Below, piece after piece: positions 1 to 64,000 of a DNA stretch of 64,000 nucleotides. The notes beneath the pieces were generated by a model. That model made no database searches and was not told the origin of the DNA. It saw only the letters and a program-made list of their open reading frames with translations. Origin of the DNA: Ectobacillus antri (GTDB lineage: Bacteria > Bacillota > Bacilli > Bacillales > Bacillaceae_G); contig NZ_RIAV01000003.1 of the NCBI RefSeq assembly GCF_003852715.1, positions 62,001 to 126,000 on the forward strand, in the 5' to 3' direction. The stretch's first letter is position 1. The number at the start of each line of letters is the position of its first letter. Both the position numbers and the translations under genes were made by a program.

Positions 1-167
1 ATTCAAAATACACATTGGTAACCGTGGCATCTAAACGTGCGCGTGAAATGCAACAACATCGCGACTGTCGCTTAGACCGACCTGTATCTCATAAGTACGT
101 AGGCAAATCTTTAGAAGAGATTGATGCAAAATTGCTAGGGTATAGACCGCTTGAGGGACAAAAATAA
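1..167 (+). CDS. rpoZ: RNA polymerase omega subunit, C-terminal part (truncated by window start)
   Basis: The omega subunit stabilises and helps assemble RNA polymerase. The window opens inside the gene. The reading frame starts at base 3 and gives [16 protein letters not shown] followed by a diverged tail ending GYRPLEGQK and TAA at 165-167. The SKYTLV..AxKRAR core is the conserved omega signature. The order rpoZ then coaBC is the usual Bacillus order, and upstream one would expect gmk. The last ~30 residues are variable in the family, so the short tail is not alarming. The start codon lies outside the window. Confidence 0.93.
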
Positions 168-185
168 GTATTTATATGGAGAACA

Positions 186-219
186 AACAACCTATGTACA
201 AATAGGTTGTTCTTTTTTT
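186..219 (+). terminator. Intrinsic terminator after rpoZ
   Basis: A 10-bp stem (186-195 with 202-211) closes a 6-base loop and is followed by a run of seven T from 213. It ends the rpoZ transcript and separates it from coaBC. Confidence 0.9.
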
Positions 220-430
220 ACAACATAAAAATATGAATTTTTATAAAATAGACGATGTACAAGGAGTCGCTAGAAGAGAAACACTTGCGACTGTAGCTGC
301 AACCTTAAAAAGCACTTACCTATTAAGGCGGTAGGCATGAGGTAAAGGTTTCTTAGCCTCACTGTTATGTTAGAAAAATAACGTGTACTGGTATAGAATA
401 GTGTTACTTATAGGAGAAGGGGGCGCGAGT
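220..430 (+). promoter_or_regulatory. rpoZ-coaBC gap with a candidate coaBC promoter
   Basis: No gene is visible in this 211-base gap. The best promoter is TTAGAA (370-375), a 16-base spacer and the extended -10 TGGTATAGA (-10 at 392-397). Bases about 260-362 can form several short competing helices: AGTCGC 264-269 with GCGACT 287-292, AACCTT with AAGGTT, and TGAGG with CCTCA. I cannot match them to a known riboswitch. The coaBC ribosome binding site lies at about 411-420 (AGGAGAAGGG). Confidence 0.35.
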
Positions 431-1630
431 ATGTTAACTGGAAAAAAGATTTTACTTTGTGTAACAGGTGGTATTGCAGTATTTAAAGCAGCAGCTTTAA
501 CGAGTAAACTCACACAAGCAGGCGCTGTGGTGAAAGTTATGATGACTGAGTCGGCCTGTAAGTTTGTAACACCTCTCACATTTCAAGCTTTATCACGACA
601 TGATGTATATACCGATACGTTTGATGAAAAAGATGCATCTGTCATCGCACATATTGATTTGGCGGACTGGGCGGATATCATCCTTGTTGCACCGGCGACT
701 GCCAATATGATTGGTAAGTTAGCCAACGGTTTGGCTGATGATATGATTTCTACTACAATATTGGCGGCGACCGCGCCTGTTTGGATTGCTCCTGCTATGA
801 ATGTACATATGTACGAACATCCTGCTGTGCAGAGAAATATGCAAACACTGCAGTCTTTTGGTTATCGTTTCATAGAACCGGGAGAGGGTTTTCTTGCTTG
901 CGGCTATGTTGCGAAGGGGCGTTTGGAGGAGCCAGAAACGATAGTAGCTTATTTGCAGAAGTTCTTTAATGACAAGCCTTTGCAGGGGAAAAAGATTATT
1001 GTGACAGCGGGACCGACACGAGAGAGAATAGACCCTGTTCGATTTATGACCAACTTTTCGACTGGGAAAATGGGCTATGCAATTGCTGATGAAGCAGCGG
1101 CAATGGGCGCGGATGTCTTATTAGTTACTGGCCCTACCGCACTTCCGGTACCTGCCGGTGTTGAGGTCAAGAGAGTTGAATCAGCCGCGGATATGCTACA
1201 TGCGATTTTGTCCCGATATGATCAAGTAGATGCGGTCATAAAAACAGCAGCAGTAGCTGATTATCGTCCTAAGATTATGCATAGTGACAAGTTAAAGAAA
1301 CGAGACGGAGAGCTGACGATAGAGTTGGAACGCACAACCGATATTTTACGAACGCTAGGGGAGAAAAAAGAGCGACAAATTTTAATCGGATTTGCTGCTG
1401 AAACAAAGGATGTTGCGTCGTATGCGAAAGAAAAGCTGCAAACGAAGCATTTAGACATGATTGTCGCAAATGATATAAAGGCAGAAGGTGCCGGATTTGG
1501 AACAGATACAAACATTGTAACGATGTATAAGAGAAACGGCGAGAGCATTGTATTGCCGCTTTTGCCAAAAGTGGAGGTTGCTCGGCATATTTTGCATGAG
1601 TTAAAGGAAATGCTGGAGGAAGAAAGATGA
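431..1630 (+). CDS. coaBC: Bifunctional phosphopantothenoylcysteine decarboxylase / phosphopantothenate-cysteine ligase
   Basis: This enzyme catalyses two consecutive steps of coenzyme A synthesis. The C-terminal CoaB half joins cysteine to 4'-phosphopantothenate and the N-terminal flavin-dependent CoaC half decarboxylates the product. The CoaC half (residues 1 to ~185) has the PAMN motif at 121-124 and a conserved Cys157 in the ACGYVAKGRL stretch, the usual catalytic cysteine. CoaB follows from ~190 with TAGPTRERIDPVRF and KMGYAIADEA. The length of 399 aa fits the family. The ATG at 431 follows a strong AGGAGAAGGGGG site; an in-frame ATG at 383 lacks one and would add 16 untypical residues. 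The stop overlaps the priA start (ATGA). Confidence 0.95.
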   Translation: MLTGKKILLCVTGGIAVFKAAALTSKLTQAGAVVKVMMTESACKFVTPLTFQALSRHDVYTDTFDEKDASVIAHIDLADWADIILVAPATANMIGKLANGLADDMISTTILAATAPVWIAPAMNVHMYEHPAVQRNMQTLQSFGYRFIEPGEGFLACGYVAKGRLEEPETIVAYLQKFFNDKPLQGKKIIVTAGPTRERIDPVRFMTNFSTGKMGYAIADEAAAMGADVLLVTGPTALPVPAGVEVKRVESAADMLHAILSRYDQVDAVIKTAAVADYRPKIMHSDKLKKRDGELTIELERTTDILRTLGEKKERQILIGFAAETKDVASYAKEKLQTKHLDMIVANDIKAEGAGFGTDTNIVTMYKRNGESIVLPLLPKVEVARHILHELKEMLEEER

Positions 1631-4023
1631 AGGCCGCTCGTATCATTGTAGATGTACCAGCGCGTCAAACCGATCGCCCCTTCGACTACAAAATACCAAG
1701 TAAGTGGGAAGCTTTTGTTCAAGTTGGTATGCGTGTGATTGTGCCTTTTGGACCAAGAAAGCTGCAGGGCTTTATCATTGATATTCGAGAGGTAGAAGAA
1801 AGCGAAAATATGAAGCTAAAAGAAGTTGAAGAGCTTCTTGACTTAACGCCAGTTTTAAACGAAGAACTGCTCGGTCTTGGCTTTTGGCTAAAAGAAGAAA
1901 CGCTTTGCTTCACCATCTCAGCGTTTCAGGCTATGCTGCCGGCAGCTATTAAATCCGTGTATCAAAAGCGTCTGATTTTGAGGAATGAGACATCGAATGA
2001 ACTGCAGACGTTGTTTGGAGAGAAAGATTCAATAGCGTGGAAGGATTTACCCGAAGCATTGTATCGCGCTGTGAAAGCTGCGATTGCGGCGGAAGAAATT
2101 GAAGTGGTATATGATGTGAGAGATCGGGTACAAAGGAAAAAGCAACGGGTAATTGGACCGGCCGCCTCCAAACGTGCATTGGAAGAATTGGCAGCGAGCG
2201 TCCGTAGTGCTAAGCAACAAGATGTTCTGTATTATTTTATCGAAAATCATCAAGAGGTAGCGGCACATACTCTTAAAGAAGAGCTTAGCATGACAGATGC
2301 ACCGATTAAAGCGCTTGTCAAAAAAGGCATACTATATGAAAAAGAGATTGAAGTGTATCGAAATCCCTATGATGATGAGCAGTTTGAGCGTACAAAGCCA
2401 TTTCCATTGACCGTTGAGCAGCAAGCCGCCATTGCCCCGATTTTGTCTACTATTGAAAACGAGCAACAACGTACCTTTTTGATGTACGGTGTGACGGGAA
2501 GTGGAAAAACAGAAGTATATTTGCAATCCATTGAAGCGGTTTTACAGAAGGGAAAAGAAGCGATTATGCTGGTGCCGGAAATTTCGCTTACGCCTCAAAT
2601 GGTAGAGCGGTTTAAAGGGCGTTTCGGTTCACAAGTGGCTGTACTCCACAGCGCATTGTCTGCTGGAGAAAAGTACGATGAGTGGCGAAAAATACAACGC
2701 AAAGAAGTGCGCGTTGTTGTGGGAGCGCGATCGGCTGTATTTGCTCCATTTGAAAATTTGGGAATTATCATTATTGACGAGGAGCATGAGTCAAGCTATA
2801 AGCAAGAAGATAATCCGCGTTATCATGCAAGGGATGTAGCAATCCGCAGAAGCGAATATCATCACTGCCCTGTGATTCTAGGAAGTGCAACGCCAACTCT
2901 TGAATCATTTGCACGCGCATCAAAAGGTGTATATGAATTATTGACGATGACCAAGAGAATGAATGAACAGGCGTTGCCCAGTGTAGAAATTGTGGATATG
3001 CGTGAAGAACTTAGAAAAGGCAATCGTTCTATGTTTTCGACGCTCCTGCATGAGAAGATTGCTGATCGTTTGCAAAAGCAAGAGCAAATTGTGTTGTTTT
3101 TAAATCGAAGAGGCCATTCTACATTTGTGATGTGTCGTGATTGTGGGTATGTAATGCAATGTCCACACTGTGATATATCATTAACGTACCACCGGGCAAC
3201 GCAGCGTTTGAAATGTCATTATTGTAGCCATGAAGAGTTTTTGCCTAAAGACTGCCCAGCCTGTCAAAGTCAATATATTCGTTTTTTTGGAACGGGCACA
3301 CAAAAGGTCGAGGAAGAATTGACCAAGCTGTTTCCGCAGGCGCGTGTAATTCGCATGGATGTAGATACAACGAGTAAAAAAGGGGCGCATGAGAAATTAT
3401 TGACTGCTTTTGGACAAAGGAAAGCGGATATTTTACTTGGTACACAAATGATTGCCAAAGGTTTAGATTTCCCAAATGTTACGCTTGTAGGCGTGTTGAC
3501 GGCCGATACGATGCTTCACCTTCCTGATTTTCGAGCTAGTGAAAAAACATATCAGCTCCTTACGCAGGTAAGTGGACGAGCAGGAAGACATCATTTGCCA
3601 GGAGAAGTCGTTATTCAAACGTATACACCGGAACATTATAGTGTACAGCTGGCAAAGAAGCAGCAGTATGATACATTCTTTGAACAAGAAATGCATATTC
3701 GAAAGCTACATCAGTATCCGCCTTACTATTATTTGACGCTGATTACGGTATCGCACCCTAACTTACTGCAGGCTGTACAAGTTACAGAAAAAATTGCAGC
3801 TATGTTGCGGCAAAAATGCACCCCACAAACCATTATTCTTGGTCCGGTCGCTTCACCGATCGCAAGGGTAAAAGATAGATATCGCTACCAATGCATGATA
3901 AAATACAAACGGGAACCAGGACTAAAGGAAGTATTGCGCTTTATTAATGAGCATTATCAAACTGCTATGATAAAGGAGCAATTGCAAATATCAATTGATT
4001 TTAACCCAACTATGTTAATGTAA
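1627..4023 (+). CDS. priA: Primosomal replication restart helicase PriA
   Basis: PriA is a 3'-5' DNA helicase that recognises stalled forks and loads the replicative helicase away from oriC. The 798-aa protein has an N-terminal DNA-binding region, a helicase core with Walker A GVTGSGKT at 288-295 and DEEH at 384-387, and a zinc-binding insertion with paired cysteines (CRDCG, CPHC, CHYC, CPAC). The C-terminal helicase lobe contains QVSGRAGR. The length is close to the B. subtilis protein. The start overlaps the coaBC stop by four bases, which suggests translational coupling. Only 12 bases separate its stop from the def start. Confidence 0.96.
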   Translation: MKAARIIVDVPARQTDRPFDYKIPSKWEAFVQVGMRVIVPFGPRKLQGFIIDIREVEESENMKLKEVEELLDLTPVLNEELLGLGFWLKEETLCFTISAFQAMLPAAIKSVYQKRLILRNETSNELQTLFGEKDSIAWKDLPEALYRAVKAAIAAEEIEVVYDVRDRVQRKKQRVIGPAASKRALEELAASVRSAKQQDVLYYFIENHQEVAAHTLKEELSMTDAPIKALVKKGILYEKEIEVYRNPYDDEQFERTKPFPLTVEQQAAIAPILSTIENEQQRTFLMYGVTGSGKTEVYLQSIEAVLQKGKEAIMLVPEISLTPQMVERFKGRFGSQVAVLHSALSAGEKYDEWRKIQRKEVRVVVGARSAVFAPFENLGIIIIDEEHESSYKQEDNPRYHARDVAIRRSEYHHCPVILGSATPTLESFARASKGVYELLTMTKRMNEQALPSVEIVDMREELRKGNRSMFSTLLHEKIADRLQKQEQIVLFLNRRGHSTFVMCRDCGYVMQCPHCDISLTYHRATQRLKCHYCSHEEFLPKDCPACQSQYIRFFGTGTQKVEEELTKLFPQARVIRMDVDTTSKKGAHEKLLTAFGQRKADILLGTQMIAKGLDFPNVTLVGVLTADTMLHLPDFRASEKTYQLLTQVSGRAGRHHLPGEVVIQTYTPEHYSVQLAKKQQYDTFFEQEMHIRKLHQYPPYYYLTLITVSHPNLLQAVQVTEKIAAMLRQKCTPQTIILGPVASPIARVKDRYRYQCMIKYKREPGLKEVLRFINEHYQTAMIKEQLQISIDFNPTMLM

Positions 4024-4035
4024 GTGGAGGAACAC

Positions 4036-4503
4036 ATGGCAATTTTAGAGATTATAAAGCACCCAAATGCGGTACTGGAAACCCCTTGCGACCGCGTTTT
4101 GGATTTTGATAAAAAACTGGTAAAGCTGCTTCAGGACATGTATGATACGATGGTTGCAGCAGATGGGGTAGGTTTAGCTGCACCACAAGTCGGCATTTCC
4201 AAGCAAATTGCGATTGTTGAAGCAGACGATAATGGTCGTATTGATTTAATTAATCCGGTCATTTTAGAAGCGCGCGGCGAGCAAATAGGTCCAGAGGGCT
4301 GTTTAAGTTTTCCGGACTTATACGGAGACGTACCGCGTGCTGAATATGTAAAAGTTCGTGCGCAAAACAAACGTGGTAAAATATTTGTTTTAGAAGCACG
4401 CGGCTTTTTAGCACGTGCCATTCAACATGAAATTGATCACTTGAATGGTGTGCTATTTACTTCCAAAGTAACAAAGTATTATGATCCGGAAGAGCTGGAG
4501 TAG
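4036..4503 (+). CDS. def: Peptide deformylase
   Basis: Peptide deformylase removes the formyl group from the N-terminal methionine of new proteins, using a metal ion. All three family motifs are present: [10 protein letters not shown] (about residues 44-53), EGCLS with the metal ligand Cys89, and HEIDH at 131-135. The ATG at 4036 is preferred because GTGGAGG just upstream is a ribosome binding site; a GTG at 4024 would absorb that site into the protein. The resulting 155 aa is normal. The neighbour fmt carries out the opposite reaction on initiator tRNA, a classic pairing. Confidence 0.96.
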
Positions 4504-4517
4504 AAAGAGGGATATGC

Positions 4518-5459
4518 ATGGTTAAAATTGTATTTATGGGAACACCGGATTTCTCTGTACCGGTGCTGCGTCAGATTATTACAGATGGACATGAAGTGGT
4601 TGGAGTCGTTACACAACCGGACCGTCCGGTAGGACGTAAAAAGGTAATGACGGCACCTCCTGTAAAGATAGAAGCGGAAAAACATGGCATTCCGGTTTTA
4701 CAACCTTTAAGAATTCGTGAGCAGGTGGAATACGAGAAAGTATTGGCGCTTCAGCCCGATTTAATTGTCACGGCAGCGTTTGGCCAAATTTTACCGAAAG
4801 AGATATTGGAAGCACCAAAGTATGGATGTATTAACGTACATGCTTCTTTATTGCCAGAGCTTCGCGGTGGCGCACCAATTCATTACTCCATCATCCAAGG
4901 AAAAGAGAAAACAGGTATCACCATTATGTATATGGTCGAGAAATTGGATGCAGGTGATATTTTAACCCAAGTAGAAGTGCCAATTACAGAACGTGAAACA
5001 GTGGGTACTCTTCATGACAAGCTGAGTGAAGCAGGTGCTGCATTGTTGTCTCAAACCTTACCGCTTTTACTAGAAGGAAAGCTTACGCCTGTACCGCAGC
5101 GTGAAGAAGAAGCAACGTTTGCGTATAATATAAAACGCGAGCAAGAAAAAATTGATTGGACGCAGCCAGGAGAGGCAATTTACAATCAGATTCGTGGCAT
5201 GCATCCATGGCCGGTTGCTTACACAACTTTAAACGGTCAAGTTATCAAGGTTTGGTGGGGCGAGAAGATTGCGACTTCAGAAGAGAGAGAGCCTGGCACT
5301 GTCATTGCACTAGAGACAGATGGTGTTGTAATTGCAACAGGAAATACAACTGCGATTAAAATTACTGATTTGCAACCTGCTGGTAAGAAGCGCATGGACG
5401 GCAGTCAATTTGTGCGTGGCACGCAAATTGAAATCGGTATGAAGGCGGGAGAAGAATGA
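4518..5459 (+). CDS. fmt: Methionyl-tRNA formyltransferase
   Basis: This enzyme transfers a formyl group from 10-formyltetrahydrofolate to Met-tRNAi, producing the bacterial initiator. The 313-aa product starts [17 protein letters not shown]. It contains the folate-binding [14 protein letters not shown] stretch, [17 protein letters not shown], and a C-terminal OB-like tRNA-binding domain from about residue 205. It lies 14 bases after def, and its stop overlaps the rsmB start as ATGA. An ATG at 4514 is out of frame, so 4518 is the start. Confidence 0.96.
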
Positions 5460-6790
5460 TTAACAACGTGCGCGAACTTGCGCTCGAGGGGTTAATGCAA
5501 ATTGAGAAAAATGGTGCATACAGTAATCTTCTGTTAAACAACCTGATTGAAAAAAGTAAGCTTTCAAGTAAAGATGTTGGGTTATTAACCGAGATTGTAT
5601 ATGGAACGATACAAAGGCGAGATGCTCTAGATTTCTATTTGCAGCCATTTTTACGCAAAAAAGTAGAGCCGTGGGTAAAAGTGTTATTGAGATTATCTCT
5701 ATATCAAATGGAGTTTTTAGATCGTGTTCCTGCACATGCTGTTATTCATGAAGCGGTTGAAATTGCCAAAAAGCGGGGCCATAAAGGAATTGGCGCAATG
5801 GTTAATGGAGTACTTCGCTCTGTTCAGCGAGAAGGTGTACCGTCTTTAGAACATATTAAAAATCCGGCGGAGCGTCTAGCCATTAAGACAAGTCATCCAC
5901 AATGGCTCGTTGAGCAATGGATAAGAGCATACGGATTTGATACCGCACAGCGCATATGTGAAACGAACTTGCTTCCTCCGCTTTCTACGGCTCGTGTCAA
6001 TGTTTCCAAAACAACAGTCGAGGAAGTCATTGAGATGCTTGGTGCTGAAGGAGTAGAAGCAGAACGAGGCATTCTATCAGAAGATGCGGTTCAAATAAAA
6101 AGAGGAAATATAGCACACACAAAGGCTTTTCAGGAAGGCTACGTATCTGTACAAGACGAAAGTTCAATGCTGGTTGCTCGTGCTCTTGGTCCAGAGCCAG
6201 GAGATTATGTACTCGACACATGTGCGGCACCTGGAGGGAAAACTTCACATATCGCCGAGCGTCTGCTAGGAACGGGACGTGTTGTATCGTTGGATTTACA
6301 TCCTCATAAGGTTCGCTTAATTCAGGCGCAAGCAGTGCGTTTGCACTTGACAAATGTAGAAGCGCAGGCTCTTGATGCCCGAAAGGTAGGAGAAAAGTTT
6401 CAGGCTGAAACCTTTGATAAAATTTTAATTGATGCGCCTTGCTCCGGCTTTGGAGTTATTCGGCGAAAGCCTGATATTAAACTGGGTAAAACAGAGGCTG
6501 ATAGTGAAAGATTGGCGAAGATTCAGTGCGATATTTTAGAAGCAGCTGCCCCGCTTCTGAAAAAGAACGGACGTCTTGTATACAGTACATGTACCATCGG
6601 TTCAATAGAAAATGAAGACGTCATACAAACATTTTTAAACAAACATCCAGAATATGAGATAGATACCACTATGAAAGAAAGATTACCGTCTTCCTTGAAG
6701 TCGTATGTCGGCAAGGGAGAGGTGCAAATCTTACCGCATTATTTTCTCACGGACGGATTTTATATAGCTTGTCTACGAAAGAAGGTATAA
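5456..6790 (+). CDS. rsmB: 16S rRNA (cytosine-967-C5)-methyltransferase
   Basis: RsmB methylates C967 (E. coli numbering) of 16S rRNA with S-adenosylmethionine. The N-terminal third is a NusB-like RNA-binding domain, and the rest is a Rossmann-type methyltransferase with the SAM motif [15 protein letters not shown]. Both signature cysteines are present, in [15 protein letters not shown] (release cysteine) and [13 protein letters not shown] (catalytic nucleophile). The length of 444 aa is standard. It begins with a 4-base overlap with fmt and ends one base before rlmN, so it is an internal gene of the coaBC-thiN operon. Confidence 0.95.
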
Positions 6791-6791
6791 C

Positions 6792-7865
6792 ATGAAAACA
6801 ACAAAACAAGATTTAAACAAAAAACCATCCGTGTATTCTTTTGAATTACGAGGGTTACAAGAATGGATGAAAGAAAATGGGGAGCCTGTATATCGTGCTG
6901 CGCAGGTTTTTGATTGGCTGTATAAAAAGCGAGTCAGCTCTTTTGCAGAAATGACGAACCTTGGAAAGGAATTGCGCGATAAATTGTCGAATTCCTTTGA
7001 GATTACAACTTTAAAAACGCTTGTAAAGCAAGTATCATCTGATGGTACTATCAAATTTTTATTTGAGTTGTACGACGGGTATTCAATTGAAACCGTATTA
7101 ATGCGTCACGATTATGGAAACTCAGTTTGTGTAACAACACAGGTTGGCTGCCGCATTGGATGTACGTTTTGCGCTTCTACACTAGGGGGCTTAAAGCGAA
7201 ATTTAGAGGCAGGTGAAATTGTAGCACAGGTAGTAGAAGTACAGCGTGCGATTGACGAAGAGAAAAGTCGTGTGAGCTCTGTAGTTGTAATGGGGATTGG
7301 TGAGCCGTTTGATAATTATGATAACTTAATGGCATTTTTACGCATCATTAACCATGAAAAAGGAATTCATATTGGTGCACGTCATATCACGGTTTCCACC
7401 AGCGGTATTATTCCTAAAATTTATAAGTTTGCTGATGAGGATATTCAAATTAATTTTGCAATTTCTTTACATGCACCAAACACGGAGCTTCGTTCAAAGT
7501 TGATGCCAATTAACCGCGCTTATAAATTACCTGACTTAATTGAATCTGTAAAGTACTATACGGAAAAAACAGGAAGACGTGTAACGTTTGAATATGGCTT
7601 ATTTGGCGGCGAGAATGATCAAGTAGAGCATGCAGAGGAATTGGCGCAGCTCTTAAAAGGATTAAAATGTCATGTAAACTTGATTCCAGTAAACTATGTA
7701 CCAGAGCGAAACTACGTACGAACACCACGTGAACAAATCTTTAAGTTTGAGAAAACGTTAAAAAATCATGGAATCAATGTAACAATTCGACGCGAGCAAG
7801 GCCACGATATAGATGCTGCTTGCGGTCAATTGCGAGCGAAGGAGCGCAAAGAAGAGACGAGGTGA
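6792..7865 (+). CDS. rlmN: Dual-specificity 23S rRNA A2503 / tRNA A37 C2-methyltransferase
   Basis: This radical SAM enzyme methylates C2 of A2503 in 23S rRNA and of A37 in some tRNAs. The 357-aa product has the radical SAM cluster motif [11 protein letters not shown] (Cx3CxxC) and [11 protein letters not shown]. Near the C-terminus it has the conserved DAACGQLR cysteine, which resolves the methylated intermediate. The A2503 position lies in the peptidyl-transferase region. The ribosome binding site (AGAAAGG) is weak and merges with the end of rsmB, so translation may depend on coupling. PrpC starts four bases after the stop. Confidence 0.95.
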
Positions 7866-7869
7866 GCGC

Positions 7870-8619
7870 ATGAAAACCTTTTTTCTGTCCGACCGGGGAA
7901 GAGTACGACAACATAATGAGGACAGTGCCGGTGTATTTAGAAACTTAGACGGAGATATTTTAGCTGTGGTAGCAGACGGCATGGGAGGTCATCGAGCAGG
8001 CGATATAGCCAGCTCGATGACTATCCAATTGTTTCATGATTACTGGGAACAAACCTATAATATGAAAACACCTAAAAAAGCGGAAAAATGGCTCCGGGAC
8101 TATGTGGAAATTATTAACGAGCGGATTTATAAGCACGCCCTTGAAAATTCAGAATGTCAAGGGATGGGAACCACAATCGTAGTTGCAATCTGTACAAATC
8201 AGTTCGCAACCATCGGACATGTTGGTGATAGCCGTTGCTATATGGTATCCGAGGATAAAATGAGTCTCGTAACAGAAGATCATTCGCTTGTAAATGAGTT
8301 AGTGCGACATGGAGAAATATCAAGAGAGGATGCAGAGTCACATCCTCGTAAGCATGTTTTGTTGCGTGCGCTCGGAACGGAGCAAAAGGTAGAAGTTGAT
8401 GTAAAAACACTTGTTGTTGAGCACGGTGACAGGCTACTTTTATGTTCAGACGGTTTATCAAATAAAGTAACTGTGCCGCAAATGGAAGAAATTCTGCAGA
8501 CAAGTGATACTTTGCAGAACAAGGGACTAAAGCTTGTTGAAACTGCCAATAATATGGGCGGCGAAGATAATATTACACTCATTCTCGTTGATATAGAGGA
8601 CGGGGGTGAAGTAATTTGA
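7870..8619 (+). CDS. prpC: PP2C-type serine/threonine protein phosphatase
   Basis: PrpC is a manganese-dependent PPM/PP2C phosphatase that reverses PrkC phosphorylation. The 249-aa protein shows the ordered PP2C metal motifs: RQHNEDS near residue 13, VADGMGGH around 36, [17 protein letters not shown] and GGEDNIT. The chosen ATG at 7870 follows GAGGTGAGCG, which overlaps the rlmN stop. An in-frame start at 7813 lies within rlmN and is unlikely. Its end overlaps the prkC start, as in other Bacilli, where kinase and phosphatase are made together. Confidence 0.95.
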
Positions 8620-10574
8620 TGATTGGAAAGCGCCTTAATGGTCGATATAAGCTATTAAAAATGATTGGCGGCGGCGGTATGGCCAACGTTTTTTTGGCGC
8701 GTGACGCTATTTTAGACCGAGATGTGGCTGTCAAAATATTAAGACTTGATTATGCCAATAATGAAGAGTTTATTAAGCGTTTCCACCGTGAAGCGCAATC
8801 AGTAACGAGTTTATCTCATCCAAACATTGTAAACATATATGATGTGGGAGAGGAAGATGGTATTTATTATTTGGTTATGGAATATGTACCAGGCCAAACT
8901 TTAAAGCAATACATACAACAACAAGGGATGCTTCCTGTTGTAGAAGCTTTGCATATTATGGAGCAGCTTACTTCAGCTATGGCACATGCCCATCACTTTG
9001 AAATTGTGCATCGCGATTTAAAGCCTCAAAATATTTTAATTCGAGATGATGGGACAGTGAAAGTTACCGATTTTGGGATTGCGACTGCTACAAGCGCAAC
9101 GACTATTACGCACACAAATTCTGTTCTAGGGTCTGTTCATTATTTGTCACCTGAGCAAGCGCGCGGCGGCGTAGCAAATAAACAATCAGACTTATATTCA
9201 CTGGGAATTGTAATGTTTGAACTTTTGACAGGAAGACCGCCTTTTTCGGGCGAGTCTGCCGTGTCGATTGCTCTCAAACATTTGCAGAATGAAACACCTT
9301 CTCCCAAGCGTTGGAATCCCAACATTCCGCAAAGTGTTGAAAATATTGTTTTAAAGGCAACAACAAAAGATCCTTTTCATCGCTATCAATCCGGGGAAGA
9401 AATGAAAAATGATATTGTTACAGCGTTAAACCCAGAACGGATAAACGAGCAACCTTTTAGTGTCCCACAAGATGAAGATGCAACGAAACAAATTCCGATT
9501 ATTCGTGAAGAACTATTCGTACAAACAGGAATGGATGAGACCATTGTAAATACAGGAAAACTGTCTGTTGAAGCAAAATCGGAAGAGAAACCACAAGTAA
9601 AGCCGAAAAAAAATTGGTGGAAGCGTGTATTTATTGTGCTATTTTTGTTGTTACTGAGTGGGATTGCGGCGATAACGGTAATTCCAGGGTTGTTTATTCC
9701 AAAAAATGTTGAGATTCCAGATGTGGCTGGTGAAACATATGCAGATGCTGTTAATATTTTAAGTAAAAAAGGATTCCAGGTTGCCTCCACACCAGAGATT
9801 GTGTACACAGACGAAGTAACCGAAGGAAAAGTTATTAAAACAAGCCCTGAGGCTGGTCGAGTTGTGAAAGAAAATACAAAGATTACAATTTTTCAATCTG
9901 GCGGAAAAAAGAAAAAGAAAATGAAAAATTACATTGGAGAGAGTTATGAGTCTGTACGCTCAGAACTTGATAGTACATATGCCAGTGTTGTGTCATATGC
10001 GCAGGTTAGTGAAAAGCCAAAAGGTGAGATTATTGATCAGCTCCCTAAATCGGGTGAATTTATTGTAGAAGAAGAACAAGATGTTCGAATTTGGATTAGT
10101 GAGGGGCCGAAGCGAGTAACGCTTGCGGACTTTACAGGATGGACCGAAAGTAGTGTGCGTAGTTATGCAGCAGAGAGAAAGCTAACTCCTGTTGTTACAA
10201 AGGAAACTTCAGATACAGTAGACAAAGGACTGGTAATTGCGCAATCTCCAAAACCAAATACACCTTTAAAAGAGGGTGAGAAGTTTACTGTAATTATTTC
10301 AGAAGGACCTAAGGAAAAACCACCGAAAACAGTGGCTATTGATAATATTCAGATTCCATACGAACCAGAAGTACCTGGACAGCCGCAAACGATTGAGATA
10401 TACAAGGAAGATTTAGACAATACTATGGCAAAGCCAGTAGAAACGAGAACAATTACAGCGCCTGTTACGATTTCATTAAAGTTGAACGTACCGTACGGTA
10501 AATCAGCGCGCTACAAGATTGTTAGGGATGGAAAGACATTTATAGAAAAAGATATTCCGTACCCGTATGATTAA
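8616..10574 (+). CDS. prkC: PASTA-domain Hanks-type Ser/Thr protein kinase
   Basis: PrkC is a membrane kinase whose outside PASTA domains bind peptidoglycan fragments; in B. subtilis it signals germination and stationary-phase changes. The intracellular kinase domain (about 10-270) has GGGGMANV, the VAVKIL lysine, HRDLKPQN near 132-139, DFG and a THTNS activation loop. One membrane segment spans about 338-358. It is followed by three PASTA repeats (~364-568) and a C-terminal beta-rich domain. The TTG at 8616 gives MMIGKRLN, aligning with MLIGKR of B. subtilis, and overlaps the prpC stop; ATG at 8619 is the alternative. The N-terminal half is better conserved than the PASTA region. Confidence 0.94.
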
Positions 10575-10588
10575 CAAGGAGTGAGTGT

Positions 10589-11470
10589 ATGCCTGAGGGA
10601 AAAATTATCAAAGCGTTAAGCGGATTTTATTATGTCGCGCACGAAGGAAGCATTACCCAATGCCGGGGGCGCGGTGTATTTCGCAAAAATAAAATTACCC
10701 CTCTTGTCGGCGATTATGTTGTATTTCAGGCAGAAAACGAAACAGATGGCTATATTTTAGAGGTAGGAGAGAGGAAGAATGAGCTTGTACGTCCTCCTAT
10801 TGCTAATGTAGATCAAGCTATCCTCGTCTTTTCTGCCGTAGAACCAGATTTTAGCACAACTCTATTAGATCGTTTTTTGACACTAATTGAGTTTAACTTA
10901 ATTGAGCCGATTATTTGTATTAGCAAGATAGATTTAATACCTGAAACGCGGTTGTCTGATATACAGGCATATGCAGCTGATTATGAAAAAATGGGCTATC
11001 GGGTTATATTTACTTCAACGACAATGCAAGACAGTATAGATCGATTATGGCCTCTTTTGCAAAATAAAGTATCGGTTGTGGCTGGGCAGTCAGGTGTGGG
11101 AAAATCATCATTATTGAATCAATTGCGACCTGAACTGGCACTAAAAACAAGTGGTATTTCATCACATCTTGGGCGTGGTAAGCATACGACAAGGCATGTA
11201 GAGCTTATTGAGGTTGGAGCGGGTCTTGTTGCGGATACCCCAGGCTTTAGTTCTCTAGATTTTACAGACATGGGCGTTGAAGATTTAACGGATTGTTTTC
11301 CGGAGTTCAAGTTGCGTAAGCACGCTTGTAAATTTAGAGGATGTACCCATCTAGCCGAACCAAAATGTGCTGTGAAAGCAGCGGTAGAAAGTGGAGAGAT
11401 TCCTTCTTATCGTTATGAGCACTATACACAATTTGTGCAAGAAATAAGAGATAGAAAGCCGAGGTATTAA
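10589..11470 (+). CDS. rsgA: Small ribosomal subunit biogenesis GTPase RsgA
   Basis: RsgA (CpgA/YloQ) is a circularly permuted GTPase that checks late 30S maturation and is a known PrkC substrate in B. subtilis, which fits its place behind prkC. The 293-aa protein has an N-terminal OB fold. The permuted G motifs run G4 (SKIDL), G1 ([10 protein letters not shown]) and G3 (DTPGFSSL). A C-terminal zinc knuckle follows with Cys, Cys, His and Cys in the [16 protein letters not shown] segment. The ribosome binding site AAGGAGTGAG precedes the ATG. The rpe start is two bases after the stop. Confidence 0.96.
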
Positions 11471-11472
11471 CC

Positions 11473-12117
11473 ATGATTAAAATTGCACCTTCTATTTTAT
11501 CAGCAGACTTTGCAAAATTGGGCGAAGAAGTGCGAGATGTAGAACGCGGTGGAGCAGATTATATACATGTAGATGTCATGGATGGTCACTTTGTACCTAA
11601 CATCACAATTGGGCCGCTTATTGTTGAGGCTATCCGGCCAGTTACAAAACTGCCCTTGGATGTGCATCTGATGATTGAAAATCCCGATGCGTATATTGAA
11701 ATATTCGCTAAGGCAGGAGCGGATATTATCACCGTACATGTAGAAGCGTGTCCGCACCTTCATAGAACTCTTCAACTTATTAAATCATATGGTGTGAAAG
11801 CTGGGGTAGTTTTGAATCCTCATACTCCTGTGTCAATGATTGAACATATTATTGATGAAGTAGATATGGTTCTTTTAATGACTGTTAATCCCGGCTTTGG
11901 AGGTCAAACGTTCATTACATCAGTTTTACCGAAAATCAAGCAGGTGGCAGATATGGTCAAAGAACGCGGTTTAAACGTGGAAATCGAAGTGGACGGCGGT
12001 GTAAATACAGAGACGGCAAAGCTTTGTGTAGAAGCGGGAGCTAACGTACTAGTTGCAGGCTCAGCTGTCTATAACAAAACGGATCGTGCTGAAGCAATTC
12101 GTAGTCTACGCGTCTAA
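11473..12117 (+). CDS. rpe: Ribulose-phosphate 3-epimerase
   Basis: This enzyme interconverts ribulose 5-phosphate and xylulose 5-phosphate in the pentose phosphate pathway. The 214-aa product is a full TIM barrel starting [17 protein letters not shown]. It has the metal and catalytic motif [12 protein letters not shown], the HLMIENP stretch and the phosphate-binding VNPGFGGQ near residue 140. Its two-base spacing from rsgA puts it in the same transcript. A strong hairpin follows before thiN. Confidence 0.96.
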
Positions 12118-12120
12118 AGA

Positions 12121-12160
12121 AGAGGGTGCCTCAAACAATGGTGGAGGCATCCTCTTTAAT
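12121..12160 (+). terminator. Strong hairpin between rpe and thiN (weak terminator or attenuator)
   Basis: AGAGGGTGCCTC (12121-12132) pairs with 12144-12155, a 12-bp stem with one wobble pair. The following tract TTAAT is poor in T. The hairpin could partly terminate transcription or protect an RNA end, so that thiN is made at a lower level than rpe. Confidence 0.55.
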
Positions 12161-12206
12161 ATTCCATTGGAATGCATGCTTCATTCCAAGTACTAAGGAG
12201 GATGAC

Positions 12207-12848
12207 ATGAAGATATTTCATATTTTGGCAGGGGGACCTGTTGATCATTATGCAGATTTCCTATACTACGAAAGTGATGATGTACAGTGGGTGGCTGCGG
12301 ATCGAGGCGTATTTCATTTGCTGCAGCGAAACATCATGCCTGTTGCAGCTTTCGGAGATTATGATTCAGTGTCAGAAGAGGAATTACGGTGGATGCGTGA
12401 ACAAACTACTTTACACATTATGCCGAAAGAAAAAGATGAAACAGATTTGGAACTCGCAATAACATGGGCATTGAAACAAAAGCCAGATATTATCCGCATC
12501 TTCGGAGCAACAGGTGGAAGGTTAGATCACGGATTAGCCAATATTCAAATGCTGGTTAAAAGTTTAGATACTGCAATAGAAATGATACTCGTAGATCATA
12601 AAAATGAAATTAGTATAAAACGTGCAGGAACCTATGTAGTTGAACAAAATCAACGATTTCCATACATATCTTTCTTGCCTTTAACAGAAACGGTTACAGG
12701 TATTACATTGCAAGGTTTTAAATATCCTCTTCATAATCAAACCATTCAATGGGGTTCTACTTTATGCGTAAGTAATGAACTCAACAGCAAAAAAGGTACT
12801 TTTTCATTTAGGAGCGGCATATTAATGGTGATAAGTAGTACTGATTAA
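12207..12848 (+). CDS. thiN: Thiamine pyrophosphokinase
   Basis: ThiN converts thiamine to thiamine pyrophosphate with ATP. The 213-aa product shows the family motifs FGDYDSVSEEE near residue 52, KDETDLELA, and GATGGRLDHGLANI near 98. The C-terminal beta domain ends in ISSTD. The ATG at 12207 follows a near-perfect AAGGAGGATGAC site. A longer frame from 12126 runs through the upstream hairpin and has no such site. The rpe product supplies pentose phosphates to TPP-dependent transketolase, so the neighbourhood is metabolically coherent, although linkage alone is weak evidence. Confidence 0.94.
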   Translation: MKIFHILAGGPVDHYADFLYYESDDVQWVAADRGVFHLLQRNIMPVAAFGDYDSVSEEELRWMREQTTLHIMPKEKDETDLELAITWALKQKPDIIRIFGATGGRLDHGLANIQMLVKSLDTAIEMILVDHKNEISIKRAGTYVVEQNQRFPYISFLPLTETVTGITLQGFKYPLHNQTIQWGSTLCVSNELNSKKGTFSFRSGILMVISSTD

Positions 12849-12872
12849 TACAATTCTTGTCAACTATACATT
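12843..12872 (+). promoter_or_regulatory. Candidate sigma-E promoter for spoVM
   Basis: SpoVM is made in the mother cell under sigma-E in B. subtilis. TATACATT at 12865-12872 matches 7 of 8 positions of the sigma-E -10 element CATACAHT. GATTAAT at 12843-12849 matches 5 of 7 of the -35 element KMATATT with a 15-base spacer. The -35 overlaps the thiN stop codon. Confidence 0.45.
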
Positions 12873-12902
12873 ATGTGAGCAATGGGGAGTGGGAGGGAAA
12901 CC

Positions 12903-12983
12903 ATGAGATTTTATACAATTAAATTGCCAAAGTTTCTGGGTGGCCTTGTACGTGCGATGCTGAATACATTTAAAAAACATTAA
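12903..12983 (+). CDS. spoVM: Stage V sporulation protein M (26 aa)
   Basis: SpoVM is a tiny amphipathic helix that recognises the convex membrane of the forespore and anchors SpoIVA, starting the spore coat basement layer. The frame encodes MRFYTIKLPKFLGGLVRAM and then LNTFKKH. It matches B. subtilis SpoVM nearly residue for residue over the first 19 positions, including the KLPKFLGG segment with its conserved proline. GGGAGGG sits just before the ATG and a terminator follows directly. The position between thiN and rpmB is the same as in B. subtilis. It shows that the host makes endospores, or descends from one that did. Confidence 0.95.
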   Translation: MRFYTIKLPKFLGGLVRAMLNTFKKH

Positions 12984-13010
12984 AAAAAGCACCGCAAACG
13001 GTGCTTTTTT
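12984..13010 (+). terminator. Intrinsic terminator after spoVM
   Basis: GCACCG (12989-12994), loop CAAA, CGGTGC (12999-13004) and six T form a compact stem. A-rich bases before it can extend the stem with the T tract. Confidence 0.92.
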
Positions 13011-13090
13011 AATGTTGCTTTGTTTTAAAGTTGGATTGACATTAAATTACAATATGTACAAAGGTCGTGTAAAATATATTGCCCCAAATA

Positions 13091-13119
13091 AAAAAGAGCC
13101 GAATTTCGGCTCTTTTTTT
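13091..13119 (-). terminator. rpmB: Terminator of rpmB, possibly bidirectional
   Basis: GCCGAA-T-TTCGGC (13098-13110) is flanked by GA-rich and T-rich arms, so the stem extends to about 13 bp. Read on the - strand it lies just after the rpmB stop with a U tract. The + strand copy also ends in T, so it may stop transcription in both directions. Confidence 0.88.
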
Positions 13120-13120
13120 A

Positions 13121-13309
13121 TTATACGCGTTCGATTTTGCCTGATTTCAATGCTCTGGCAGAAACGTAAACACGTTTCACTTTACCGTTCACAACGATGC
13201 GAACTTTTTGAAGGTTAGCACCCCATTTACGCTTAGTAGCGTTCATAGCGTGAGAGCGTGAGTTACCAGTGCGAGCTTTTCTTCCTGTAATTGCACATAC
13301 ACGAGCCAT
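13121..13309 (-). CDS. rpmB: 50S ribosomal protein L28
   Basis: L28 is a structural protein of the large ribosomal subunit. The 62-aa product begins [20 protein letters not shown] and ends LKSGKIERV, a complete L28. Only Cys5 is present, so this is the form without the zinc-binding cysteine set. It is the only clear gene on the - strand in the window, which is also its orientation in B. subtilis between spoVM and the asp23-like gene. AGGAGGG precedes the ATG on the - strand. It has its own promoter and terminator. Confidence 0.96.
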
Positions 13310-13383
13310 CTATATTTCCCTCCTAACTCTGCGGAACATACCAAATTTTACATAATCAGTCTGTAAGCTGAAAACACTACTAT

Positions 13384-13412
13384 AATTTATCACAAGTAGT
13401 GAGAGAATGCAA
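13384..13412 (-). promoter_or_regulatory. Candidate sigma-A promoter for rpmB
   Basis: On the - strand, TTGCAT (13412-13407), a 17-base spacer and TAAATT (13389-13384) form a fair sigma-A promoter about 75 bases before the rpmB start. Confidence 0.45.
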
Positions 13413-13444
13413 TACAGTTAAATAAAGAAATCAAGAAAAATTAC

Positions 13445-13476
13445 TTGACATAACATAGGAGACTATGTTGTATAAT
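13445..13476 (+). promoter_or_regulatory. Promoter with 20-base spacer and centred inverted repeat (MerR-type layout)
   Basis: Perfect TTGACA (13445-13450) and perfect TATAAT (13471-13476) are separated by 20 bases, too long for normal sigma-A use. The spacer holds the inverted repeat AACATAG-GAGA-CTATGTT (13452-13469), whose centre is the exact centre of the spacer. MerR-family activators bind this way and untwist long spacers. No MerR gene is in the window. The natural target downstream is the asp23-fakA unit or a lost gene. Confidence 0.5.
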
Positions 13477-13569
13477 AACAATGGACTATTTTGCTTATCA
13501 TAGTAATAACAGGTGCTAGCATCACACATTAGGTAACGTTTCGCTGTATTGCAAGTAACTTTTATTTAA

Positions 13570-13965
13570 TTTCTGACAGAACACTCCCATCTCCAGAAAC
13601 GTGAAGGGTGTAGTTCAATGAGTAGGCGGGAGATGAATGTCGGTGGGTATTTACCTGAATGTTTGATATAATGGATATCGAACGAATGCAAGCGTAATTG
13701 CTTGTTGCATAAATAGAACTTTTCGGATTGTTGTCGTTCATCTATACCTCTCAAAAGTGGCAAAGCGGATAAACTGGTGAAATCACGGCACGAAAACCAA
13801 GTATCAAAAAACAAGATTGCAATACCATACGAAATTTGTATCAATTGTAGGGACTACGGGGATAACCTTCTACATAACCGATAGGTACATCGGTGTTCGT
13901 AGGAAGCCCACACTTCGAGCGGTAGCTAAGAGAGTAGTTCCCGAAACGAAAATTGGAATTTTTGT
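13570..13965 (+). mobile_element. Probable decayed IS200/IS605 (TnpB-type) element with omega-RNA-like right end
   Basis: This stretch has no intact gene. At 13844-13864 a short frame reads IVGTTGI, like the end of many TnpB proteins. Past it lie a perfect hairpin ACCGAT-aggtac-ATCGGT (13877-13894) and a segment reading GGAAGCCCACAC...GTAGTTC (13901-13941), which resembles the subterminal hairpin and end of IS605-family right ends. The terminal stem is degraded. A second foldback with CATCTCC/GGAGATG arms lies at about 13588-13635. No TnpB active-site region or TnpA is present. The assignment rests on remembered end sequences; an unrelated structured RNA is the alternative. Confidence 0.4.
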
Positions 13966-13982
13966 TGCAAACAGTATATGAT
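13953..13982 (+). promoter_or_regulatory. Candidate sigma-A promoter for the asp23-fakA unit
   Basis: TTGGAA (13953-13958), an 18-base spacer and TATGAT (13977-13982) lie about 50 bases before the asp23-family start. The elements are fair rather than strong. GATAAT overlaps at 13980-13985. Confidence 0.35.
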
Positions 13983-14029
13983 AATGATAGTCTAGCTCAC
14001 TTTGACTATAACCAAAGGGGGAAACACAT

Positions 14030-14392
14030 ATGTCAATCGAAATTAAAACGCAGTACGGTCAAATTGATATTAGTACAGATGTAATTGCAACAATTGCAGG
14101 TGGCGCTGCTGTAGATTGCTACGGTATTGTTGGAATGGCTTCCAAAAATCAATTAAAAGACGGATTAACGGAAATCCTAAGAAAAGAAAACTTCACACGC
14201 GGGGTTATTGTTCGAAACGAAAATGATGAAGTACATATTGACATGTATATTATTGTAAGCTATGGTACAAAGATTTCAGAAGTAGCACACAATGTGCAAA
14301 CAAAAGTCAAGTACACATTGGATCAAACAGTAGGACTAGCAGTGGATTCAGTGAATATTTATGTACAGGGTGTTAAAGTAACGAATTTGTGA
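14030..14392 (+). CDS. yloU: Asp23/Gls24 family protein (YloU)
   Basis: The 120-aa protein belongs to the Asp23 (alkaline shock protein 23) family and is the YloU orthologue by position. It starts MSIEIKTQYGQIDISTDVIA and carries the family pattern VIATIAGGAAVDCYGIVGMA, then DEVHIDMYIIVSYGT and a C-terminal VDSVNIYVQGV. Family members are small alpha/beta proteins, some tethered at the membrane; no membrane segment is seen here. The molecular role is unsettled. The tight link to fakA (23 bases apart) is conserved in many Firmicutes and suggests a connection with lipid or envelope stress. AAAGGGGG is the ribosome binding site. Confidence 0.92.
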   Translation: MSIEIKTQYGQIDISTDVIATIAGGAAVDCYGIVGMASKNQLKDGLTEILRKENFTRGVIVRNENDEVHIDMYIIVSYGTKISEVAHNVQTKVKYTLDQTVGLAVDSVNIYVQGVKVTNL

Positions 14393-14415
14393 TGTGCAAG
14401 TAAGGAGGAAGATTA

Positions 14416-16095
14416 GTGTCAATGAAACAAATTGATGGACAGCGTTTTGCGCAAATGATCATACAAGGTGCAAATAACTTAACAAACAACATGAAACTGG
14501 TAGATGCGCTGAACGTTTTCCCGGTACCTGATGGCGATACCGGTACTAATATGAACTTATCTATGACATCGGGCGCCAAGGAAGTAAAAAACAATATTTC
14601 CGATCATGCTGGTAAAGTAGGCGTTAGTTTAGCAAAAGGACTTTTAATGGGTGCTCGTGGTAACTCAGGTGTTATTTTGTCGCAGCTATTCCGCGGTCTT
14701 TCGAAATCAATTGAACAAAAGGCTGTTTTAACAACAGTTGACTTTGCGCAAGGACTAGAAGCCGGTGTAGAAACGGCATATAAGGCTGTGATGAAGCCAA
14801 TTGAAGGAACAATTTTGACGGTTGCAAAAGACACAGCCAAAAAGGCTGTTGCTATTGCGAAAAAACAAGATGATTTTGTATTATTTATGGAAGAAGTTGT
14901 GAAAGAAGCAAATGCATCATTGAACCGTACACCTGATTTATTGCCTGTGCTAAAGCAAGTGGGAGTAGTAGACAGCGGTGGTAAAGGTCTTTGTGTTGTA
15001 TATGAAGGGTTTCTGGCGGAGTTAAAAGGGGAAAAAATTACTTTATCCGCAGAGCAACCTTCTATGGAACAGATGATACAAACAGAGCATCGCAACGTAC
15101 AAAGTCATTTAAGTACAGAAGATATTGAATATGGCTATTGTACAGAGTTTATGGTGAAATTTGATGCCGAAAAGCTTAAACAACATCCGTTTTCTGAGGA
15201 GAAGTTCCGCAACGATATTAGTGTATATGGAGATTCTTTGTTAGTTGTTGCTGATGAAGAAATCGTAAAGGTACATATTCATGCGGAGCACCCTGGTGAT
15301 GCGATGAACTACGGTCAACGTTATGGAAGCTTAATCAATATTAAAGTTGAAAACATGCGTGAACAGCACACTCATTTACTTCATGATGAAGCAGATGTAA
15401 TGGCTGCGATGAAGATGTCTAACAAGCCGAAGGAAAAGCAACCTTATGGTATTGTAACAGTAGCGATGGGCTCTGGTATTAAAACACTGTTTGAAAGCAT
15501 CGGTGCAACGCAGGTTATTGAAGGCGGCCAAACGATGAATCCGAGTACAGAAGATATCGTAAAAGCAATTGAAGAGGCAAATGCAGAAAAAATTGTCATT
15601 CTGCCTAACAATAGCAATATTGTTATGGCTGCGCAGCAGGCTGCTTCCGTGGCTGAGGCTGAAGTTATCGTGGTTCCTTCTAAAACAGTACCGCAGGGTA
15701 TGGCAGCAATGCTTGCATTTAACCCAGGGGCAACTTTGGAAGAAAATGCAGATGCAATGAAAGAAGCGTTGGCTCATGTGAAAACAGGGCAAATCACATA
15801 TGCGGTACGCGATACACAAATGGATGGAATTGATATTAGAAAAGATGATTTTATGGGTATTGCTGAAAGTAAAATTGTAGCAACTGACACGGATAAAGTG
15901 GAAGCTGCGAAAAAATTACTTGCGCATTTACTGGATGAAGATTCCGAAATTTTAACGATTCTACAAGGTGAAGATGCAACTGATGAGGAAGTGCAAACGT
16001 TGCTCACATTTATGGAAGAGGAATTTGAAGACGTTGAAGTTGAGCTTCATAAAGGGAATCAACCATTGTACTCCTTTATTTTCTCTGTTGAATAA
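14416..16095 (+). CDS. fakA: Fatty acid kinase subunit A
   Basis: FakA (YloV) is the ATP-binding subunit that phosphorylates exogenous fatty acids held by a FakB protein. The acyl phosphate then enters phospholipid synthesis through PlsY, and through PlsX in reverse. The 559-aa product starts with a DhaL-like kinase domain carrying ALNVFPVPDGDTGTNMN (about residues 34-50) and GARGNSGVILSQ near residue 78. A middle domain and a C-terminal DegV/FakB-like domain (PNNSNIVMAAQQA region) follow. The GTG at 14416 gives MSMKQIDG, matching MSIRTLDG of B. subtilis, and has AAGGAGGAAG at the right distance; ATG at 14422 is the alternative. plsX lies about 4.5 kb downstream. Confidence 0.94.
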   Translation: MSMKQIDGQRFAQMIIQGANNLTNNMKLVDALNVFPVPDGDTGTNMNLSMTSGAKEVKNNISDHAGKVGVSLAKGLLMGARGNSGVILSQLFRGLSKSIEQKAVLTTVDFAQGLEAGVETAYKAVMKPIEGTILTVAKDTAKKAVAIAKKQDDFVLFMEEVVKEANASLNRTPDLLPVLKQVGVVDSGGKGLCVVYEGFLAELKGEKITLSAEQPSMEQMIQTEHRNVQSHLSTEDIEYGYCTEFMVKFDAEKLKQHPFSEEKFRNDISVYGDSLLVVADEEIVKVHIHAEHPGDAMNYGQRYGSLINIKVENMREQHTHLLHDEADVMAAMKMSNKPKEKQPYGIVTVAMGSGIKTLFESIGATQVIEGGQTMNPSTEDIVKAIEEANAEKIVILPNNSNIVMAAQQAASVAEAEVIVVPSKTVPQGMAAMLAFNPGATLEENADAMKEALAHVKTGQITYAVRDTQMDGIDIRKDDFMGIAESKIVATDTDKVEAAKKLLAHLLDEDSEILTILQGEDATDEEVQTLLTFMEEEFEDVEVELHKGNQPLYSFIFSVE

Positions 16096-16100
16096 TACAG

Positions 16101-16134
16101 AAAAGTCTTTCCTATTAAAAGGAAAGACTTTTTT
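16101..16134 (+). terminator. Intrinsic terminator after fakA
   Basis: AAAAGTCTTTCC (16101-16112) pairs with GGAAAGACTTTT (16121-16132) around an 8-base loop and a T run follows. Confidence 0.92.
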
Positions 16135-16203
16135 ATGAATTTTGGTTAACAAAGCGACCTTTTCTCTATATACTTATATACGAAATTGCGCCTTGTTTAA
16201 TGA

Positions 16204-16217
16204 AGAAAGCGTTTTCA
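16204..16217 (+). promoter_or_regulatory. cre-like CcpA operator upstream of sdaAB
   Basis: AGAAAGCGTTTTCA fits the cre consensus TGWAANCGNTNWCA at 13 of 14 positions; only the first base differs. It lies 144 bases before sdaAB. Carbon-catabolite control of a serine-to-pyruvate enzyme is sensible. Whether it represses or activates depends on the promoter position, which I cannot fix. Confidence 0.55.
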
Positions 16218-16257
16218 ATTATAGCTTTAAAACTATGTATTTTTTGCGAAGTGAATG

Positions 16258-16317
16258 TTGGAGCACTCGTTTCTCCAATATAGCTATGCTTATAGACAAG
16301 ATATCAAATCTATCTTG
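16258..16317 (+). promoter_or_regulatory. Tandem perfect hairpins in the sdaAB leader
   Basis: TTGGAG (16258-16263) pairs with CTCCAA (16273-16278). CAAGATA (16297-16303) pairs with TATCTTG (16311-16317). A small CTAT/ATAG foldback (16284-16295) lies between them. None has a U tract, so they are not terminators. They may be protein-binding sites or an RNA control element. Confidence 0.4.
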
Positions 16318-16360
16318 CTGATTTACAAGTATATGGGATGAGAATGAGGGAGGAGAAACT

Positions 16361-17023
16361 GTGAAGTATAAATCTGTATTTGATATTATAGGTCCTATTA
16401 TGATTGGACCTTCAAGTTCGCATACTGCGGGTGCCGCTAGAATTGGGAGAGTCGCTCGCACGTTGTTTGGAGTTCGTCCTGACAAGGTGGTTGTTTCTTT
16501 TTATGGCTCGTTTGCCCAGACCTATCGTGGTCATGGTACAGACGTGGCTATTATTGGAGGGATTTTGGATTTTGATACGTACGACCCACGCATTCCAGAA
16601 TCCATTGCACTGGCGCAGCAATTAGGGATGGACATTACCTTCGTAGAGGAAGATGCGATTGTGGATCATCCTAATACAGCCCGAATTTGGATGACAGACG
16701 GTCAGAAAGAGATTGAAGTTGTAGGTATCTCTATCGGCGGTGGGAAAATTGAGATTACGGAACTAAATGGATTTGAATTAAAGCTGAGTGGTATGCACCC
16801 CGCTATTTTAGTTGTGCACAATGATAAATATGGTGCCATCTCTTCGGTTACAAACATATTGGCAAAATACCAAATCAATATTGGACATATGGAAGTGGCT
16901 CGTAAAGAGATTGGTAAGACAGCTTTAATGGTAATAGAAGTCGACCATAATATTGAAGAGCATGTTATGCAAGAAATTCAATCTTTACCTAATATTATCC
17001 AAGTTACCCGTATGGTAGAATAG
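16361..17023 (+). CDS. sdaAB: L-serine dehydratase, iron-sulfur-dependent, beta subunit
   Basis: With SdaAA this subunit forms the oxygen-sensitive 4Fe-4S L-serine dehydratase that converts serine to pyruvate and ammonia. The 220-aa protein has the N-terminal domain with DIIGPIMIGPSSSHTAGAAR and a C-terminal ACT domain from about residue 148 (HPAILVVHNDKYGAISSVT). ACT domains usually bind the amino acid and give allosteric control. The start is GTG at 16361 after GGGAGGAGAAA. SdaAA follows after 11 bases. The unit begins behind the fakA terminator and a cre-like site, so it has its own control. Confidence 0.94.
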   Translation: MKYKSVFDIIGPIMIGPSSSHTAGAARIGRVARTLFGVRPDKVVVSFYGSFAQTYRGHGTDVAIIGGILDFDTYDPRIPESIALAQQLGMDITFVEEDAIVDHPNTARIWMTDGQKEIEVVGISIGGGKIEITELNGFELKLSGMHPAILVVHNDKYGAISSVTNILAKYQINIGHMEVARKEIGKTALMVIEVDHNIEEHVMQEIQSLPNIIQVTRMVE

Positions 17024-17034
17024 GAGGAGCAGAG

Positions 17035-17916
17035 ATGTTCAGAAATGTTGCAGAGTTGGTACAACTTGCAGAAGATGCAGGTATAAAAATTGCAGAAGTA
17101 ATGATTCAACAAGAAATGCGTGTGACGGGTTCATCACGGGAGGAAGTCTTGGAAAAGATGGATCGAAATCTAACCGTCATGGAGCAAGCTGTTGAGCGCG
17201 GTCTACAGGGTGTACAATCTGTTTCCGGTTTAACAGGAGGAGATGCAGTTCTATTACAGAACTATATTAAAAGTGGTAAAGCACTATCCGGTAACTTGCT
17301 TTTAGATGCTGTGAGTAAAGCGGTAGCGACGAATGAAGTGAACGCTGCAATGGGGACTATTTGTGCTACGCCGACAGCTGGTTCAGCTGGCGTTGTCCCT
17401 GGTACGTTGTTTGCTGTCAAAAACAAGTTGAATCCAACGCGTGAACAAATGATAGAATTTTTATTCACAGCCGGTGCGTTTGGTTTTGTTGTTGCAAATA
17501 ATGCTTCTATTTCAGGTGCGGCAGGAGGCTGTCAAGCTGAAGTTGGTTCAGCGAGCGGTATGGCTGCAGCAGCCATTACTGAAATGGCAGGGGGAACACC
17601 GAAGCAAAGTGCAGAAGCGATGGCAATTACATTAAAAAATATGCTTGGTCTTGTCTGTGACCCTGTAGCCGGGTTAGTGGAGGTCCCATGTGTGAAGCGT
17701 AATGCGATGGGAGCAGCAAACGCGATGGTGGCGGCAGATATGGCTTTAGCAGGTATAACCAGTAGAATACCATGCGATGAGGTGATTGAGGCGATGTATA
17801 GAATTGGTCAAACCATGCCGGTTGCGTTAAGAGAAACGGCACAAGGAGGGTTAGCGGCTACGCCGACGGGCCGAGCGCTGGAAGCGAAAATCTTTGGTGT
17901 GTCGCTCAAGAAGTGA
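17035..17916 (+). CDS. sdaAA: L-serine dehydratase, iron-sulfur-dependent, alpha subunit
   Basis: This is the catalytic alpha subunit of the two-part serine dehydratase. The 293-aa protein carries conserved cysteines in GTICATPTAGSAG, GGCQAEVGSASG, LVCDPVAGLVEVPC and IPCDEVIEAM; by family knowledge a subset of these holds the 4Fe-4S cluster. Glycine-rich ATPTAGSAGVVPG and ASISGAAGG match the SDH alpha family. The AGGAGGAGCAG site precedes the ATG. The stop overlaps the GTG start of recG (GTGA), so recG may be translated from the same message. Confidence 0.94.
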   Translation: MFRNVAELVQLAEDAGIKIAEVMIQQEMRVTGSSREEVLEKMDRNLTVMEQAVERGLQGVQSVSGLTGGDAVLLQNYIKSGKALSGNLLLDAVSKAVATNEVNAAMGTICATPTAGSAGVVPGTLFAVKNKLNPTREQMIEFLFTAGAFGFVVANNASISGAAGGCQAEVGSASGMAAAAITEMAGGTPKQSAEAMAITLKNMLGLVCDPVAGLVEVPCVKRNAMGAANAMVAADMALAGITSRIPCDEVIEAMYRIGQTMPVALRETAQGGLAATPTGRALEAKIFGVSLKK

Positions 17917-19949
17917 GTCTCCACGATAAGGTTGTAGCTGTTAAAGGTATTGGTGAAGAGACTGCGCTACAACTGAATGAAATGGGTATTGTTACTGTAA
18001 ATGATTTATTATATTATTTACCGTACAGATATGAAGATTATGCAATGAAAGACTTAGCAGAAGTTAAACATGAAGAACGTGTTACGGTAGAAGGCAGGGT
18101 TCACAGCCTGCCTCTTTTACAATATTATGGGAAGAAAAAGTCTCGTTTGACGTTTCGTATGCTTGTAGATCGTTATTTAATCAATGTTGTCTGCTTTAAT
18201 CGGCCTTATTATAAAGAAAAATTAAACATGAATGAAGTGGTTACGGTTACAGGGAAGTGGGATCAACATCGACAAACAATATCTGTGACGGAATTGCATT
18301 TTGGCTCACTTGCTAAGCAACGTGAGATAGAACCGGTATACTCTGTAAAAGGAAAAATAACAGTTAAGCAGCTAAGGCGGTATGTATCACATGCTTTAGA
18401 GCAGTATGAAAGTAGTATACAAGATCCTTTGCCTGAAGGGTTGCTTTTGCGTTATAAATTATGGTCTAGTAGAGAAGCGCTGCGTGCGTTGCACTTTCCG
18501 TCTGGACAAGAAGAGTTAAAACAAGCACGCCGTCGATTTGTATACGAGGAATTTTTCTTCTTTCAATTAAAAATGCAGGCGCTGCGCAAAATTGAACGCG
18601 AACAATCTGCAGGTGTTGCAAAGGTATTTTCAGAATCTGTATTACACGAATTTGTACAATCGTTGCCGTTTCCTTTAACAGGTGCACAGCAACGTGTTGT
18701 ATCCGAAATTGTGTCTGACTTGAAATCCCCATATCGTATGAATCGCTTGTTACAAGGTGATGTAGGTTCGGGTAAAACAGTTGTAGCTGCGATTGGTTTA
18801 TATGCCGCGAAGCTTGCTGGTTATCAAGGGGCACTTATGGTTCCTACTGAAATATTGGCGGAGCAACATTTTCATTCGCTAAGAGAATTGTTTCAAGATG
18901 CATTGCAAGTACAACTGCTAACAAGTTCAATAAAGGGAACTAAGCGTCGTGAGGTTTTAAGTCAATTAGCTAGTGGAGAAATTGATGTGCTTGTGGGGAC
19001 GCATGCCCTAATTCAAGATGAAGTAAGTTTTGCACGCCTTGGTTTCGTTATTACGGATGAGCAGCACCGATTTGGTGTAGCACAGCGCCGAGTGCTGCGA
19101 GAGAAAGGCGAACAGCCAGATGTTTTATTTATGACGGCTACGCCCATTCCACGCACGCTGGCTATTACGGCATTCGGAGAGATGGATGTATCAGTTATTG
19201 ATGAAATGCCGGCGGGCAGAAAGGTTATTGAAACATACTGGGCAAAACATGATATGTTTGAACGTGTTTTGGCGTTCGTGGAAAAAGAACTAGTTAAAGG
19301 GCGACAGGCGTATGTGATTTGTCCGCTTATTGAGGAATCGGAAAAGTTGGACGTACAAAATGCGATTGATTTGCACAGTATGTTAACCTATCATTTCCAA
19401 ACGTTTCAAGTTGGCTTGATGCATGGGCGTTTGTCTGCACAAGAAAAAGAAGCAGTCATGCAAGCATTTAGTCAAAATGAAGTACAAGTCCTGGTGTCTA
19501 CTACCGTTGTTGAGGTAGGTGTGAACGTACCGAATGCTACTGTGATGGTTATTTATGATGCGGAACGATTTGGACTTTCACAGCTTCATCAGCTACGTGG
19601 TAGGGTAGGACGTGGTAGTGAACAGTCGTATTGTATTTTAATTGCAGATCCAAAGTCAGAGGTTGGTAAGGAACGGATGCGTATTATGACGGAAACCAAT
19701 GACGGATTTGTGCTTTCTGAAAAAGATTTAGAACTGCGCGGACCAGGCGATTTCTTTGGCAGTAAGCAAAGTGGATTACCGGAATTTAAAGTGGCTGATA
19801 TGGTACATGATTATCGTGTATTGGAGATAGCACGAACAGATGCGACATTACTTGTTAATTCGCGAGCGTTTTGGGAAGAACCTCAATATGAAAGATTGCG
19901 CAAGAATTTAGAGGAAGCTGGTGTGTTTCAAGGGGAAAAATTGGATTAA
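17913..19949 (+). CDS. recG: ATP-dependent DNA helicase RecG
   Basis: RecG reverses stalled replication forks and processes Holliday-like junctions. The 678-aa product has an N-terminal wedge/OB domain and a superfamily 2 helicase core. The core has GDVGSGKTVVAA (about residue 281), ITDEQHRFG, FMTATPIPRT and the QLRGRVGRG box, followed by the RecG-specific C-terminal lobe FFGSKQSGLPEFK. The GTG at 17913 overlaps the sdaAA stop; no ATG near the N-terminus gives a better alignment. The N-terminal 20 residues look less conserved than the rest. Confidence 0.96.
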   Translation: MSLHDKVVAVKGIGEETALQLNEMGIVTVNDLLYYLPYRYEDYAMKDLAEVKHEERVTVEGRVHSLPLLQYYGKKKSRLTFRMLVDRYLINVVCFNRPYYKEKLNMNEVVTVTGKWDQHRQTISVTELHFGSLAKQREIEPVYSVKGKITVKQLRRYVSHALEQYESSIQDPLPEGLLLRYKLWSSREALRALHFPSGQEELKQARRRFVYEEFFFFQLKMQALRKIEREQSAGVAKVFSESVLHEFVQSLPFPLTGAQQRVVSEIVSDLKSPYRMNRLLQGDVGSGKTVVAAIGLYAAKLAGYQGALMVPTEILAEQHFHSLRELFQDALQVQLLTSSIKGTKRREVLSQLASGEIDVLVGTHALIQDEVSFARLGFVITDEQHRFGVAQRRVLREKGEQPDVLFMTATPIPRTLAITAFGEMDVSVIDEMPAGRKVIETYWAKHDMFERVLAFVEKELVKGRQAYVICPLIEESEKLDVQNAIDLHSMLTYHFQTFQVGLMHGRLSAQEKEAVMQAFSQNEVQVLVSTTVVEVGVNVPNATVMVIYDAERFGLSQLHQLRGRVGRGSEQSYCILIADPKSEVGKERMRIMTETNDGFVLSEKDLELRGPGDFFGSKQSGLPEFKVADMVHDYRVLEIARTDATLLVNSRAFWEEPQYERLRKNLEEAGVFQGEKLD

Positions 19950-19969
19950 AAACGAAGGAAAAATTTTTG

Positions 19970-20019
19970 TTGCATTCTCTCCCGGTAAATCATATACTAC
20001 TATTAGTACCTAGTCATAA
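19970..20019 (+). promoter_or_regulatory. fapR promoter with FapR operator
   Basis: TTGCAT (19970-19975), a 17-base spacer and TATACT (19993-19998) form a good sigma-A promoter. TTAGTACCTAGTCATAA at 20003-20019 covers the start site. Its left half TTAGTACC is the conserved FapR half-site, while the right half matches the ideal inverted partner at only 5 of 8 positions. Placement is as in B. subtilis, where FapR represses fapR-plsX-fabD-fabG and malonyl-CoA releases it. Confidence 0.75.
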
Positions 20020-20036
20020 ATGGAAGGTGCAGAGAC

Positions 20037-20591
20037 ATGAAAAGAACTAAAAAAGAAAGGCAACAACTATTACAGGAAACGATTTCTGAAAATCCGTTCA
20101 TAACGGATGAAGAGTTGGCTGAAAAGTTTCAAGTCAGCATTCAAACTATTCGGCTGGATCGATTGGAATTATCCATTCCTGAGCTAAGAGAGCGAATTAA
20201 AAATGTTGCCGCTAAGCAATTTGAAGAAAACGTAAAATCTCTATCACTAGAAGAGGTTGTAGGAGAAATTATAGATATAGAAACAGATCGTTACGCCATT
20301 TCAATATTTGATGTGAAAGAAGAGCATGTATTTGCAAGAAATGCAATTGCCAGAGGACATCATTTGTTTGCACAAGCGAATTCACTTGCTGTTGCGGTAA
20401 TTGATGCAGAAGTTGTCTTAACAGCGAAAGCTAGTATTCAATACGTTAGGCCGGTTCGTTTGGGTGAACGCGTTGTTGCTAAAGCAAAAGTAAATGAGAT
20501 AAGTGCAGCCCGAACCATTGTAGAAGTTATCAGCTCTGTTGGTAATGAAACAGTATTTATGGGCACCTTTAACATGCATCGTTCGATGTAG
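20037..20591 (+). CDS. fapR: Transcriptional regulator of fatty acid and phospholipid synthesis FapR
   Basis: FapR is the malonyl-CoA-sensing repressor of membrane lipid genes in Bacilli. The 184-aa product has an N-terminal helix-turn-helix ([28 protein letters not shown], split here as [10 protein letters not shown] and [10 protein letters not shown]). A linker helix and a C-terminal hot-dog thioesterase-like domain from about 70 onward, with [18 protein letters not shown], bind the ligand. Its own promoter carries a FapR site, so it is autoregulated. It opens the plsX-fabD-fabG operon. Confidence 0.95.
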
Positions 20592-20644
20592 TTTTTACAC
20601 TCAAAATCAGCGCTGTATTCAGACAGAAAAGTGAGGAACAAGTC

Positions 20645-21646
20645 ATGAAAATTGCAATTGATGCTATGGGAGGCGATCATGCACCTGAAGCAGTTGTACT
20701 TGGTGCGATGAAAGCAATCCAAGCATACAAGGATTTACATATTACTTTAGTCGGAAACGAACAAGAAATTCGCAAGTATTTGAAGCAAACGGAGCGTATT
20801 TCTATTTTACACACAGATGAGGTCATTGAGGCAACGGAAGAGCCAGTACGCGCGGTAAGAAGAAAAAAAGGTGCATCCTTAGTACTGATGGCGCAAGAGG
20901 TAAAAGAAGGTCGAGCTGATGCCTGCATTTCAGCCGGTAGCACCGGGGCATTAATGGCAGCGGGGTTGTTTGTTGTCGGACGTATAGCCGGTATTGAACG
21001 ACCAGCATTGTCTCCTACCATGCCGACAATTGACGGTAAAGGATTCGTTATGCTCGATGTGGGTGCTAATGTGGATGCAAAGCCAACGCATTTATATCAA
21101 TATGCAGTTATGGGTTCTATTTATGCGGAAAAAGTGAGAGGTGTTGCGAAGCCGCGAGTAGGTCTTTTAAATGTTGGTACGGAAGATGGGAAGGGAAATG
21201 AGTTAACCAAAAAAGCATTTTCAATGCTTAAAGATTCCAATCTCAACTTCATCGGCAACATAGAAGCACGTGACTTATTACAGGGAGTTGCTGATGTTGT
21301 CGTGTGTGACGGCTTTACAGGAAATGTAGCGCTTAAATCCATTGAAGGTACGGCTTTGTCTGTTTTTTCAATGTTGAAATCGCAACTTACAAGCTCTTTC
21401 ACAAGCAAACTGGCAGCTGCTGTCTTAAAGCCTAAGCTAATGGGGTTAAAGCAACAAATGGATTATTCAGAGTACGGCGGAGCTGCATTATTTGGATTAA
21501 AGGCACCGGTAATTAAAGCTCATGGCTCTTCAGATGAACAAGCTATTTTTAGCGCAATTCGTCAAACAAGAGAAATGGTTGAAAAACAAGTTACGCCAAC
21601 AATTACAACAATGATTGAGGAGGCGTCACTACAAGAGGAGGAATAA
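20645..21646 (+). CDS. plsX: Phosphate acyltransferase PlsX
   Basis: PlsX makes acyl-phosphate from acyl-ACP, the first committed step of phospholipid synthesis in most Gram-positives; PlsY then uses the product. The 333-aa protein starts [18 protein letters not shown], the family signature, with [12 protein letters not shown] near 100 and [13 protein letters not shown] near 222. It is a soluble protein that binds the membrane peripherally. GAGGAACAAGTC precedes the ATG. The fabD start follows after one base. Confidence 0.96.
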
Positions 21647-21647
21647 T

Positions 21648-22589
21648 ATGGGAAAACTGGCATTTTTATTTCCGGGACAAGGCTCACAAGCCATTGGTAT
21701 GGGTAAGCAGTTAGCTGAGGTATCTAAAGAGGCGGCATCTGTGTTCCAAGAAGCAAATGAAGTGTTGCAAACAAATTTGAGTGAGTTGATGTTTGCAGGG
21801 TCGCAGGAAGAGTTGACAAAAACAACAAACGCGCAGCCTGCTCTACTAACAGTGAGTGCGGCCATTCTTGCGGCAATGGAACAATACGCTATTACACCGG
21901 ACTATGTGGCAGGTCACAGTCTAGGGGAATATAGCGCACTTGTGGCTGCGAAGGCTATTTCATTTGCCGATGGTGTATATGCTGTCCGAAAACGAGGAGA
22001 GTATATGGAAGAAGCCGTTCCTGACGGTCAAGGAGCTATGGCTGCCATATTGGGTATGGATGTTACCAAACTTGTTGATGTCACAGAAACAGTGACAAAG
22101 TCCGGGCATTCTGTACAAATTGCCAATATGAACAGCGCTAGTCAAATTGTAATATCTGGTACGAAAACAGGAGTGGAGCTAGCAGCTGCAGCTGCTAAAG
22201 AACAAGGAGCAAAGCGTGCCATTATGCTTCGCGTCAGCGGACCGTTTCATTCGGATTTAATGCGGCCTGCTGCAGATAAGTTTCGTTCTGTATTATCAAA
22301 TATCACCATTAGAAATGCAGAGATACCAGTCATTAGCAATGTGACAGGAGAAATTGTAACTGCTAAAGAGGAAATTCAAGAACGTTTGGTACAACAATTG
22401 TACTCCCCCGTTCAATGGTATCCGTCCATTGAAAAAATGATTGCACTTGGTGTAGATACTTTTGTCGAAATCGGACCCGGAAAAGTACTTGCCGGTTTAA
22501 TGAAAACCATTGCTCCTTCTGTGAAGACATATGCCATATACGATGAAGATACGATGAAAGACACAATTTCCCAGTTGAGAGGAGAATAA
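21648..22589 (+). CDS. fabD: Malonyl-CoA:ACP transacylase
   Basis: FabD loads malonate from CoA onto acyl carrier protein. The 313-aa product starts [19 protein letters not shown]. It has the nucleophile Ser91 in [10 protein letters not shown] and the catalytic histidine in SGPFHSDLM. The ATG at 21648 sits one base after the plsX stop, with AGAGGAGGAATA as ribosome binding site inside the end of plsX. A longer frame beginning at 21615 overlaps plsX and lacks support. Confidence 0.96.
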
Positions 22590-22591
22590 GT

Positions 22592-23332
22592 ATGCTAACA
22601 GGTCGAGTCGCATTAGTAACGGGGGCATCTCGAGGAATTGGACGTGCTGTGGCTCTTGATTTAGCCAGACATGGTGCTAGCGTCGTCGTTAACTATGCAG
22701 GGAATGAAGCAAAGGCTAACGAAGTAGTTGATGAAATAAAAGCTCTAGGATCAGAAGCAATTGCAGTCAAGGCTGATGTGGCGAATGGAGAAGAAGTTGC
22801 AGAATTGATTAAAACGGCTACAGACGCATTTGGTAAAATTGATATTTTAGTAAATAATGCTGGTATTACGAAAGATAACCTGCTCATGCGAATGAAAGAA
22901 GAAGAATGGGATGCAGTCATCAATACAAATTTAAAAGGTGTGTTTTTATGCACAAAAGCTGTATCCCGTCTGATGATGCGTCAGCGCTATGGTCGCATTA
23001 TTAACGTAGCATCGGTTGTGGGTGTAACGGGAAACCCGGGACAAGCAAACTATGTGGCAGCAAAAGCTGGTGTTATTGGCTTTACAAAAACAGCTGCAAA
23101 GGAACTAGCAGCTCGTAATATCACAGTAAACGCCATTGCGCCTGGTTTTATTGTGACTGATATGACGGATGTGTTATCTGAAGGTATTAAAGACGATTTG
23201 TTAAAGCTAATTCCACTTGCGAAGCTTGGTGCAGCTGAAGATATTGCCAATGCAGTTACGTTCTTGGCTTCAGAAAAAAGCGGCTATATTACCGGACAAA
23301 CCTTGCATGTAGATGGTGGAATGGCCATGTAA
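22592..23332 (+). CDS. fabG: 3-oxoacyl-ACP reductase
   Basis: FabG reduces beta-ketoacyl-ACP with NADPH in fatty-acid elongation. The 246-aa protein is a classical short-chain dehydrogenase: [10 protein letters not shown] for the cofactor, NNAG, and the catalytic pair Tyr154 and Lys158 in NYVAAKAG. It ends [17 protein letters not shown]. Position two bases after fabD and ahead of acpP makes the FabG identity secure among the many SDR paralogues. It is the last gene of the FapR-controlled unit before the acpP promoter. Confidence 0.96.
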
Positions 23333-23365
23333 AAGCTTTTATTGTATGATTGTTTCAATGGAACG

Positions 23366-23405
23366 TTGATTTCACCTAGTTTTTTTGTAAAATATTTAAT
23401 ATAAT
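23366..23405 (+). promoter_or_regulatory. acpP promoter region
   Basis: A perfect TATAAT at 23400-23405 has only a weak -35 (TAGTTT at 23377). An overlapping pair, TTGATT (23366-23371) and TAAAAT (23388-23393) with a 16-base spacer, is the other choice. A separate acpP promoter agrees with the heavy need for ACP. Confidence 0.45.
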
Positions 23406-23428
23406 GACTTGAGGGGAGGTGAATAGGC

Positions 23429-23662
23429 ATGGCAGATGTTTTAGAGCGTGTAACGAAAATTATCGTTGACCGTCTAGGTGTAGACGAGACTGAAGTGGCA
23501 CCTTCTGCAAGCTTTAAAGAAGATTTAGGGGCAGATTCCCTTGATGTTGTAGAACTTGTAATGCAGTTGGAAGACGAGTTTGAAATGGAAATTTCTGATG
23601 AAGACGCAGAAAAGATTGCTACTGTTGGTGATGCTGTTTCTTACATAGAGAGCCACCTATAA
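23429..23662 (+). CDS. acpP: Acyl carrier protein
   Basis: ACP carries growing acyl chains on a 4'-phosphopantetheine arm. The 77-aa acidic protein has the modification site [12 protein letters not shown] with Ser37 as the attachment residue, flanked by the usual helices. GAGGGGAGGTG is a near-ideal ribosome binding site. It has its own promoter and terminator, separating it from fabG upstream and rnc downstream, although read-through into rnc is likely because no promoter for rnc is obvious. Confidence 0.97.
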
Positions 23663-23669
23663 GAGTATG

Positions 23670-23702
23670 AGCAAGTCCCTTTCTACAAGGGGCTTGCTTT
23701 TA
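23670..23702 (+). terminator. Intrinsic terminator after acpP
   Basis: GCAAGTCCCTT pairs with AAGGGGCTTGC around a short loop (about 23671-23697), followed by TTTT. The stem has one G-T wobble pair. Confidence 0.85.
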
Positions 23703-23731
23703 GCATATTGCGGGCGGATATGGAGGGGCCT

Positions 23732-24466
23732 ATGCCGTACAGACGACAGAGAGACAAGAGAACTGAATTGAAATATCGAGAAGCATTTAAAAAGTTTCAA
23801 GATGATATTGGCATTGTATTCAAAAATGAAAGATTGCTAATTCAAGCTTTCACGCATTCATCGTATGTGAATGAGCATCGTAAAAAACCTCATGAAGATA
23901 ATGAACGTTTGGAGTTTTTAGGTGATGCAGTGCTTGAGCTCACCGTTTCACAATATTTGTTTCAAATGTACCCGACAATGAGTGAAGGAGAATTGACAAA
24001 AATGCGCGCAGCTATCGTATGTGAACCGTCGCTTGTGCAATTTGCCAATGAGCTTTCCTTTGGTAATCTAGTTCTTCTTGGTAAAGGTGAGGAAATGACG
24101 GGAGGACGAGAGCGTCCGGCTTTGCTAGCTGACGTATTTGAAGCATTTATCGGTGCTTTGTACTTGGACCAAGGGCTTGAAACGGTATGGGGCTTTTTAA
24201 AAAACATTGTATATCCGAAAATCAATGATGGTGCTTTTTCTCATGTGATGGATTTTAAAAGTCAGCTTCAGGAACTCATTCAGCGTGATGGAAGCGGTAG
24301 TATTGAATATCAAATTTTGCAAGAAAAGGGTCCAGCACATAATAGAGAGTTTGTGTCACGTGTGACATTGAACGGATCCGCTTTAGGACTTGGTAGCGGT
24401 AGATCTAAAAAAGAAGCAGAGCAACATGCTGCTGAAGAAGCTTTAAAAAAATTAAAAGAACATTAA
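23732..24466 (+). CDS. rnc: Ribonuclease III
   Basis: RNase III cleaves double-stranded RNA, matures rRNA and processes the SRP RNA in Bacilli. The 244-aa product has the signature [13 protein letters not shown] near residue 54, the second acidic site in [14 protein letters not shown], and a C-terminal dsRNA-binding domain with [12 protein letters not shown] and [13 protein letters not shown]. The ATG at 23732 follows ATGGAGGGG and yields MPYRRQRD, as in B. cereus MPYRKYRE; an earlier frame start at 23708 has no site. Its neighbours smc, ftsY and ffh are the usual ones. Confidence 0.95.
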
Positions 24467-24472
24467 TAGTGC

Positions 24473-24496
24473 AATCCCCCTTGTGAGAGGGGGATT
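24473..24496 (+). other. Hairpin between rnc and smc without a U tract
   Basis: AATCCCCC (24473-24480) pairs with GGGGGATT (24489-24496) around an 8-base loop. No T run follows, so it is not a standard terminator. It could stabilise the rnc 3' end or be a processing site. Confidence 0.6.
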
Positions 24497-24519
24497 CGTT
24501 GTGATAGGGGGAGTACATT

Positions 24520-27500
24520 ATGTTCCTCAAAAGATTGGAAATAGCCGGATTTAAATCTTTTGCTGAAAAAGTATCCATTGATTTCGTTCCTGGTGTCACA
24601 GCTGTTGTTGGACCGAACGGAAGTGGGAAAAGTAATATAACAGATGCAATTAGATGGGTTCTTGGTGAACAATCTGTAAAATCTTTGCGTGGTGCCAAAA
24701 TGGAAGATGTTATTTTTGCCGGAAGTGACTCGCGCAGGGCTCTAAATGTAGCTGAAGTGACACTAACACTTGATAATGAAGATGAACGCTTACCGGTAGC
24801 GTATAGCGAGGTCAGTGTAACCAGACGAGTATATCGTTCTGGTGAGAGCGATTTCTTTATAAATAAACAATCATGTCGATTAAAAGATATTGTGGACTTA
24901 TTTATGGACTCCGGTATGGGGAGGGAAGCTTTCTCTATTATTAGTCAAGGGAAGGTAGAACAAATTTTAAGTAGTAAGGCAGAGGATAGACGTAGTATTT
25001 TTGAGGAAGCAGCAGGTGTATTAAAGTATAAAACACGGAAAAAAAAGGCAGAAGTAAAGCTCGAAGAGACTCAAGAAAACTTACATCGGGTGGAAGATAT
25101 CATCCATGAGCTAAGCGCACAAATTGAGCCCCTTCGCATGCAGGCATCCGCGGCAAAGGATTATTTAGAGCAAAAAGAAGTGCTTGAACAAGTAGAGGCT
25201 GCGTTGATTGTACATGAGATTGAAGAATTGCATCAAAAGTGGGAAAAGTTACTTGCAGAGCTGGAACAAAACAAAGAACGAGAACTGCAGCTGGCTACAA
25301 AACTGCAAAAAGATGAAGCTTTTATTGAGGAATTACGCTCTCAGGTGCAGGCTGTAGATGAGTCAGTTGCTTCTTTGCAAGAAGTTTTGCTTTTAACAAG
25401 CAAAGAACTGGAGAAATTGGAGGGGCAGCGTGAGCTTTTAAAGGAAAGAAAGAAAAATGCAAGTGCCCATTCTGTGCAATTGCAAGAAAGTATTGATACG
25501 TTAGCATCTAAGCTTGCTGGGTATGAGGCAAGTATTGTCTCCGAAAATCAAGTGTTGCATAGGATGAAAGAACACGTGGCGGAGATTAAGCAGAAATTAG
25601 AGGAAAAAGAAATTGCAATCGCCAATCTGGAGCAGAATTTAGATGAGCAAATAGAGTCATTAAAGGCGGATTATATTGAAATTTTAAATGAACAGGCTGG
25701 CTATCGCAATGAATTGGTCATGCTTGAGGAACAAGCGGGACAATATGCATTCAAAAATAAGCGCCTAGATGAAGAAAATGCCAAGTATCTTCAGTTAAGA
25801 AATGAAGTGCAAGCCAAAAAAGAGCGTTTAATTTTACAATATCAAGAAATGGAAACCAAAACGAAAAATACTATGCTTTTGTTGCGAGAAACAGAAAATG
25901 CATTAGAACAGCGCAAAAAGCAATGTGCCATAGATGAAAGCAAGCTGTATCAAGCATATCAATTTTTACAACAAATGCGTTCTCGCAAAGAAATGTTGGA
26001 GGAAATGCAAGAGGATTACACTGGATTTTATCAGGGTGTACGTGAAGTGTTAAAGGCGCGAGGAAGTTTGTTACAAGGGATTGAAGGGGCCGTTGCGGAG
26101 CTCATTGCAGTACCACAAAAATATGAAATTGCAATTGAAACGACACTAGGTGCTGCTATGCAGCATGTTGTAGTAGAAACAGAGGCGCATGGTCGTGCAG
26201 CTATCGCTTTTCTAAAAACCAATCAATACGGGAGAGCAACGTTTTTGCCGCTAAGTGTAATAAAAGGAAAGCAGATTGGTGCAGAAGTATTACATATAGT
26301 TAAGCAGCATGCAACGTTTTTAGGTGTAGCTGCCGATTTGGTTCAATATGATCCAAAATATAAAGCAATTGTTTACAATTTGCTGGGTACTGTTTTAGTA
26401 ACAGCTGATTTAAAAGGAGCAAATGAATTGGCGCGTCTCGTGCAATATCGCTATCGTATTGTTACACTAGAAGGGGATATTGTAAATCCAGGAGGTGCTA
26501 TGACTGGTGGTGCTGTAAAGCAGGCACGCACATCGCTTCTTGGCAGACAGCGCGAGCTGGAAGTAACTACTGAAAAGCTCAAAGACATGGAAATAAAAAC
26601 GCATGCCTTAGAGGAACAGGTTCGTCAAGCGAAGCGTGAGATAGAAGAAAAGGAAATTCTTCTCGCCAAGCTTCGTCAGCAATTAGATGAAATACGCCCG
26701 AATGAGCAAAAGCTCGTAGCTGAATTGGCACAGGTAGAATCTGAGGAACAAAGGGTGAATGAGCGCCTTTCTATGTATGATTTAGAGATGGAAGGGTTCC
26801 AAGAAGATGAGTTCAAAGTAAAAGAGCGTCAGAGTCATTTAAAAGACAAACTTGCAATCATTCAGAAAAATCTTCAGAATATGGATGAAAACCTTGCTAA
26901 GCTGACTAAACGAAAGCAGGAACAAGCTGCCTTACGTGATAGACTGCAAGCAGAAATAACTGATTTAAAGGTACAACATGCACAACAGCAACAACGGTTG
27001 TCTAATCAACAGGAGAAAACAATTCGACTTAGAGAAGAGCAAAAAGAAACAGCGGAATTACTGACAAAAACACAAGAAGATCTCTTGTTCTTAAAGCAAG
27101 AGATGAACTCAAATTCAAGTGGCGAGCAGCAAATTGAAAAGCGTATTATGAAAAAAGCACAGGATAGTGAGCAGACAACAGAATTAATAAGTACGCGGCG
27201 TAAGCAACGTTTTGAGATGCAGGGCAAATTGGAAAGTTTAGAATTGGAAACGCGTGAAACAAAAAGAAACCATAAGTACTTGTTGGATGTCACAAAAGAT
27301 CAAGAGGTACAAGCAAATCGTTTAGACGTAGAACTCGAAAACAGGTTACAACACTTGCGTGAAGAATACGGTGTATCGTTTGAAGCTGCCAAAATCAAAT
27401 ATCCAATGCTAATAACTGCCGAGGAAGCACGTAAAAAAGTACGCCTTGTGAAAACATCAATTGAAGAGTTAGGCACTGTAAACTTAGGTGCAATTGATGA

Positions 27501-28080
27501 ATATGATAGAGTTTCAGAACGTTATACGTTTCTTCTCACACAGCGCGATGATCTTCGTGAAGCAAAGGAGACGCTACACCAAGTCATTGGAGAAATGGAT
27601 GAAGAAATGAAAAAACGCTTTTCCTTTACGTTTGAGGCCATTCGAGCAGAATTCCAATTTATTTTCAAAGAACTGTTTGGCGGTGGGCGCGCTGATCTTG
27701 TGATGACTGATGCAAAAGATGTTTTGCATACAGGTGTTGACATTGTAGCACAACCTCCCGGTAAAAAACTGCAGAATCTCGGATTGTTATCAGGGGGAGA
27801 GCGTGCTTTGACTGCAATCGCGCTATTGTTTGCTATTTTAAAGGTACGACCGGTTCCGTTTTGTGTACTAGATGAGGTAGAAGCCGCGCTTGATGAAGCA
27901 AATGTAGCACGATTTGCGCAGTATTTAAAGCGATTCAGCAACGAAACGCAATTTATTGTTATTACGCACCGAAAAGGTACAATGGAAGAATGTGATGTTC
28001 TCTATGGTGTTACAATGCAAGAGTCTGGTGTGTCTAGGCTGGTGTCAGTTCGATTAGATGAACCTGTTATAAATGAATAG
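24520..28080 (+). CDS. smc: Chromosome segregation ATPase SMC
   Basis: SMC with ScpA and ScpB forms the condensin that loads at ParB sites and aligns chromosome arms. The 1186-aa protein has the N-terminal head with GPNGSGKSN, a first coiled coil (about 170-500) and the hinge around 510-670 with GGAMTGGA. The second coiled coil (~680-1020) and the C-terminal head follow, with LSGGERALTAIALLF at 1090 and FCVLDEVEAALD. The length is typical. GATAGGGGGAG precedes the ATG. ftsY follows after 15 bases, the conserved rnc-smc-ftsY arrangement. Confidence 0.97.
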   Translation: MFLKRLEIAGFKSFAEKVSIDFVPGVTAVVGPNGSGKSNITDAIRWVLGEQSVKSLRGAKMEDVIFAGSDSRRALNVAEVTLTLDNEDERLPVAYSEVSVTRRVYRSGESDFFINKQSCRLKDIVDLFMDSGMGREAFSIISQGKVEQILSSKAEDRRSIFEEAAGVLKYKTRKKKAEVKLEETQENLHRVEDIIHELSAQIEPLRMQASAAKDYLEQKEVLEQVEAALIVHEIEELHQKWEKLLAELEQNKERELQLATKLQKDEAFIEELRSQVQAVDESVASLQEVLLLTSKELEKLEGQRELLKERKKNASAHSVQLQESIDTLASKLAGYEASIVSENQVLHRMKEHVAEIKQKLEEKEIAIANLEQNLDEQIESLKADYIEILNEQAGYRNELVMLEEQAGQYAFKNKRLDEENAKYLQLRNEVQAKKERLILQYQEMETKTKNTMLLLRETENALEQRKKQCAIDESKLYQAYQFLQQMRSRKEMLEEMQEDYTGFYQGVREVLKARGSLLQGIEGAVAELIAVPQKYEIAIETTLGAAMQHVVVETEAHGRAAIAFLKTNQYGRATFLPLSVIKGKQIGAEVLHIVKQHATFLGVAADLVQYDPKYKAIVYNLLGTVLVTADLKGANELARLVQYRYRIVTLEGDIVNPGGAMTGGAVKQARTSLLGRQRELEVTTEKLKDMEIKTHALEEQVRQAKREIEEKEILLAKLRQQLDEIRPNEQKLVAELAQVESEEQRVNERLSMYDLEMEGFQEDEFKVKERQSHLKDKLAIIQKNLQNMDENLAKLTKRKQEQAALRDRLQAEITDLKVQHAQQQQRLSNQQEKTIRLREEQKETAELLTKTQEDLLFLKQEMNSNSSGEQQIEKRIMKKAQDSEQTTELISTRRKQRFEMQGKLESLELETRETKRNHKYLLDVTKDQEVQANRLDVELENRLQHLREEYGVSFEAAKIKYPMLITAEEARKKVRLVKTSIEELGTVNLGAIDEYDRVSERYTFLLTQRDDLREAKETLHQVIGEMDEEMKKRFSFTFEAIRAEFQFIFKELFGGGRADLVMTDAKDVLHTGVDIVAQPPGKKLQNLGLLSGGERALTAIALLFAILKVRPVPFCVLDEVEAALDEANVARFAQYLKRFSNETQFIVITHRKGTMEECDVLYGVTMQESGVSRLVSVRLDEPVINE

Positions 28081-28095
28081 AGAGGAAGAATATGC

Positions 28096-29079
28096 ATGAG
28101 CTTTTTTAAAAAGTTAAAAGAAACGATTTCACGACAAACAGATGCTGTTACGGAAAAGTTTAAAAGTGGGCTTGAGAAAACCCGTAATTCCTTTTCGGAA
28201 AAAGTAAACGATCTCGTGTTTCGTTATAGGAAAGTAGATGAAGACTTCTTTGAAGAGCTAGAAGAAATCTTAATTGGTGCGGATGTTGGTGTTACAACGG
28301 TTATGGATTTAATAGATCAGCTGAAAGAAGAAGTGAAGCGTCGTAATATTCAAGATCCACGTGATTTACAAAGTGTTATCTCGGAAAAACTCATTGCTAT
28401 TTACAGAGGCGGTGAGGAATTTAGTAATGAATTGAATATGCAAGATGGATTAACGGTTATCTTATTTGTTGGTGTAAACGGTGTAGGGAAGACGACAACC
28501 ATTGGCAAGCTTGCATACAAGCTTAAGTCTGAGGGAAAATCTGTTGTGATGGCAGCTGGTGATACATTCCGAGCCGGTGCGATTGAGCAATTAGAGGTAT
28601 GGGGGGAGCGCGTTGGTGTAGATGTTATTAAACAAAACTCTGGTTCAGACCCAGCGGCTGTGATGTATGACGCAATTCAGGCAGCAAAAGCGCGTAAGGC
28701 GGACGTACTCCTCTGTGATACGGCAGGTCGTTTGCAAAATAAGGTAAACTTAATGAAAGAGCTTGAAAAGGTAAAACGTGTTATTGAACGTGAGGTTCCG
28801 GGTGCACCGCATGAAGTGCTACTAGTAATTGATGCGACAACAGGTCAAAATGGATTGAGTCAAGCCAAAACATTCCGTGAAGCAACAGATGTGTCTGGTA
28901 TTGTTTTAACAAAGCTTGATGGGACAGCCAAAGGCGGTATTGTACTAGCTATTCGTAAAGAAATGAATGTTCCTGTCAAATTTGTAGGGTTAGGGGAAAA
29001 GATGGATGATCTGCAACAGTTTGATCCAGAGCAGTATGTATACGGATTGTTCGCAGACTTAGTGGAGACCGCAGAGTAA
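28096..29079 (+). CDS. ftsY: Signal recognition particle receptor FtsY
   Basis: FtsY is the membrane-side GTPase that receives ribosome-SRP complexes and hands them to SecYEG. The 327-aa protein has a short basic N-terminal A region (MSFFKKLKETISRQ) instead of the long acidic E. coli one, then the N and G domains with GVNGVGKTTTIGKLA, DTAGRLQNK and LTKLDGTAKGG. GAGAGGAAG precedes the start. Its partner Ffh is encoded 0.45 kb further on, behind a new promoter. Confidence 0.96.
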   Translation: MSFFKKLKETISRQTDAVTEKFKSGLEKTRNSFSEKVNDLVFRYRKVDEDFFEELEEILIGADVGVTTVMDLIDQLKEEVKRRNIQDPRDLQSVISEKLIAIYRGGEEFSNELNMQDGLTVILFVGVNGVGKTTTIGKLAYKLKSEGKSVVMAAGDTFRAGAIEQLEVWGERVGVDVIKQNSGSDPAAVMYDAIQAAKARKADVLLCDTAGRLQNKVNLMKELEKVKRVIEREVPGAPHEVLLVIDATTGQNGLSQAKTFREATDVSGIVLTKLDGTAKGGIVLAIRKEMNVPVKFVGLGEKMDDLQQFDPEQYVYGLFADLVETAE

Positions 29080-29122
29080 AGAGGCATTCTTTCAGTATAG
29101 AAAGGTGTGCAAGTGAAAAAGC

Positions 29123-29151
29123 TTGACAGTCTATTCGACAACTTGTAAACT
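29123..29151 (+). promoter_or_regulatory. Sigma-A promoter for ylxM-ffh
   Basis: A perfect TTGACA (29123-29128), a 17-base spacer and TAAACT (29146-29151) lie 40 bases before ylxM. Confidence 0.75.
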
Positions 29152-29191
29152 AGGTTTGTAAAGGTAATTCACTTAACAAAGGATGATAACC

Positions 29192-29521
29192 ATGCTCGAA
29201 AAAACAACGAGAATGAACTATTTATTTGATTTTTATCAATCGTTGTTAACACCGAAGCAACGGAGCTATATGTCGCTGTATTATTTGGATGACTATTCAC
29301 TCGGAGAAATTGCTGAGGAATTTGAAGTAAGCCGTCAAGCGGTGTATGATAATATAAAGCGTACAGAAGCAATGCTTGAGGAGTATGAAGATAAGCTGTT
29401 ACTGTTAAAAAAGTTCCAAGATCGTAAGTTGCTTCTTGTAAAACTTAAAGACTTAATCAGCAACGAGCATGTACATGAAGAAGTGAAACAAGTTGTTGAA
29501 GCTATTGAAAAATTAGAATAG
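29192..29521 (+). CDS. ylxM: Putative SRP-associated helix-turn-helix protein YlxM
   Basis: The 109-aa protein is the YlxM/UPF0122 family member always found next to ffh. It has a sigma-70 region 4-like helix-turn-helix ([15 protein letters not shown] and SRQAVYDNI) and a charged C-terminal helix. YlxM is thought to act as an accessory of the signal recognition particle; in streptococci it binds SRP components. The ATG at 29192 follows AAAGGATGAT and gives [16 protein letters not shown], the conserved family start; an ATG three codons earlier lies inside the ribosome binding site. It is 12 bases from ffh. Confidence 0.93.
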
Positions 29522-29533
29522 GAGGGCGGCACT

Positions 29534-30877
29534 ATGGCATTTGAGGGATTAGCCGACCGACTTCAACAGACATTACAAAAGATTCGCGGCAAAGGGAAAG
29601 TAACCGAGGCTGACGTAAAAGAAATGATGCGTGAAGTGCGCCTTGCTTTATTAGAAGCGGATGTAAATTTTAAGGTAGTAAAAGATTTTGTCAAACGTGT
29701 ATCAGAGCGCGCAATTGGACAAGACGTAATGAAGAGTCTTACGCCTGGACAACAAGTCATCAAGGTTGTGCAAGAAGAGCTAACCGAGTTGATGGGTGGA
29801 TCTGAGAGTAAGATTGCCGTTGCAAAGCGTCCGCCGACAGTCATCATGATGGTCGGCTTACAAGGTGCTGGTAAAACGACAACAACCGGAAAACTTGCAA
29901 ATTTATTACGTAAAAAGTATAATCGCAAGCCATTACTTGTTGCTGCTGATATTTATCGTCCTGCTGCCATTAAGCAGCTTGAAACACTCGGTAAGCAACT
30001 TGGCATGCCTGTATTTTCACTAGGAGACAAAATAAGTCCCGTGGAAATTGCAAGACAAGCGATTGAAAAGGCAAAAGAAGAGCATCATGATTATGTTCTA
30101 ATTGATACAGCGGGACGTCTGCATATTGATGAAGAACTAATGGATGAATTACAACAGGTGAAGGAGTTATCTAAGCCTGACGAAATTTTTCTTGTTGTTG
30201 ATGCAATGACAGGACAAGATGCCGTCAATGTTGCGCAAAGCTTCCATAATCAACTTGGTTTAACAGGGGTTGTTCTTACAAAACTAGATGGTGATACGCG
30301 CGGTGGTGCGGCCCTTTCTATTAAAGCAGTAACAGGAACACCGATTAAGTTTGTTGGTATGGGTGAAAAATTGGATGCCCTTGAAACCTTCCATCCGGAG
30401 CGCATGGCGTCGCGTATTTTAGGCATGGGAGACGTCCTTACGCTTATTGAAAAAGCGCAGTTTGCGGTTGATGAAGAAAAAGCAAAAGAATTAGAACAAA
30501 AAATGCGTTCGTTATCCTTTACACTTGATGATTTTTTGGAACAACTCGGACAAGTACGTAAATTGGGACCTTTGGATGAAATTCTTGGTATGCTTCCAGG
30601 GGCAAATAAAATCAAGGGTTTAAAAAATGCCCAAGTTGATGAAAAACAAATTGGTCATGTTGAAGCTATCATTCGTTCGATGACAACAATGGAGCGAGAA
30701 CAGCCTGAAATTATTAATGCTAGTCGTAAAAAACGAATTGCAAAGGGAAGCGGTACAACTGTACAAGAAGTAAATCGCTTGCTTAAGCAGTTTGAAGACA
30801 TGAAGAAGATGATGAAGGCAATGACAAATATGCAAAAAGGTAAGAAAAAAGGCGGATTTAAGTTTCCGTTCATGTAA
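29534..30877 (+). CDS. ffh: Signal recognition particle protein Ffh
   Basis: Ffh binds signal sequences and the SRP RNA and, with FtsY, targets membrane proteins. The 447-aa protein has an N domain, a G domain with GLQGAGKTTTTGKLA near residue 105, DTAGRLHID and LTKLDGDTRGG. The methionine-rich M domain from about 300 includes GPLDEILGMLPGANKIKG, and the tail ends MKKMMKAMTNMQKGKKKG. TAGGAGGGCGGC is the ribosome binding site. rpsP follows behind its own promoter. Confidence 0.97.
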   Translation: MAFEGLADRLQQTLQKIRGKGKVTEADVKEMMREVRLALLEADVNFKVVKDFVKRVSERAIGQDVMKSLTPGQQVIKVVQEELTELMGGSESKIAVAKRPPTVIMMVGLQGAGKTTTTGKLANLLRKKYNRKPLLVAADIYRPAAIKQLETLGKQLGMPVFSLGDKISPVEIARQAIEKAKEEHHDYVLIDTAGRLHIDEELMDELQQVKELSKPDEIFLVVDAMTGQDAVNVAQSFHNQLGLTGVVLTKLDGDTRGGAALSIKAVTGTPIKFVGMGEKLDALETFHPERMASRILGMGDVLTLIEKAQFAVDEEKAKELEQKMRSLSFTLDDFLEQLGQVRKLGPLDEILGMLPGANKIKGLKNAQVDEKQIGHVEAIIRSMTTMEREQPEIINASRKKRIAKGSGTTVQEVNRLLKQFEDMKKMMKAMTNMQKGKKKGGFKFPFM

Positions 30878-30923
30878 AAAGAAAGAAAGTACACAAAAAA
30901 TGATACCTGTTAAGAAATTTTAC

Positions 30924-30953
30924 TTTACAAAGGGTCATAACTTTTGCTAATAT
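30924..30953 (+). promoter_or_regulatory. Candidate promoter for rpsP-khpA
   Basis: TTTACA (30924-30929), an 18-base spacer and TAATAT (30948-30953) lie about 40 bases before rpsP. Confidence 0.5.
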
Positions 30954-30991
30954 TATTATCTGTGTGAAACATATTCGGAGGTGCTTTATAA

Positions 30992-31264
30992 ATGGCAGTT
31001 AAAATTCGTTTAAAACGTATGGGAGCTAAAAAATCTCCTTTCTATCGTGTAGTTGTTGCAGATGCTCGTTCTCCTCGTGATGGACGCTTCATCGAAGAAA
31101 TTGGTTACTACAATCCAGTAGCACAACCAGCTGAAGTTAAAATCAACGAAGAGCTTGCGTTGAAATGGTTACAAAACGGTGCGAAGCCATCTGATACAGT
31201 TCGCAACTTGTTCTCTAACCAAGGAATTCTTGAGAAATTCCATCTAGCTAAACAAGGTAAGTAA
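30992..31264 (+). CDS. rpsP: 30S ribosomal protein S16
   Basis: S16 is an early-binding small-subunit protein needed for 30S assembly. The 90-aa product begins [20 protein letters not shown], with [14 protein letters not shown] typical of the family. TTCGGAGGTGC is the ribosome binding site. KhpA, rimM, trmD and rplS follow in the order conserved across Firmicutes, linking ribosome assembly with tRNA modification. Confidence 0.97.
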
Positions 31265-31268
31265 TTTG

Positions 31269-31496
31269 ATGACGGGGTTAATCGAAACGATTGTAAAAGC
31301 CCTTGTGGATCATCCTGAAGATGTATTGGTTACACAAGATTTCAATCACGGAAGCATCACGTATCGATTAACTGTACATCCAGAGGATGTAGGGAAAGTC
31401 ATTGGGAAGCAAGGGCGTATTGCAAAAGCTATTCGAACAGTCGTTTATGCGGCAGGTCATAGCAAAAGCGAAAAAATTACGCTCGAGATTATGTAG
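31269..31496 (+). CDS. khpA: KH-domain RNA-binding protein KhpA
   Basis: KhpA (YlqC) is a single KH-domain protein that pairs with KhpB (Jag) and binds many RNAs; in pneumococci it affects cell elongation and division. The 75-aa product has the KH signature GKVIGKQGRIAKAIRT with the GKQG loop. ATG at 31269 is chosen; a TTG one codon earlier (31266) is equally spaced from the weak AAGGTAAG site, so the start is uncertain by one residue. It is four bases from the rpsP stop, and a strong terminator closes the unit. Confidence 0.93.
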   Translation: MTGLIETIVKALVDHPEDVLVTQDFNHGSITYRLTVHPEDVGKVIGKQGRIAKAIRTVVYAAGHSKSEKITLEIM

Positions 31497-31530
31497 AAGG
31501 GAGAGGACTTACGCGCCTCTCCCTTTTATT
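31497..31530 (+). terminator. Intrinsic terminator after khpA
   Basis: AAGGGAGAGG (31497-31506) pairs with CCTCTCCCTT (31516-31525), followed by TTATT. The stem begins directly after the khpA stop. Confidence 0.9.
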
Positions 31531-31609
31531 AATTGTTTTACGGTTTGGGCAACATAAATGAAAGATAATACAAACAAGTTTAAGCGAAGTGTGCAAGTAC
31601 AGAATAGCA

Positions 31610-31618
31610 TGCTATACA
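31610..31618 (+). promoter_or_regulatory. Candidate extended -10 promoter for rimM-trmD
   Basis: TGCTATACA is an extended -10 element (TGn then TATACA at 31613-31618), 24 bases before rimM. There is no good -35. A promoter is expected here because the khpA terminator lies upstream. Confidence 0.35.
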
Positions 31619-31642
31619 TATAAAAGCAGGAGTTGAGATTGC

Positions 31643-32155
31643 ATGACAAAGTGGTTTAATGTAGGAAAGATTGTAAACACACATGGCATTCGCGGGGAGG
31701 TTCGTGTTATTTCTCGTACAGATTTTCCGGAAGAACGCTATAAAGTAGGAAATATATTGTATATTTGGAGAGAAAAAAATGAGCCGCTTCCTGTAACAAT
31801 CACCTCCCATCGCCGCCATAAAAATTTTGATCTATTAACGTTTGAAGGCTATACTAATGTAAATGAAGTGGAAGTATTTAAAGGTTCTATTTTAAAGGTA
31901 CCTGATAGTCAGCTTGGTGAATTGCCTGAGAACGAATACTACTATCACGAAATTATTGGATGTACTGTAGTGACCGAAGACGGAGAAGAACTGGGTAAAA
32001 TCAAAGAGATTTTAGCGCCAGGTGCAAATGATGTATGGGTTGTAAAACTGGCGAATGGTAAAGAAGCATATATTCCATATATTGAACAGGTTGTGCTTAA
32101 AGTGGATGTAAAAGAAAAGATGGTAACAATTCATCTGATGGAAGGCTTGCTGTGA
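31643..32155 (+). CDS. rimM: Ribosome maturation factor RimM
   Basis: RimM binds S19 and helps mature the 30S head. The 170-aa protein has the N-terminal domain ([19 protein letters not shown]) and a C-terminal PRC barrel with [13 protein letters not shown] and [13 protein letters not shown], both diagnostic. AGCAGGAGTTGAG precedes the ATG. Its stop overlaps trmD by one base (TGATG). Confidence 0.96.
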
Positions 32156-32901
32156 TGAAAATTGATATTTTAACGCTGTTTCCTGAAATGTTTTCCGGTG
32201 TATTTGGATCATCCATTTTAAAGAAGGCACAAGAAAAAGAAGCCGTTTCAATTAATATCATTAATTTTCGTGACTATTCTACAAGCAAGCATGGCAGTGT
32301 GGATGATTACCCTTATGGCGGAGGTGCCGGTATGGTGTTAGCTCCGCAGCCTATTTTTGATGCTGTGGAGGCAACAAAAGGTGACAGTGCTCCTCGTGTT
32401 ATTCTAATGTGCCCGCAAGGAGAAAGATTGACGCAGCAAAAGGCTGAGGAGCTCGCCAAGGAAGAGCATCTCATTTTTATATGCGGTCATTATGAAGGGT
32501 ATGATGAGCGTATTCGTGAGCATCTTGTTACGGATGAAATTTCAATTGGGGATTTTGTATTGACTGGTGGCGAATTGGCTGCTATGGTAGTGACTGACAG
32601 TGTCGTTCGTCTTTTGCCTGAAGTCATTACAGCGGAGTCACATATGAAGGATTCCTTCAGTACTGGTTTGCTTGAACACCCTCATTACACACGTCCAGCA
32701 GAGTTTCGTGGTTTTAAGGTACCTGAAGTATTAACATCTGGTAATCATAAAAAAATAGACGAATGGCGTCATAAAGAATCGCTCCGACGTACGTACTTGC
32801 GTCGCCCAGACCTGTTAGAAGGTAAAGAACTAACAAAGCAAGAAAAGCAATGGGTGGAAGAATTTAAATATGAATCCAAAGCGCAAACAGCAGTTGAATA
32901 G
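32155..32901 (+). CDS. trmD: tRNA (guanine-37-N1)-methyltransferase
   Basis: TrmD makes m1G37 next to the anticodon, preventing +1 frameshifts. The 248-aa product is a SPOUT (knotted) enzyme with [23 protein letters not shown] near residue 57, [11 protein letters not shown] and [14 protein letters not shown], which form the deep knot and SAM site. ATG at 32155 is preferred since MKID is the conserved start; the GTG one codon earlier is possible and would give a 4-base overlap with rimM. No strong terminator follows before the rplS promoter. Confidence 0.95.
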
Positions 32902-33013
32902 TTTATCTGTATTATCGTTCATGACGAGAATCATCCTCCCTCAAGCTACATAAACCGATAGGAAGAACGCTTGGTATGTATTAAAAAGTGCAAGTTTTTC
33001 ACCTTTACACCTC

Positions 33014-33042
33014 TTGCAACCTATTTTTAAATATGCTATTAT
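33014..33042 (+). promoter_or_regulatory. Strong sigma-A promoter for rplS
   Basis: TTGCAA (33014-33019), a 17-base spacer and TATTAT (33037-33042) with an extended TGC just before the -10 form a strong promoter. The transcript would start near 33049 and give a leader of about 85 nt. Confidence 0.8.
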
Positions 33043-33059
33043 AACACTTGTGACTTATA

Positions 33060-33119
33060 GAGTCCGTAACCACGATGTTCCGCTGCAGCATAAGACTGGT
33101 AAGAGCATCCGTTTGGAAG
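33060..33119 (+). promoter_or_regulatory. Probable L19 ribosomal protein leader
   Basis: The leader between promoter and rplS can fold with GATG (about 33074) against CATC (about 33108), enclosing a GCTGCAGC self-complementary element. A leader family named L19 leader is known upstream of rplS in low-GC Gram-positives and is thought to bind L19 for feedback control. The match is by position and the GTTCCGCTGCAGCAT stretch as I remember it. Confidence 0.5.
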
Positions 33120-33132
33120 GAGAGAAAGAAAC

Positions 33133-33477
33133 ATGCAAAATTTAATCGCAGAAATCACGAAAGGTCAATTAAAAACTGATCTTCCTAACTTCCGCCCTGG
33201 TGACACAGTACGTGTACACGTTAAGGTAGTTGAGGGAACTCGTGAGAGAATTCAGCTTTTTGAAGGTGTTGTAATCAAGCGTCGCGGTGGCGGCATCAGC
33301 GAAACTTTCATCGTTCGTAAAGTATCTTACGGCGTGGGCGTTGAGCGTACATTCCCTGTACACACACCAAAAATTGCTAAGCTTGAAGTATTGCGTCGCG
33401 GTAAAGTACGTCGCGCGAAACTTTACTACTTGCGTAACCTTCGCGGTAAAAAAGCACGTATTAAAGAAATTCGATAA
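33133..33477 (+). CDS. rplS: 50S ribosomal protein L19
   Basis: L19 sits at the subunit interface of the 50S particle. The 114-aa product has [33 protein letters not shown] and [20 protein letters not shown], the full family pattern, and ends [19 protein letters not shown] is the ribosome binding site. Its own promoter, leader and terminator make it a single-gene unit. Confidence 0.97.
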
Positions 33478-33486
33478 GATAAGTAT

Positions 33487-33515
33487 GGGAGCTTGTGATT
33501 GCAAGCTCCCTTTTT
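33487..33515 (+). terminator. Intrinsic terminator after rplS
   Basis: GGGAGCTTG (33487-33495) pairs perfectly with CAAGCTCCC (33502-33510), followed by five T. Confidence 0.93.
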
Positions 33516-33539
33516 CCAATCATATTGGAGGTACAGTAT

Positions 33540-34094
33540 ATGGCTAAAAAAAGTCAAACATGGGAATGGATAAAGGCTGTTATTATTGCGGTTGCGCTAG
33601 CTTTTGTAATTCGTTACATATTCTTTGCTCCTATTTTGGTGGATGGTGTATCCATGATGCCAACCTTGCAAGATCGTGACCGTATGATTGTCAATAAGAT
33701 TGGCTACCGAATCGGCGAGCCGAAGCGATTTGATATTATTGTTTTTAAAGCAACGGAAGATAAAGATTATATCAAGCGTATTATTGGCTTGCCTGGTGAT
33801 CGAATCGAATATAAAAATGATCAGCTCTATGTTAACGGAAAACTATATAAAGAGCCTTATTTAGACGAATATAAGCAAGAAGTTACGGACGGTCCGTTAA
33901 CATATGACTTTACACTAGAAGAAGTAACTGGTAAAAAAACTGTACCAAAGGGACAATTGTTTGTTTTAGGTGATAATCGTCGCTTTAGCAAAGACAGTCG
34001 TACAATTGGGACAATCTCCATGAAACAAGTAGTGGGAAAAACCAATATTGTATACTGGCCGATTCCTGATATACGTATTATTAAACAACCGTAA
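33540..34094 (+). CDS. lepB: Type I signal peptidase
   Basis: This membrane protease removes signal peptides from Sec- and Tat-exported proteins. The 184-aa product has one N-terminal membrane helix (about 12-30) with a short cytoplasmic start, the typical Bacillus SipS topology. The catalytic Ser38 is in GVSMMPT and the general base Lys79 in YIKRIIGLPGD. LGDNRRFSKDSRTIG near the end is box E. The start at 33540 follows TTGGAGGTACAG; an earlier frame start at 33495 lies within the rplS terminator. B. subtilis lacks a sip gene at this spot, whereas B. cereus types have one. Confidence 0.94.
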   Translation: MAKKSQTWEWIKAVIIAVALAFVIRYIFFAPILVDGVSMMPTLQDRDRMIVNKIGYRIGEPKRFDIIVFKATEDKDYIKRIIGLPGDRIEYKNDQLYVNGKLYKEPYLDEYKQEVTDGPLTYDFTLEEVTGKKTVPKGQLFVLGDNRRFSKDSRTIGTISMKQVVGKTNIVYWPIPDIRIIKQP

Positions 34095-34106
34095 GAAGGT
34101 GACAAC

Positions 34107-34964
34107 ATGACAATTCAATGGTTTCCGGGACATATGGCGAAAGCGAGAAGACAGATTACAGAGAAACTAAAGTTCATTGATGTGGTAATTGAACTCGTAG
34201 ATGCTCGTTTACCTGCTTCGTCAAGAAACCCGATGATAGATGAAATTGTTTCCCATAAGCCGCGTTTACTTGTGTTAAATAAAGCGGATATGGCAGATGA
34301 AACAATGACGAGAAAGTGGCTTCAATACTTTGAGGGTAAAGGCTTTAAAGCCATCTCAATTAATGCACAAGCTGGACAAGGTATGAAAGAGATTGCTGCA
34401 GCCTCAAAAGATCTTGTCAAAGAGAAATTTGATAAGCTTATAGCAAAGGGAGTAAAGCCGCGTGCGGTGCGTGCGCTTATTGTCGGTATTCCCAATGTTG
34501 GTAAATCAACATTGATTAATAAGCTGGCGAAGAAAAATATTGCCAAAACCGGAGACCGTCCCGGTGTAACGACTGCACAACAATGGATTAAAGTAGGAAA
34601 GGAACTAGAACTTTTGGATACCCCAGGTGTACTTTGGCCTAAGTTCGAAGACCAGCTTGTTGGACAACGGCTTGCGGCAACAGGCGCAATCAAAGATTCC
34701 ATTTTAAACTTACAAGACGTTGCCGTGTATGCACTTCGCTTTCTAGCAGAACACTATCCAAAACAACTGCAAGAACGATTCGGACTTGAATTTATTTCGG
34801 AAGATATTGTTGAGCTGTTTGATGAAATTGGAAAGCGCCGCGGTTGTTTGATGGGCGGCGGTATGATTGATTACGATAAAACAGCGGAGCTTGTATTACG
34901 AGAGTTGCGTGCTGGAAAAATCGGTCGTTTTACGTTCGAAGATCCAGAGTTATTAGAAGAATAA
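34107..34964 (+). CDS. rbgA: Ribosome biogenesis GTPase RbgA
   Basis: RbgA (YlqF) acts late in 50S assembly and is essential in B. subtilis. The 285-aa product is a circularly permuted GTPase. G4 NKAD comes first (about residue 58), then G1 [14 protein letters not shown] (~126) and G3 DTPGVLWPK, followed by an all-helical C-terminal domain. The start [13 protein letters not shown] is diagnostic and contains a histidine thought to serve catalysis. AAGAAGGTGAC precedes the ATG. It follows lepB by 12 bases. Confidence 0.96.
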
Positions 34965-34989
34965 AGGTACGCATAGGCGTACCTTTTTT
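34963..34989 (+). terminator. Intrinsic terminator after rbgA
   Basis: AAAGGTACGC (34963-34972) pairs with GCGTACCTTT (34977-34986) and a T run follows. The stem starts at the rbgA stop codon. Confidence 0.88.
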
Positions 34990-35005
34990 ATATGAGGTGT
35001 CATGT

Positions 35006-35770
35006 ATGAAACAAACAATGAAGGATATCGAAGTGCTGCTTACTGAAATTACAGATGAACAAGATGCGCGTTTTTCTGAGTTACTTCAAGACGAACGAAA
35101 AGGTGTGCAGCGGTTAATTGCCAAATGGCGTAAGCAAAAAGAGCAGACTGAGCGAGAACGGGCTGTATTTATAGAAATGTCGCAGTTTGAACAAACATTG
35201 CGAGCTACCGGAATACAGTATATTGCCGGTGTAGATGAAGTTGGCAGAGGGCCGCTAGCAGGTCCTGTTGTAGCAGCCGCTGTTATACTGCCCCCAGATT
35301 TTTATCTGCCAGGCGTTAATGATTCAAAAAAGCTAAGTGAGGCAAAGAGAGAAGAGTTTAGTCGCTATATTAAAGAGCATGCACTTACAATATCTGTAGG
35401 GATTGTAGATGCGGATGTTATTGATACAGTGAATATATATCAAGCAACGAAACAGGCCATGCAAAAAGCAATTCAAGGACTTACCATCCAGCCTGAGCAT
35501 CTCTTAATTGATGCAATGGAGTTACCGCTTGAGTTGCCACAAACCTCCATTATCAAGGGAGATGCTAAAAGTATTTCTATTGCAGCTGCATCTATCATAG
35601 CTAAAGTAACACGAGACAATATGATGAAAGAATTGGGAGAGCAGTATCCCGCTTATGGTTTTGAGAGACATATGGGATACGGAACGAAGGAGCATTTGGA
35701 AGCCATTGAAACATATGGTATTCTGCCAGTGCATAGGAAATCTTTCGCTCCTATTAAAGAGCAACTGTAA
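35006..35770 (+). CDS. rnhB: Ribonuclease HII
   Basis: RNase HII cuts RNA in RNA-DNA hybrids and removes single ribonucleotides from DNA. The 254-aa product has about 70 N-terminal residues typical of Bacillus RnhB. The catalytic core follows with [20 protein letters not shown] (acidic DE pair), LLIDAMELP and [15 protein letters not shown] at 35006 follows GAGGTG; a GTG at 34997 overlaps that site. The only promoter candidate is upstream of rbgA, so it may depend on read-through of the preceding terminator. Confidence 0.95.
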
Positions 35771-35779
35771 ATACTTGAA

Positions 35780-35806
35780 AGGGTCACTGTGAAGTGACTC
35801 TTTTTT
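35780..35806 (+). terminator. Intrinsic terminator after rnhB
   Basis: AGGGTCACT (35780-35788) pairs with AGTGACTCT (35793-35801) with one wobble, followed by six T. Confidence 0.88.
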
Positions 35807-35846
35807 CAGAAGTGTATAAAAAACAAAATATGTTACATACGCTACC

Positions 35847-35862
35847 TACCGACCGGTCAGTA
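35847..35862. promoter_or_regulatory. TetR-type operator palindrome with no regulator nearby
   Basis: TACCGACCGGTCAGTA is a 16-base palindrome with one mismatched pair. GACCGGTC cores of this kind are typical of TetR/AcrR-family operators. No tetR gene lies in the window. It stands just upstream of the acyl-CoA dehydrogenase remnant, so it probably controlled that lost gene. Confidence 0.5.
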
Positions 35863-35893
35863 AAAAAAGAAAAGGAATAAATTTTTCATATAA

Positions 35894-36110
35894 TCCCCTA
35901 AAGTAGAAAGGTTACTCTTACGACTCCGACAGTTCATGGAGGACGTATACCCAAATGAACAGATATATGAACAACAGTTCCGCGAAGCCGCGCACATCTG
36001 GCATATTCGCCCATTATGTAAGAAATGAAGCTTAGAATTTATTTTTACCTAAAAAGCTTAGCAACGTTGAGTATGAGCCGCTTTGTGAGGAGATGGGGCG
36101 TTCGGCAATG
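35894..36110 (+). pseudogene. Remnant of an acyl-CoA dehydrogenase N-terminus
   Basis: Two frames carry consecutive pieces of the family's N-terminal helices. Frame one (35894-36028) reads SPKVERLL, then RQFMEDVYPNEQIYEQQF up to a TGA. Frame two (36036-36110) reads NLFLPKKLSNVEYEPLCEEM and then GRSAM. Between them TAG (36033-36035) stands where the family has a tryptophan. Intact relatives read xxxVYPxExxxxEQ, then GLWNLFLP, then EYAPLCEEMGRS. No start codon is left, two frames are needed, and everything after the first ~80 residues is gone, so the gene is dead. No such enzyme is normally found between rnhB and sucC. Confidence 0.72.
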
Positions 36111-36201
36111 TATGATTGTGTAGAGAGATACGCGTGTCAAGTAAGAATATACACACGTAGCAAGGCGTTCTAGAGCTGTGATTTTCTGGCTGTTTATCTT
36201 T

Positions 36202-36279
36202 CGAAAAAACTATGTAGACTTATATAAATATGTAACAGGACAAGTGTTAGCGGTAGATGGCGGTGCGACAGATCTATAA
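36202..36279 (+). pseudogene. Remnant of a short-chain dehydrogenase/reductase C-terminus
   Basis: An open piece ends YVTGQVLAVDGGATDL and TAA at 36277-36279. YxTGQxLxVDGG is the near-universal C-terminal motif of FabG-like SDR enzymes. No Rossmann glycine motif or YxxxK precedes it, so only about the last 25 residues survive. It is 92 bases after the acyl-CoA dehydrogenase remnant. This pair fits an internal deletion in a small lipid-degradation cluster that once had the SDR downstream. The 36111-36201 stretch between them is not recognisable. Confidence 0.65.
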
Positions 36280-36406
36280 AAATATGATACTTATAAAATG
36301 TTTTTAAAACCTTTGTATACAACAAATGTTTTTTCTTTGATAGAAAAGACTGTTTTTCTGAATTAAAAAATATTTTTAGAATATTTTCATTCTTGTAATT
36401 TTCTTC
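36280..36406. other. AT-rich gap before sucC, no gene seen
   Basis: Nothing coding is recognisable. It holds a perfect 10-base palindrome TTGTATACAA (36313-36322), a weak foldback AGAAAA/TTTTTCT near 36342, and the repeat AAAATATT-tttag-AATATTTT just upstream of the sucC promoter. A role as operator or upstream promoter element is possible but not shown. Confidence 0.4.
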
Positions 36407-36435
36407 TAGACAGCCAGTGTCGAATTTTATACAAT
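36407..36435 (+). promoter_or_regulatory. Sigma-A promoter for sucCD
   Basis: TAGACA (36407-36412), a 17-base spacer and TACAAT (36430-36435) lie 47 bases before sucC. Confidence 0.65.
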
Positions 36436-36482
36436 GAAAACGAAAAGTTTTTATTTTTGCCACAAACGGGGAGGATGGGACC

Positions 36483-37643
36483 ATGAATATCCATGAGTAT
36501 CAGGGAAAAGAGATCCTTAGAAACTATGGGGTGAGCGTTCCGAATGGAAAGGTTGCATTTACAGTAGAAGAAGCTGTAGAAGCAGCTAAAGAATTGGGAA
36601 CAGATGTATGTGTCGTAAAAGCGCAAATCCACGCAGGCGGACGCGGTAAAGCCGGCGGTGTTAAAGTAGCAAAAAATTTAGATGAGGTTCGTACATACGC
36701 CGAAGAAATTCTTGGCAAAACACTAGTCACTCATCAAACAGGTCCAGAAGGTAAAGAAGTAAAGCGCTTACTTATTGAAGAGGGCTGCGATATTAAAAAA
36801 GAGTATTACATTGGACTAGTGCTTGATCGTGCAACTTCTCAGGTGGTGCTGATGGCTTCAGAAGAAGGCGGAACAGAAATTGAAGAAGTGGCTGAACAAA
36901 CACCTGAAAAGATCTTTAAGGAATATATTGATCCTGCTGTTGGCTTACAAGGATTCCAAGCGCGTCGTATCGCGTTTAACATTAATATTCCAAAAGAACT
37001 GGTCAACCAAGCTGTTAAATTTATGATGGGCTTATATACTGCCTTTATCGAAAAAGATTGTTCTATCGCAGAAATCAACCCACTTGTTGTAACAGGTGAT
37101 GGTAAAGTAATGGCTTTAGATGCAAAGTTAAACTTTGATTCTAACGCTTTATATCGTCATCCGGATGTATTGGCGTACCGTGATCTTGATGAGGAAGATC
37201 CAAAAGAAGTGGAAGCATCTAAATATGATTTGAACTACATTTCCTTAGATGGAAATATTGGCTGCATGGTAAATGGTGCCGGCTTAGCAATGGCGACAAT
37301 GGACATTATTAAACATTACGGCGGAGATCCTGCAAACTTCTTGGATGTTGGCGGCGGTGCGACTGCTGAAAAAGTGACAGAAGCATTTAAAATTATTCTT
37401 TCTGACAAGAATGTAAAAGGTATTTTTGTAAATATCTTTGGTGGCATCATGAAATGCGATGTTATTGCAAACGGCGTAGTAGAAGCAACAAAGCAAGTAG
37501 GCCTTGAGTTACCTCTTGTTGTGCGTCTAGAAGGAACAAACGTAGAATTAGGAAAGAAAATTTTGAATGAGTCCGGTTTAAACATTACGGCTGCCGAATC
37601 TATGGCAGACGGAGCACAAAAAATCGTTTCGCTTGTAGGCTAA
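36483..37643 (+). CDS. sucC: Succinyl-CoA synthetase beta subunit
   Basis: SucC with SucD converts succinyl-CoA to succinate with nucleotide triphosphate formation in the TCA cycle. The 386-aa protein has an N-terminal ATP-grasp domain ([17 protein letters not shown] near residue 45, EINPLV near 197) and a C-terminal CoA-ligase domain ([18 protein letters not shown], then [13 protein letters not shown]). GGGGAGGATGGG precedes the ATG. sucD follows after 19 bases. Confidence 0.97.
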
Positions 37644-37662
37644 TAGAAGGCGGGGGAGAAAG

Positions 37663-38565
37663 ATGAGTGTATTTATCAATAAAGATACGAAAGTAATCGT
37701 ACAAGGTATTACAGGAAAGCAAGGGCTTTTCCATGCGACACAGATGCTCGAGTATGGAACAAAAATTGTTGGCGGTACCTCTCCTGGTAAAGGCGGTACA
37801 GAGGTAATTGGCGTACCTGTATTTAATACGGTAGAAGAGGCAGTAAAAGCGACAGGTGCAAATGCTTCAGTTATCTACGTTCCACCTGCGTTTGCTGCAG
37901 ACTCTATCATGGAAGCTGTAGATGCAGAGCTTGACTTAGTAGTATGTATTACAGAAGGTATTCCAGTACTTGATATGGTAAAAGTGAAAAAATATATGGA
38001 AGGTAAAAAGACACGCTTGATAGGTCCCAACTGCCCAGGTGTGATTACTCCAGAAGAATGTAAAATTGGTATTATGCCAGGATACATCCACATGAAGGGA
38101 CATGTTGGTATTGTTTCTCGCTCTGGTACGTTAACGTACGAAGCAGTACATCAGTTGACACAAGCTGGAATTGGTCAATCTACTGCTGTTGGTATCGGCG
38201 GAGATCCTGTAAATGGTACAAATTTTATTGATGTATTAAAAGCGTTTAATGAAGATGAAGACACGCATGCTGTAATTATGATTGGTGAAATCGGCGGTAC
38301 GGCTGAAGAAGAAGCAGCTGAATGGGTACGTGCTAATATGACAAAACCAGTTGTTGGCTTTATTGGTGGTCAAACAGCACCTCCAGGAAAGCGTATGGGT
38401 CATGCGGGCGCGATTATTTCTGGCGGCAAAGGAACAGCTGCTGAGAAAATCAGAGTAATGGAAGAATGTGGAATCAAAGTTGCTGAAACACCTTCTGTTA
38501 TGGGCGAGACGTTAATTTCTGTTTTAAAAGAAAAAGGTTTATTTGAAACTTGCAAAGTAAACTAG
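37663..38565 (+). CDS. sucD: Succinyl-CoA synthetase alpha subunit
   Basis: SucD binds CoA and carries the phosphorylated histidine. The 300-aa product starts [21 protein letters not shown], has [12 protein letters not shown] and ends the active loop in [11 protein letters not shown] with His247 as the phosphorylation site. Together with sucC it forms a two-gene operon closed by a terminator. No other TCA gene is adjacent. Confidence 0.97.
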
Positions 38566-38597
38566 AAAAGTCGGCTTCCCGTTTTGGGAGGCCTTTT
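38566..38597 (+). terminator. Intrinsic terminator after sucD
   Basis: AAAAG and GGCTTCCC (38573-38580) pair with GGGAGGCC (38586-38593) and TTTT around GTTTT. One wobble pair is included. A second weaker foldback AGCAC/GTGCT with T5 lies near 38648-38671. Confidence 0.8.
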
Positions 38598-38769
38598 CCT
38601 ATGCGGGCTTATGTAGGCTCTTCGACTTATAAACAGCCGAGATGTATAGCACTTACGCAGCGGTGCTTTTTAGATTCTAGCTGAAGTTACATATCGTTCG
38701 TTTTTCTTTACTATCAAAACAGAATAGTGGTTGCTTAATGTTTATCTACGTTAACAAGGAGGAGTTCTA

Positions 38770-39630
38770 GTGAGACAAAGATTACTGCATTTACATACGG
38801 CTTTGGCTGATCATTGGGGAGCTATGGCTAGGCTTTTACGCTATGATCCGAATCTTAATTTCCTCTATAATCTTTCCGCACAAGAGTTTTCTCGTATTCT
38901 TCTTATCTCTCCCAAACTAAGCACCTTTCTTTTTCAACATCTGCATAGTCCTTCTCTTACCATTGTTCAAAATGATTTGCAAAGAAACAATGCTTTTTTT
39001 CTAACGATATGGGATGATGATTATCCAGATTTACTGCGTGAGATCCCTGATCCTCCGTTTGTTTTATATGGCATGGGTAAACGTGAATTGTTACATCATC
39101 CTCGTAAAATAGCGGTAGTAGGCACGAGAAAACCGTCATCATATGGGATTAGTGGCATACAATCTATTCTAGCAAAGCTTTTACAAGAAGATTGGCTAGT
39201 TGTTAGTGGCATGGCGTACGGTATTGATATGGTCGCACATCTTACTACCTTGCAATACGACAGAAGCACAATCGCTGTGTTAGGAGGAGGTTTTGATCAT
39301 ATATATCCGGAAAGTAATTATAAAAAATTAAAAACATGGAACAATGTATTATTATTATCAGAATACCCGCCGTCATGGCAACCGCAGCGCTGGCGTTTTC
39401 CAAAGCGAAATCGTATTGTGAGCGGTTTATCTAAAGGTGTAATTGTCGCCGAAGCACAGAGTCAAAGCGGATCTTTAATTACGGCAGATTGTGCACTTGA
39501 GCAGAATAGGGAAGTGTTTGCGCTACCAGGTCCTTTATCACTGAAGACAGCTGCTGGAACCAATCATCTCATTCAACAAGGTGCAAAGCTAGTGATGAAT
39601 GCGCATGATATTCTTGAAGAGTTTTATTAA
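38770..39630 (+). CDS. dprA: DNA processing protein DprA (Smf)
   Basis: DprA loads RecA on single-stranded DNA taken up during transformation. The 286-aa product has an N-terminal helical part and a Rossmann core with VVGTRKPSSYG near residue 117, VSGMAYGID and EAQSQSGSLITADCALEQ. It starts with GTG at 38770 behind AAGGAGGAG. Length and position before topA agree with Bacillus smf. No other competence gene lies in the window, so its presence alone does not show natural competence. Confidence 0.94.
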   Translation: MRQRLLHLHTALADHWGAMARLLRYDPNLNFLYNLSAQEFSRILLISPKLSTFLFQHLHSPSLTIVQNDLQRNNAFFLTIWDDDYPDLLREIPDPPFVLYGMGKRELLHHPRKIAVVGTRKPSSYGISGIQSILAKLLQEDWLVVSGMAYGIDMVAHLTTLQYDRSTIAVLGGGFDHIYPESNYKKLKTWNNVLLLSEYPPSWQPQRWRFPKRNRIVSGLSKGVIVAEAQSQSGSLITADCALEQNREVFALPGPLSLKTAAGTNHLIQQGAKLVMNAHDILEEFY

Positions 39631-39669
39631 ATGTACATGCATATATTTTTCTTTTTTATACAAGAAAGG

Positions 39670-39743
39670 TTGACAGATGTGCTATCTTTCATGGTATTTT
39701 ATATTCATTCTGAATTGACAAAAAGAAGGCGAATCAATAATAT
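39670..39743 (+). promoter_or_regulatory. topA promoters
   Basis: The better promoter is TTGACA (39715-39720), a 17-base spacer and TAATAT (39738-39743), 40 bases before topA. An upstream TTGACA (39670-39675) has TATTTT only after 19 bases and is a weaker, possibly supercoiling-sensitive candidate. Confidence 0.6.
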
Positions 39744-39782
39744 TAATGAAGACTTGAATTCACCTCTTAAGGAGGAACTGGA

Positions 39783-41858
39783 ATGTCGGATTATTTGGTA
39801 ATCGTTGAGTCGCCGGCAAAGGCGAAAACGATAGAAAAATATTTAGGGAAAAAATACAAGGTAATAGCGTCTATGGGGCATGTGCGGGATTTGCCGAAAA
39901 GTCAAATGGGCATTGAAATACAAAATCGTTTTACACCAAAGTATATTACGATTCGTGGGAAAGGTCCTGTTTTAAAAGATTTAAAAACGGCTGCAAAAAA
40001 AGCAAAGAAAATTTATCTGGCTGCTGACCCTGACCGTGAAGGAGAGGCGATTGCATGGCACTTAGCGCACACGTTACATGTCGATACAACTTCAGATTGC
40101 CGTGTTGTGTTCAATGAAATTACAAAAGACGCAATCAAGGAAGCTTTTAAAAAGCCAAGAGCTATTAACACAGATTTAGTAGATGCACAACAGGCACGTC
40201 GCGTATTAGATCGTCTAGTTGGTTATAATATTAGTCCTTTATTATGGAAGAAAGTAAAAAAAGGATTAAGTGCAGGTCGTGTTCAATCAGTAGCTGTGCG
40301 TTTAATTATTGAACGTGAAAAGGAGATACAAGCATTTGTACCGGAAGAGTTTTGGACAATTAAAGCAGATTTTGTTAAAGGAAAAGACGTATTTGAGGCC
40401 GCATTTTACGGTATAGATGGAAGCAAAATAGAACTTACGACAGAAGAGCAAGTAAATGGTGTACTAGCGCGTTTGCAAAATAATGCATTTACAGTCGATA
40501 CAATTACTCGTAAAGAACGCAAACGAAACCCTGCAGTTCCGTTTACGACATCCTCTTTGCAGCAGGAAGCGGCGCGTAAGCTAAACATGCGCGCGAAAAA
40601 AACTATGATGCTAGCACAGCAATTATATGAAGGAATTGAGATTGGAAAAGAAGGTACAGTCGGTTTAATTACGTATATGCGTACGGATTCTACTCGTATT
40701 TCTGAAACTGCACAAACAGAAGTACGCGGATATATTCAAGATAAATTTGGAGAAGTTTTTGTTTCTAAAGAAAAAAGAAAAGAATCCAAAGGTAATGTAC
40801 AAGATGCGCATGAGGCAATTCGTCCTTCTTCAGCATTGCGTAAGCCGGATGATTTAAAAGAGTATTTAAGTCGAGATCAGTACAGGTTGTATAAACTGAT
40901 TTGGGAGCGTTTTGTAGCTAGTCAAATGGCACCAGCTGTTATGGACACAATGACGGTAACGCTTACAAATAATGGTGTGCAATTTAGAGCGCATGGCTCT
41001 GTTGTCAAGTTTCCTGGGTTTATGAAGGTATATGTAGAATCCAGTGATGATGGTGCTGAAGAAAAAGATCGCATGCTACCGGAATTGGCAGAAGAAGAAA
41101 CAGTTTTTTCAAAAGATATGGAACCTAAGCAACACTTTACACAGCCGCCGCCGCGCTACACTGAGGCTCGGCTAGTACGAACATTAGAAGAACTCGGTAT
41201 AGGCCGTCCTTCTACATATGTGCCAACTTTGGAGACAATCCAGAAGCGAGGTTACGTGTCTCTCGATAATAAGAGGTTCGTACCGACTGAATTAGGTGAA
41301 ATTGTTATTGAGCTGATTTTGGAATTCTTTCCGGAAATTATCAATATTGAATTTACCGCAAATATGGAAAATAACTTGGATAAAATTGAAGATGGACAAG
41401 CGCAATGGGTTGAAGTAATCGAAGAATTCTATCAAGGGTTTGAAAAACATCTAGAAAAAGCTGAGAAAGAAATGCGTGAAGTGGAAATTAAGGATGAGCC
41501 TGCAGGAGAAGATTGTGAAGAGTGTGGCAGCCCAATGGTATTTAAAATGGGACGCTATGGTAAGTTTATGGCATGCTCTAATTTCCCGGATTGTAGGAAC
41601 ACAAAGGCTATCGTCAAAGAGATTGGTGTAGCATGCCCGAAGTGTAATAAGGGGCAAATTATTGAACGTCGTAGTAATAAGAAAAAGCGTATCTTTTATG
41701 GATGTAGCGAGTTTCCTGAATGTGACTTTGTTTCTTGGGACAAACCGATTGGACGGAAATGTCCAAAATGTGAGAGAATGCTTGTTGAGAAGAAGCTAAA
41801 AAAGGGTGTACAAGTACAATGCGTCTCTTGTGACTATGAAGAGGAACAGCAAATGTGA
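39783..41858 (+). CDS. topA: DNA topoisomerase I
   Basis: TopA relaxes negative supercoils by a type IA strand-passage mechanism. The 691-aa protein starts with the TOPRIM domain ([18 protein letters not shown] and [13 protein letters not shown]) and has the nucleophile Tyr298 in [14 protein letters not shown]. The C-terminus carries three four-cysteine zinc modules (CEECG...C..C, CPKC...C..C, CPKC...CVSC). AAGGAGGAACTGGA is a strong ribosome binding site. The stop codon is inside the downstream terminator stem. Confidence 0.97.
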
Positions 41859-41879
41859 GCCGTGTTGCTCACATTTTTT
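41851..41879 (+). terminator. Terminator overlapping the topA stop codon
   Basis: AAATGTGAGC (41851-41860) pairs perfectly with GCTCACATTT (41867-41876) around CGTGTT, with T to 41879. The topA TGA (41856-41858) is within the 5' arm. Confidence 0.9.
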
Positions 41880-41909
41880 ACGGAAATGTTGAAGGAAAAG
41901 GTGATTGAA

Positions 41910-43205
41910 ATGGAAGTTAATGTAATCGGTGCTGGGTTGGCTGGTAGTGAAGCTGCCTATCAAATTGCCAAACGAGGTGTAAAAGTAAAGTTATACGAAA
42001 TGCGTCCAGTAAAACAAACGCCTGCGCATCATACGGATAAATTTGCAGAATTGGTTTGTAGCAATTCCTTGCGTGCTAACAGTTTAACGAATGCAGTAGG
42101 TGTTATTAAAGAAGAAATGCGTAGACTCGATTCTGTTATCATTCGAGCGGCAGACGAATGCTCTGTGCCTGCTGGTGGTGCATTGGCAGTAGACCGTCAT
42201 GAGTTTGCTGCAAAGGTAACAGAATATGTGAAAAATCATCCTAATATTACTGTAATTAACGAAGAATTGACAGAGATTCCTGCCGGTCCGACGGTGATTG
42301 CTACCGGGCCACTTACATCTAAAGCCTTATCAGAGCAACTGCAGGCGCTTACGGGTGAAGAGTACTTTTATTTTTACGATGCTGCTGCTCCGATCATTGA
42401 AAAAGACAGTATTGATATGGATAAAGTATACTTAAAATCAAGGTACGATAAAGGGGAAGCTGCGTATCTCAACTGTCCAATGACAGAGGAGGAGTTTGAT
42501 CGCTTTTACGAAGCTTTAGTTAGTGCTGAAGTTGTGCCGTTAAAAGAATTTGAAAAAGAAATTTTCTTTGAAGGATGTATGCCAGTTGAAGTTATGGCAA
42601 AGCGTGGTAAGCAAACTCTTTTATTTGGACCGATGAAGCCTGTCGGCCTTGAGGATCCGAAAACAGGAAAAGTACCCCACGCGGTTGTGCAGTTAAGGCA
42701 AGATGATGCGGCTGGTACACTATACAATATAGTGGGCTTCCAAACACATTTAAAGTGGGGACCACAAAAGGAAGTATTGCAACTTATTCCAGGTTTGGAA
42801 AATGCTGAAATTGTTCGTTACGGTGTGATGCATCGCAATACATTTATCAATTCACCAAAACTGCTTCGTCCAACATATCAATATAAAGGCCGTGATGATT
42901 TATTCTTTGCAGGTCAAATGACAGGAGTAGAAGGGTATGTAGAATCTGCTGCTTCCGGCTTGCTAGCGGGTATTAATGCTGCAAGGCTCGTAAAAGGAGA
43001 AGAGTTGGTGATATTGCCTCCTGTTACAGCAATGGGTAGTATGGCTCACTATATTACATCAACAAATGCGAAAACGTTCCAGCCAATGAATGCGAATTTT
43101 GGTTTGTTTGCACCACTTGAAACAAAAGTGAAGCGAAAAGCAGAACGCTATGAAGCGTATGCTAGGCGTGCTCTAGAAACAATTCAAAATTTTGTAAATA
43201 TTTAG
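41910..43205 (+). CDS. trmFO: Methylenetetrahydrofolate-tRNA-(uracil-5-)-methyltransferase
   Basis: TrmFO (Gid) makes m5U54 in the tRNA T loop from methylene-THF and FADH2. The 431-aa product has the N-terminal FAD site [35 protein letters not shown] and the functional cysteine region [36 protein letters not shown] near the end completes the FAD domain. ATG at 41910 follows AAGGAAAAGGTG and gives [10 protein letters not shown] frame extending to 41862 runs through the topA terminator. Confidence 0.94.
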
Positions 43206-43216
43206 TTAAGTTTCTT

Positions 43217-43260
43217 GCAAGGGCTACTGAATTGTGCTACAATTTAGTAGCCTTTCTTGC
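43217..43260 (+). terminator. Intrinsic terminator after trmFO
   Basis: GGCTACTGAATTGT (43222-43235) pairs with ACAATTTAGTAGCC (43239-43252) with one wobble, and TTTCTT follows. GCAAG/CTTGC arms can extend the base. Confidence 0.85.
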
Positions 43261-43401
43261 GGAAAAAGAAAAGTATGACTTTGGAAGTGCCGATTTTGCT
43301 GCTTCACTACAAGTCATTGTGCACCGATACCTTCATGGGAAGGGGAAATTTTCTTACTATGAAAAGAACGTTTGTCCTTTTCTTATCCGGAGGAGATACA
43401 T

Positions 43402-44292
43402 GTGAGTCAAGAACAGTTGTTACAACCCTTTTTTGAATATTTGCAGATTGAACGAAACTATTCCAGGCATACAGTTATTAACTACAGTGAAGATATTAAA
43501 GATTTTTTGTTATTTATGACAACTGAAGCAATTCCGTCGTTGTTAAGTGTTACATATCAAGATGTTCGACTGTATTTAACGTTCTTACACGAGAGAAAGA
43601 TGTCAAGAAGATCAGTGGCTAGAAAGCTTTCTTGTTTGCGCAGCTTATATCGTTTCTTCATCAGAGAAGGATATTGTGAGCAAAATCCATTCGCCCTCGC
43701 AGCTGCCCCAAAGAAAGAGCATGCAATACCCAAGTTTTTATATGAAGAGGAATTGCGCCATCTTTTTGAAATTGCAGATATAAGTAAACCTCTAGGTCAG
43801 CGTAATCAAGCGTTGCTAGAACTCTTGTATGCGACGGGGATACGTGTAAATGAATGCTGTGGGTTAACACTTCGCGACGTAGATTTTAATATGGAAACGA
43901 TTCTTGTTACAGGAAAGGGTAATAAACAACGTTACGTACCTTTCGGGACATATGCGCGGGAAAGTTTGCAGCTGTATATTTCTCAAGGAAGGGAAGCATT
44001 ACAAAAACACAGCACTGACAAATTGTTTCTGAACGCTAAAGGTGGCCCCTTAACAGATAGAGGTGTTCGATATGTACTGAGTGAGATGATAAAAAAAACA
44101 TCTTTAACAGTACGTATGAGTCCACATGTGTTGCGCCATACATTTGCCACACATATGCTCAATGAAGGAGCGGACTTGCGGACGGTTCAAGAGCTACTTG
44201 GACATACGGACTTGACAGCGACACAAATTTATACGCATGTTTCAAAGGAGCGACTTCGTTCTGTATATATGCAACATCATCCAAGAGCGTAA
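43402..44292 (+). CDS. xerC: Site-specific tyrosine recombinase XerC (CodV)
   Basis: XerC with XerD resolves chromosome dimers at dif. The 296-aa protein has an N-terminal SAM-like core-binding domain (residues 5-90) and a C-terminal catalytic domain. The arginine is in ATGIRVNECCGL, HVLRHTFATHML supplies the HxxR box, LGHTDLTATQIYTH adds the second histidine, and Tyr277 is the nucleophile. GTG at 43402 follows CCGGAGGAG. In the codVWXY order it is the chromosomal XerC rather than a phage integrase. Confidence 0.93.
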   Translation: MSQEQLLQPFFEYLQIERNYSRHTVINYSEDIKDFLLFMTTEAIPSLLSVTYQDVRLYLTFLHERKMSRRSVARKLSCLRSLYRFFIREGYCEQNPFALAAAPKKEHAIPKFLYEEELRHLFEIADISKPLGQRNQALLELLYATGIRVNECCGLTLRDVDFNMETILVTGKGNKQRYVPFGTYARESLQLYISQGREALQKHSTDKLFLNAKGGPLTDRGVRYVLSEMIKKTSLTVRMSPHVLRHTFATHMLNEGADLRTVQELLGHTDLTATQIYTHVSKERLRSVYMQHHPRA

Positions 44293-44353
44293 ATATAAAC
44301 AGTGATGTGCTCATATAGTAATATGAGTAAATAATGTGCAAAGGAGTTTGGAA

Positions 44354-44896
44354 ATGGGAACTTTTCATGCAACAACTATTTTTGCAGTGCAACATAATGG
44401 TCGCTGTGCAATGGCTGGTGACGGACAAGTAACGATGGGAAATGCCGTTGTCATGAAGCACACTGCGCGTAAGGTACGCAGATTGTTTGGTGGAAAGGTA
44501 TTGGCGGGATTTGCCGGCTCGGTCGCAGATGCTTTTACGCTGTTTGAAATGTTTGAAAGCAAACTCGATGAGTACAATGGAAACTTGCAACGTGCTGCTG
44601 TTGAAATGGCTAAAAAGTGGCGCGGTGATAAAATGCTTCGCCAGCTTGAAGCGCTTTTAATTGTTATGAACGAACAAACGATGCTTCTTGTGTCAGGTAC
44701 AGGAGAAGTGATTGAGCCTGATGATGGAATTTTAGCAATTGGCTCTGGTGGTAATTATGCGCTTTCTGCAGGGAGGGCTCTTAAGCAGTACGCAGGAGAG
44801 CGTTTAACGGCTGCCGATATTGCAAAAGCCAGTCTTGAGGTTGCGGCAGATATTTGTGTGTACACAAATTCAAATATTATTGTTGAGGAACTGTAA
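44354..44896 (+). CDS. hslV: ATP-dependent protease peptidase subunit HslV (ClpQ/CodW)
   Basis: HslV forms the double-hexamer peptidase of the HslUV protease, related to the proteasome beta subunit. The 180-aa product starts [16 protein letters not shown] and has GDGQVTMGN and [14 protein letters not shown]. Proteasome-like activity needs a free N-terminal nucleophile. B. subtilis CodW starts MSSFHATT and is reported to use an N-terminal serine. Here Gly2 follows Met1 and the canonical threonine (of TTIF) is Thr7, so either processing exposes it or the mechanism differs. ATG at 44354 is 7 bases from AAAGGAG, so the start is well supported. Confidence 0.95.
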
Positions 44897-44911
44897 AGGA
44901 GGCGTATTCAT

Positions 44912-46303
44912 ATGCATTTGCATTTTACCCCACGTCAAATTGTAGAGAAACTCAATCAGTATATCATTGGTCAAGAAAACGCTAAAAAAGCGGTCGCTGT
45001 GGCCCTGCGTAACCGATACCGCAGAAGCTTGCTTGATGAAGGGATTCGCGATGAAATTGCGCCTAAAAATATTTTAATGATTGGTCCTACAGGTGTTGGT
45101 AAAACAGAAGTAGCTCGTCGCCTGGCAAAATTGATGGGTGCACCTTTTATTAAAGTTGAAGCCACTAAATTTACTGAGGTAGGATATGTAGGGCGCGATG
45201 TCGAATCAATGATTCGAGATTTAGCTGAGACATCAGTTCGCATTATTAAAGAAGAAAAAGTAGCAAGTGTACAGGACAAGGCAAAGGAGCAAGCTAATCA
45301 ACGTATTTTGGAAATTTTGGTTCCGGGTCCGCAAAAGCAACATAGTTTTAAGAACCCGCTAGAGATGTTATTTGGTGGGCAAAATACAGGTAGTCAGACA
45401 GAGCCTCAACAAGAGGAAGCTACCGTGCTTCAAAAGCGTAAAGAGATGGAAAGAAAGTTAGTGGGAGGGCTTCTTGAAGATACTATCATTACTGTAGAAG
45501 TAGAGGAACAACAAAGCTCAATGTTTGATATGCTGCAGGGTACAGGTATGGAGCAGATGGGTATGAATTTTCAAGATGCACTGGGCAGCTTTATGCCAAA
45601 GCGTACGAAAAAGAGAAAACTTTCCGTAAAAGAAGCAAGAAAAGTATTGACAAATGAAGAAGCACAGCGCTTAATTGATATGGACGAAGTTACACAAGAA
45701 GCTGTTTACCGCACAGAACAGCTTGGCATTATCTTTATAGACGAAATTGACAAAATCGCTAGTAAACAATCCGGTGGTGTTGATGTTTCGCGTGAAGGCG
45801 TTCAGCGAGATATTCTTCCAATTGTGGAGGGGTCTACCGTCTCAACAAAGTATGGCCCAATTAAAACAGATCATATCTTATTTATTGCAGCCGGCGCTTT
45901 TCATATTTCAAAACCTTCGGATTTAATTCCGGAGTTACAAGGAAGATTTCCAATTCGCGTTGAGTTGACGAAGCTTTCTACGGAAGATTTTGTGAAGATC
46001 TTAACTGAGCCTGACAATGCTCTGTTAAAGCAATATAAGGCATTGCTGGCAACTGAAGGTATAGAAATTGAATTTTCTGACGAAGCTATTCGTAAAATAG
46101 CTGAGATTGCCTATCAAGTAAACCAAGATACGGACAATATCGGAGCAAGAAGATTGCACACTATTATGGAAAAGCTTTTGGAAGACTTATCGTTTGAAGC
46201 TTCAGAAATTACGATGGAACATATTAAAATTACCCCTCAATACGTAGAAGAGAAGTTGGCGACAATAGCAAGAAACAAAGATGTAAGTCAATTTATCTTG
46301 TAA
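44912..46303 (+). CDS. hslU: ATP-dependent protease ATPase subunit HslU (ClpY/CodX)
   Basis: HslU is the AAA+ unfoldase that feeds HslV. The 463-aa protein has the Walker A motif [19 protein letters not shown] near residue 56, the variable I domain (about 110-240), Walker [10 protein letters not shown] and the sensor region [18 protein letters not shown]. The C-terminus ends DVSQFIL, the tail that docks into HslV. AAAGGAGGCGTATTC precedes the ATG, 15 bases after hslV. Confidence 0.96.
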
Positions 46304-46378
46304 CGCATGGTCCAGTTAGTTCGTCCCGGTTTCCAAACACAAGAAAATATCTCGAAATTTTAGGAGGAAAAAGGTATC

Positions 46379-47158
46379 ATGGCTTTATTAGAGAGAACAA
46401 GAAAGATTAATGCATTGTTACAACAGGCAGCAGGAAAACCTGTTAATTTCCGTGAAATGGCGGACACTTTATGCGAAGCAATTGAGGCAAATGTTTTTAT
46501 TGTAAGTCGCCGTGGAAAATTACTTGGTTATCAAGTTCATGAACAAATTGAAAATGATCGTATGAAGAAAATGTTTGAGGAACGTCAGTTTCCAGAAGAG
46601 TATACAAAAAGCTTATTTAACATCACTGAAACATCTGCAAACCTTGATGTAGAGAGTCAATACACTGCATTTCCTGTTGAAAACAAAGAATTGTTTAAAA
46701 CAGGCTTGACAACAATTGTTCCAATTGTTGGCGGCGGTGACAGACTAGGTACGCTAGTTCTTTCGCGCTTGCATGACTCATTCTCAAATGATGATTTAAT
46801 CTTAGGGGAATATGGTGCAACGGTAGTAGGAATGGAAATCTTACGTGAAAAAGCAGAAGAAATTGAAGAAGAAGCTCGCAGTAAAGCGGTTGTGCAAATG
46901 GCTATCAGCTCGTTGTCTTATAGTGAGCTGGAAGCGATTGAGCATATTTTTGATGAATTAAATGGTACTGAAGGGCTACTTGTTGCAAGTAAAATTGCCG
47001 ATCGTGTAGGTATTACGCGCTCTGTAATCGTAAACGCGTTGCGTAAATTGGAGAGTGCAGGCGTCATCAAGTCTCGTTCTTTAGGTATGAAAGGCACATA
47101 TATTAAAGTCTTAAATGACAAATTTTTACTTGAACTTGCAAAACTAAAAGCAAACTAA
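46379..47158 (+). CDS. codY: GTP-sensing global transcriptional repressor CodY
   Basis: CodY represses hundreds of amino-acid, peptide-uptake and virulence genes when branched-chain amino acids and GTP are plentiful. The 259-aa protein begins [15 protein letters not shown], contains the GAF domain (about 1-155) that binds isoleucine, leucine or valine, a linker helix, and a winged helix-turn-helix near the C-terminus ([20 protein letters not shown]). TAGGAGGAAAAAGG precedes the start. It ends the xerC-hslVU-codY operon with a terminator and is followed at once by rpsB. Confidence 0.97.
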
Positions 47159-47163
47159 TATAA

Positions 47164-47192
47164 AGCCTCTCCGCTGCAGGAGAGGTTTTTTT
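47164..47192 (+). terminator. Intrinsic terminator after codY
   Basis: CCTCTCC (47166-47172) pairs with GGAGAGG (47179-47185), followed by seven T. Confidence 0.92.
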
Positions 47193-47275
47193 GATTTGAT
47201 GCCGAAAAAAAGGCTATACTGATAGTGAGCTGTAACTTAAAAGATAGGTTATTGTAGAATTAACAGACTTTCGAC

Positions 47276-47304
47276 TTGATTGTCGTATCGTGTTATGCTA
47301 TATT
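47276..47304 (+). promoter_or_regulatory. Strong sigma-A promoter for rpsB
   Basis: TTGATT (47276-47281), a 17-base spacer and TATATT (47299-47304) with an extended TGC just before the -10. Confidence 0.78.
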
Positions 47305-47310
47305 AATCAA

Positions 47311-48126
<816 letters not shown>

Positions 48127-48134
48127 GAAAGCTG

Positions 48135-48171
48135 AAAGGTGATAAGAGGTAATGCCTTTTATCACCTTTTT
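48135..48171 (+). terminator. Terminator or attenuator between rpsB and tsf
   Basis: AAAGGTGATAA (48135-48145) pairs with TTATCACCTTT (48159-48169) around a 13-base loop that can itself pair (AGG/CCT), followed by T. It probably lowers tsf relative to rpsB. Confidence 0.8.
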
Positions 48172-48221
48172 TTACACGATAACACATGCTTTTATATACA
48201 TAAAATAGGAGGCTGAAAACT

Positions 48222-49109
48222 ATGGCAGTTACTGCACAAATGGTAAAAGAACTTCGCGAAAAAACAGGCGCGGGTATGATGGATTGTAAAAAAGCGTTGA
48301 CTGAAACAAACGGAGATATGGAAAAAGCAATTGATTTTCTTCGTGAAAAAGGTATTGCAAAAGCTGCAAAAAAAGCTGACCGCATCGCTGCTGAAGGTTT
48401 AACGTATGTTGAAGTGAACGGAAATGAAGCAGTGATTCTTGAGGTTAACTCTGAAACAGATTTCGTTGCGAAAAACGAAGGTTTCCAAACGTTAACAAAA
48501 GAACTTGCAGCACATTTGCTAGCTAAAAAACCAGCTACTGTAGAAGAAGCTCTTACACAAACAATGGAAAACGGTACAGTAGTAGAGGAGCACATCAACA
48601 CAGCAATCGCTAAAATTGGTGAAAAGCTAACACTTCGTCGTTTTGAAGTTGTAACAAAAGGTGACAATGATGTATTCGGTGCTTACCTTCATATGGGCGG
48701 TCGCATCGGTGTATTGACGCTTCTTGAAGGAACAACTGATGAAGTTGCTGCGAAAGATATCGCTATGCACATCGCTGCTGTAAATCCTAAATATATTGAT
48801 CGTAGCGCAGTAACAGAGGAAGAAATTGCTCGTGAGCGTGAAGTGTTAACGCAACAAGCTCTTAACGAAGGCAAACCTGAAAACATCGTTGCTAAAATGG
48901 TAGAAGGTCGTCTTGGCAAATTCTTTGAAGAGATTTGCTTACTTGACCAATCTTTCATTAAAGACCCAGATATGAAAGTGCGTAAATTTGCTGAGTCTAA
49001 GGGCGCAACTGTAAAGTCTTTCGTGCGTTATGCTGTAGGAGAAGGTATTGAAAAGCGTCAAGACAACTTCGCTGAAGAAGTAATGAACCAAGTAAAAGGT
49101 AACAACTAA
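48222..49109 (+). CDS. tsf: Elongation factor Ts
   Basis: EF-Ts regenerates EF-Tu-GTP. The 295-aa protein starts [26 protein letters not shown], with [15 protein letters not shown] in the core and a C-terminal coiled segment. The signature [14 protein letters not shown] contacts EF-Tu. TAGGAGGCTGAAA precedes the start. No strong promoter lies between rpsB and tsf, so expression depends on read-through of the upstream hairpin. Confidence 0.98.
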
Positions 49110-49117
49110 TACAAACG

Positions 49118-49143
49118 AGGGGACACATGGTGTTCCCTTTTTT
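49118..49143 (+). terminator. Intrinsic terminator after tsf
   Basis: AGGGGACAC (49118-49126) pairs with GTGTTCCCT (49130-49138) with one wobble and a 3-base loop, followed by T to 49143. Confidence 0.88.
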
Positions 49144-49169
49144 AAAATAAAGATGTACGGAGGTTCGTT

Positions 49170-49889
49170 ATGCAAGCGAAATACAATCGTGTCGTGCTCA
49201 AGTTGAGCGGAGAAGCATTGGCTGGGGAGCACGGCTTTGGAATCAATCCGGCTGTGATTAAGTCTGTAGCACAGCAAGTAAAAGAAGTAGCAGAACTAGG
49301 TGTAGAAGTTGCTGTAGTAGTTGGCGGTGGCAATATCTGGCGTGGAAAAACAGGAAGCGAAATGGGTATGGATCGCGCAAATGCGGATTACATGGGAATG
49401 CTCGCTACGGTTATGAACTCTTTGGCTCTTCAAGATAGCTTAGAGAATTTAGGTATTCAAACACGTGTGCAAACGTCTATTGAAATGAGACAAGTTGCAG
49501 AACCTTATATTCGTCGTAAAGCAATTCGTCACCTAGAGAAAAAACGTGTTGTAATTTTTGCAGCAGGCACAGGTAATCCTTATTTCTCTACAGATACAAC
49601 AGCTGCATTGCGCGCTGCGGAAATTGAAGCAGATGTTATCTTAATGGCAAAAAATAATGTTGATGGCGTATATACTGCAGATCCATCTTTAGATGATACA
49701 GCTACAAAGTATGATACATTAACATACTTAGATGTATTAAAAGAAGGTCTAGGTGTAATGGATTCCACGGCTTCTTCTTTATGCATGGATAATGATATCC
49801 CGTTAATTGTGTTTTCTATTATGGAAGAAGGTAACATAAAACGAGCGGTTCTTGGTGAAAATATTGGAACAATTGTGAGGGGGAAATAA
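49170..49889 (+). CDS. pyrH: UMP kinase
   Basis: PyrH phosphorylates UMP to UDP and is essential. The 239-aa product is an amino-acid-kinase fold protein with [29 protein letters not shown] and [23 protein letters not shown] inhibition and GTP activation are known for this family. CGGAGGTTCG precedes the ATG. frr follows two bases after the stop. Confidence 0.97.
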
Positions 49890-49891
49890 TA

Positions 49892-50449
49892 ATGGCACAG
49901 CAAGTATTAACGAATGCAAAAGATAAAATGGACAAAGCAGTCTCAGCATTTTCTAGAGAACTTGGTACAGTTCGCGCTGGTCGTGCGAGTGCATCTGTTT
50001 TAGAAAAGATTACAGTCGACTATTACGGTGCACCAACACCAGTTATTCAATTGGCAAACATTACCGTACCAGAAGCGCGTTTATTAGTAATTCAACCATA
50101 CGATAAGTCTTCTATCAGCGACATTGAAAAAGCAATTCTAAAATCAGACCTTGGCGTTAACCCAACAAACGATGGAACTGTAATTCGTATTGCATTCCCT
50201 GCACTAACAGAAGAGCGTCGTCGTGAATTGGTAAAGGTTGTTAAGAAATATTCTGAAGATGCAAAAGTCGCTGTCCGCAACGTACGTCGTGATGCAAACG
50301 ATGAATTAAAGAAACTTGAAAAAAACGGTGAGATTACAGAAGATGAATTGCGTGGACATACAGACACCATTCAAAAAGAAACTGATAAGCACATCGTAAA
50401 AATTGACGAAATCGCAAAAACAAAAGAGAAAGAAATTATGGAAGTATAA
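49892..50449 (+). CDS. frr: Ribosome recycling factor
   Basis: RRF with EF-G splits post-termination ribosomes. The 185-aa protein forms the usual three-helix bundle plus beta domain: [38 protein letters not shown] and [17 protein letters not shown], ending [28 protein letters not shown] precedes the ATG. A terminator follows. Confidence 0.97.
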
Positions 50450-50465
50450 CTTATACTTTTGGCAT

Positions 50466-50490
50466 GACCCTCTGCGTAAGGGGGTCTTTT
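50466..50490 (+). terminator. Intrinsic terminator after frr
   Basis: GACCCT (50466-50471) pairs with GGGGTC (50481-50486) with one wobble, followed by TTTT. Confidence 0.82.
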
Positions 50491-50531
50491 TACACTTTTA
50501 AGGAATACCTGAGCTCGTGGAGGGTTTCAAT

Positions 50532-51299
50532 ATGTTAAAGAAGTTTTTCTTTCGAGAGCAAAATCAATCGTTTGAAGAGATGGTAAAAGAGGCTAAGAAA
50601 GGCGATGTTCCTGAGCATATCGCTATTATTATGGATGGCAATGGTCGCTGGGCAAAGCGCAAAGCAATGCCACGTATTGCCGGACATCATGAAGGAATGA
50701 AGGTCGTTCGGAAAATCACAAAATTCGCTAATGAAATGGGTGTAAAAGTACTTACACTATATGCGTTTTCTACAGAAAATTGGAAACGTCCGAAACAAGA
50801 AGTAGATTTTCTCATGAAGTTACCTCAGGAGTTTTTAGGAACCTTTTTACCGGAACTAGTAGAAGAAAATGTACAGGTTCGATTAATTGGCCATGAACAA
50901 GGTCTGCCTACACATACGCGTGCTGCCATTAAAAAAGCGATGAATGACACAAAAGATAATACCGGTTTAATTTTAAATTTTGCGTTAAACTATGGTAGTC
51001 GTGATGAAATGGTTTATGCCATCCGAAATTTGGTTACAGCTAGTAAGGAGGAAAACTTACATCCAGAAGAGATTACCGAAGAAATGGTTTCCTCTTACTT
51101 AATGACAAAGAACTTGCCAGATCCAGATTTACTTATCCGAACAAGTGGTGAAATTCGTATCAGCAATTTTATGCTTTGGCAAATTGCGTATACAGAGCTT
51201 TGGTTTACGGATGTATTCTGGCCTGATTTTACGGAAGAACATTTGCTTGAAGCAATTTTGAACTTCCAACAAAGAGGACGTAGGTTCGGAGGGGTATAA
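50532..51299 (+). CDS. uppS: Undecaprenyl diphosphate synthase
   Basis: UppS condenses eight isopentenyl units onto farnesyl diphosphate to give the C55 lipid carrier for cell-wall precursors. The 255-aa cis-prenyltransferase has HIAIIMDGNGRWAKRKAMPR, with GHHEGMKVVRKI next to it, and ends with LIRTSGEIRISNFMLWQIAY and DVFWPDFTEEHL. ATG at 50532 follows GTGGAGGGT; the GTG of that site (50517) would be a poor start. cdsA, dxr and rseP follow, the classic order. Confidence 0.95.
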   Translation: MLKKFFFREQNQSFEEMVKEAKKGDVPEHIAIIMDGNGRWAKRKAMPRIAGHHEGMKVVRKITKFANEMGVKVLTLYAFSTENWKRPKQEVDFLMKLPQEFLGTFLPELVEENVQVRLIGHEQGLPTHTRAAIKKAMNDTKDNTGLILNFALNYGSRDEMVYAIRNLVTASKEENLHPEEITEEMVSSYLMTKNLPDPDLLIRTSGEIRISNFMLWQIAYTELWFTDVFWPDFTEEHLLEAILNFQQRGRRFGGV

Positions 51300-51317
51300 G
51301 AAAGCGAGGTATCGTTT

Positions 51318-52103
51318 ATGAAGGAGCGAATTATTACAGCGCTCATTGCAATTGCTGTGTTTGTACCAGTTGTATGGTACGGGGGGGCCGTGTTCACCAT
51401 TGCTATTTATGCACTAGCGTCAATTGGTTTATTTGAGCTTATTAGAATGAAAGGGCTGTCACTTGTTTCTCTTCCTACTATGCTAACAGGATTGTTGCTG
51501 TGGCTTATTTTAATACCAAGTCATGTCAACTTGTTTAGCGGTCTTGAAATCAACAAGGTTGAGATTACATTTATCATTGTGCTATTGTTGCTATCATATA
51601 CAGTCCTGTCTAAGAATACATTTACTTTTGATGATGCTTCCTTTTTGTTAATGACTACTATTTACGTAGCGATGGGCTTTTACTATATGAATGAAACACG
51701 TAGCAGTGGACTTGAGTATATTTTTTATGCGTTTTTTATCATTTGGGCCACAGATACAGGAGCTTATTTTATAGGCAAAGCAATAGGAAAACGGAAATTG
51801 TGGCCAGAGATTAGTCCCAACAAAACGGTAGAAGGGTCGGTAGGCGGTATCCTTTGTGCAGTAGTAATTGCACTTATATATAATGCCTTCGTGCCGATTA
51901 GTGACCATATTTTCTTTTTAATTGCTGTTACTGTAGCGGTCTCTGTCTTTGGACAAATTGGTGACCTGGTTGAATCAGCATTTAAGCGCCATTATGGTGT
52001 CAAGGATTCTGGTAAAATCTTGCCGGGGCACGGCGGTATTTTAGACCGATTTGATAGCTTGCTGTTTGTACTGCCGCTGTTACACTTTTTGCATTTCATT
52101 TGA
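51318..52103 (+). CDS. cdsA: Phosphatidate cytidylyltransferase
   Basis: CdsA makes CDP-diacylglycerol, the branch point of membrane phospholipids. The 261-aa protein is an integral membrane protein with about seven to eight hydrophobic segments. It has the C-terminal signature [19 protein letters not shown], then [15 protein letters not shown]. The [11 protein letters not shown] stretch is conserved too. The stop is 13 bases before dxr. Confidence 0.96.
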
Positions 52104-52116
52104 GGAGCTGTTTGTA

Positions 52117-53253
52117 ATGAAGAAAATCAGTTTACTGGGGGCGAGCGGCTCCATTGGAACGCAAACGATTGACGTTATTCGGGAACATAAAGATGTATTT
52201 CAGCTTACAGCATTTTCTGTCGGGCGTAACGTAGATTTTGCTCATCAGTTACTAGCTGAGTTTTCACCGGAAATTGTGTCTGTACAACACAAAGAAGATG
52301 CAGAACGGTTGCGTTCCATTGCTGGCAACACTAAAGTTGTATATGGTGAAGAGGGTTTAGTCGAGGTGGCTGTGCACGATGCGGATGTACTTGTTAACGC
52401 AGTAATGGGTAGTGTCGGGCTAGTTCCAACACTACGTGCTATTGAAACCAAAAAACCGATTGCGATTGCGAACAAAGAAACACTTGTAACCGCAGGACAT
52501 CTCGTTACAGCTGCTGCACGTCAAGCGAATGTACCGCTTATTCCGGTAGATAGTGAACATTCTGCTATTTTTCAAAGTTTAAACGGTGAAAACTACAATT
52601 GCATTGAAAAGCTGATTTTAACAGCGTCAGGTGGTAGCTTCCGTGACAAGACGCGTGATGACTTACACTATGTGACAGTGGAAGATGCACTTAAGCATCC
52701 TAATTGGTCAATGGGAGCAAAGATTACCATTGACTCAGCCACTATGATGAATAAAGGTCTTGAGGTAATTGAAGCACATTGGCTGTTTGGTGTAGATTAT
52801 GAAAATATTGAGGTGTTATTACATAAGGAAAGTATTATTCATTCCATGGTAGAATTCTCAGATCGAAGCGTGATTGCGCAGCTTGGTACACCGGATATGC
52901 GAGTACCTATTCAATATGCACTGACTTATCCGAATCGTTTACCACTTTCAGGAAAATCGTTGCGATTGTGGGAAGTTGGCGCACTGCATTTTGAGCAGAT
53001 GAACCTAGAAAGATTTCGTTGCTTGGATTTTGCTTTTCAAGCAGGTAAAACAGGCGGTAGTTTACCTACTGTTATGAATGCTGCAAATGAGGCAGCTGTT
53101 GCGGCGTTTTTAGACAAGAAAATCAGTTTTTTACAAATTGAAGATTTAATTGAAAAAGCAATGCAACGACATGTCGTTGTACACAATCCGTCCTTAGAAG
53201 AAATTTGTACGGTTGATGAAGAGACCAGAAGATTTGTGCTGGAACAAATTTAG
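52117..53253 (+). CDS. dxr: 1-deoxy-D-xylulose 5-phosphate reductoisomerase
   Basis: Dxr catalyses the first committed step of the MEP isoprenoid pathway, supplying precursors to UppS. The 378-aa product has the NADPH site [29 protein letters not shown], the metal-binding [11 protein letters not shown] and the [17 protein letters not shown] loop. ATG at 52117 follows TGAGGAGCTG; a frame opening at 52051 lies inside cdsA. Confidence 0.96.
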
Positions 53254-53270
53254 AAAAGGTGGTTATGGAA

Positions 53271-54527
53271 GTGAATACAGCGATTGCCTTTATCGTAGTT
53301 TTTGGTGTACTTGTTTTCTTTCATGAGCTGGGTCATTTATATTTTGCTAAGCGCGCAGGTATTCTGTGTCGTGAATTTGCAATCGGTTTTGGACCTAAAA
53401 TTTTTTCCTTTACCAAAAATGAAACAGTCTACACCATTCGCCTTTTACCTCTTGGTGGTTATGTACGTATGGCAGGAGAAGATCCTGAGACAATTGAGTT
53501 AAAACCTGGGACAAAAGTAGCGTTGCTATTAAACCGAGGTGGTGCTGTAGAAAAGATTGTGCTCAATAACATAGATCGCTATCCAAATGCACGCATATTG
53601 GAGATTGAGCATGCTGATCTTGAGCATAAGCTAACAGTTACTGGCTATGAAGAATATGAAGATGCACCGCAAACATTTGCAGTAGATGAAAAAGCACGTT
53701 ATGTGACTGGAGGAGAAGAAGTTCAAATTGCACCGTACCACCGCCAATTTACATCTAAATCCTTAGGGCAACGTGCACTTACCATCTTTGCTGGACCTGC
53801 TATGAATTTTATTTTAGCGTTTATTTTGTTCATGATTATTGGGCTTGTACAAGGAATTCCGGTGGATAGACCAGAAATTGGACAATTAGTAGAGAATGGG
53901 GTTGCTGATAAAGCAGGTCTACAAGAAGGCGATGAAATTCGTACAATTAATAAAGTACAGATGCAATCTTGGAAAGATGTAACAACACTCATTCGGAAAA
54001 ACCCTGGTAATGAATTAACAATGGATATTACACGTGATAATCAACATCTTACTGTAAGTGTGATACCTGCTGCAGAGCAGGAGGGAAATGAAGAGGTAGG
54101 ACGAATTGGTGTGTATCCACCTGTGGAAAAATCATTGTTAGGTTCGGTTAAGTTAGGCTTTGAACAAACAATTCGCATGACACAACTTGTATTTGTTTCT
54201 TTAGTACAATTGATCACAGGACAATTCTCTATTGATGCATTGTCAGGTCCCGTCGGTATTTATAATTTAACAGGTGAGGTTGCCAAATCAGGACTTGTTA
54301 ATTTATTAGGTCTAACTGCTGCCCTAAGCGTCAATCTAGGCTTGTTTAATTTGCTTCCAATTCCTGCACTTGACGGAGGAAGATTGATGTTTTTCCTTGT
54401 AGAAGCATTGCGAGGAAAACCATTGGATAGACAAAAAGAAGGAATGGTCCATTTTGTTGGATTTGCGCTTCTTATGCTTTTGATGTTGGTTGTTACATGG
54501 AATGATATTAAAAAATTCTTTTTATAA
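53271..54527 (+). CDS. rseP: Site-2 intramembrane zinc metalloprotease RseP/RasP
   Basis: RasP cleaves anti-sigma factors such as RsiW and clears signal peptide remnants in the membrane. The 418-aa protein has four membrane segments, the zinc site HELGH at residues 18-22 in the first, a PDZ domain (around 195-270) and NLLPIPALDGGRLMFF near the end, which supplies the third ligand. GTG at 53271 gives MNTAIAF, matching MNTVIAF in B. cereus, with AAAGGTGG eight bases away; ATG at 53265 is the alternative, too close to the binding site. Confidence 0.93.
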   Translation: MNTAIAFIVVFGVLVFFHELGHLYFAKRAGILCREFAIGFGPKIFSFTKNETVYTIRLLPLGGYVRMAGEDPETIELKPGTKVALLLNRGGAVEKIVLNNIDRYPNARILEIEHADLEHKLTVTGYEEYEDAPQTFAVDEKARYVTGGEEVQIAPYHRQFTSKSLGQRALTIFAGPAMNFILAFILFMIIGLVQGIPVDRPEIGQLVENGVADKAGLQEGDEIRTINKVQMQSWKDVTTLIRKNPGNELTMDITRDNQHLTVSVIPAAEQEGNEEVGRIGVYPPVEKSLLGSVKLGFEQTIRMTQLVFVSLVQLITGQFSIDALSGPVGIYNLTGEVAKSGLVNLLGLTAALSVNLGLFNLLPIPALDGGRLMFFLVEALRGKPLDRQKEGMVHFVGFALLMLLMLVVTWNDIKKFFL

Positions 54528-54557
54528 GTTGAACTTGGATAAAGAGGTGCGAATATA

Positions 54558-56258
54558 ATGAGACAAAGTATGATCTTCAGCCCGACGCTTCGCGAAGTGC
54601 CGGCTGACGCCGAGGTGAAAAGCCACCAGTTGTTATTGCGAGCAGGGTTTATGCGTCAAAATGCGTCTGGTATTTATAGCTTCTTACCTCTTGGTTTAAA
54701 GGTATTGCATAATGTGGAGAAAATTATCCGCGAAGAAATGGAGCGCGCTGGCGCAATGGAGCTTTTAATGCCAGCCCTTCAACCAGCAGAATTATGGGAA
54801 GAATCCGGTCGTTGGTATTCTTACGGTCCGGAACTGATGCGTATGAAAGACAGACATGAGCGTGATTTTGCTCTTGGTGCCACACACGAAGAGGTGATTA
54901 CAGCACTTGTTCGTGATGAGGTTAAATCCTACAAGCGCTTGCCGCTGACTTTATATCAAATTCAAACAAAGTTTCGTGACGAAAAAAGACCTCGTTTTGG
55001 TTTGCTACGTGGTCGCGAGTTTTTAATGAAGGATGCGTATTCCTTTCATGCATCGCAGGAAAGCTTAGATGAAGTATACGATCGTCTCTTTCAAGCATAT
55101 ACAAATATCTTTAGTCGCTGCGGCTTGAATTTCCGCGCCGTTATCGCAGATTCCGGTGCAATGGGCGGAAAAGATACGCATGAATTTATGGTGCTATCGG
55201 ATATTGGCGAAGATACAATTGCGTACTCTGATACATCTTCTTATGCTGCAAATATTGAAATGGCACCAGTGGTCGCTACATATGAAAAAAGCACAGAAGT
55301 TGTACAGGCTGCCAGAAAAGTAGAAACACCAAATCAAAAATCAATTGCTGATGTATCGAAGTTTTTACAGCTTGATCCTACAAAATGTTTTAAGTCCATG
55401 ATCTTTAAAGTAGATGACAAATTTGTTATGGTTCTTGTGCGCGGGGATCATGAAGTAAATGATATCAAAGTGAAAAACTTATACGGTGCTTCTATGGTTG
55501 AACTTGCAAGTGCGGAGGAAGTACAGAAGCTTATGAACTGTACAGTTGGTTCACTTGGACCAATTGGAGCGCCAGCAGACTTGGAGATTATTGCGGATCA
55601 TGCAGTTGGTGCTATTGTTAATGGATGTTGTGGTGCGAATGAAGAAGGTTATCATTACATCAATGTTAATATTGACATTGATTATAAGGTAGCGCAGTTT
55701 GCAGATCTTCGCTTCATTCAAGAAGGGGACCTATCCCCAGACGGACAAGGTGTTATTAAATTTGCACAGGGTATTGAAGTTGGTCATGTGTTTAAACTTG
55801 GTAAACGCTATAGTGAAGCAATGGGTGCAACGTATCTCGACGAAAATGGTAAAACACAATCTATGATTATGGGTTGCTATGGAATCGGTGTGTCGCGTAC
55901 AGTTGCAGCAATTGCTGAGCAACATAATGACGAATATGGTTTAAAATGGCCTGCAGCTGTTGCACCGTTCACTGTACATGTGATTCCTGTTAATGTGAAA
56001 GTGGATACACAACGTGAAAAAGCAGAGAAGATTTACGAAGCATTACTAGCAGAAGGTTATGACGTACTATTGGATGATCGTCAAGAGCGTGCGGGTGTAA
56101 AGTTTGCCGATGCTGATTTATTTGGATTCCCAATTCGCATTACAGTAGGTAAAAAAGCAGAGGAAGGCATTGTAGAGGTAAAGGTTCGCCAAACAAATGA
56201 GTCACAAGAGATGGCAATCGAAGAACTTTCCACCTATATCAAAAATATTATAAAATAG
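54558..56258 (+). CDS. proS: Prolyl-tRNA synthetase (bacterial type with editing domain)
   Basis: ProS charges tRNA-Pro. The 566-aa protein has a class II catalytic core with motif 2 [26 protein letters not shown] (shown as [17 protein letters not shown] and MKDAYSFH). The INS editing domain (about 225-400) removes mischarged alanine, and a C-terminal anticodon-binding domain follows. The start [20 protein letters not shown] is family-typical. No T-box leader is present between rseP and proS, only 30 bases, so it is read from upstream promoters. Confidence 0.97.
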
Positions 56259-56260
56259 AC

Positions 56261-56295
56261 AAGTAAGGTACAAATGTGCCTTACTTTACTTTTTG
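56261..56295 (+). terminator. Hairpin terminator between proS and polC
   Basis: AAGTAAGGTAC (56261-56271) pairs with GTGCCTTACTT (56276-56286) around AAAT with one wobble pair. The tail TACTTTTT is a fair U tract. PolC may be read through it. Confidence 0.75.
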
Positions 56296-56312
56296 TAGAG
56301 AGGAGGAGCGAT

Positions 56313-59300
56313 GTGACAGCACTGACGAAAGAGCAACAAGAGCGGTTTATGATTTTGCTGCAGCAACTCGGCTTACCTGAAGAGTTTGTTACACAATATT
56401 TTCGTGAAGGCAGAATTGAAAAGCTGATTGTAGATAAGCGGACAAAGAGCTGGTTTTTCAGGCTGATGTTACCGCGTGTGTTGCCTGCTAATGTATACCA
56501 ACTATTTGAAAGTCAATTAGAGAAAACATTCTCTCATATTGCCAATGTGTCCTTTTCTATTCAAACTTCCACAAAGCAATTTACAGAGCAGGATGTGCAA
56601 TCATATTGGCCACTTTGTACAAGGAAGATTCCATTTTCTCCTATGTTTGCATATTTGAAAAATCAGCTGCCACAAGTAAATGGCATTAAATTGCAGCTTC
56701 AAGTGAACAATGATCTCGAAGCGGCGACAGTTAAAAAGAATATGGCGAGATCAATTGGTGAGCAATATGAACGCTTTGGTTTTCCTCAATTTACAGTAGA
56801 TACAAAGGTAGTTGGAAACGAAGCTGAAATTCAAAAGTTTCGTGAGCAGACACAGCAGGAAGATCGTGAAAAAGTGCTACAAGCAATGGAGGAAATTGCA
56901 AAGAAAGAAGATGTTGTAATTGATGATCAACCGCTTGTTATAGGGTACTTAATTAAACCGGATGAAGAAATTACACTGCTCCGAGATATACGTGAGGAAG
57001 AAAAACGAAAAACAATTCAAGGCTACGTGTTCCACGTGGAAACAAAAGAACTGCGTAGTGGTCGAACACTTCTGACCTTCAAAGTTACCGATTATACAGA
57101 TTCAATTATGGTCAAAATGTTTTCACGTGACAAAGAAGATCTCCCTGCATTCCAAAAAATCAAAAAAGGTATGTGGGTCAAAGTGCGTGGATCGTTCCAA
57201 GATGACACGTTTGTTCGAGATTTAATTATGATGGCAAACGATGTGAATGAAATAAAAGGGCCTGTACGTGTAGATCGCGCTCCTGAAGGAGAAAAGCGCG
57301 TTGAGCTCCATTTGCATACCCCTATGAGCCAAATGGATGCAGTAACGCCAGTATCTAAGCTAGTGGCACAAGCGAAAAAATGGGGACACGAAGCTATTGC
57401 CATTACGGATCATGCAGTTGTGCAATCATTTCCGGAAGCGTACAACGCAGGTAAAAAAAATGACATTAAAGTCATATATGGTGTAGAAGCCAATCTTGTC
57501 AATGATGGTGTTCCCATTGCTTACAACGAAGCACATCGTTCGCTTGCAGACGAAACATATGTCGTATTTGACGTAGAGACAACTGGATTATCGGCAGTGT
57601 ACGATACCATTATTGAACTTGCAGCAGTAAAAATTCATAATGGTGAAATTATAGATCGATTTGAACGCTTTGCCAATCCGCATCATCCATTATCTGCTAC
57701 AACAATTGAGTTGACGGGTATTACGGATGATATGGTTCGTGATGCCCCGGATGTAGATGTAGTTCTAAGAGAGTTTGCAGAATGGATGGGTGATTGTACG
57801 CTTGTAGCCCACAATGCATCCTTTGATATGGGCTTTTTAAATACAGGCTTTAAAAAGTACGGTATGCCAAAGAGCATTAATCCCGTTATTGATACATTGG
57901 AATTGGCTCGTTTTTTATTACCAGAGTTAAAAAACCATCGCTTAAATACGCTTTGTAAAAAGTTTGATATTGAACTTGTCCAGCATCACCGTGCCATTTA
58001 TGATGCAGAAGCAACCGGATATTTACTTGCAAAGATGCTAAAAGAGGTAATTGCCAAAGGGTATACACATCATGATCAGCTCAACGATAGCATGGGGCAA
58101 GGCGACTCTTATAAGAGAGGTAGGCCGAGTCATGTCACGCTTTTAGCAACATCTGATGAAGGTTTAAAAAATTTATATAGGCTTGTTTCGTTATCTCATG
58201 TGCAATATCATTACCGCGTCCCACGTATTCCTCGCTCAGTGTTAAAAAAATATAGAAGTGGTATTCTTGTGGGCACGGCATGTGACAAAGGTGAGGTATT
58301 TGAAGCAATGATGCAGAAAGGACCAGAAGAAGCGGAAGAACTCATCCAATTTTACGATTATATTGAAGTTATGCCGCCTTCTGTATTAAAGCATCTGATT
58401 GAGTTGGAACTCGTGCAAAATGAAGGTCAGCTTAAAACCATACTGACCAACCTTGTAAATCTTGGGAAAACACTAGAAAAGCCAGTTGTTGCAACTGGCA
58501 ATGTTCATTACTTAGATCCTGAAGATGCAATTTATCGTAAGATTCTTATCAGCTCGCAGGGGGGAGCAAATCCACTTAACAGACATAACCTTCCTTCTGT
58601 TCACTTCCGGACTACGGATGAAATGCTAGATGAATTTGCATTTTTGGGAGAAGATGTTGCGAAGGAAATTGTTGTAACAAATACACAAAAAGTAGCGGCC
58701 ATGATTGGTGATGTAAAGCCAATTAAGGACGATCTGTATACACCGCGCATTGAAGGTGCAGATGAAGAAACCCGTGATATGAGTTACAGGCGTGCACGCA
58801 GTATATACGGTGATAATTTGCCGGAAATCGTAGAAGCGCGTCTAGAAAAAGAGTTAAAGAGTATTATTGGACATGGATTTGCAGTTATTTATTTGATTTC
58901 TCATAAGCTTGTAAAGAAATCGCTGGATGATGGTTATCTTGTTGGTTCGCGAGGTTCAGTTGGTTCTTCTTTTGTAGCAACTATGATGGAGATTACCGAG
59001 GTAAATCCATTGCCACCACACTATATTTGTCCAAGTTGTAAACATTCTCATTTCTTTAATGATGGTTCGGTTGGTTCCGGATTTGATTTACCAGATAAAG
59101 ACTGCCCGAACTGCGGTACACGTTATAAAAAAGACGGACATGATATCCCATTTGAAACGTTCCTTGGTTTTAAAGGAGATAAGGTACCCGATATTGATTT
59201 AAATTTCTCCGGAGAATATCAGCCGCGTGCGCACAATTATACAAAAGTGCTGTTTGGTGAGGATAATGTGTACCGAGCAGGTACCATTGGTACTGTCGCG

Positions 59301-60608
59301 GATAAAACGGCATTTGGTTATGTAAAGGGATATGCTTCTGATCATAATTTAACGATGCGTGGTGCGGAAGTGGAGCGTTTGGCAATGGGATGCACCGGCG
59401 TAAAGCGAACGACAGGTCAGCATCCAGGTGGGATTATTGTAGTCCCAGATTACATGGATGTATTTGATTTTACTCCTATTCAGTTTCCAGCAGATGATAC
59501 GTCAGCAGAGTGGAAAACAACACATTTTGATTTTCATTCTATTCATGATAACTTGCTGAAGCTTGATATTCTCGGACATGACGATCCAACAGTAATTCGA
59601 ATGCTGCAGGACCTAAGCGGCATTGATCCGAAAACCATTCCAACTGACGATCCTGAGGTTATGAAAATTTTCTCAGGTACAGATTCTTTAGGGGTAACAG
59701 AAGAGCAAATTAACTGTAAAACTGGAACACTCGGTATTCCAGAGTTTGGAACGAAATTCGTAAGACAAATGCTAGAAGAAACGAAGCCAACTACATTCTC
59801 AGAGCTTGTTCAAATTTCAGGTCTTTCTCACGGAACAGATGTATGGCTTGGAAACGCTAATGAGCTCATTTATAGCGGTACATGTACACTAAGTGAGGTA
59901 ATTGGATGTCGTGACGATATTATGGTCTACTTAATTTATCAAGGGCTTGAACCTTCTTTAGCCTTTAAAATTATGGAATCGGTTCGTAAAGGAAAAGGCG
60001 TACCACCAGAGTGGGAAGAAGAAATGAGAAAGAACAATGTACCAGAATGGTATATTGATTCTTGTAAGAAAATTAAGTACATGTTTCCCAAGGCGCACGC
60101 AGCTGCGTATGTATTAATGGCTGTGCGCATCGCTTATTTTAAAGTGCATTTCCCGCTGTTGTACTACGCAGCGTACTTTACGGTTCGTGCAGATGATTTT
60201 GATGTAGAGGCAATGACAAAGGGATCGGCAGCGATTCGTGCTAATATTGATGAGATTTTACAAAAAGGTTTGGATGCGTCGCCAAAAGAGAAGAGCTTGT
60301 TGACAGTACTTGAGATGGCACTTGAAATGTGCGAGCGCGGCTTCTCCTTTAGTAAGGTGGATTTATATCGCTCTAGCGCAACAGATTTTATCATCGATGG
60401 TATGTCGTTAATACCGCCGTTTAATGCAATTGATGGATTGGGAACGAACGCGGCAATTAATATTGTAAATGCACGTGAACAAGGTGAATTTCTTTCTAAA
60501 GAAGACCTGCAGCAACGAGCAAAAGTATCTAAAACCATCATCAGTTACTTAGATACTCTCGGGTGCTTAGAATCCTTACCAGATCAAAATCAACTTTCCT
60601 TGTTCTAA
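56313..60608 (+). CDS. polC: DNA polymerase III alpha subunit, PolC type
   Basis: PolC is the replicative polymerase of low-GC Gram-positives, with built-in proofreading. The 1431-aa protein has an N-terminal domain and OB fold (to ~330), the first half of the PHP domain at [12 protein letters not shown] (~333), and an inserted DnaQ-like exonuclease starting [12 protein letters not shown] (~418). The second PHP half follows, then a zinc module [10 protein letters not shown]...CPNCG (~905-936) and the polymerase core with [18 protein letters not shown] near 959. GTG at 56313 follows AGAGGAGGAGCGA; a longer frame from 56274 runs through the proS terminator. The arrangement is diagnostic of Firmicutes. 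Confidence 0.96.
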
Positions 60609-60619
60609 ATCAAAACGCT

Positions 60620-60648
60620 TTGCAAAATATAGCCAAGTATGCTATAGT
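60620..60648 (+). promoter_or_regulatory. Strong sigma-A promoter for the rimP-nusA-infB operon
   Basis: TTGCAA (60620-60625), a 17-base spacer and TATAGT (60643-60648) with an extended TGC just before the -10. The leader to rimP would be about 208 nt long. Confidence 0.75.
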
Positions 60649-60684
60649 AATAAACGGGTAATTCAGGTCGTGCATATTATTACG

Positions 60685-60710
60685 GAAAGAGTGGGGAAAC
60701 CCGCTCTTTC
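60685..60710 (+). other. GAAA-tetraloop hairpin in the rimP leader
   Basis: GAAAGAGTGGG (60685-60695) pairs over 11 bp (one wobble) with CCCGCTCTTTC (60700-60710) around a GNRA-type GAAA loop. No U tract follows, so it is a structural element rather than a terminator. Confidence 0.7.
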
Positions 60711-60770
60711 GTGTTATTATCGCCTGATTTTTCGTATAAGGAAGCTGTTGCTTGCTATACATAATTGACT

Positions 60771-60794
60771 ATAAGTGTTACTGATTTTGGTAAT
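60771..60794 (+). other. Foldback in the rimP leader before the attenuator
   Basis: AGTGTTAC (about 60774) can pair with GTAATACT (about 60790) around an 8-base loop with one wobble. It may alternate with or precede the downstream terminator. Confidence 0.4.
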
Positions 60795-60806
60795 ACTAAG
60801 GCAAAT

Positions 60807-60835
60807 CACCCTGCTTTCATGCAGGGGCTTTTGTT
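60807..60835 (+). terminator. Intrinsic terminator inside the rimP leader (attenuator)
   Basis: CCCTGC (60809-60814) pairs with GCAGGG (60821-60826), followed by GCTTTTGTT. It is 28 bases before rimP and downstream of the strong promoter, so transcripts must pass it to reach nusA and infB. The imperfect U tract suggests a regulated, partial terminator. Confidence 0.7.
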
Positions 60836-60862
60836 ATCGTACAGTTAGGAAGGAGGCAGCTC

Positions 60863-61330
60863 ATGAGCAAAGTTACAGAAATCGTGGAAGAGCTGGCAAA
60901 ACCGATTATTGCGGAATTAAACTTAGAGCTTGTGGATGTAGAATACGTCAAAGAAGGAAAAGACTGGTTTTTACGCGTGTTCATTGACTCAGAAGCGGGT
61001 GTGGACATTGAGGAATGCGCAACTGTCAGCGAACGTTTAAGCGAGGCGCTCGATGCCGCAGATCCGATTCCGGATTTATATTTCCTTGATGTTTCTTCAC
61101 CAGGAGCGGAACGCCCGCTGAAAAAAGAGCAGGATTTTCAAAAGGCGATAGGGAAACAAATAGCTATTAAGACATATGCGCCAATTGACGGAGAAAAGCA
61201 GTTTGAAGGAAAGCTACTTTCTTATGACGGTACAACCGTTACATTAGCCATGATTATAAAAACAAGAAAAAAAGAAATTCAAATTCCAATGGAAAAGGTT
61301 GCAAGCGCCAGACTTGCAGTTACGTTTTAA
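60863..61330 (+). CDS. rimP: Ribosome maturation factor RimP
   Basis: RimP (YlxS) assists 30S maturation. The 155-aa product has an N-terminal alpha/beta domain with [20 protein letters not shown] and [17 protein letters not shown], and a C-terminal SH3-like domain ending ARLAVTF. GGAAGGAGGCAGCTC is an ideal ribosome binding site. It opens the nusA operon as in other bacteria. Confidence 0.96.
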
Positions 61331-61345
61331 AAGAGGGGGATCTTA

Positions 61346-62434
61346 ATGAGCACTGAACTGTTGGATGCTTTGCTCGTATTAGAAAAAGAAAAGGGCATCA
61401 GCAAAGATATTATTATTGAAGCAATTGAGGCAGCATTAATTTCTGCATATAAACGCAACTTCAACCAAGCACAAAATGTGCGTGTAAGTTTCAATCCGGA
61501 AGTAGGATCTATTAAAGTTTTTGCAAGAAAAGATGTAGTTGAGAGTGTATTTGATCCGCGCCTTGAAATTTCAGAAGAAGAAGCACGTTTAATTCATCCA
61601 AATTATCAAGAGGGCGATGTTGTTGAGCTTGAAGTAACACCAAAGGACTTTGGACGTATCGCTGCACAAACAGCTAAACAAGTTGTAACGCAACGTGTGC
61701 GCGAAGCTGAGCGCGGTGTTATTTATTCCGAATTTATTGACCGCGAAGAAGACATTATGGTCGGTATTGTACAGCGTCAAGATGCGCGCTTTATTTATGT
61801 CAGCCTGGGAAAAGTGGAAGCATTGTTGCCAATTGGTGAGCAGATGCCAAACGAACAGTATAAACCGCATGATCGCATCCGTGTATTTTTGACAAAAGTA
61901 GAAAAAACAACAAAAGGTCCACAAATTTTCGTGTCTCGCACGCATCCTGGCTTATTAAAGCGCTTGTTCGAGCTAGAGGTTCCTGAAATTTATGACGGAA
62001 CAGTAGAAATTCGCTCTGTAGCACGTGAAGCTGGAGACCGCTCCAAAATTTCCGTATACTCAGAGAATCCGGATGTAGATCCAGTTGGCTCCTGTGTTGG
62101 ACCAAAAGGACAGCGTGTTCAAAGCATCGTCAACGAACTAAAAGGTGAAAAAATTGATATTGTTCGTTGGTCTAACGACCCTGTAGAATACGTAGCAAAC
62201 GCACTTAGTCCTTCACAAGTGATAAAGGTATTAGTAAATGAAGATGATAAAGCTACAACAGTTATTGTGCCGGATCATCAACTGTCTTTGGCGATTGGAA
62301 AAAGAGGACAAAATGCGCGTTTGGCAGCTAAGCTGACAGGTTGGAAAATTGACATTAAAAGCGAGTCTGACGCAAAAAAGGCTGGCATCTTAGAAGAATC
62401 ATACCAATTTGAAGCAGATGCGTTTGAGGAGTGA
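61346..62434 (+). CDS. nusA: Transcription elongation/termination factor NusA
   Basis: NusA slows RNA polymerase at pauses and stimulates intrinsic termination in Bacilli. The 362-aa protein has the N-terminal polymerase-binding domain, an S1 domain (about 130-200; [20 protein letters not shown]) and two KH domains ([16 protein letters not shown] and [19 protein letters not shown]). It lacks the extra C-terminal acidic repeats of E. coli NusA. AAAGAGGGGGATC precedes the ATG. If the rimP leader terminator responds to NusA, it would give feedback control. Confidence 0.97.
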
Positions 62435-62440
62435 TACGAA

Positions 62441-62707
62441 GTGAACAATCGTAAAGTTCCCTTAAGAAAATGTGTAGCTACACAAGAAATGAAGCCAAAA
62501 CGTGAGCTAGTGCGCATTGTTCGTTCCAAAGAGGGCGAAGTATCTATAGATTTAACGGGGAAAAAATCCGGAAGAGGTGCTTATTTATCTCGTAATAAAG
62601 AAGCAATTTTACTGGCGCAGAAAAAAAACATCTTAGAGCATCAGTTAAAAACAAAAATTGATAGTTCTGTGTATGAGGAATTGCTTGCGCTTGTGGAGCA
62701 GCCATGA
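62441..62707 (+). CDS. rnpM: RNase P modulator RnpM (YlxR)
   Basis: YlxR is a small basic RNA-binding protein. Recent work on Bacillus names it RnpM because it binds the RNase P RNA and lowers its activity. The 88-aa product starts with GTG and reads [20 protein letters not shown], followed by LVRIV and [12 protein letters not shown], the conserved core. A six-base gap follows nusA and its stop overlaps rplGA as ATGA. Confidence 0.93.
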
Positions 62708-63015
62708 GCAACTGGAGTACGTTTTTGGGATTGGCAAATCGCGCGCGAAAGATTATATCGGGCGAAGAGCTTGTATTAAAAGAGATTAGAGGCGGCAGAG
62801 CAAAGCTGGTTTTGCTGGCTGAAGATGCATCAAACAATACGGCAAAACGCATCAAGGATAAAGCGAACTACTATAAAATCCCGCTCAGAACAGTCGAAAC
62901 CCGACAACAATTAGGGCATGCAATCGGGAGAGATGAACGGGTGGTTGTAGCTGTACTAGATGAAGGCTTTGCAAAGAAGCTGCAAAGCATGCTCGATACA
63001 ACTTATCGGGGGTGA
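62704..63015 (+). CDS. rplGA: L7Ae-family ribosomal protein YlxQ (RplGA)
   Basis: The 103-aa protein belongs to the L7Ae/L30e/Gadd45 family that binds kink-turn RNA. It reads [20 protein letters not shown], with [17 protein letters not shown] and [20 protein letters not shown], the family pattern. In B. subtilis it is called ribosomal protein L7Ae-like or YlxQ; its exact target is not settled. The start overlaps the rnpM stop and infB follows after four bases, so translation is coupled. Confidence 0.93.
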
Positions 63016-63019
63016 AGGT

Positions 63020-64000
63020 ATGAGTAAAATTCGAGTACACGAATATGCAAAACAACATAACATATCTAGCAAGGATGTTATTACAAAACTAAAAGAAATG
63101 AACATAGAGGTTTCCAATCATATGACAATGTTAGATGACGAAGTAGTTGAAAAATTAAATAACGATTATAATGCAGGCACAGCTAAGCGTTCTATCGTAG
63201 AAGAATTTGATGAAGAAGCAAACAAGGAAAATGTTGTGCGCAACAGCAAAAAGAACAGTAATAAGAAAAAGAAAAAAGACCAAGGCAAAAAGACGGATAC
63301 GCGTCAGGATCGTTTTGCTGCTGCGAAAAAGAGTGCACGTCCTGCAACTGAAACAACTGATAAGGTTGTCTTTTCAGGCTCTCTTACAGTAAGTGAATTA
63401 GCAAAGCAACTTGGCAAAGAGCCTTCTGAAATTATTAAAAAATTGTTCTTACTTGGTATTATGGCTACGATTAACCAAAGCCTGGATAAAGACACAATTG
63501 AACTCATTGCCGCGGAGTATGGCATAGAGGTTGAAGAAGAAGTTGTTATGGACGAAACGGATTTTGAAACGTTTATTGATGAAAGTGATGAAGAAGAGCA
63601 TTTGACTGAACGTCCTCCTGTTGTAACGATTATGGGGCACGTTGACCATGGTAAAACAACACTTTTGGATTCCATTCGAAATTCTAAGGTAACTGCAGGA
63701 GAAGCAGGTGGTATTACACAACATATTGGTGCGTACCAAGTCGAAGTAAACGATAAGAAAATTACGTTCCTTGATACACCAGGTCACGCTGCGTTTACAA
63801 CAATGCGCGCTCGCGGTGCACAGGTTACAGATATTACAATTCTTGTTGTTGCGGCGGATGATGGTGTAATGCCGCAGACAGTAGAAGCAATTAACCACGC
63901 CAAAGCGGCAGAAGTTCCAATCATCGTAGCGGTAAACAAAATGGATAAGCCGACAGCAAATCCTGACCGTGTGATGCAGGAATTGACTGAATATGGATTG
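63020..64000 (+). CDS. infB: Translation initiation factor IF-2, N-terminal part (truncated by window end)
   Basis: IF-2 brings formyl-Met-tRNA to the 30S subunit and promotes subunit joining. The first 327 codons are present. The N-terminal IF2_N domain starts [21 protein letters not shown] short lysine-rich linker (residues ~78-95) replaces the long E. coli linker, and a second IF2_N-type segment, [20 protein letters not shown], follows. The GTPase domain has [12 protein letters not shown] from residue 206, DTPGHAAF and NKMDKP. GGGGGTGAAGGT precedes the ATG. The stop lies beyond the window. Confidence 0.95.

Follow-up and report, generated by a model that had tools for sequence, protein, structure and literature searches.

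The region between polC and rimP in Ectobacillus antri raises the question of whether the operon encoding NusA is controlled by termination within its own leader and, if so, at which of the hairpins found there. NusA tunes termination at many sites, which makes its own control loop central. A preliminary description of the window (the whole stretch of 64,000 nt that was analyzed, to which all positions below refer, with the leader elements, rimP and nusA lying on the + strand) had proposed an attenuator-like leader made up of a promoter, an 11-bp hairpin capped by GAAA, a foldback and a true intrinsic terminator, the last being the suggested target of NusA. All of these elements were recovered by sequence inspection and folding, and they stand between polC and rimP in the order promoter, first hairpin (T1), foldback, second hairpin (T2).

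The operon's first gene, rimP (ylxS, 60863-61330), was identified as an ORF whose product scores above the Pfam cut-off for RimP_N, and it is the only gene here confirmed through Pfam. The upstream gene ending at 60608, which we take to be polC, and the downstream genes, presumably nusA (61346-62434, the presumed feedback regulator), two small genes and infB, follow the order of the ORF list and were named from operon order, giving the composition rimP-nusA-ylxR-rplGB-infB in a source genome of 3.49 Mb. A sigma-A type promoter (60620..60648) combines TTGCAA (60620-60625) and TATAGT (60643-60648) across 17 nt with a TGn extension, and would place the transcription start near 60655. Over 700 nt the promoter scan gave two overlapping matches where shuffles gave 1.6 +/- 1.3, which is not significant alone; most leaders of the window's family (f1) show the same promoter by eye. 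This family comprises 19 genomes, 13 of them from one genus, and includes Priestia taiwanensis (L005 = L051) and Gottfriedia species (L009 = L054, L013 = L062). The promoter (about 60619-60648) lies upstream of both hairpins and not downstream of the terminator, as the proposed attenuator presupposed, and a Shine-Dalgarno sequence GGAGG (60852..60856) precedes rimP.

The 186-nt leader has a predicted fold of -66.5 kcal/mol (z = -5.3), with none of 200 shuffles equally good, and the surrounding 700 nt contain three terminator-like sites against 0.7 +/- 0.8 in shuffles, the third lying inside rimP. Searched against Rfam, the leader gave no match at the gathering score (the three hits that fall in this region, with E 1.5-9.3, are far below it), and the rimP leaders of ten related loci gave none at E <= 0.1. 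The sole Rfam gathering-score match in the window is a Ribosomal protein L19 leader (RF00556) at 33072-33111. Sporulating B. subtilis is reported to make sRNAs from the polC-ylxS intergenic region under the control of sigma G and sigma K, and terminated leader RNAs may possibly be among them.

T1 (60685..60710) is formed by GAAAGAGUGGG and CCCGCUCUUUC around a GAAA loop, with 11 pairs including one G-U, at -18.2 kcal/mol, and its core is the conserved hairpin of rimP leaders (GAGUGGG/CCC[A/G]CUC). We examined 117 leaders selected by RimP protein (80 named loci, the best 30 of 180 class genomes and the 19 family f1 genomes, with duplicates removed), and 115 of them bear the motif GAG(T/C)(G/A)GG-loop-CC(C/T)(A/G)CTC; the two others, from Kurthia (L126) and Enterococcus (L130), have variant hairpins. 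T1 lies 30-40 nt after the best -10-like hexamer in 113 of these 115 leaders. The motif was also present in 57/60 additional class-wide leaders chosen for spread over families (55/58 once the two repeats L178 = L127 and L227 = L158 are set aside), the remaining three carrying GAGTGAG.../...CTCACTC followed by five T, and in 30/30 phylum-level loci (28 outside the class), which were taken for their best RimP scores and not as a random draw. One of the latter has the form AAGTGGG/CCCACTT, with the outer pair changed. The pattern itself fixes GAG, GG, CC and CTC, so the invariance of those letters is partly by construction and is truly measured by the pattern's misses, 2/117 and 3/60. Twelve class genomes with weaker RimP matches were inspected by eye: the GAGTGGG hairpin is present in five, G(A/G)GGCG...CGCCTC in four (family f72) and another GGG/CCC hairpin in each of two, while no such hairpin was seen in L262. 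Streptococcus-like genomes (the four L263-L266) carry this G(A/G)GGCG...CGCCTC form close to the start, in place of T1.

With a covariance model derived from class sequences, at least 79 of the 114 phylum genomes that bear RimP gave a same-strand match lying 46-248 nt ahead of the RimP match. This is a lower bound, since 150 matches were listed and six of the 35 misses (G559, G474, G517, G514, G556, G580) show the hairpin in phylum-level leaders. Among the matches listed, the median distance was 95 nt and the leader match was the genome's best in 76 of the 91 RimP-bearing genomes with any such match; in the source genome, T1 ranks best of four. We would like to note that the tally of 222/299 from the T1-pattern search includes rRNA matches and is not a leader count. 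Furthermore, 26 of the 30 loci chosen by the T1 pattern stand within the sets of 143, 198 and 179 leaders and none among the 117; the 198 leaders amount to 189 distinct 120-nt stretches, and L073 (80 nt upstream) was left out.

The T1 stem is genuine. Across 38 distinct sequences its positions pair in 97.4% of cells, against 38-66% for slid versions of the structure; five of ten pairs are changed on both sides (1.6 in shuffles), in 12 cells (1.9 in shuffles), and further pair types show no excess in the same sequences (8 vs 7.7). In the genus Gottfriedia (L007-L019), T1 has become GAGCAGG/CCTGCTC through compensating changes, and its 5' arm there resembles the 3' arm of T2, GCAGGG. The loop is unconstrained, being GAAA in 36/115 leaders and otherwise GCAA, GGCAA, GTCGCAC or many others. 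Because the loop varies, the GNRA cap in the window is one option of many and the stem is the part that is kept, and for the same reason mimicry of 23S rRNA was dismissed: GAATGGGGAAACCCACTG and similar sequences have many matches per genome at two mismatches, which we assign to rRNA, and the shared GAAA was taken as chance. The sequence CGCUCUUUC bears some resemblance to boxA. Two further pairings were considered as general features and rejected, namely an outer stem around T1 (own against swapped partners, z -1.7 over 116 leaders and -1.8 over 127) and a duplex between the T1 tail and the region around the start (z -0.3). In the window itself, an outer stem extending T1 (UCAGG...CCUGA, 60663..60727) is predicted at -16.6 kcal/mol. 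By eye, ACTC(T) directly upstream of T1 complements (A)GAGT of its 5' arm in several genera (L052, L058, L086, L088, L122), a pairing that could possibly serve as a small antiterminator.

T1 also scores as terminator-like, so the leader contains two candidate terminators. Its U-tract is interrupted (UUUCGUGUUAUUA, 60707..60719), and the first four letters are paired within the full 11-bp stem, which thereby takes up the UUU and leaves a weak residual tail, GTGTTATT; the tract TTTCGTGTTATT satisfies a rule of five T in eight only marginally. Tails tabulated for 115 leaders show the same design, with UUU or UUUU past the seven-pair core, mostly C, G or A next, and then U again (TTTCGTGTTG, TTTCTTATTA, TTTTCTGTTG). 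Counterparts of T1 in Enterococcus durans (L130) and in class genomes L177, L194 and L208 end in five T. Distal interruptions of the U-tract have been described for NusG-dependent terminators, which are akin to NusA-dependent ones, and by sequence the interrupted tracts seen here would be compatible with NusG as much as with NusA.

T2, a second predicted intrinsic terminator (60809..60835; CCCUGC/GCAGGG followed by GCUUUUGUU), was found by terminator scan, folding and comparison. Its hairpin, CCCUGC-UUUCAU-GCAGGG (60809-60826), is predicted at -10.9 kcal/mol and is followed by the tail GCTTTTGTT. The terminator that the preliminary description placed before rimP is present in the sequence as one of two candidates. 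A second terminator between T1 and rimP was found in 57/198 leaders, by a criterion that missed those of L023 and L076 (shown by stem comparison) and picked another hairpin in L005; the 5' arm is C-rich in 52 of the 57, and stems of the CC(T)TGC/GCA(A)GGG type are common to 49 leaders from several families. By either criterion, 42/172 RimP-selected leaders with T1 have a second terminator, 19 of these 42 being family f1, and in the other 130 T1 is present and a second terminator was not found. None was found in the leaders examined from Cytobacillus, Neobacillus, Mesobacillus, Rossellomorea, Sporosarcina, Planococcus and Listeria. In L033-L039, T1 and rimP are separated by 203-265 nt, where neither criterion found a second terminator.

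Leaders of this kind have been described. The rimP-leader of Naville and Gautheret (2010, PMC2965389) is a hairpin with a G-rich and then a C-rich arm, followed by a T-stretch, with NusA suggested as its regulator. T1 agrees with it in standing upstream of rimP-nusA-infB, in its conserved GGG...CCC arms with the G-rich arm at the 5' side, in its short hairpin and conserved stem sequence, in a general form without a visible antiterminator and possibly in a T-rich tail, the tract of T1 being interrupted; an antiterminator by alternative folding is proposed there for tandem gammaproteobacterial leaders. Unlike the leaders in that account, which as far as it describes them have no larger conserved element and lie 4-130 nt from the gene, the leader studied here has a start-proximal box in many relatives (below), a second terminator that recurs among relatives with the arms of its stem in the opposite polarity and, in this family, with the box moved before it, and a T1 that is 152 nt from rimP. 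T2 lies 27-36 nt from rimP, inside the published range, yet its 5' arm is C-rich. In B. subtilis, autoregulation of NusA by leader attenuation is covered in a review (PMC12288461, citing Mondal 2016), which agrees with what the preliminary description had put forward; the operon is the same, and the kind of leader termination would be the same here. The rimP leader of S. agalactiae (PMC4448216) yields a short transcript for which NusA feedback was proposed. It resembles what is proposed for the present leader in ending early, at an intrinsic terminator predicted near the start site, and differs in that this end falls 31 nt after the start, and the hairpin of the streptococcus-like genomes L263-L266 differs in sequence.

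With a probability of roughly two in three, we read the leader of ~207 nt as a tandem attenuator in which NusA raises termination at T1 and T2 and so feeds back on its own operon. From a start near 60655, RNA polymerase would have transcribed about 60 nt on reaching T1 and about 180 nt on reaching T2, and at either site a fraction of the polymerases would terminate; NusA made from the operon would raise termination, and high NusA would then mean less read-through into the operon. T1 would be the ancestral, phylum-wide terminator of rimP leaders with a weak, interrupted U-tract, and T2 an extra terminator of some Bacillales. Control would be exerted by a factor and not by a ligand, and an antiterminator fold would be unnecessary. 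A weak, factor-tuned terminator is the best reading of T1 in this organism because of its interrupted tail and the published B. subtilis, rimP-leader and S. agalactiae reports. NusA feedback on the leader terminator, already published for B. subtilis, probably operates here. The preliminary description was right to see an attenuator-type leader before rimP-nusA; the terminator it chose as the target of NusA is, however, the less conserved one, and the hairpin whose role it left unclear is conserved best of all and agrees with the rimP-leader hairpin already described. The roles of T1 and T2 should be reversed, or at least shared.

Nevertheless, the near-invariant sequence of the T1 stem exceeds what a terminator needs, and NusA-stimulated termination alone does not explain it. 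This conservation past structural need, together with the interrupted U-tract and the 130/172 leaders in which T1 occurs without a detected second terminator, favors a different account, in which T1 in Bacillaceae is a binding site for a ribosomal protein or one encoded in the operon (RimP, YlxR, the L7Ae-like protein or the RNA-binding domains of NusA) or a stabilizing 5' hairpin, and T2, where present, attenuates. We consider this unlikely, as those same 130 leaders have no other attenuating element that we found, the counterparts in L130, L177, L194 and L208 have five-T tails, and the published short transcript of S. agalactiae stops near the start. A riboswitch-like switch between T1 and T2, with their 5' arms pairing as an antiterminator, is suggested by the complementarity of the arms (GUGGGG/CCCUGC with two wobbles, and GCAGGG/CCCUGC in Gottfriedia) and by the C-rich 5' arms of 52/57 second terminators. 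We rejected it on energy and hold it to be very improbable: the one forced pairing tried was ~18 kcal/mol worse (-35.9 vs -53.7), T1 forms first, and T1 is so nearly invariant that covariation is not demonstrable. That the hairpins merely block read-through from polC, with constitutive and unregulated termination, is equally improbable, for although both could stop polC transcripts too, the promoter lies upstream of both (60619-60648) and its distance to T1 is kept at 30-40 nt in 113/115 leaders.

The tandem attenuator proposed above is accompanied by a further conserved element, a box that in the window precedes T2 (TTGGTAATACTAAG, 60787..60800) and in many other Bacilli lies near the transcription start, before T1. 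In general form (TTGGWAATACTAAG), it precedes T1 in between one third and one half of the leaders outside the family and T2 in the 19 family f1 genomes. Within 48 nt upstream of T1, a 12-nt version (TGGWAATACTAA) with at most one mismatch occurs in 60/179 non-family leaders against 0.2 expected from shuffles (94 vs 3.1 at two mismatches, 108 vs 22.4 at three); with repeats and pattern-selected loci removed, the counts are 55/146 at one mismatch and 80/146 at two. By eye, the box in these leaders directly follows the -10 box, at or near the RNA 5' end, and was not seen in the phylum-level leaders. In family f1, by contrast, it was found upstream of T1 in 0/19 leaders at three mismatches within 48 nt (a wider span gave one match, at -60 in L005) and downstream of T1 in 18/19 at one mismatch (expectation per leader, 0.002) and 19/19 at two, always 9-11 nt ahead of the T2 stem; outside the family, only two of the 179 leaders have it downstream of T1 at one mismatch and six at two. 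In the source genome, the rimP leader is the sole place with an exact match to the 14-mer, and six further places match at one mismatch against five for a reversed control. Since the 19 genomes are related and 13 are of one genus, the relocation is probably a single evolutionary event seen many times.

The foldback of the preliminary description, AGUGUUACU/GGUAAUACU (about 60774..60797, -8.3 kcal/mol), is this box pairing with sequence upstream of it. It is predicted in the window, but the same pairing was obtained in just 3/12 folded family f1 leaders (L001-L003, those closest to the window), with the box pairing partly and differently in some others; because it is predicted in these three only, the foldback does not explain why the box is retained. 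The box as a mini-hairpin was rejected as too weak (z 2.8, against mononucleotide shuffles only). The box as a second promoter was rejected too, since by eye family f1 has no hexamer resembling a -10 box at a suitable distance. The box bears some resemblance to the 16S 530 loop. The passages found in the literature by searches directed at the leaders mentioned nothing on it, and we regard the start-proximal box and its position before T2 in family f1 as new here. We put forward, tentatively and as a doubtful proposal, that the box (UUGGWAAUACUAAG) might be a signal in the nascent RNA, read by the RNA-binding domains of NusA or by another factor and acting on the next terminator, and that in family f1 it would have moved to T2 together with the control point, while T1 remained as a stop that does not depend on the box.

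The rimP leader of this organism is thus a further case of a known type of attenuator, with a rearrangement of the box that is specific to its family. The T1 stem is near-invariant across the relatives examined, beyond what ordinary termination needs, and something may read it. With the box before T2 and not before T1, family f1 provides a natural experiment in which the box, T1 and T2 are separated.
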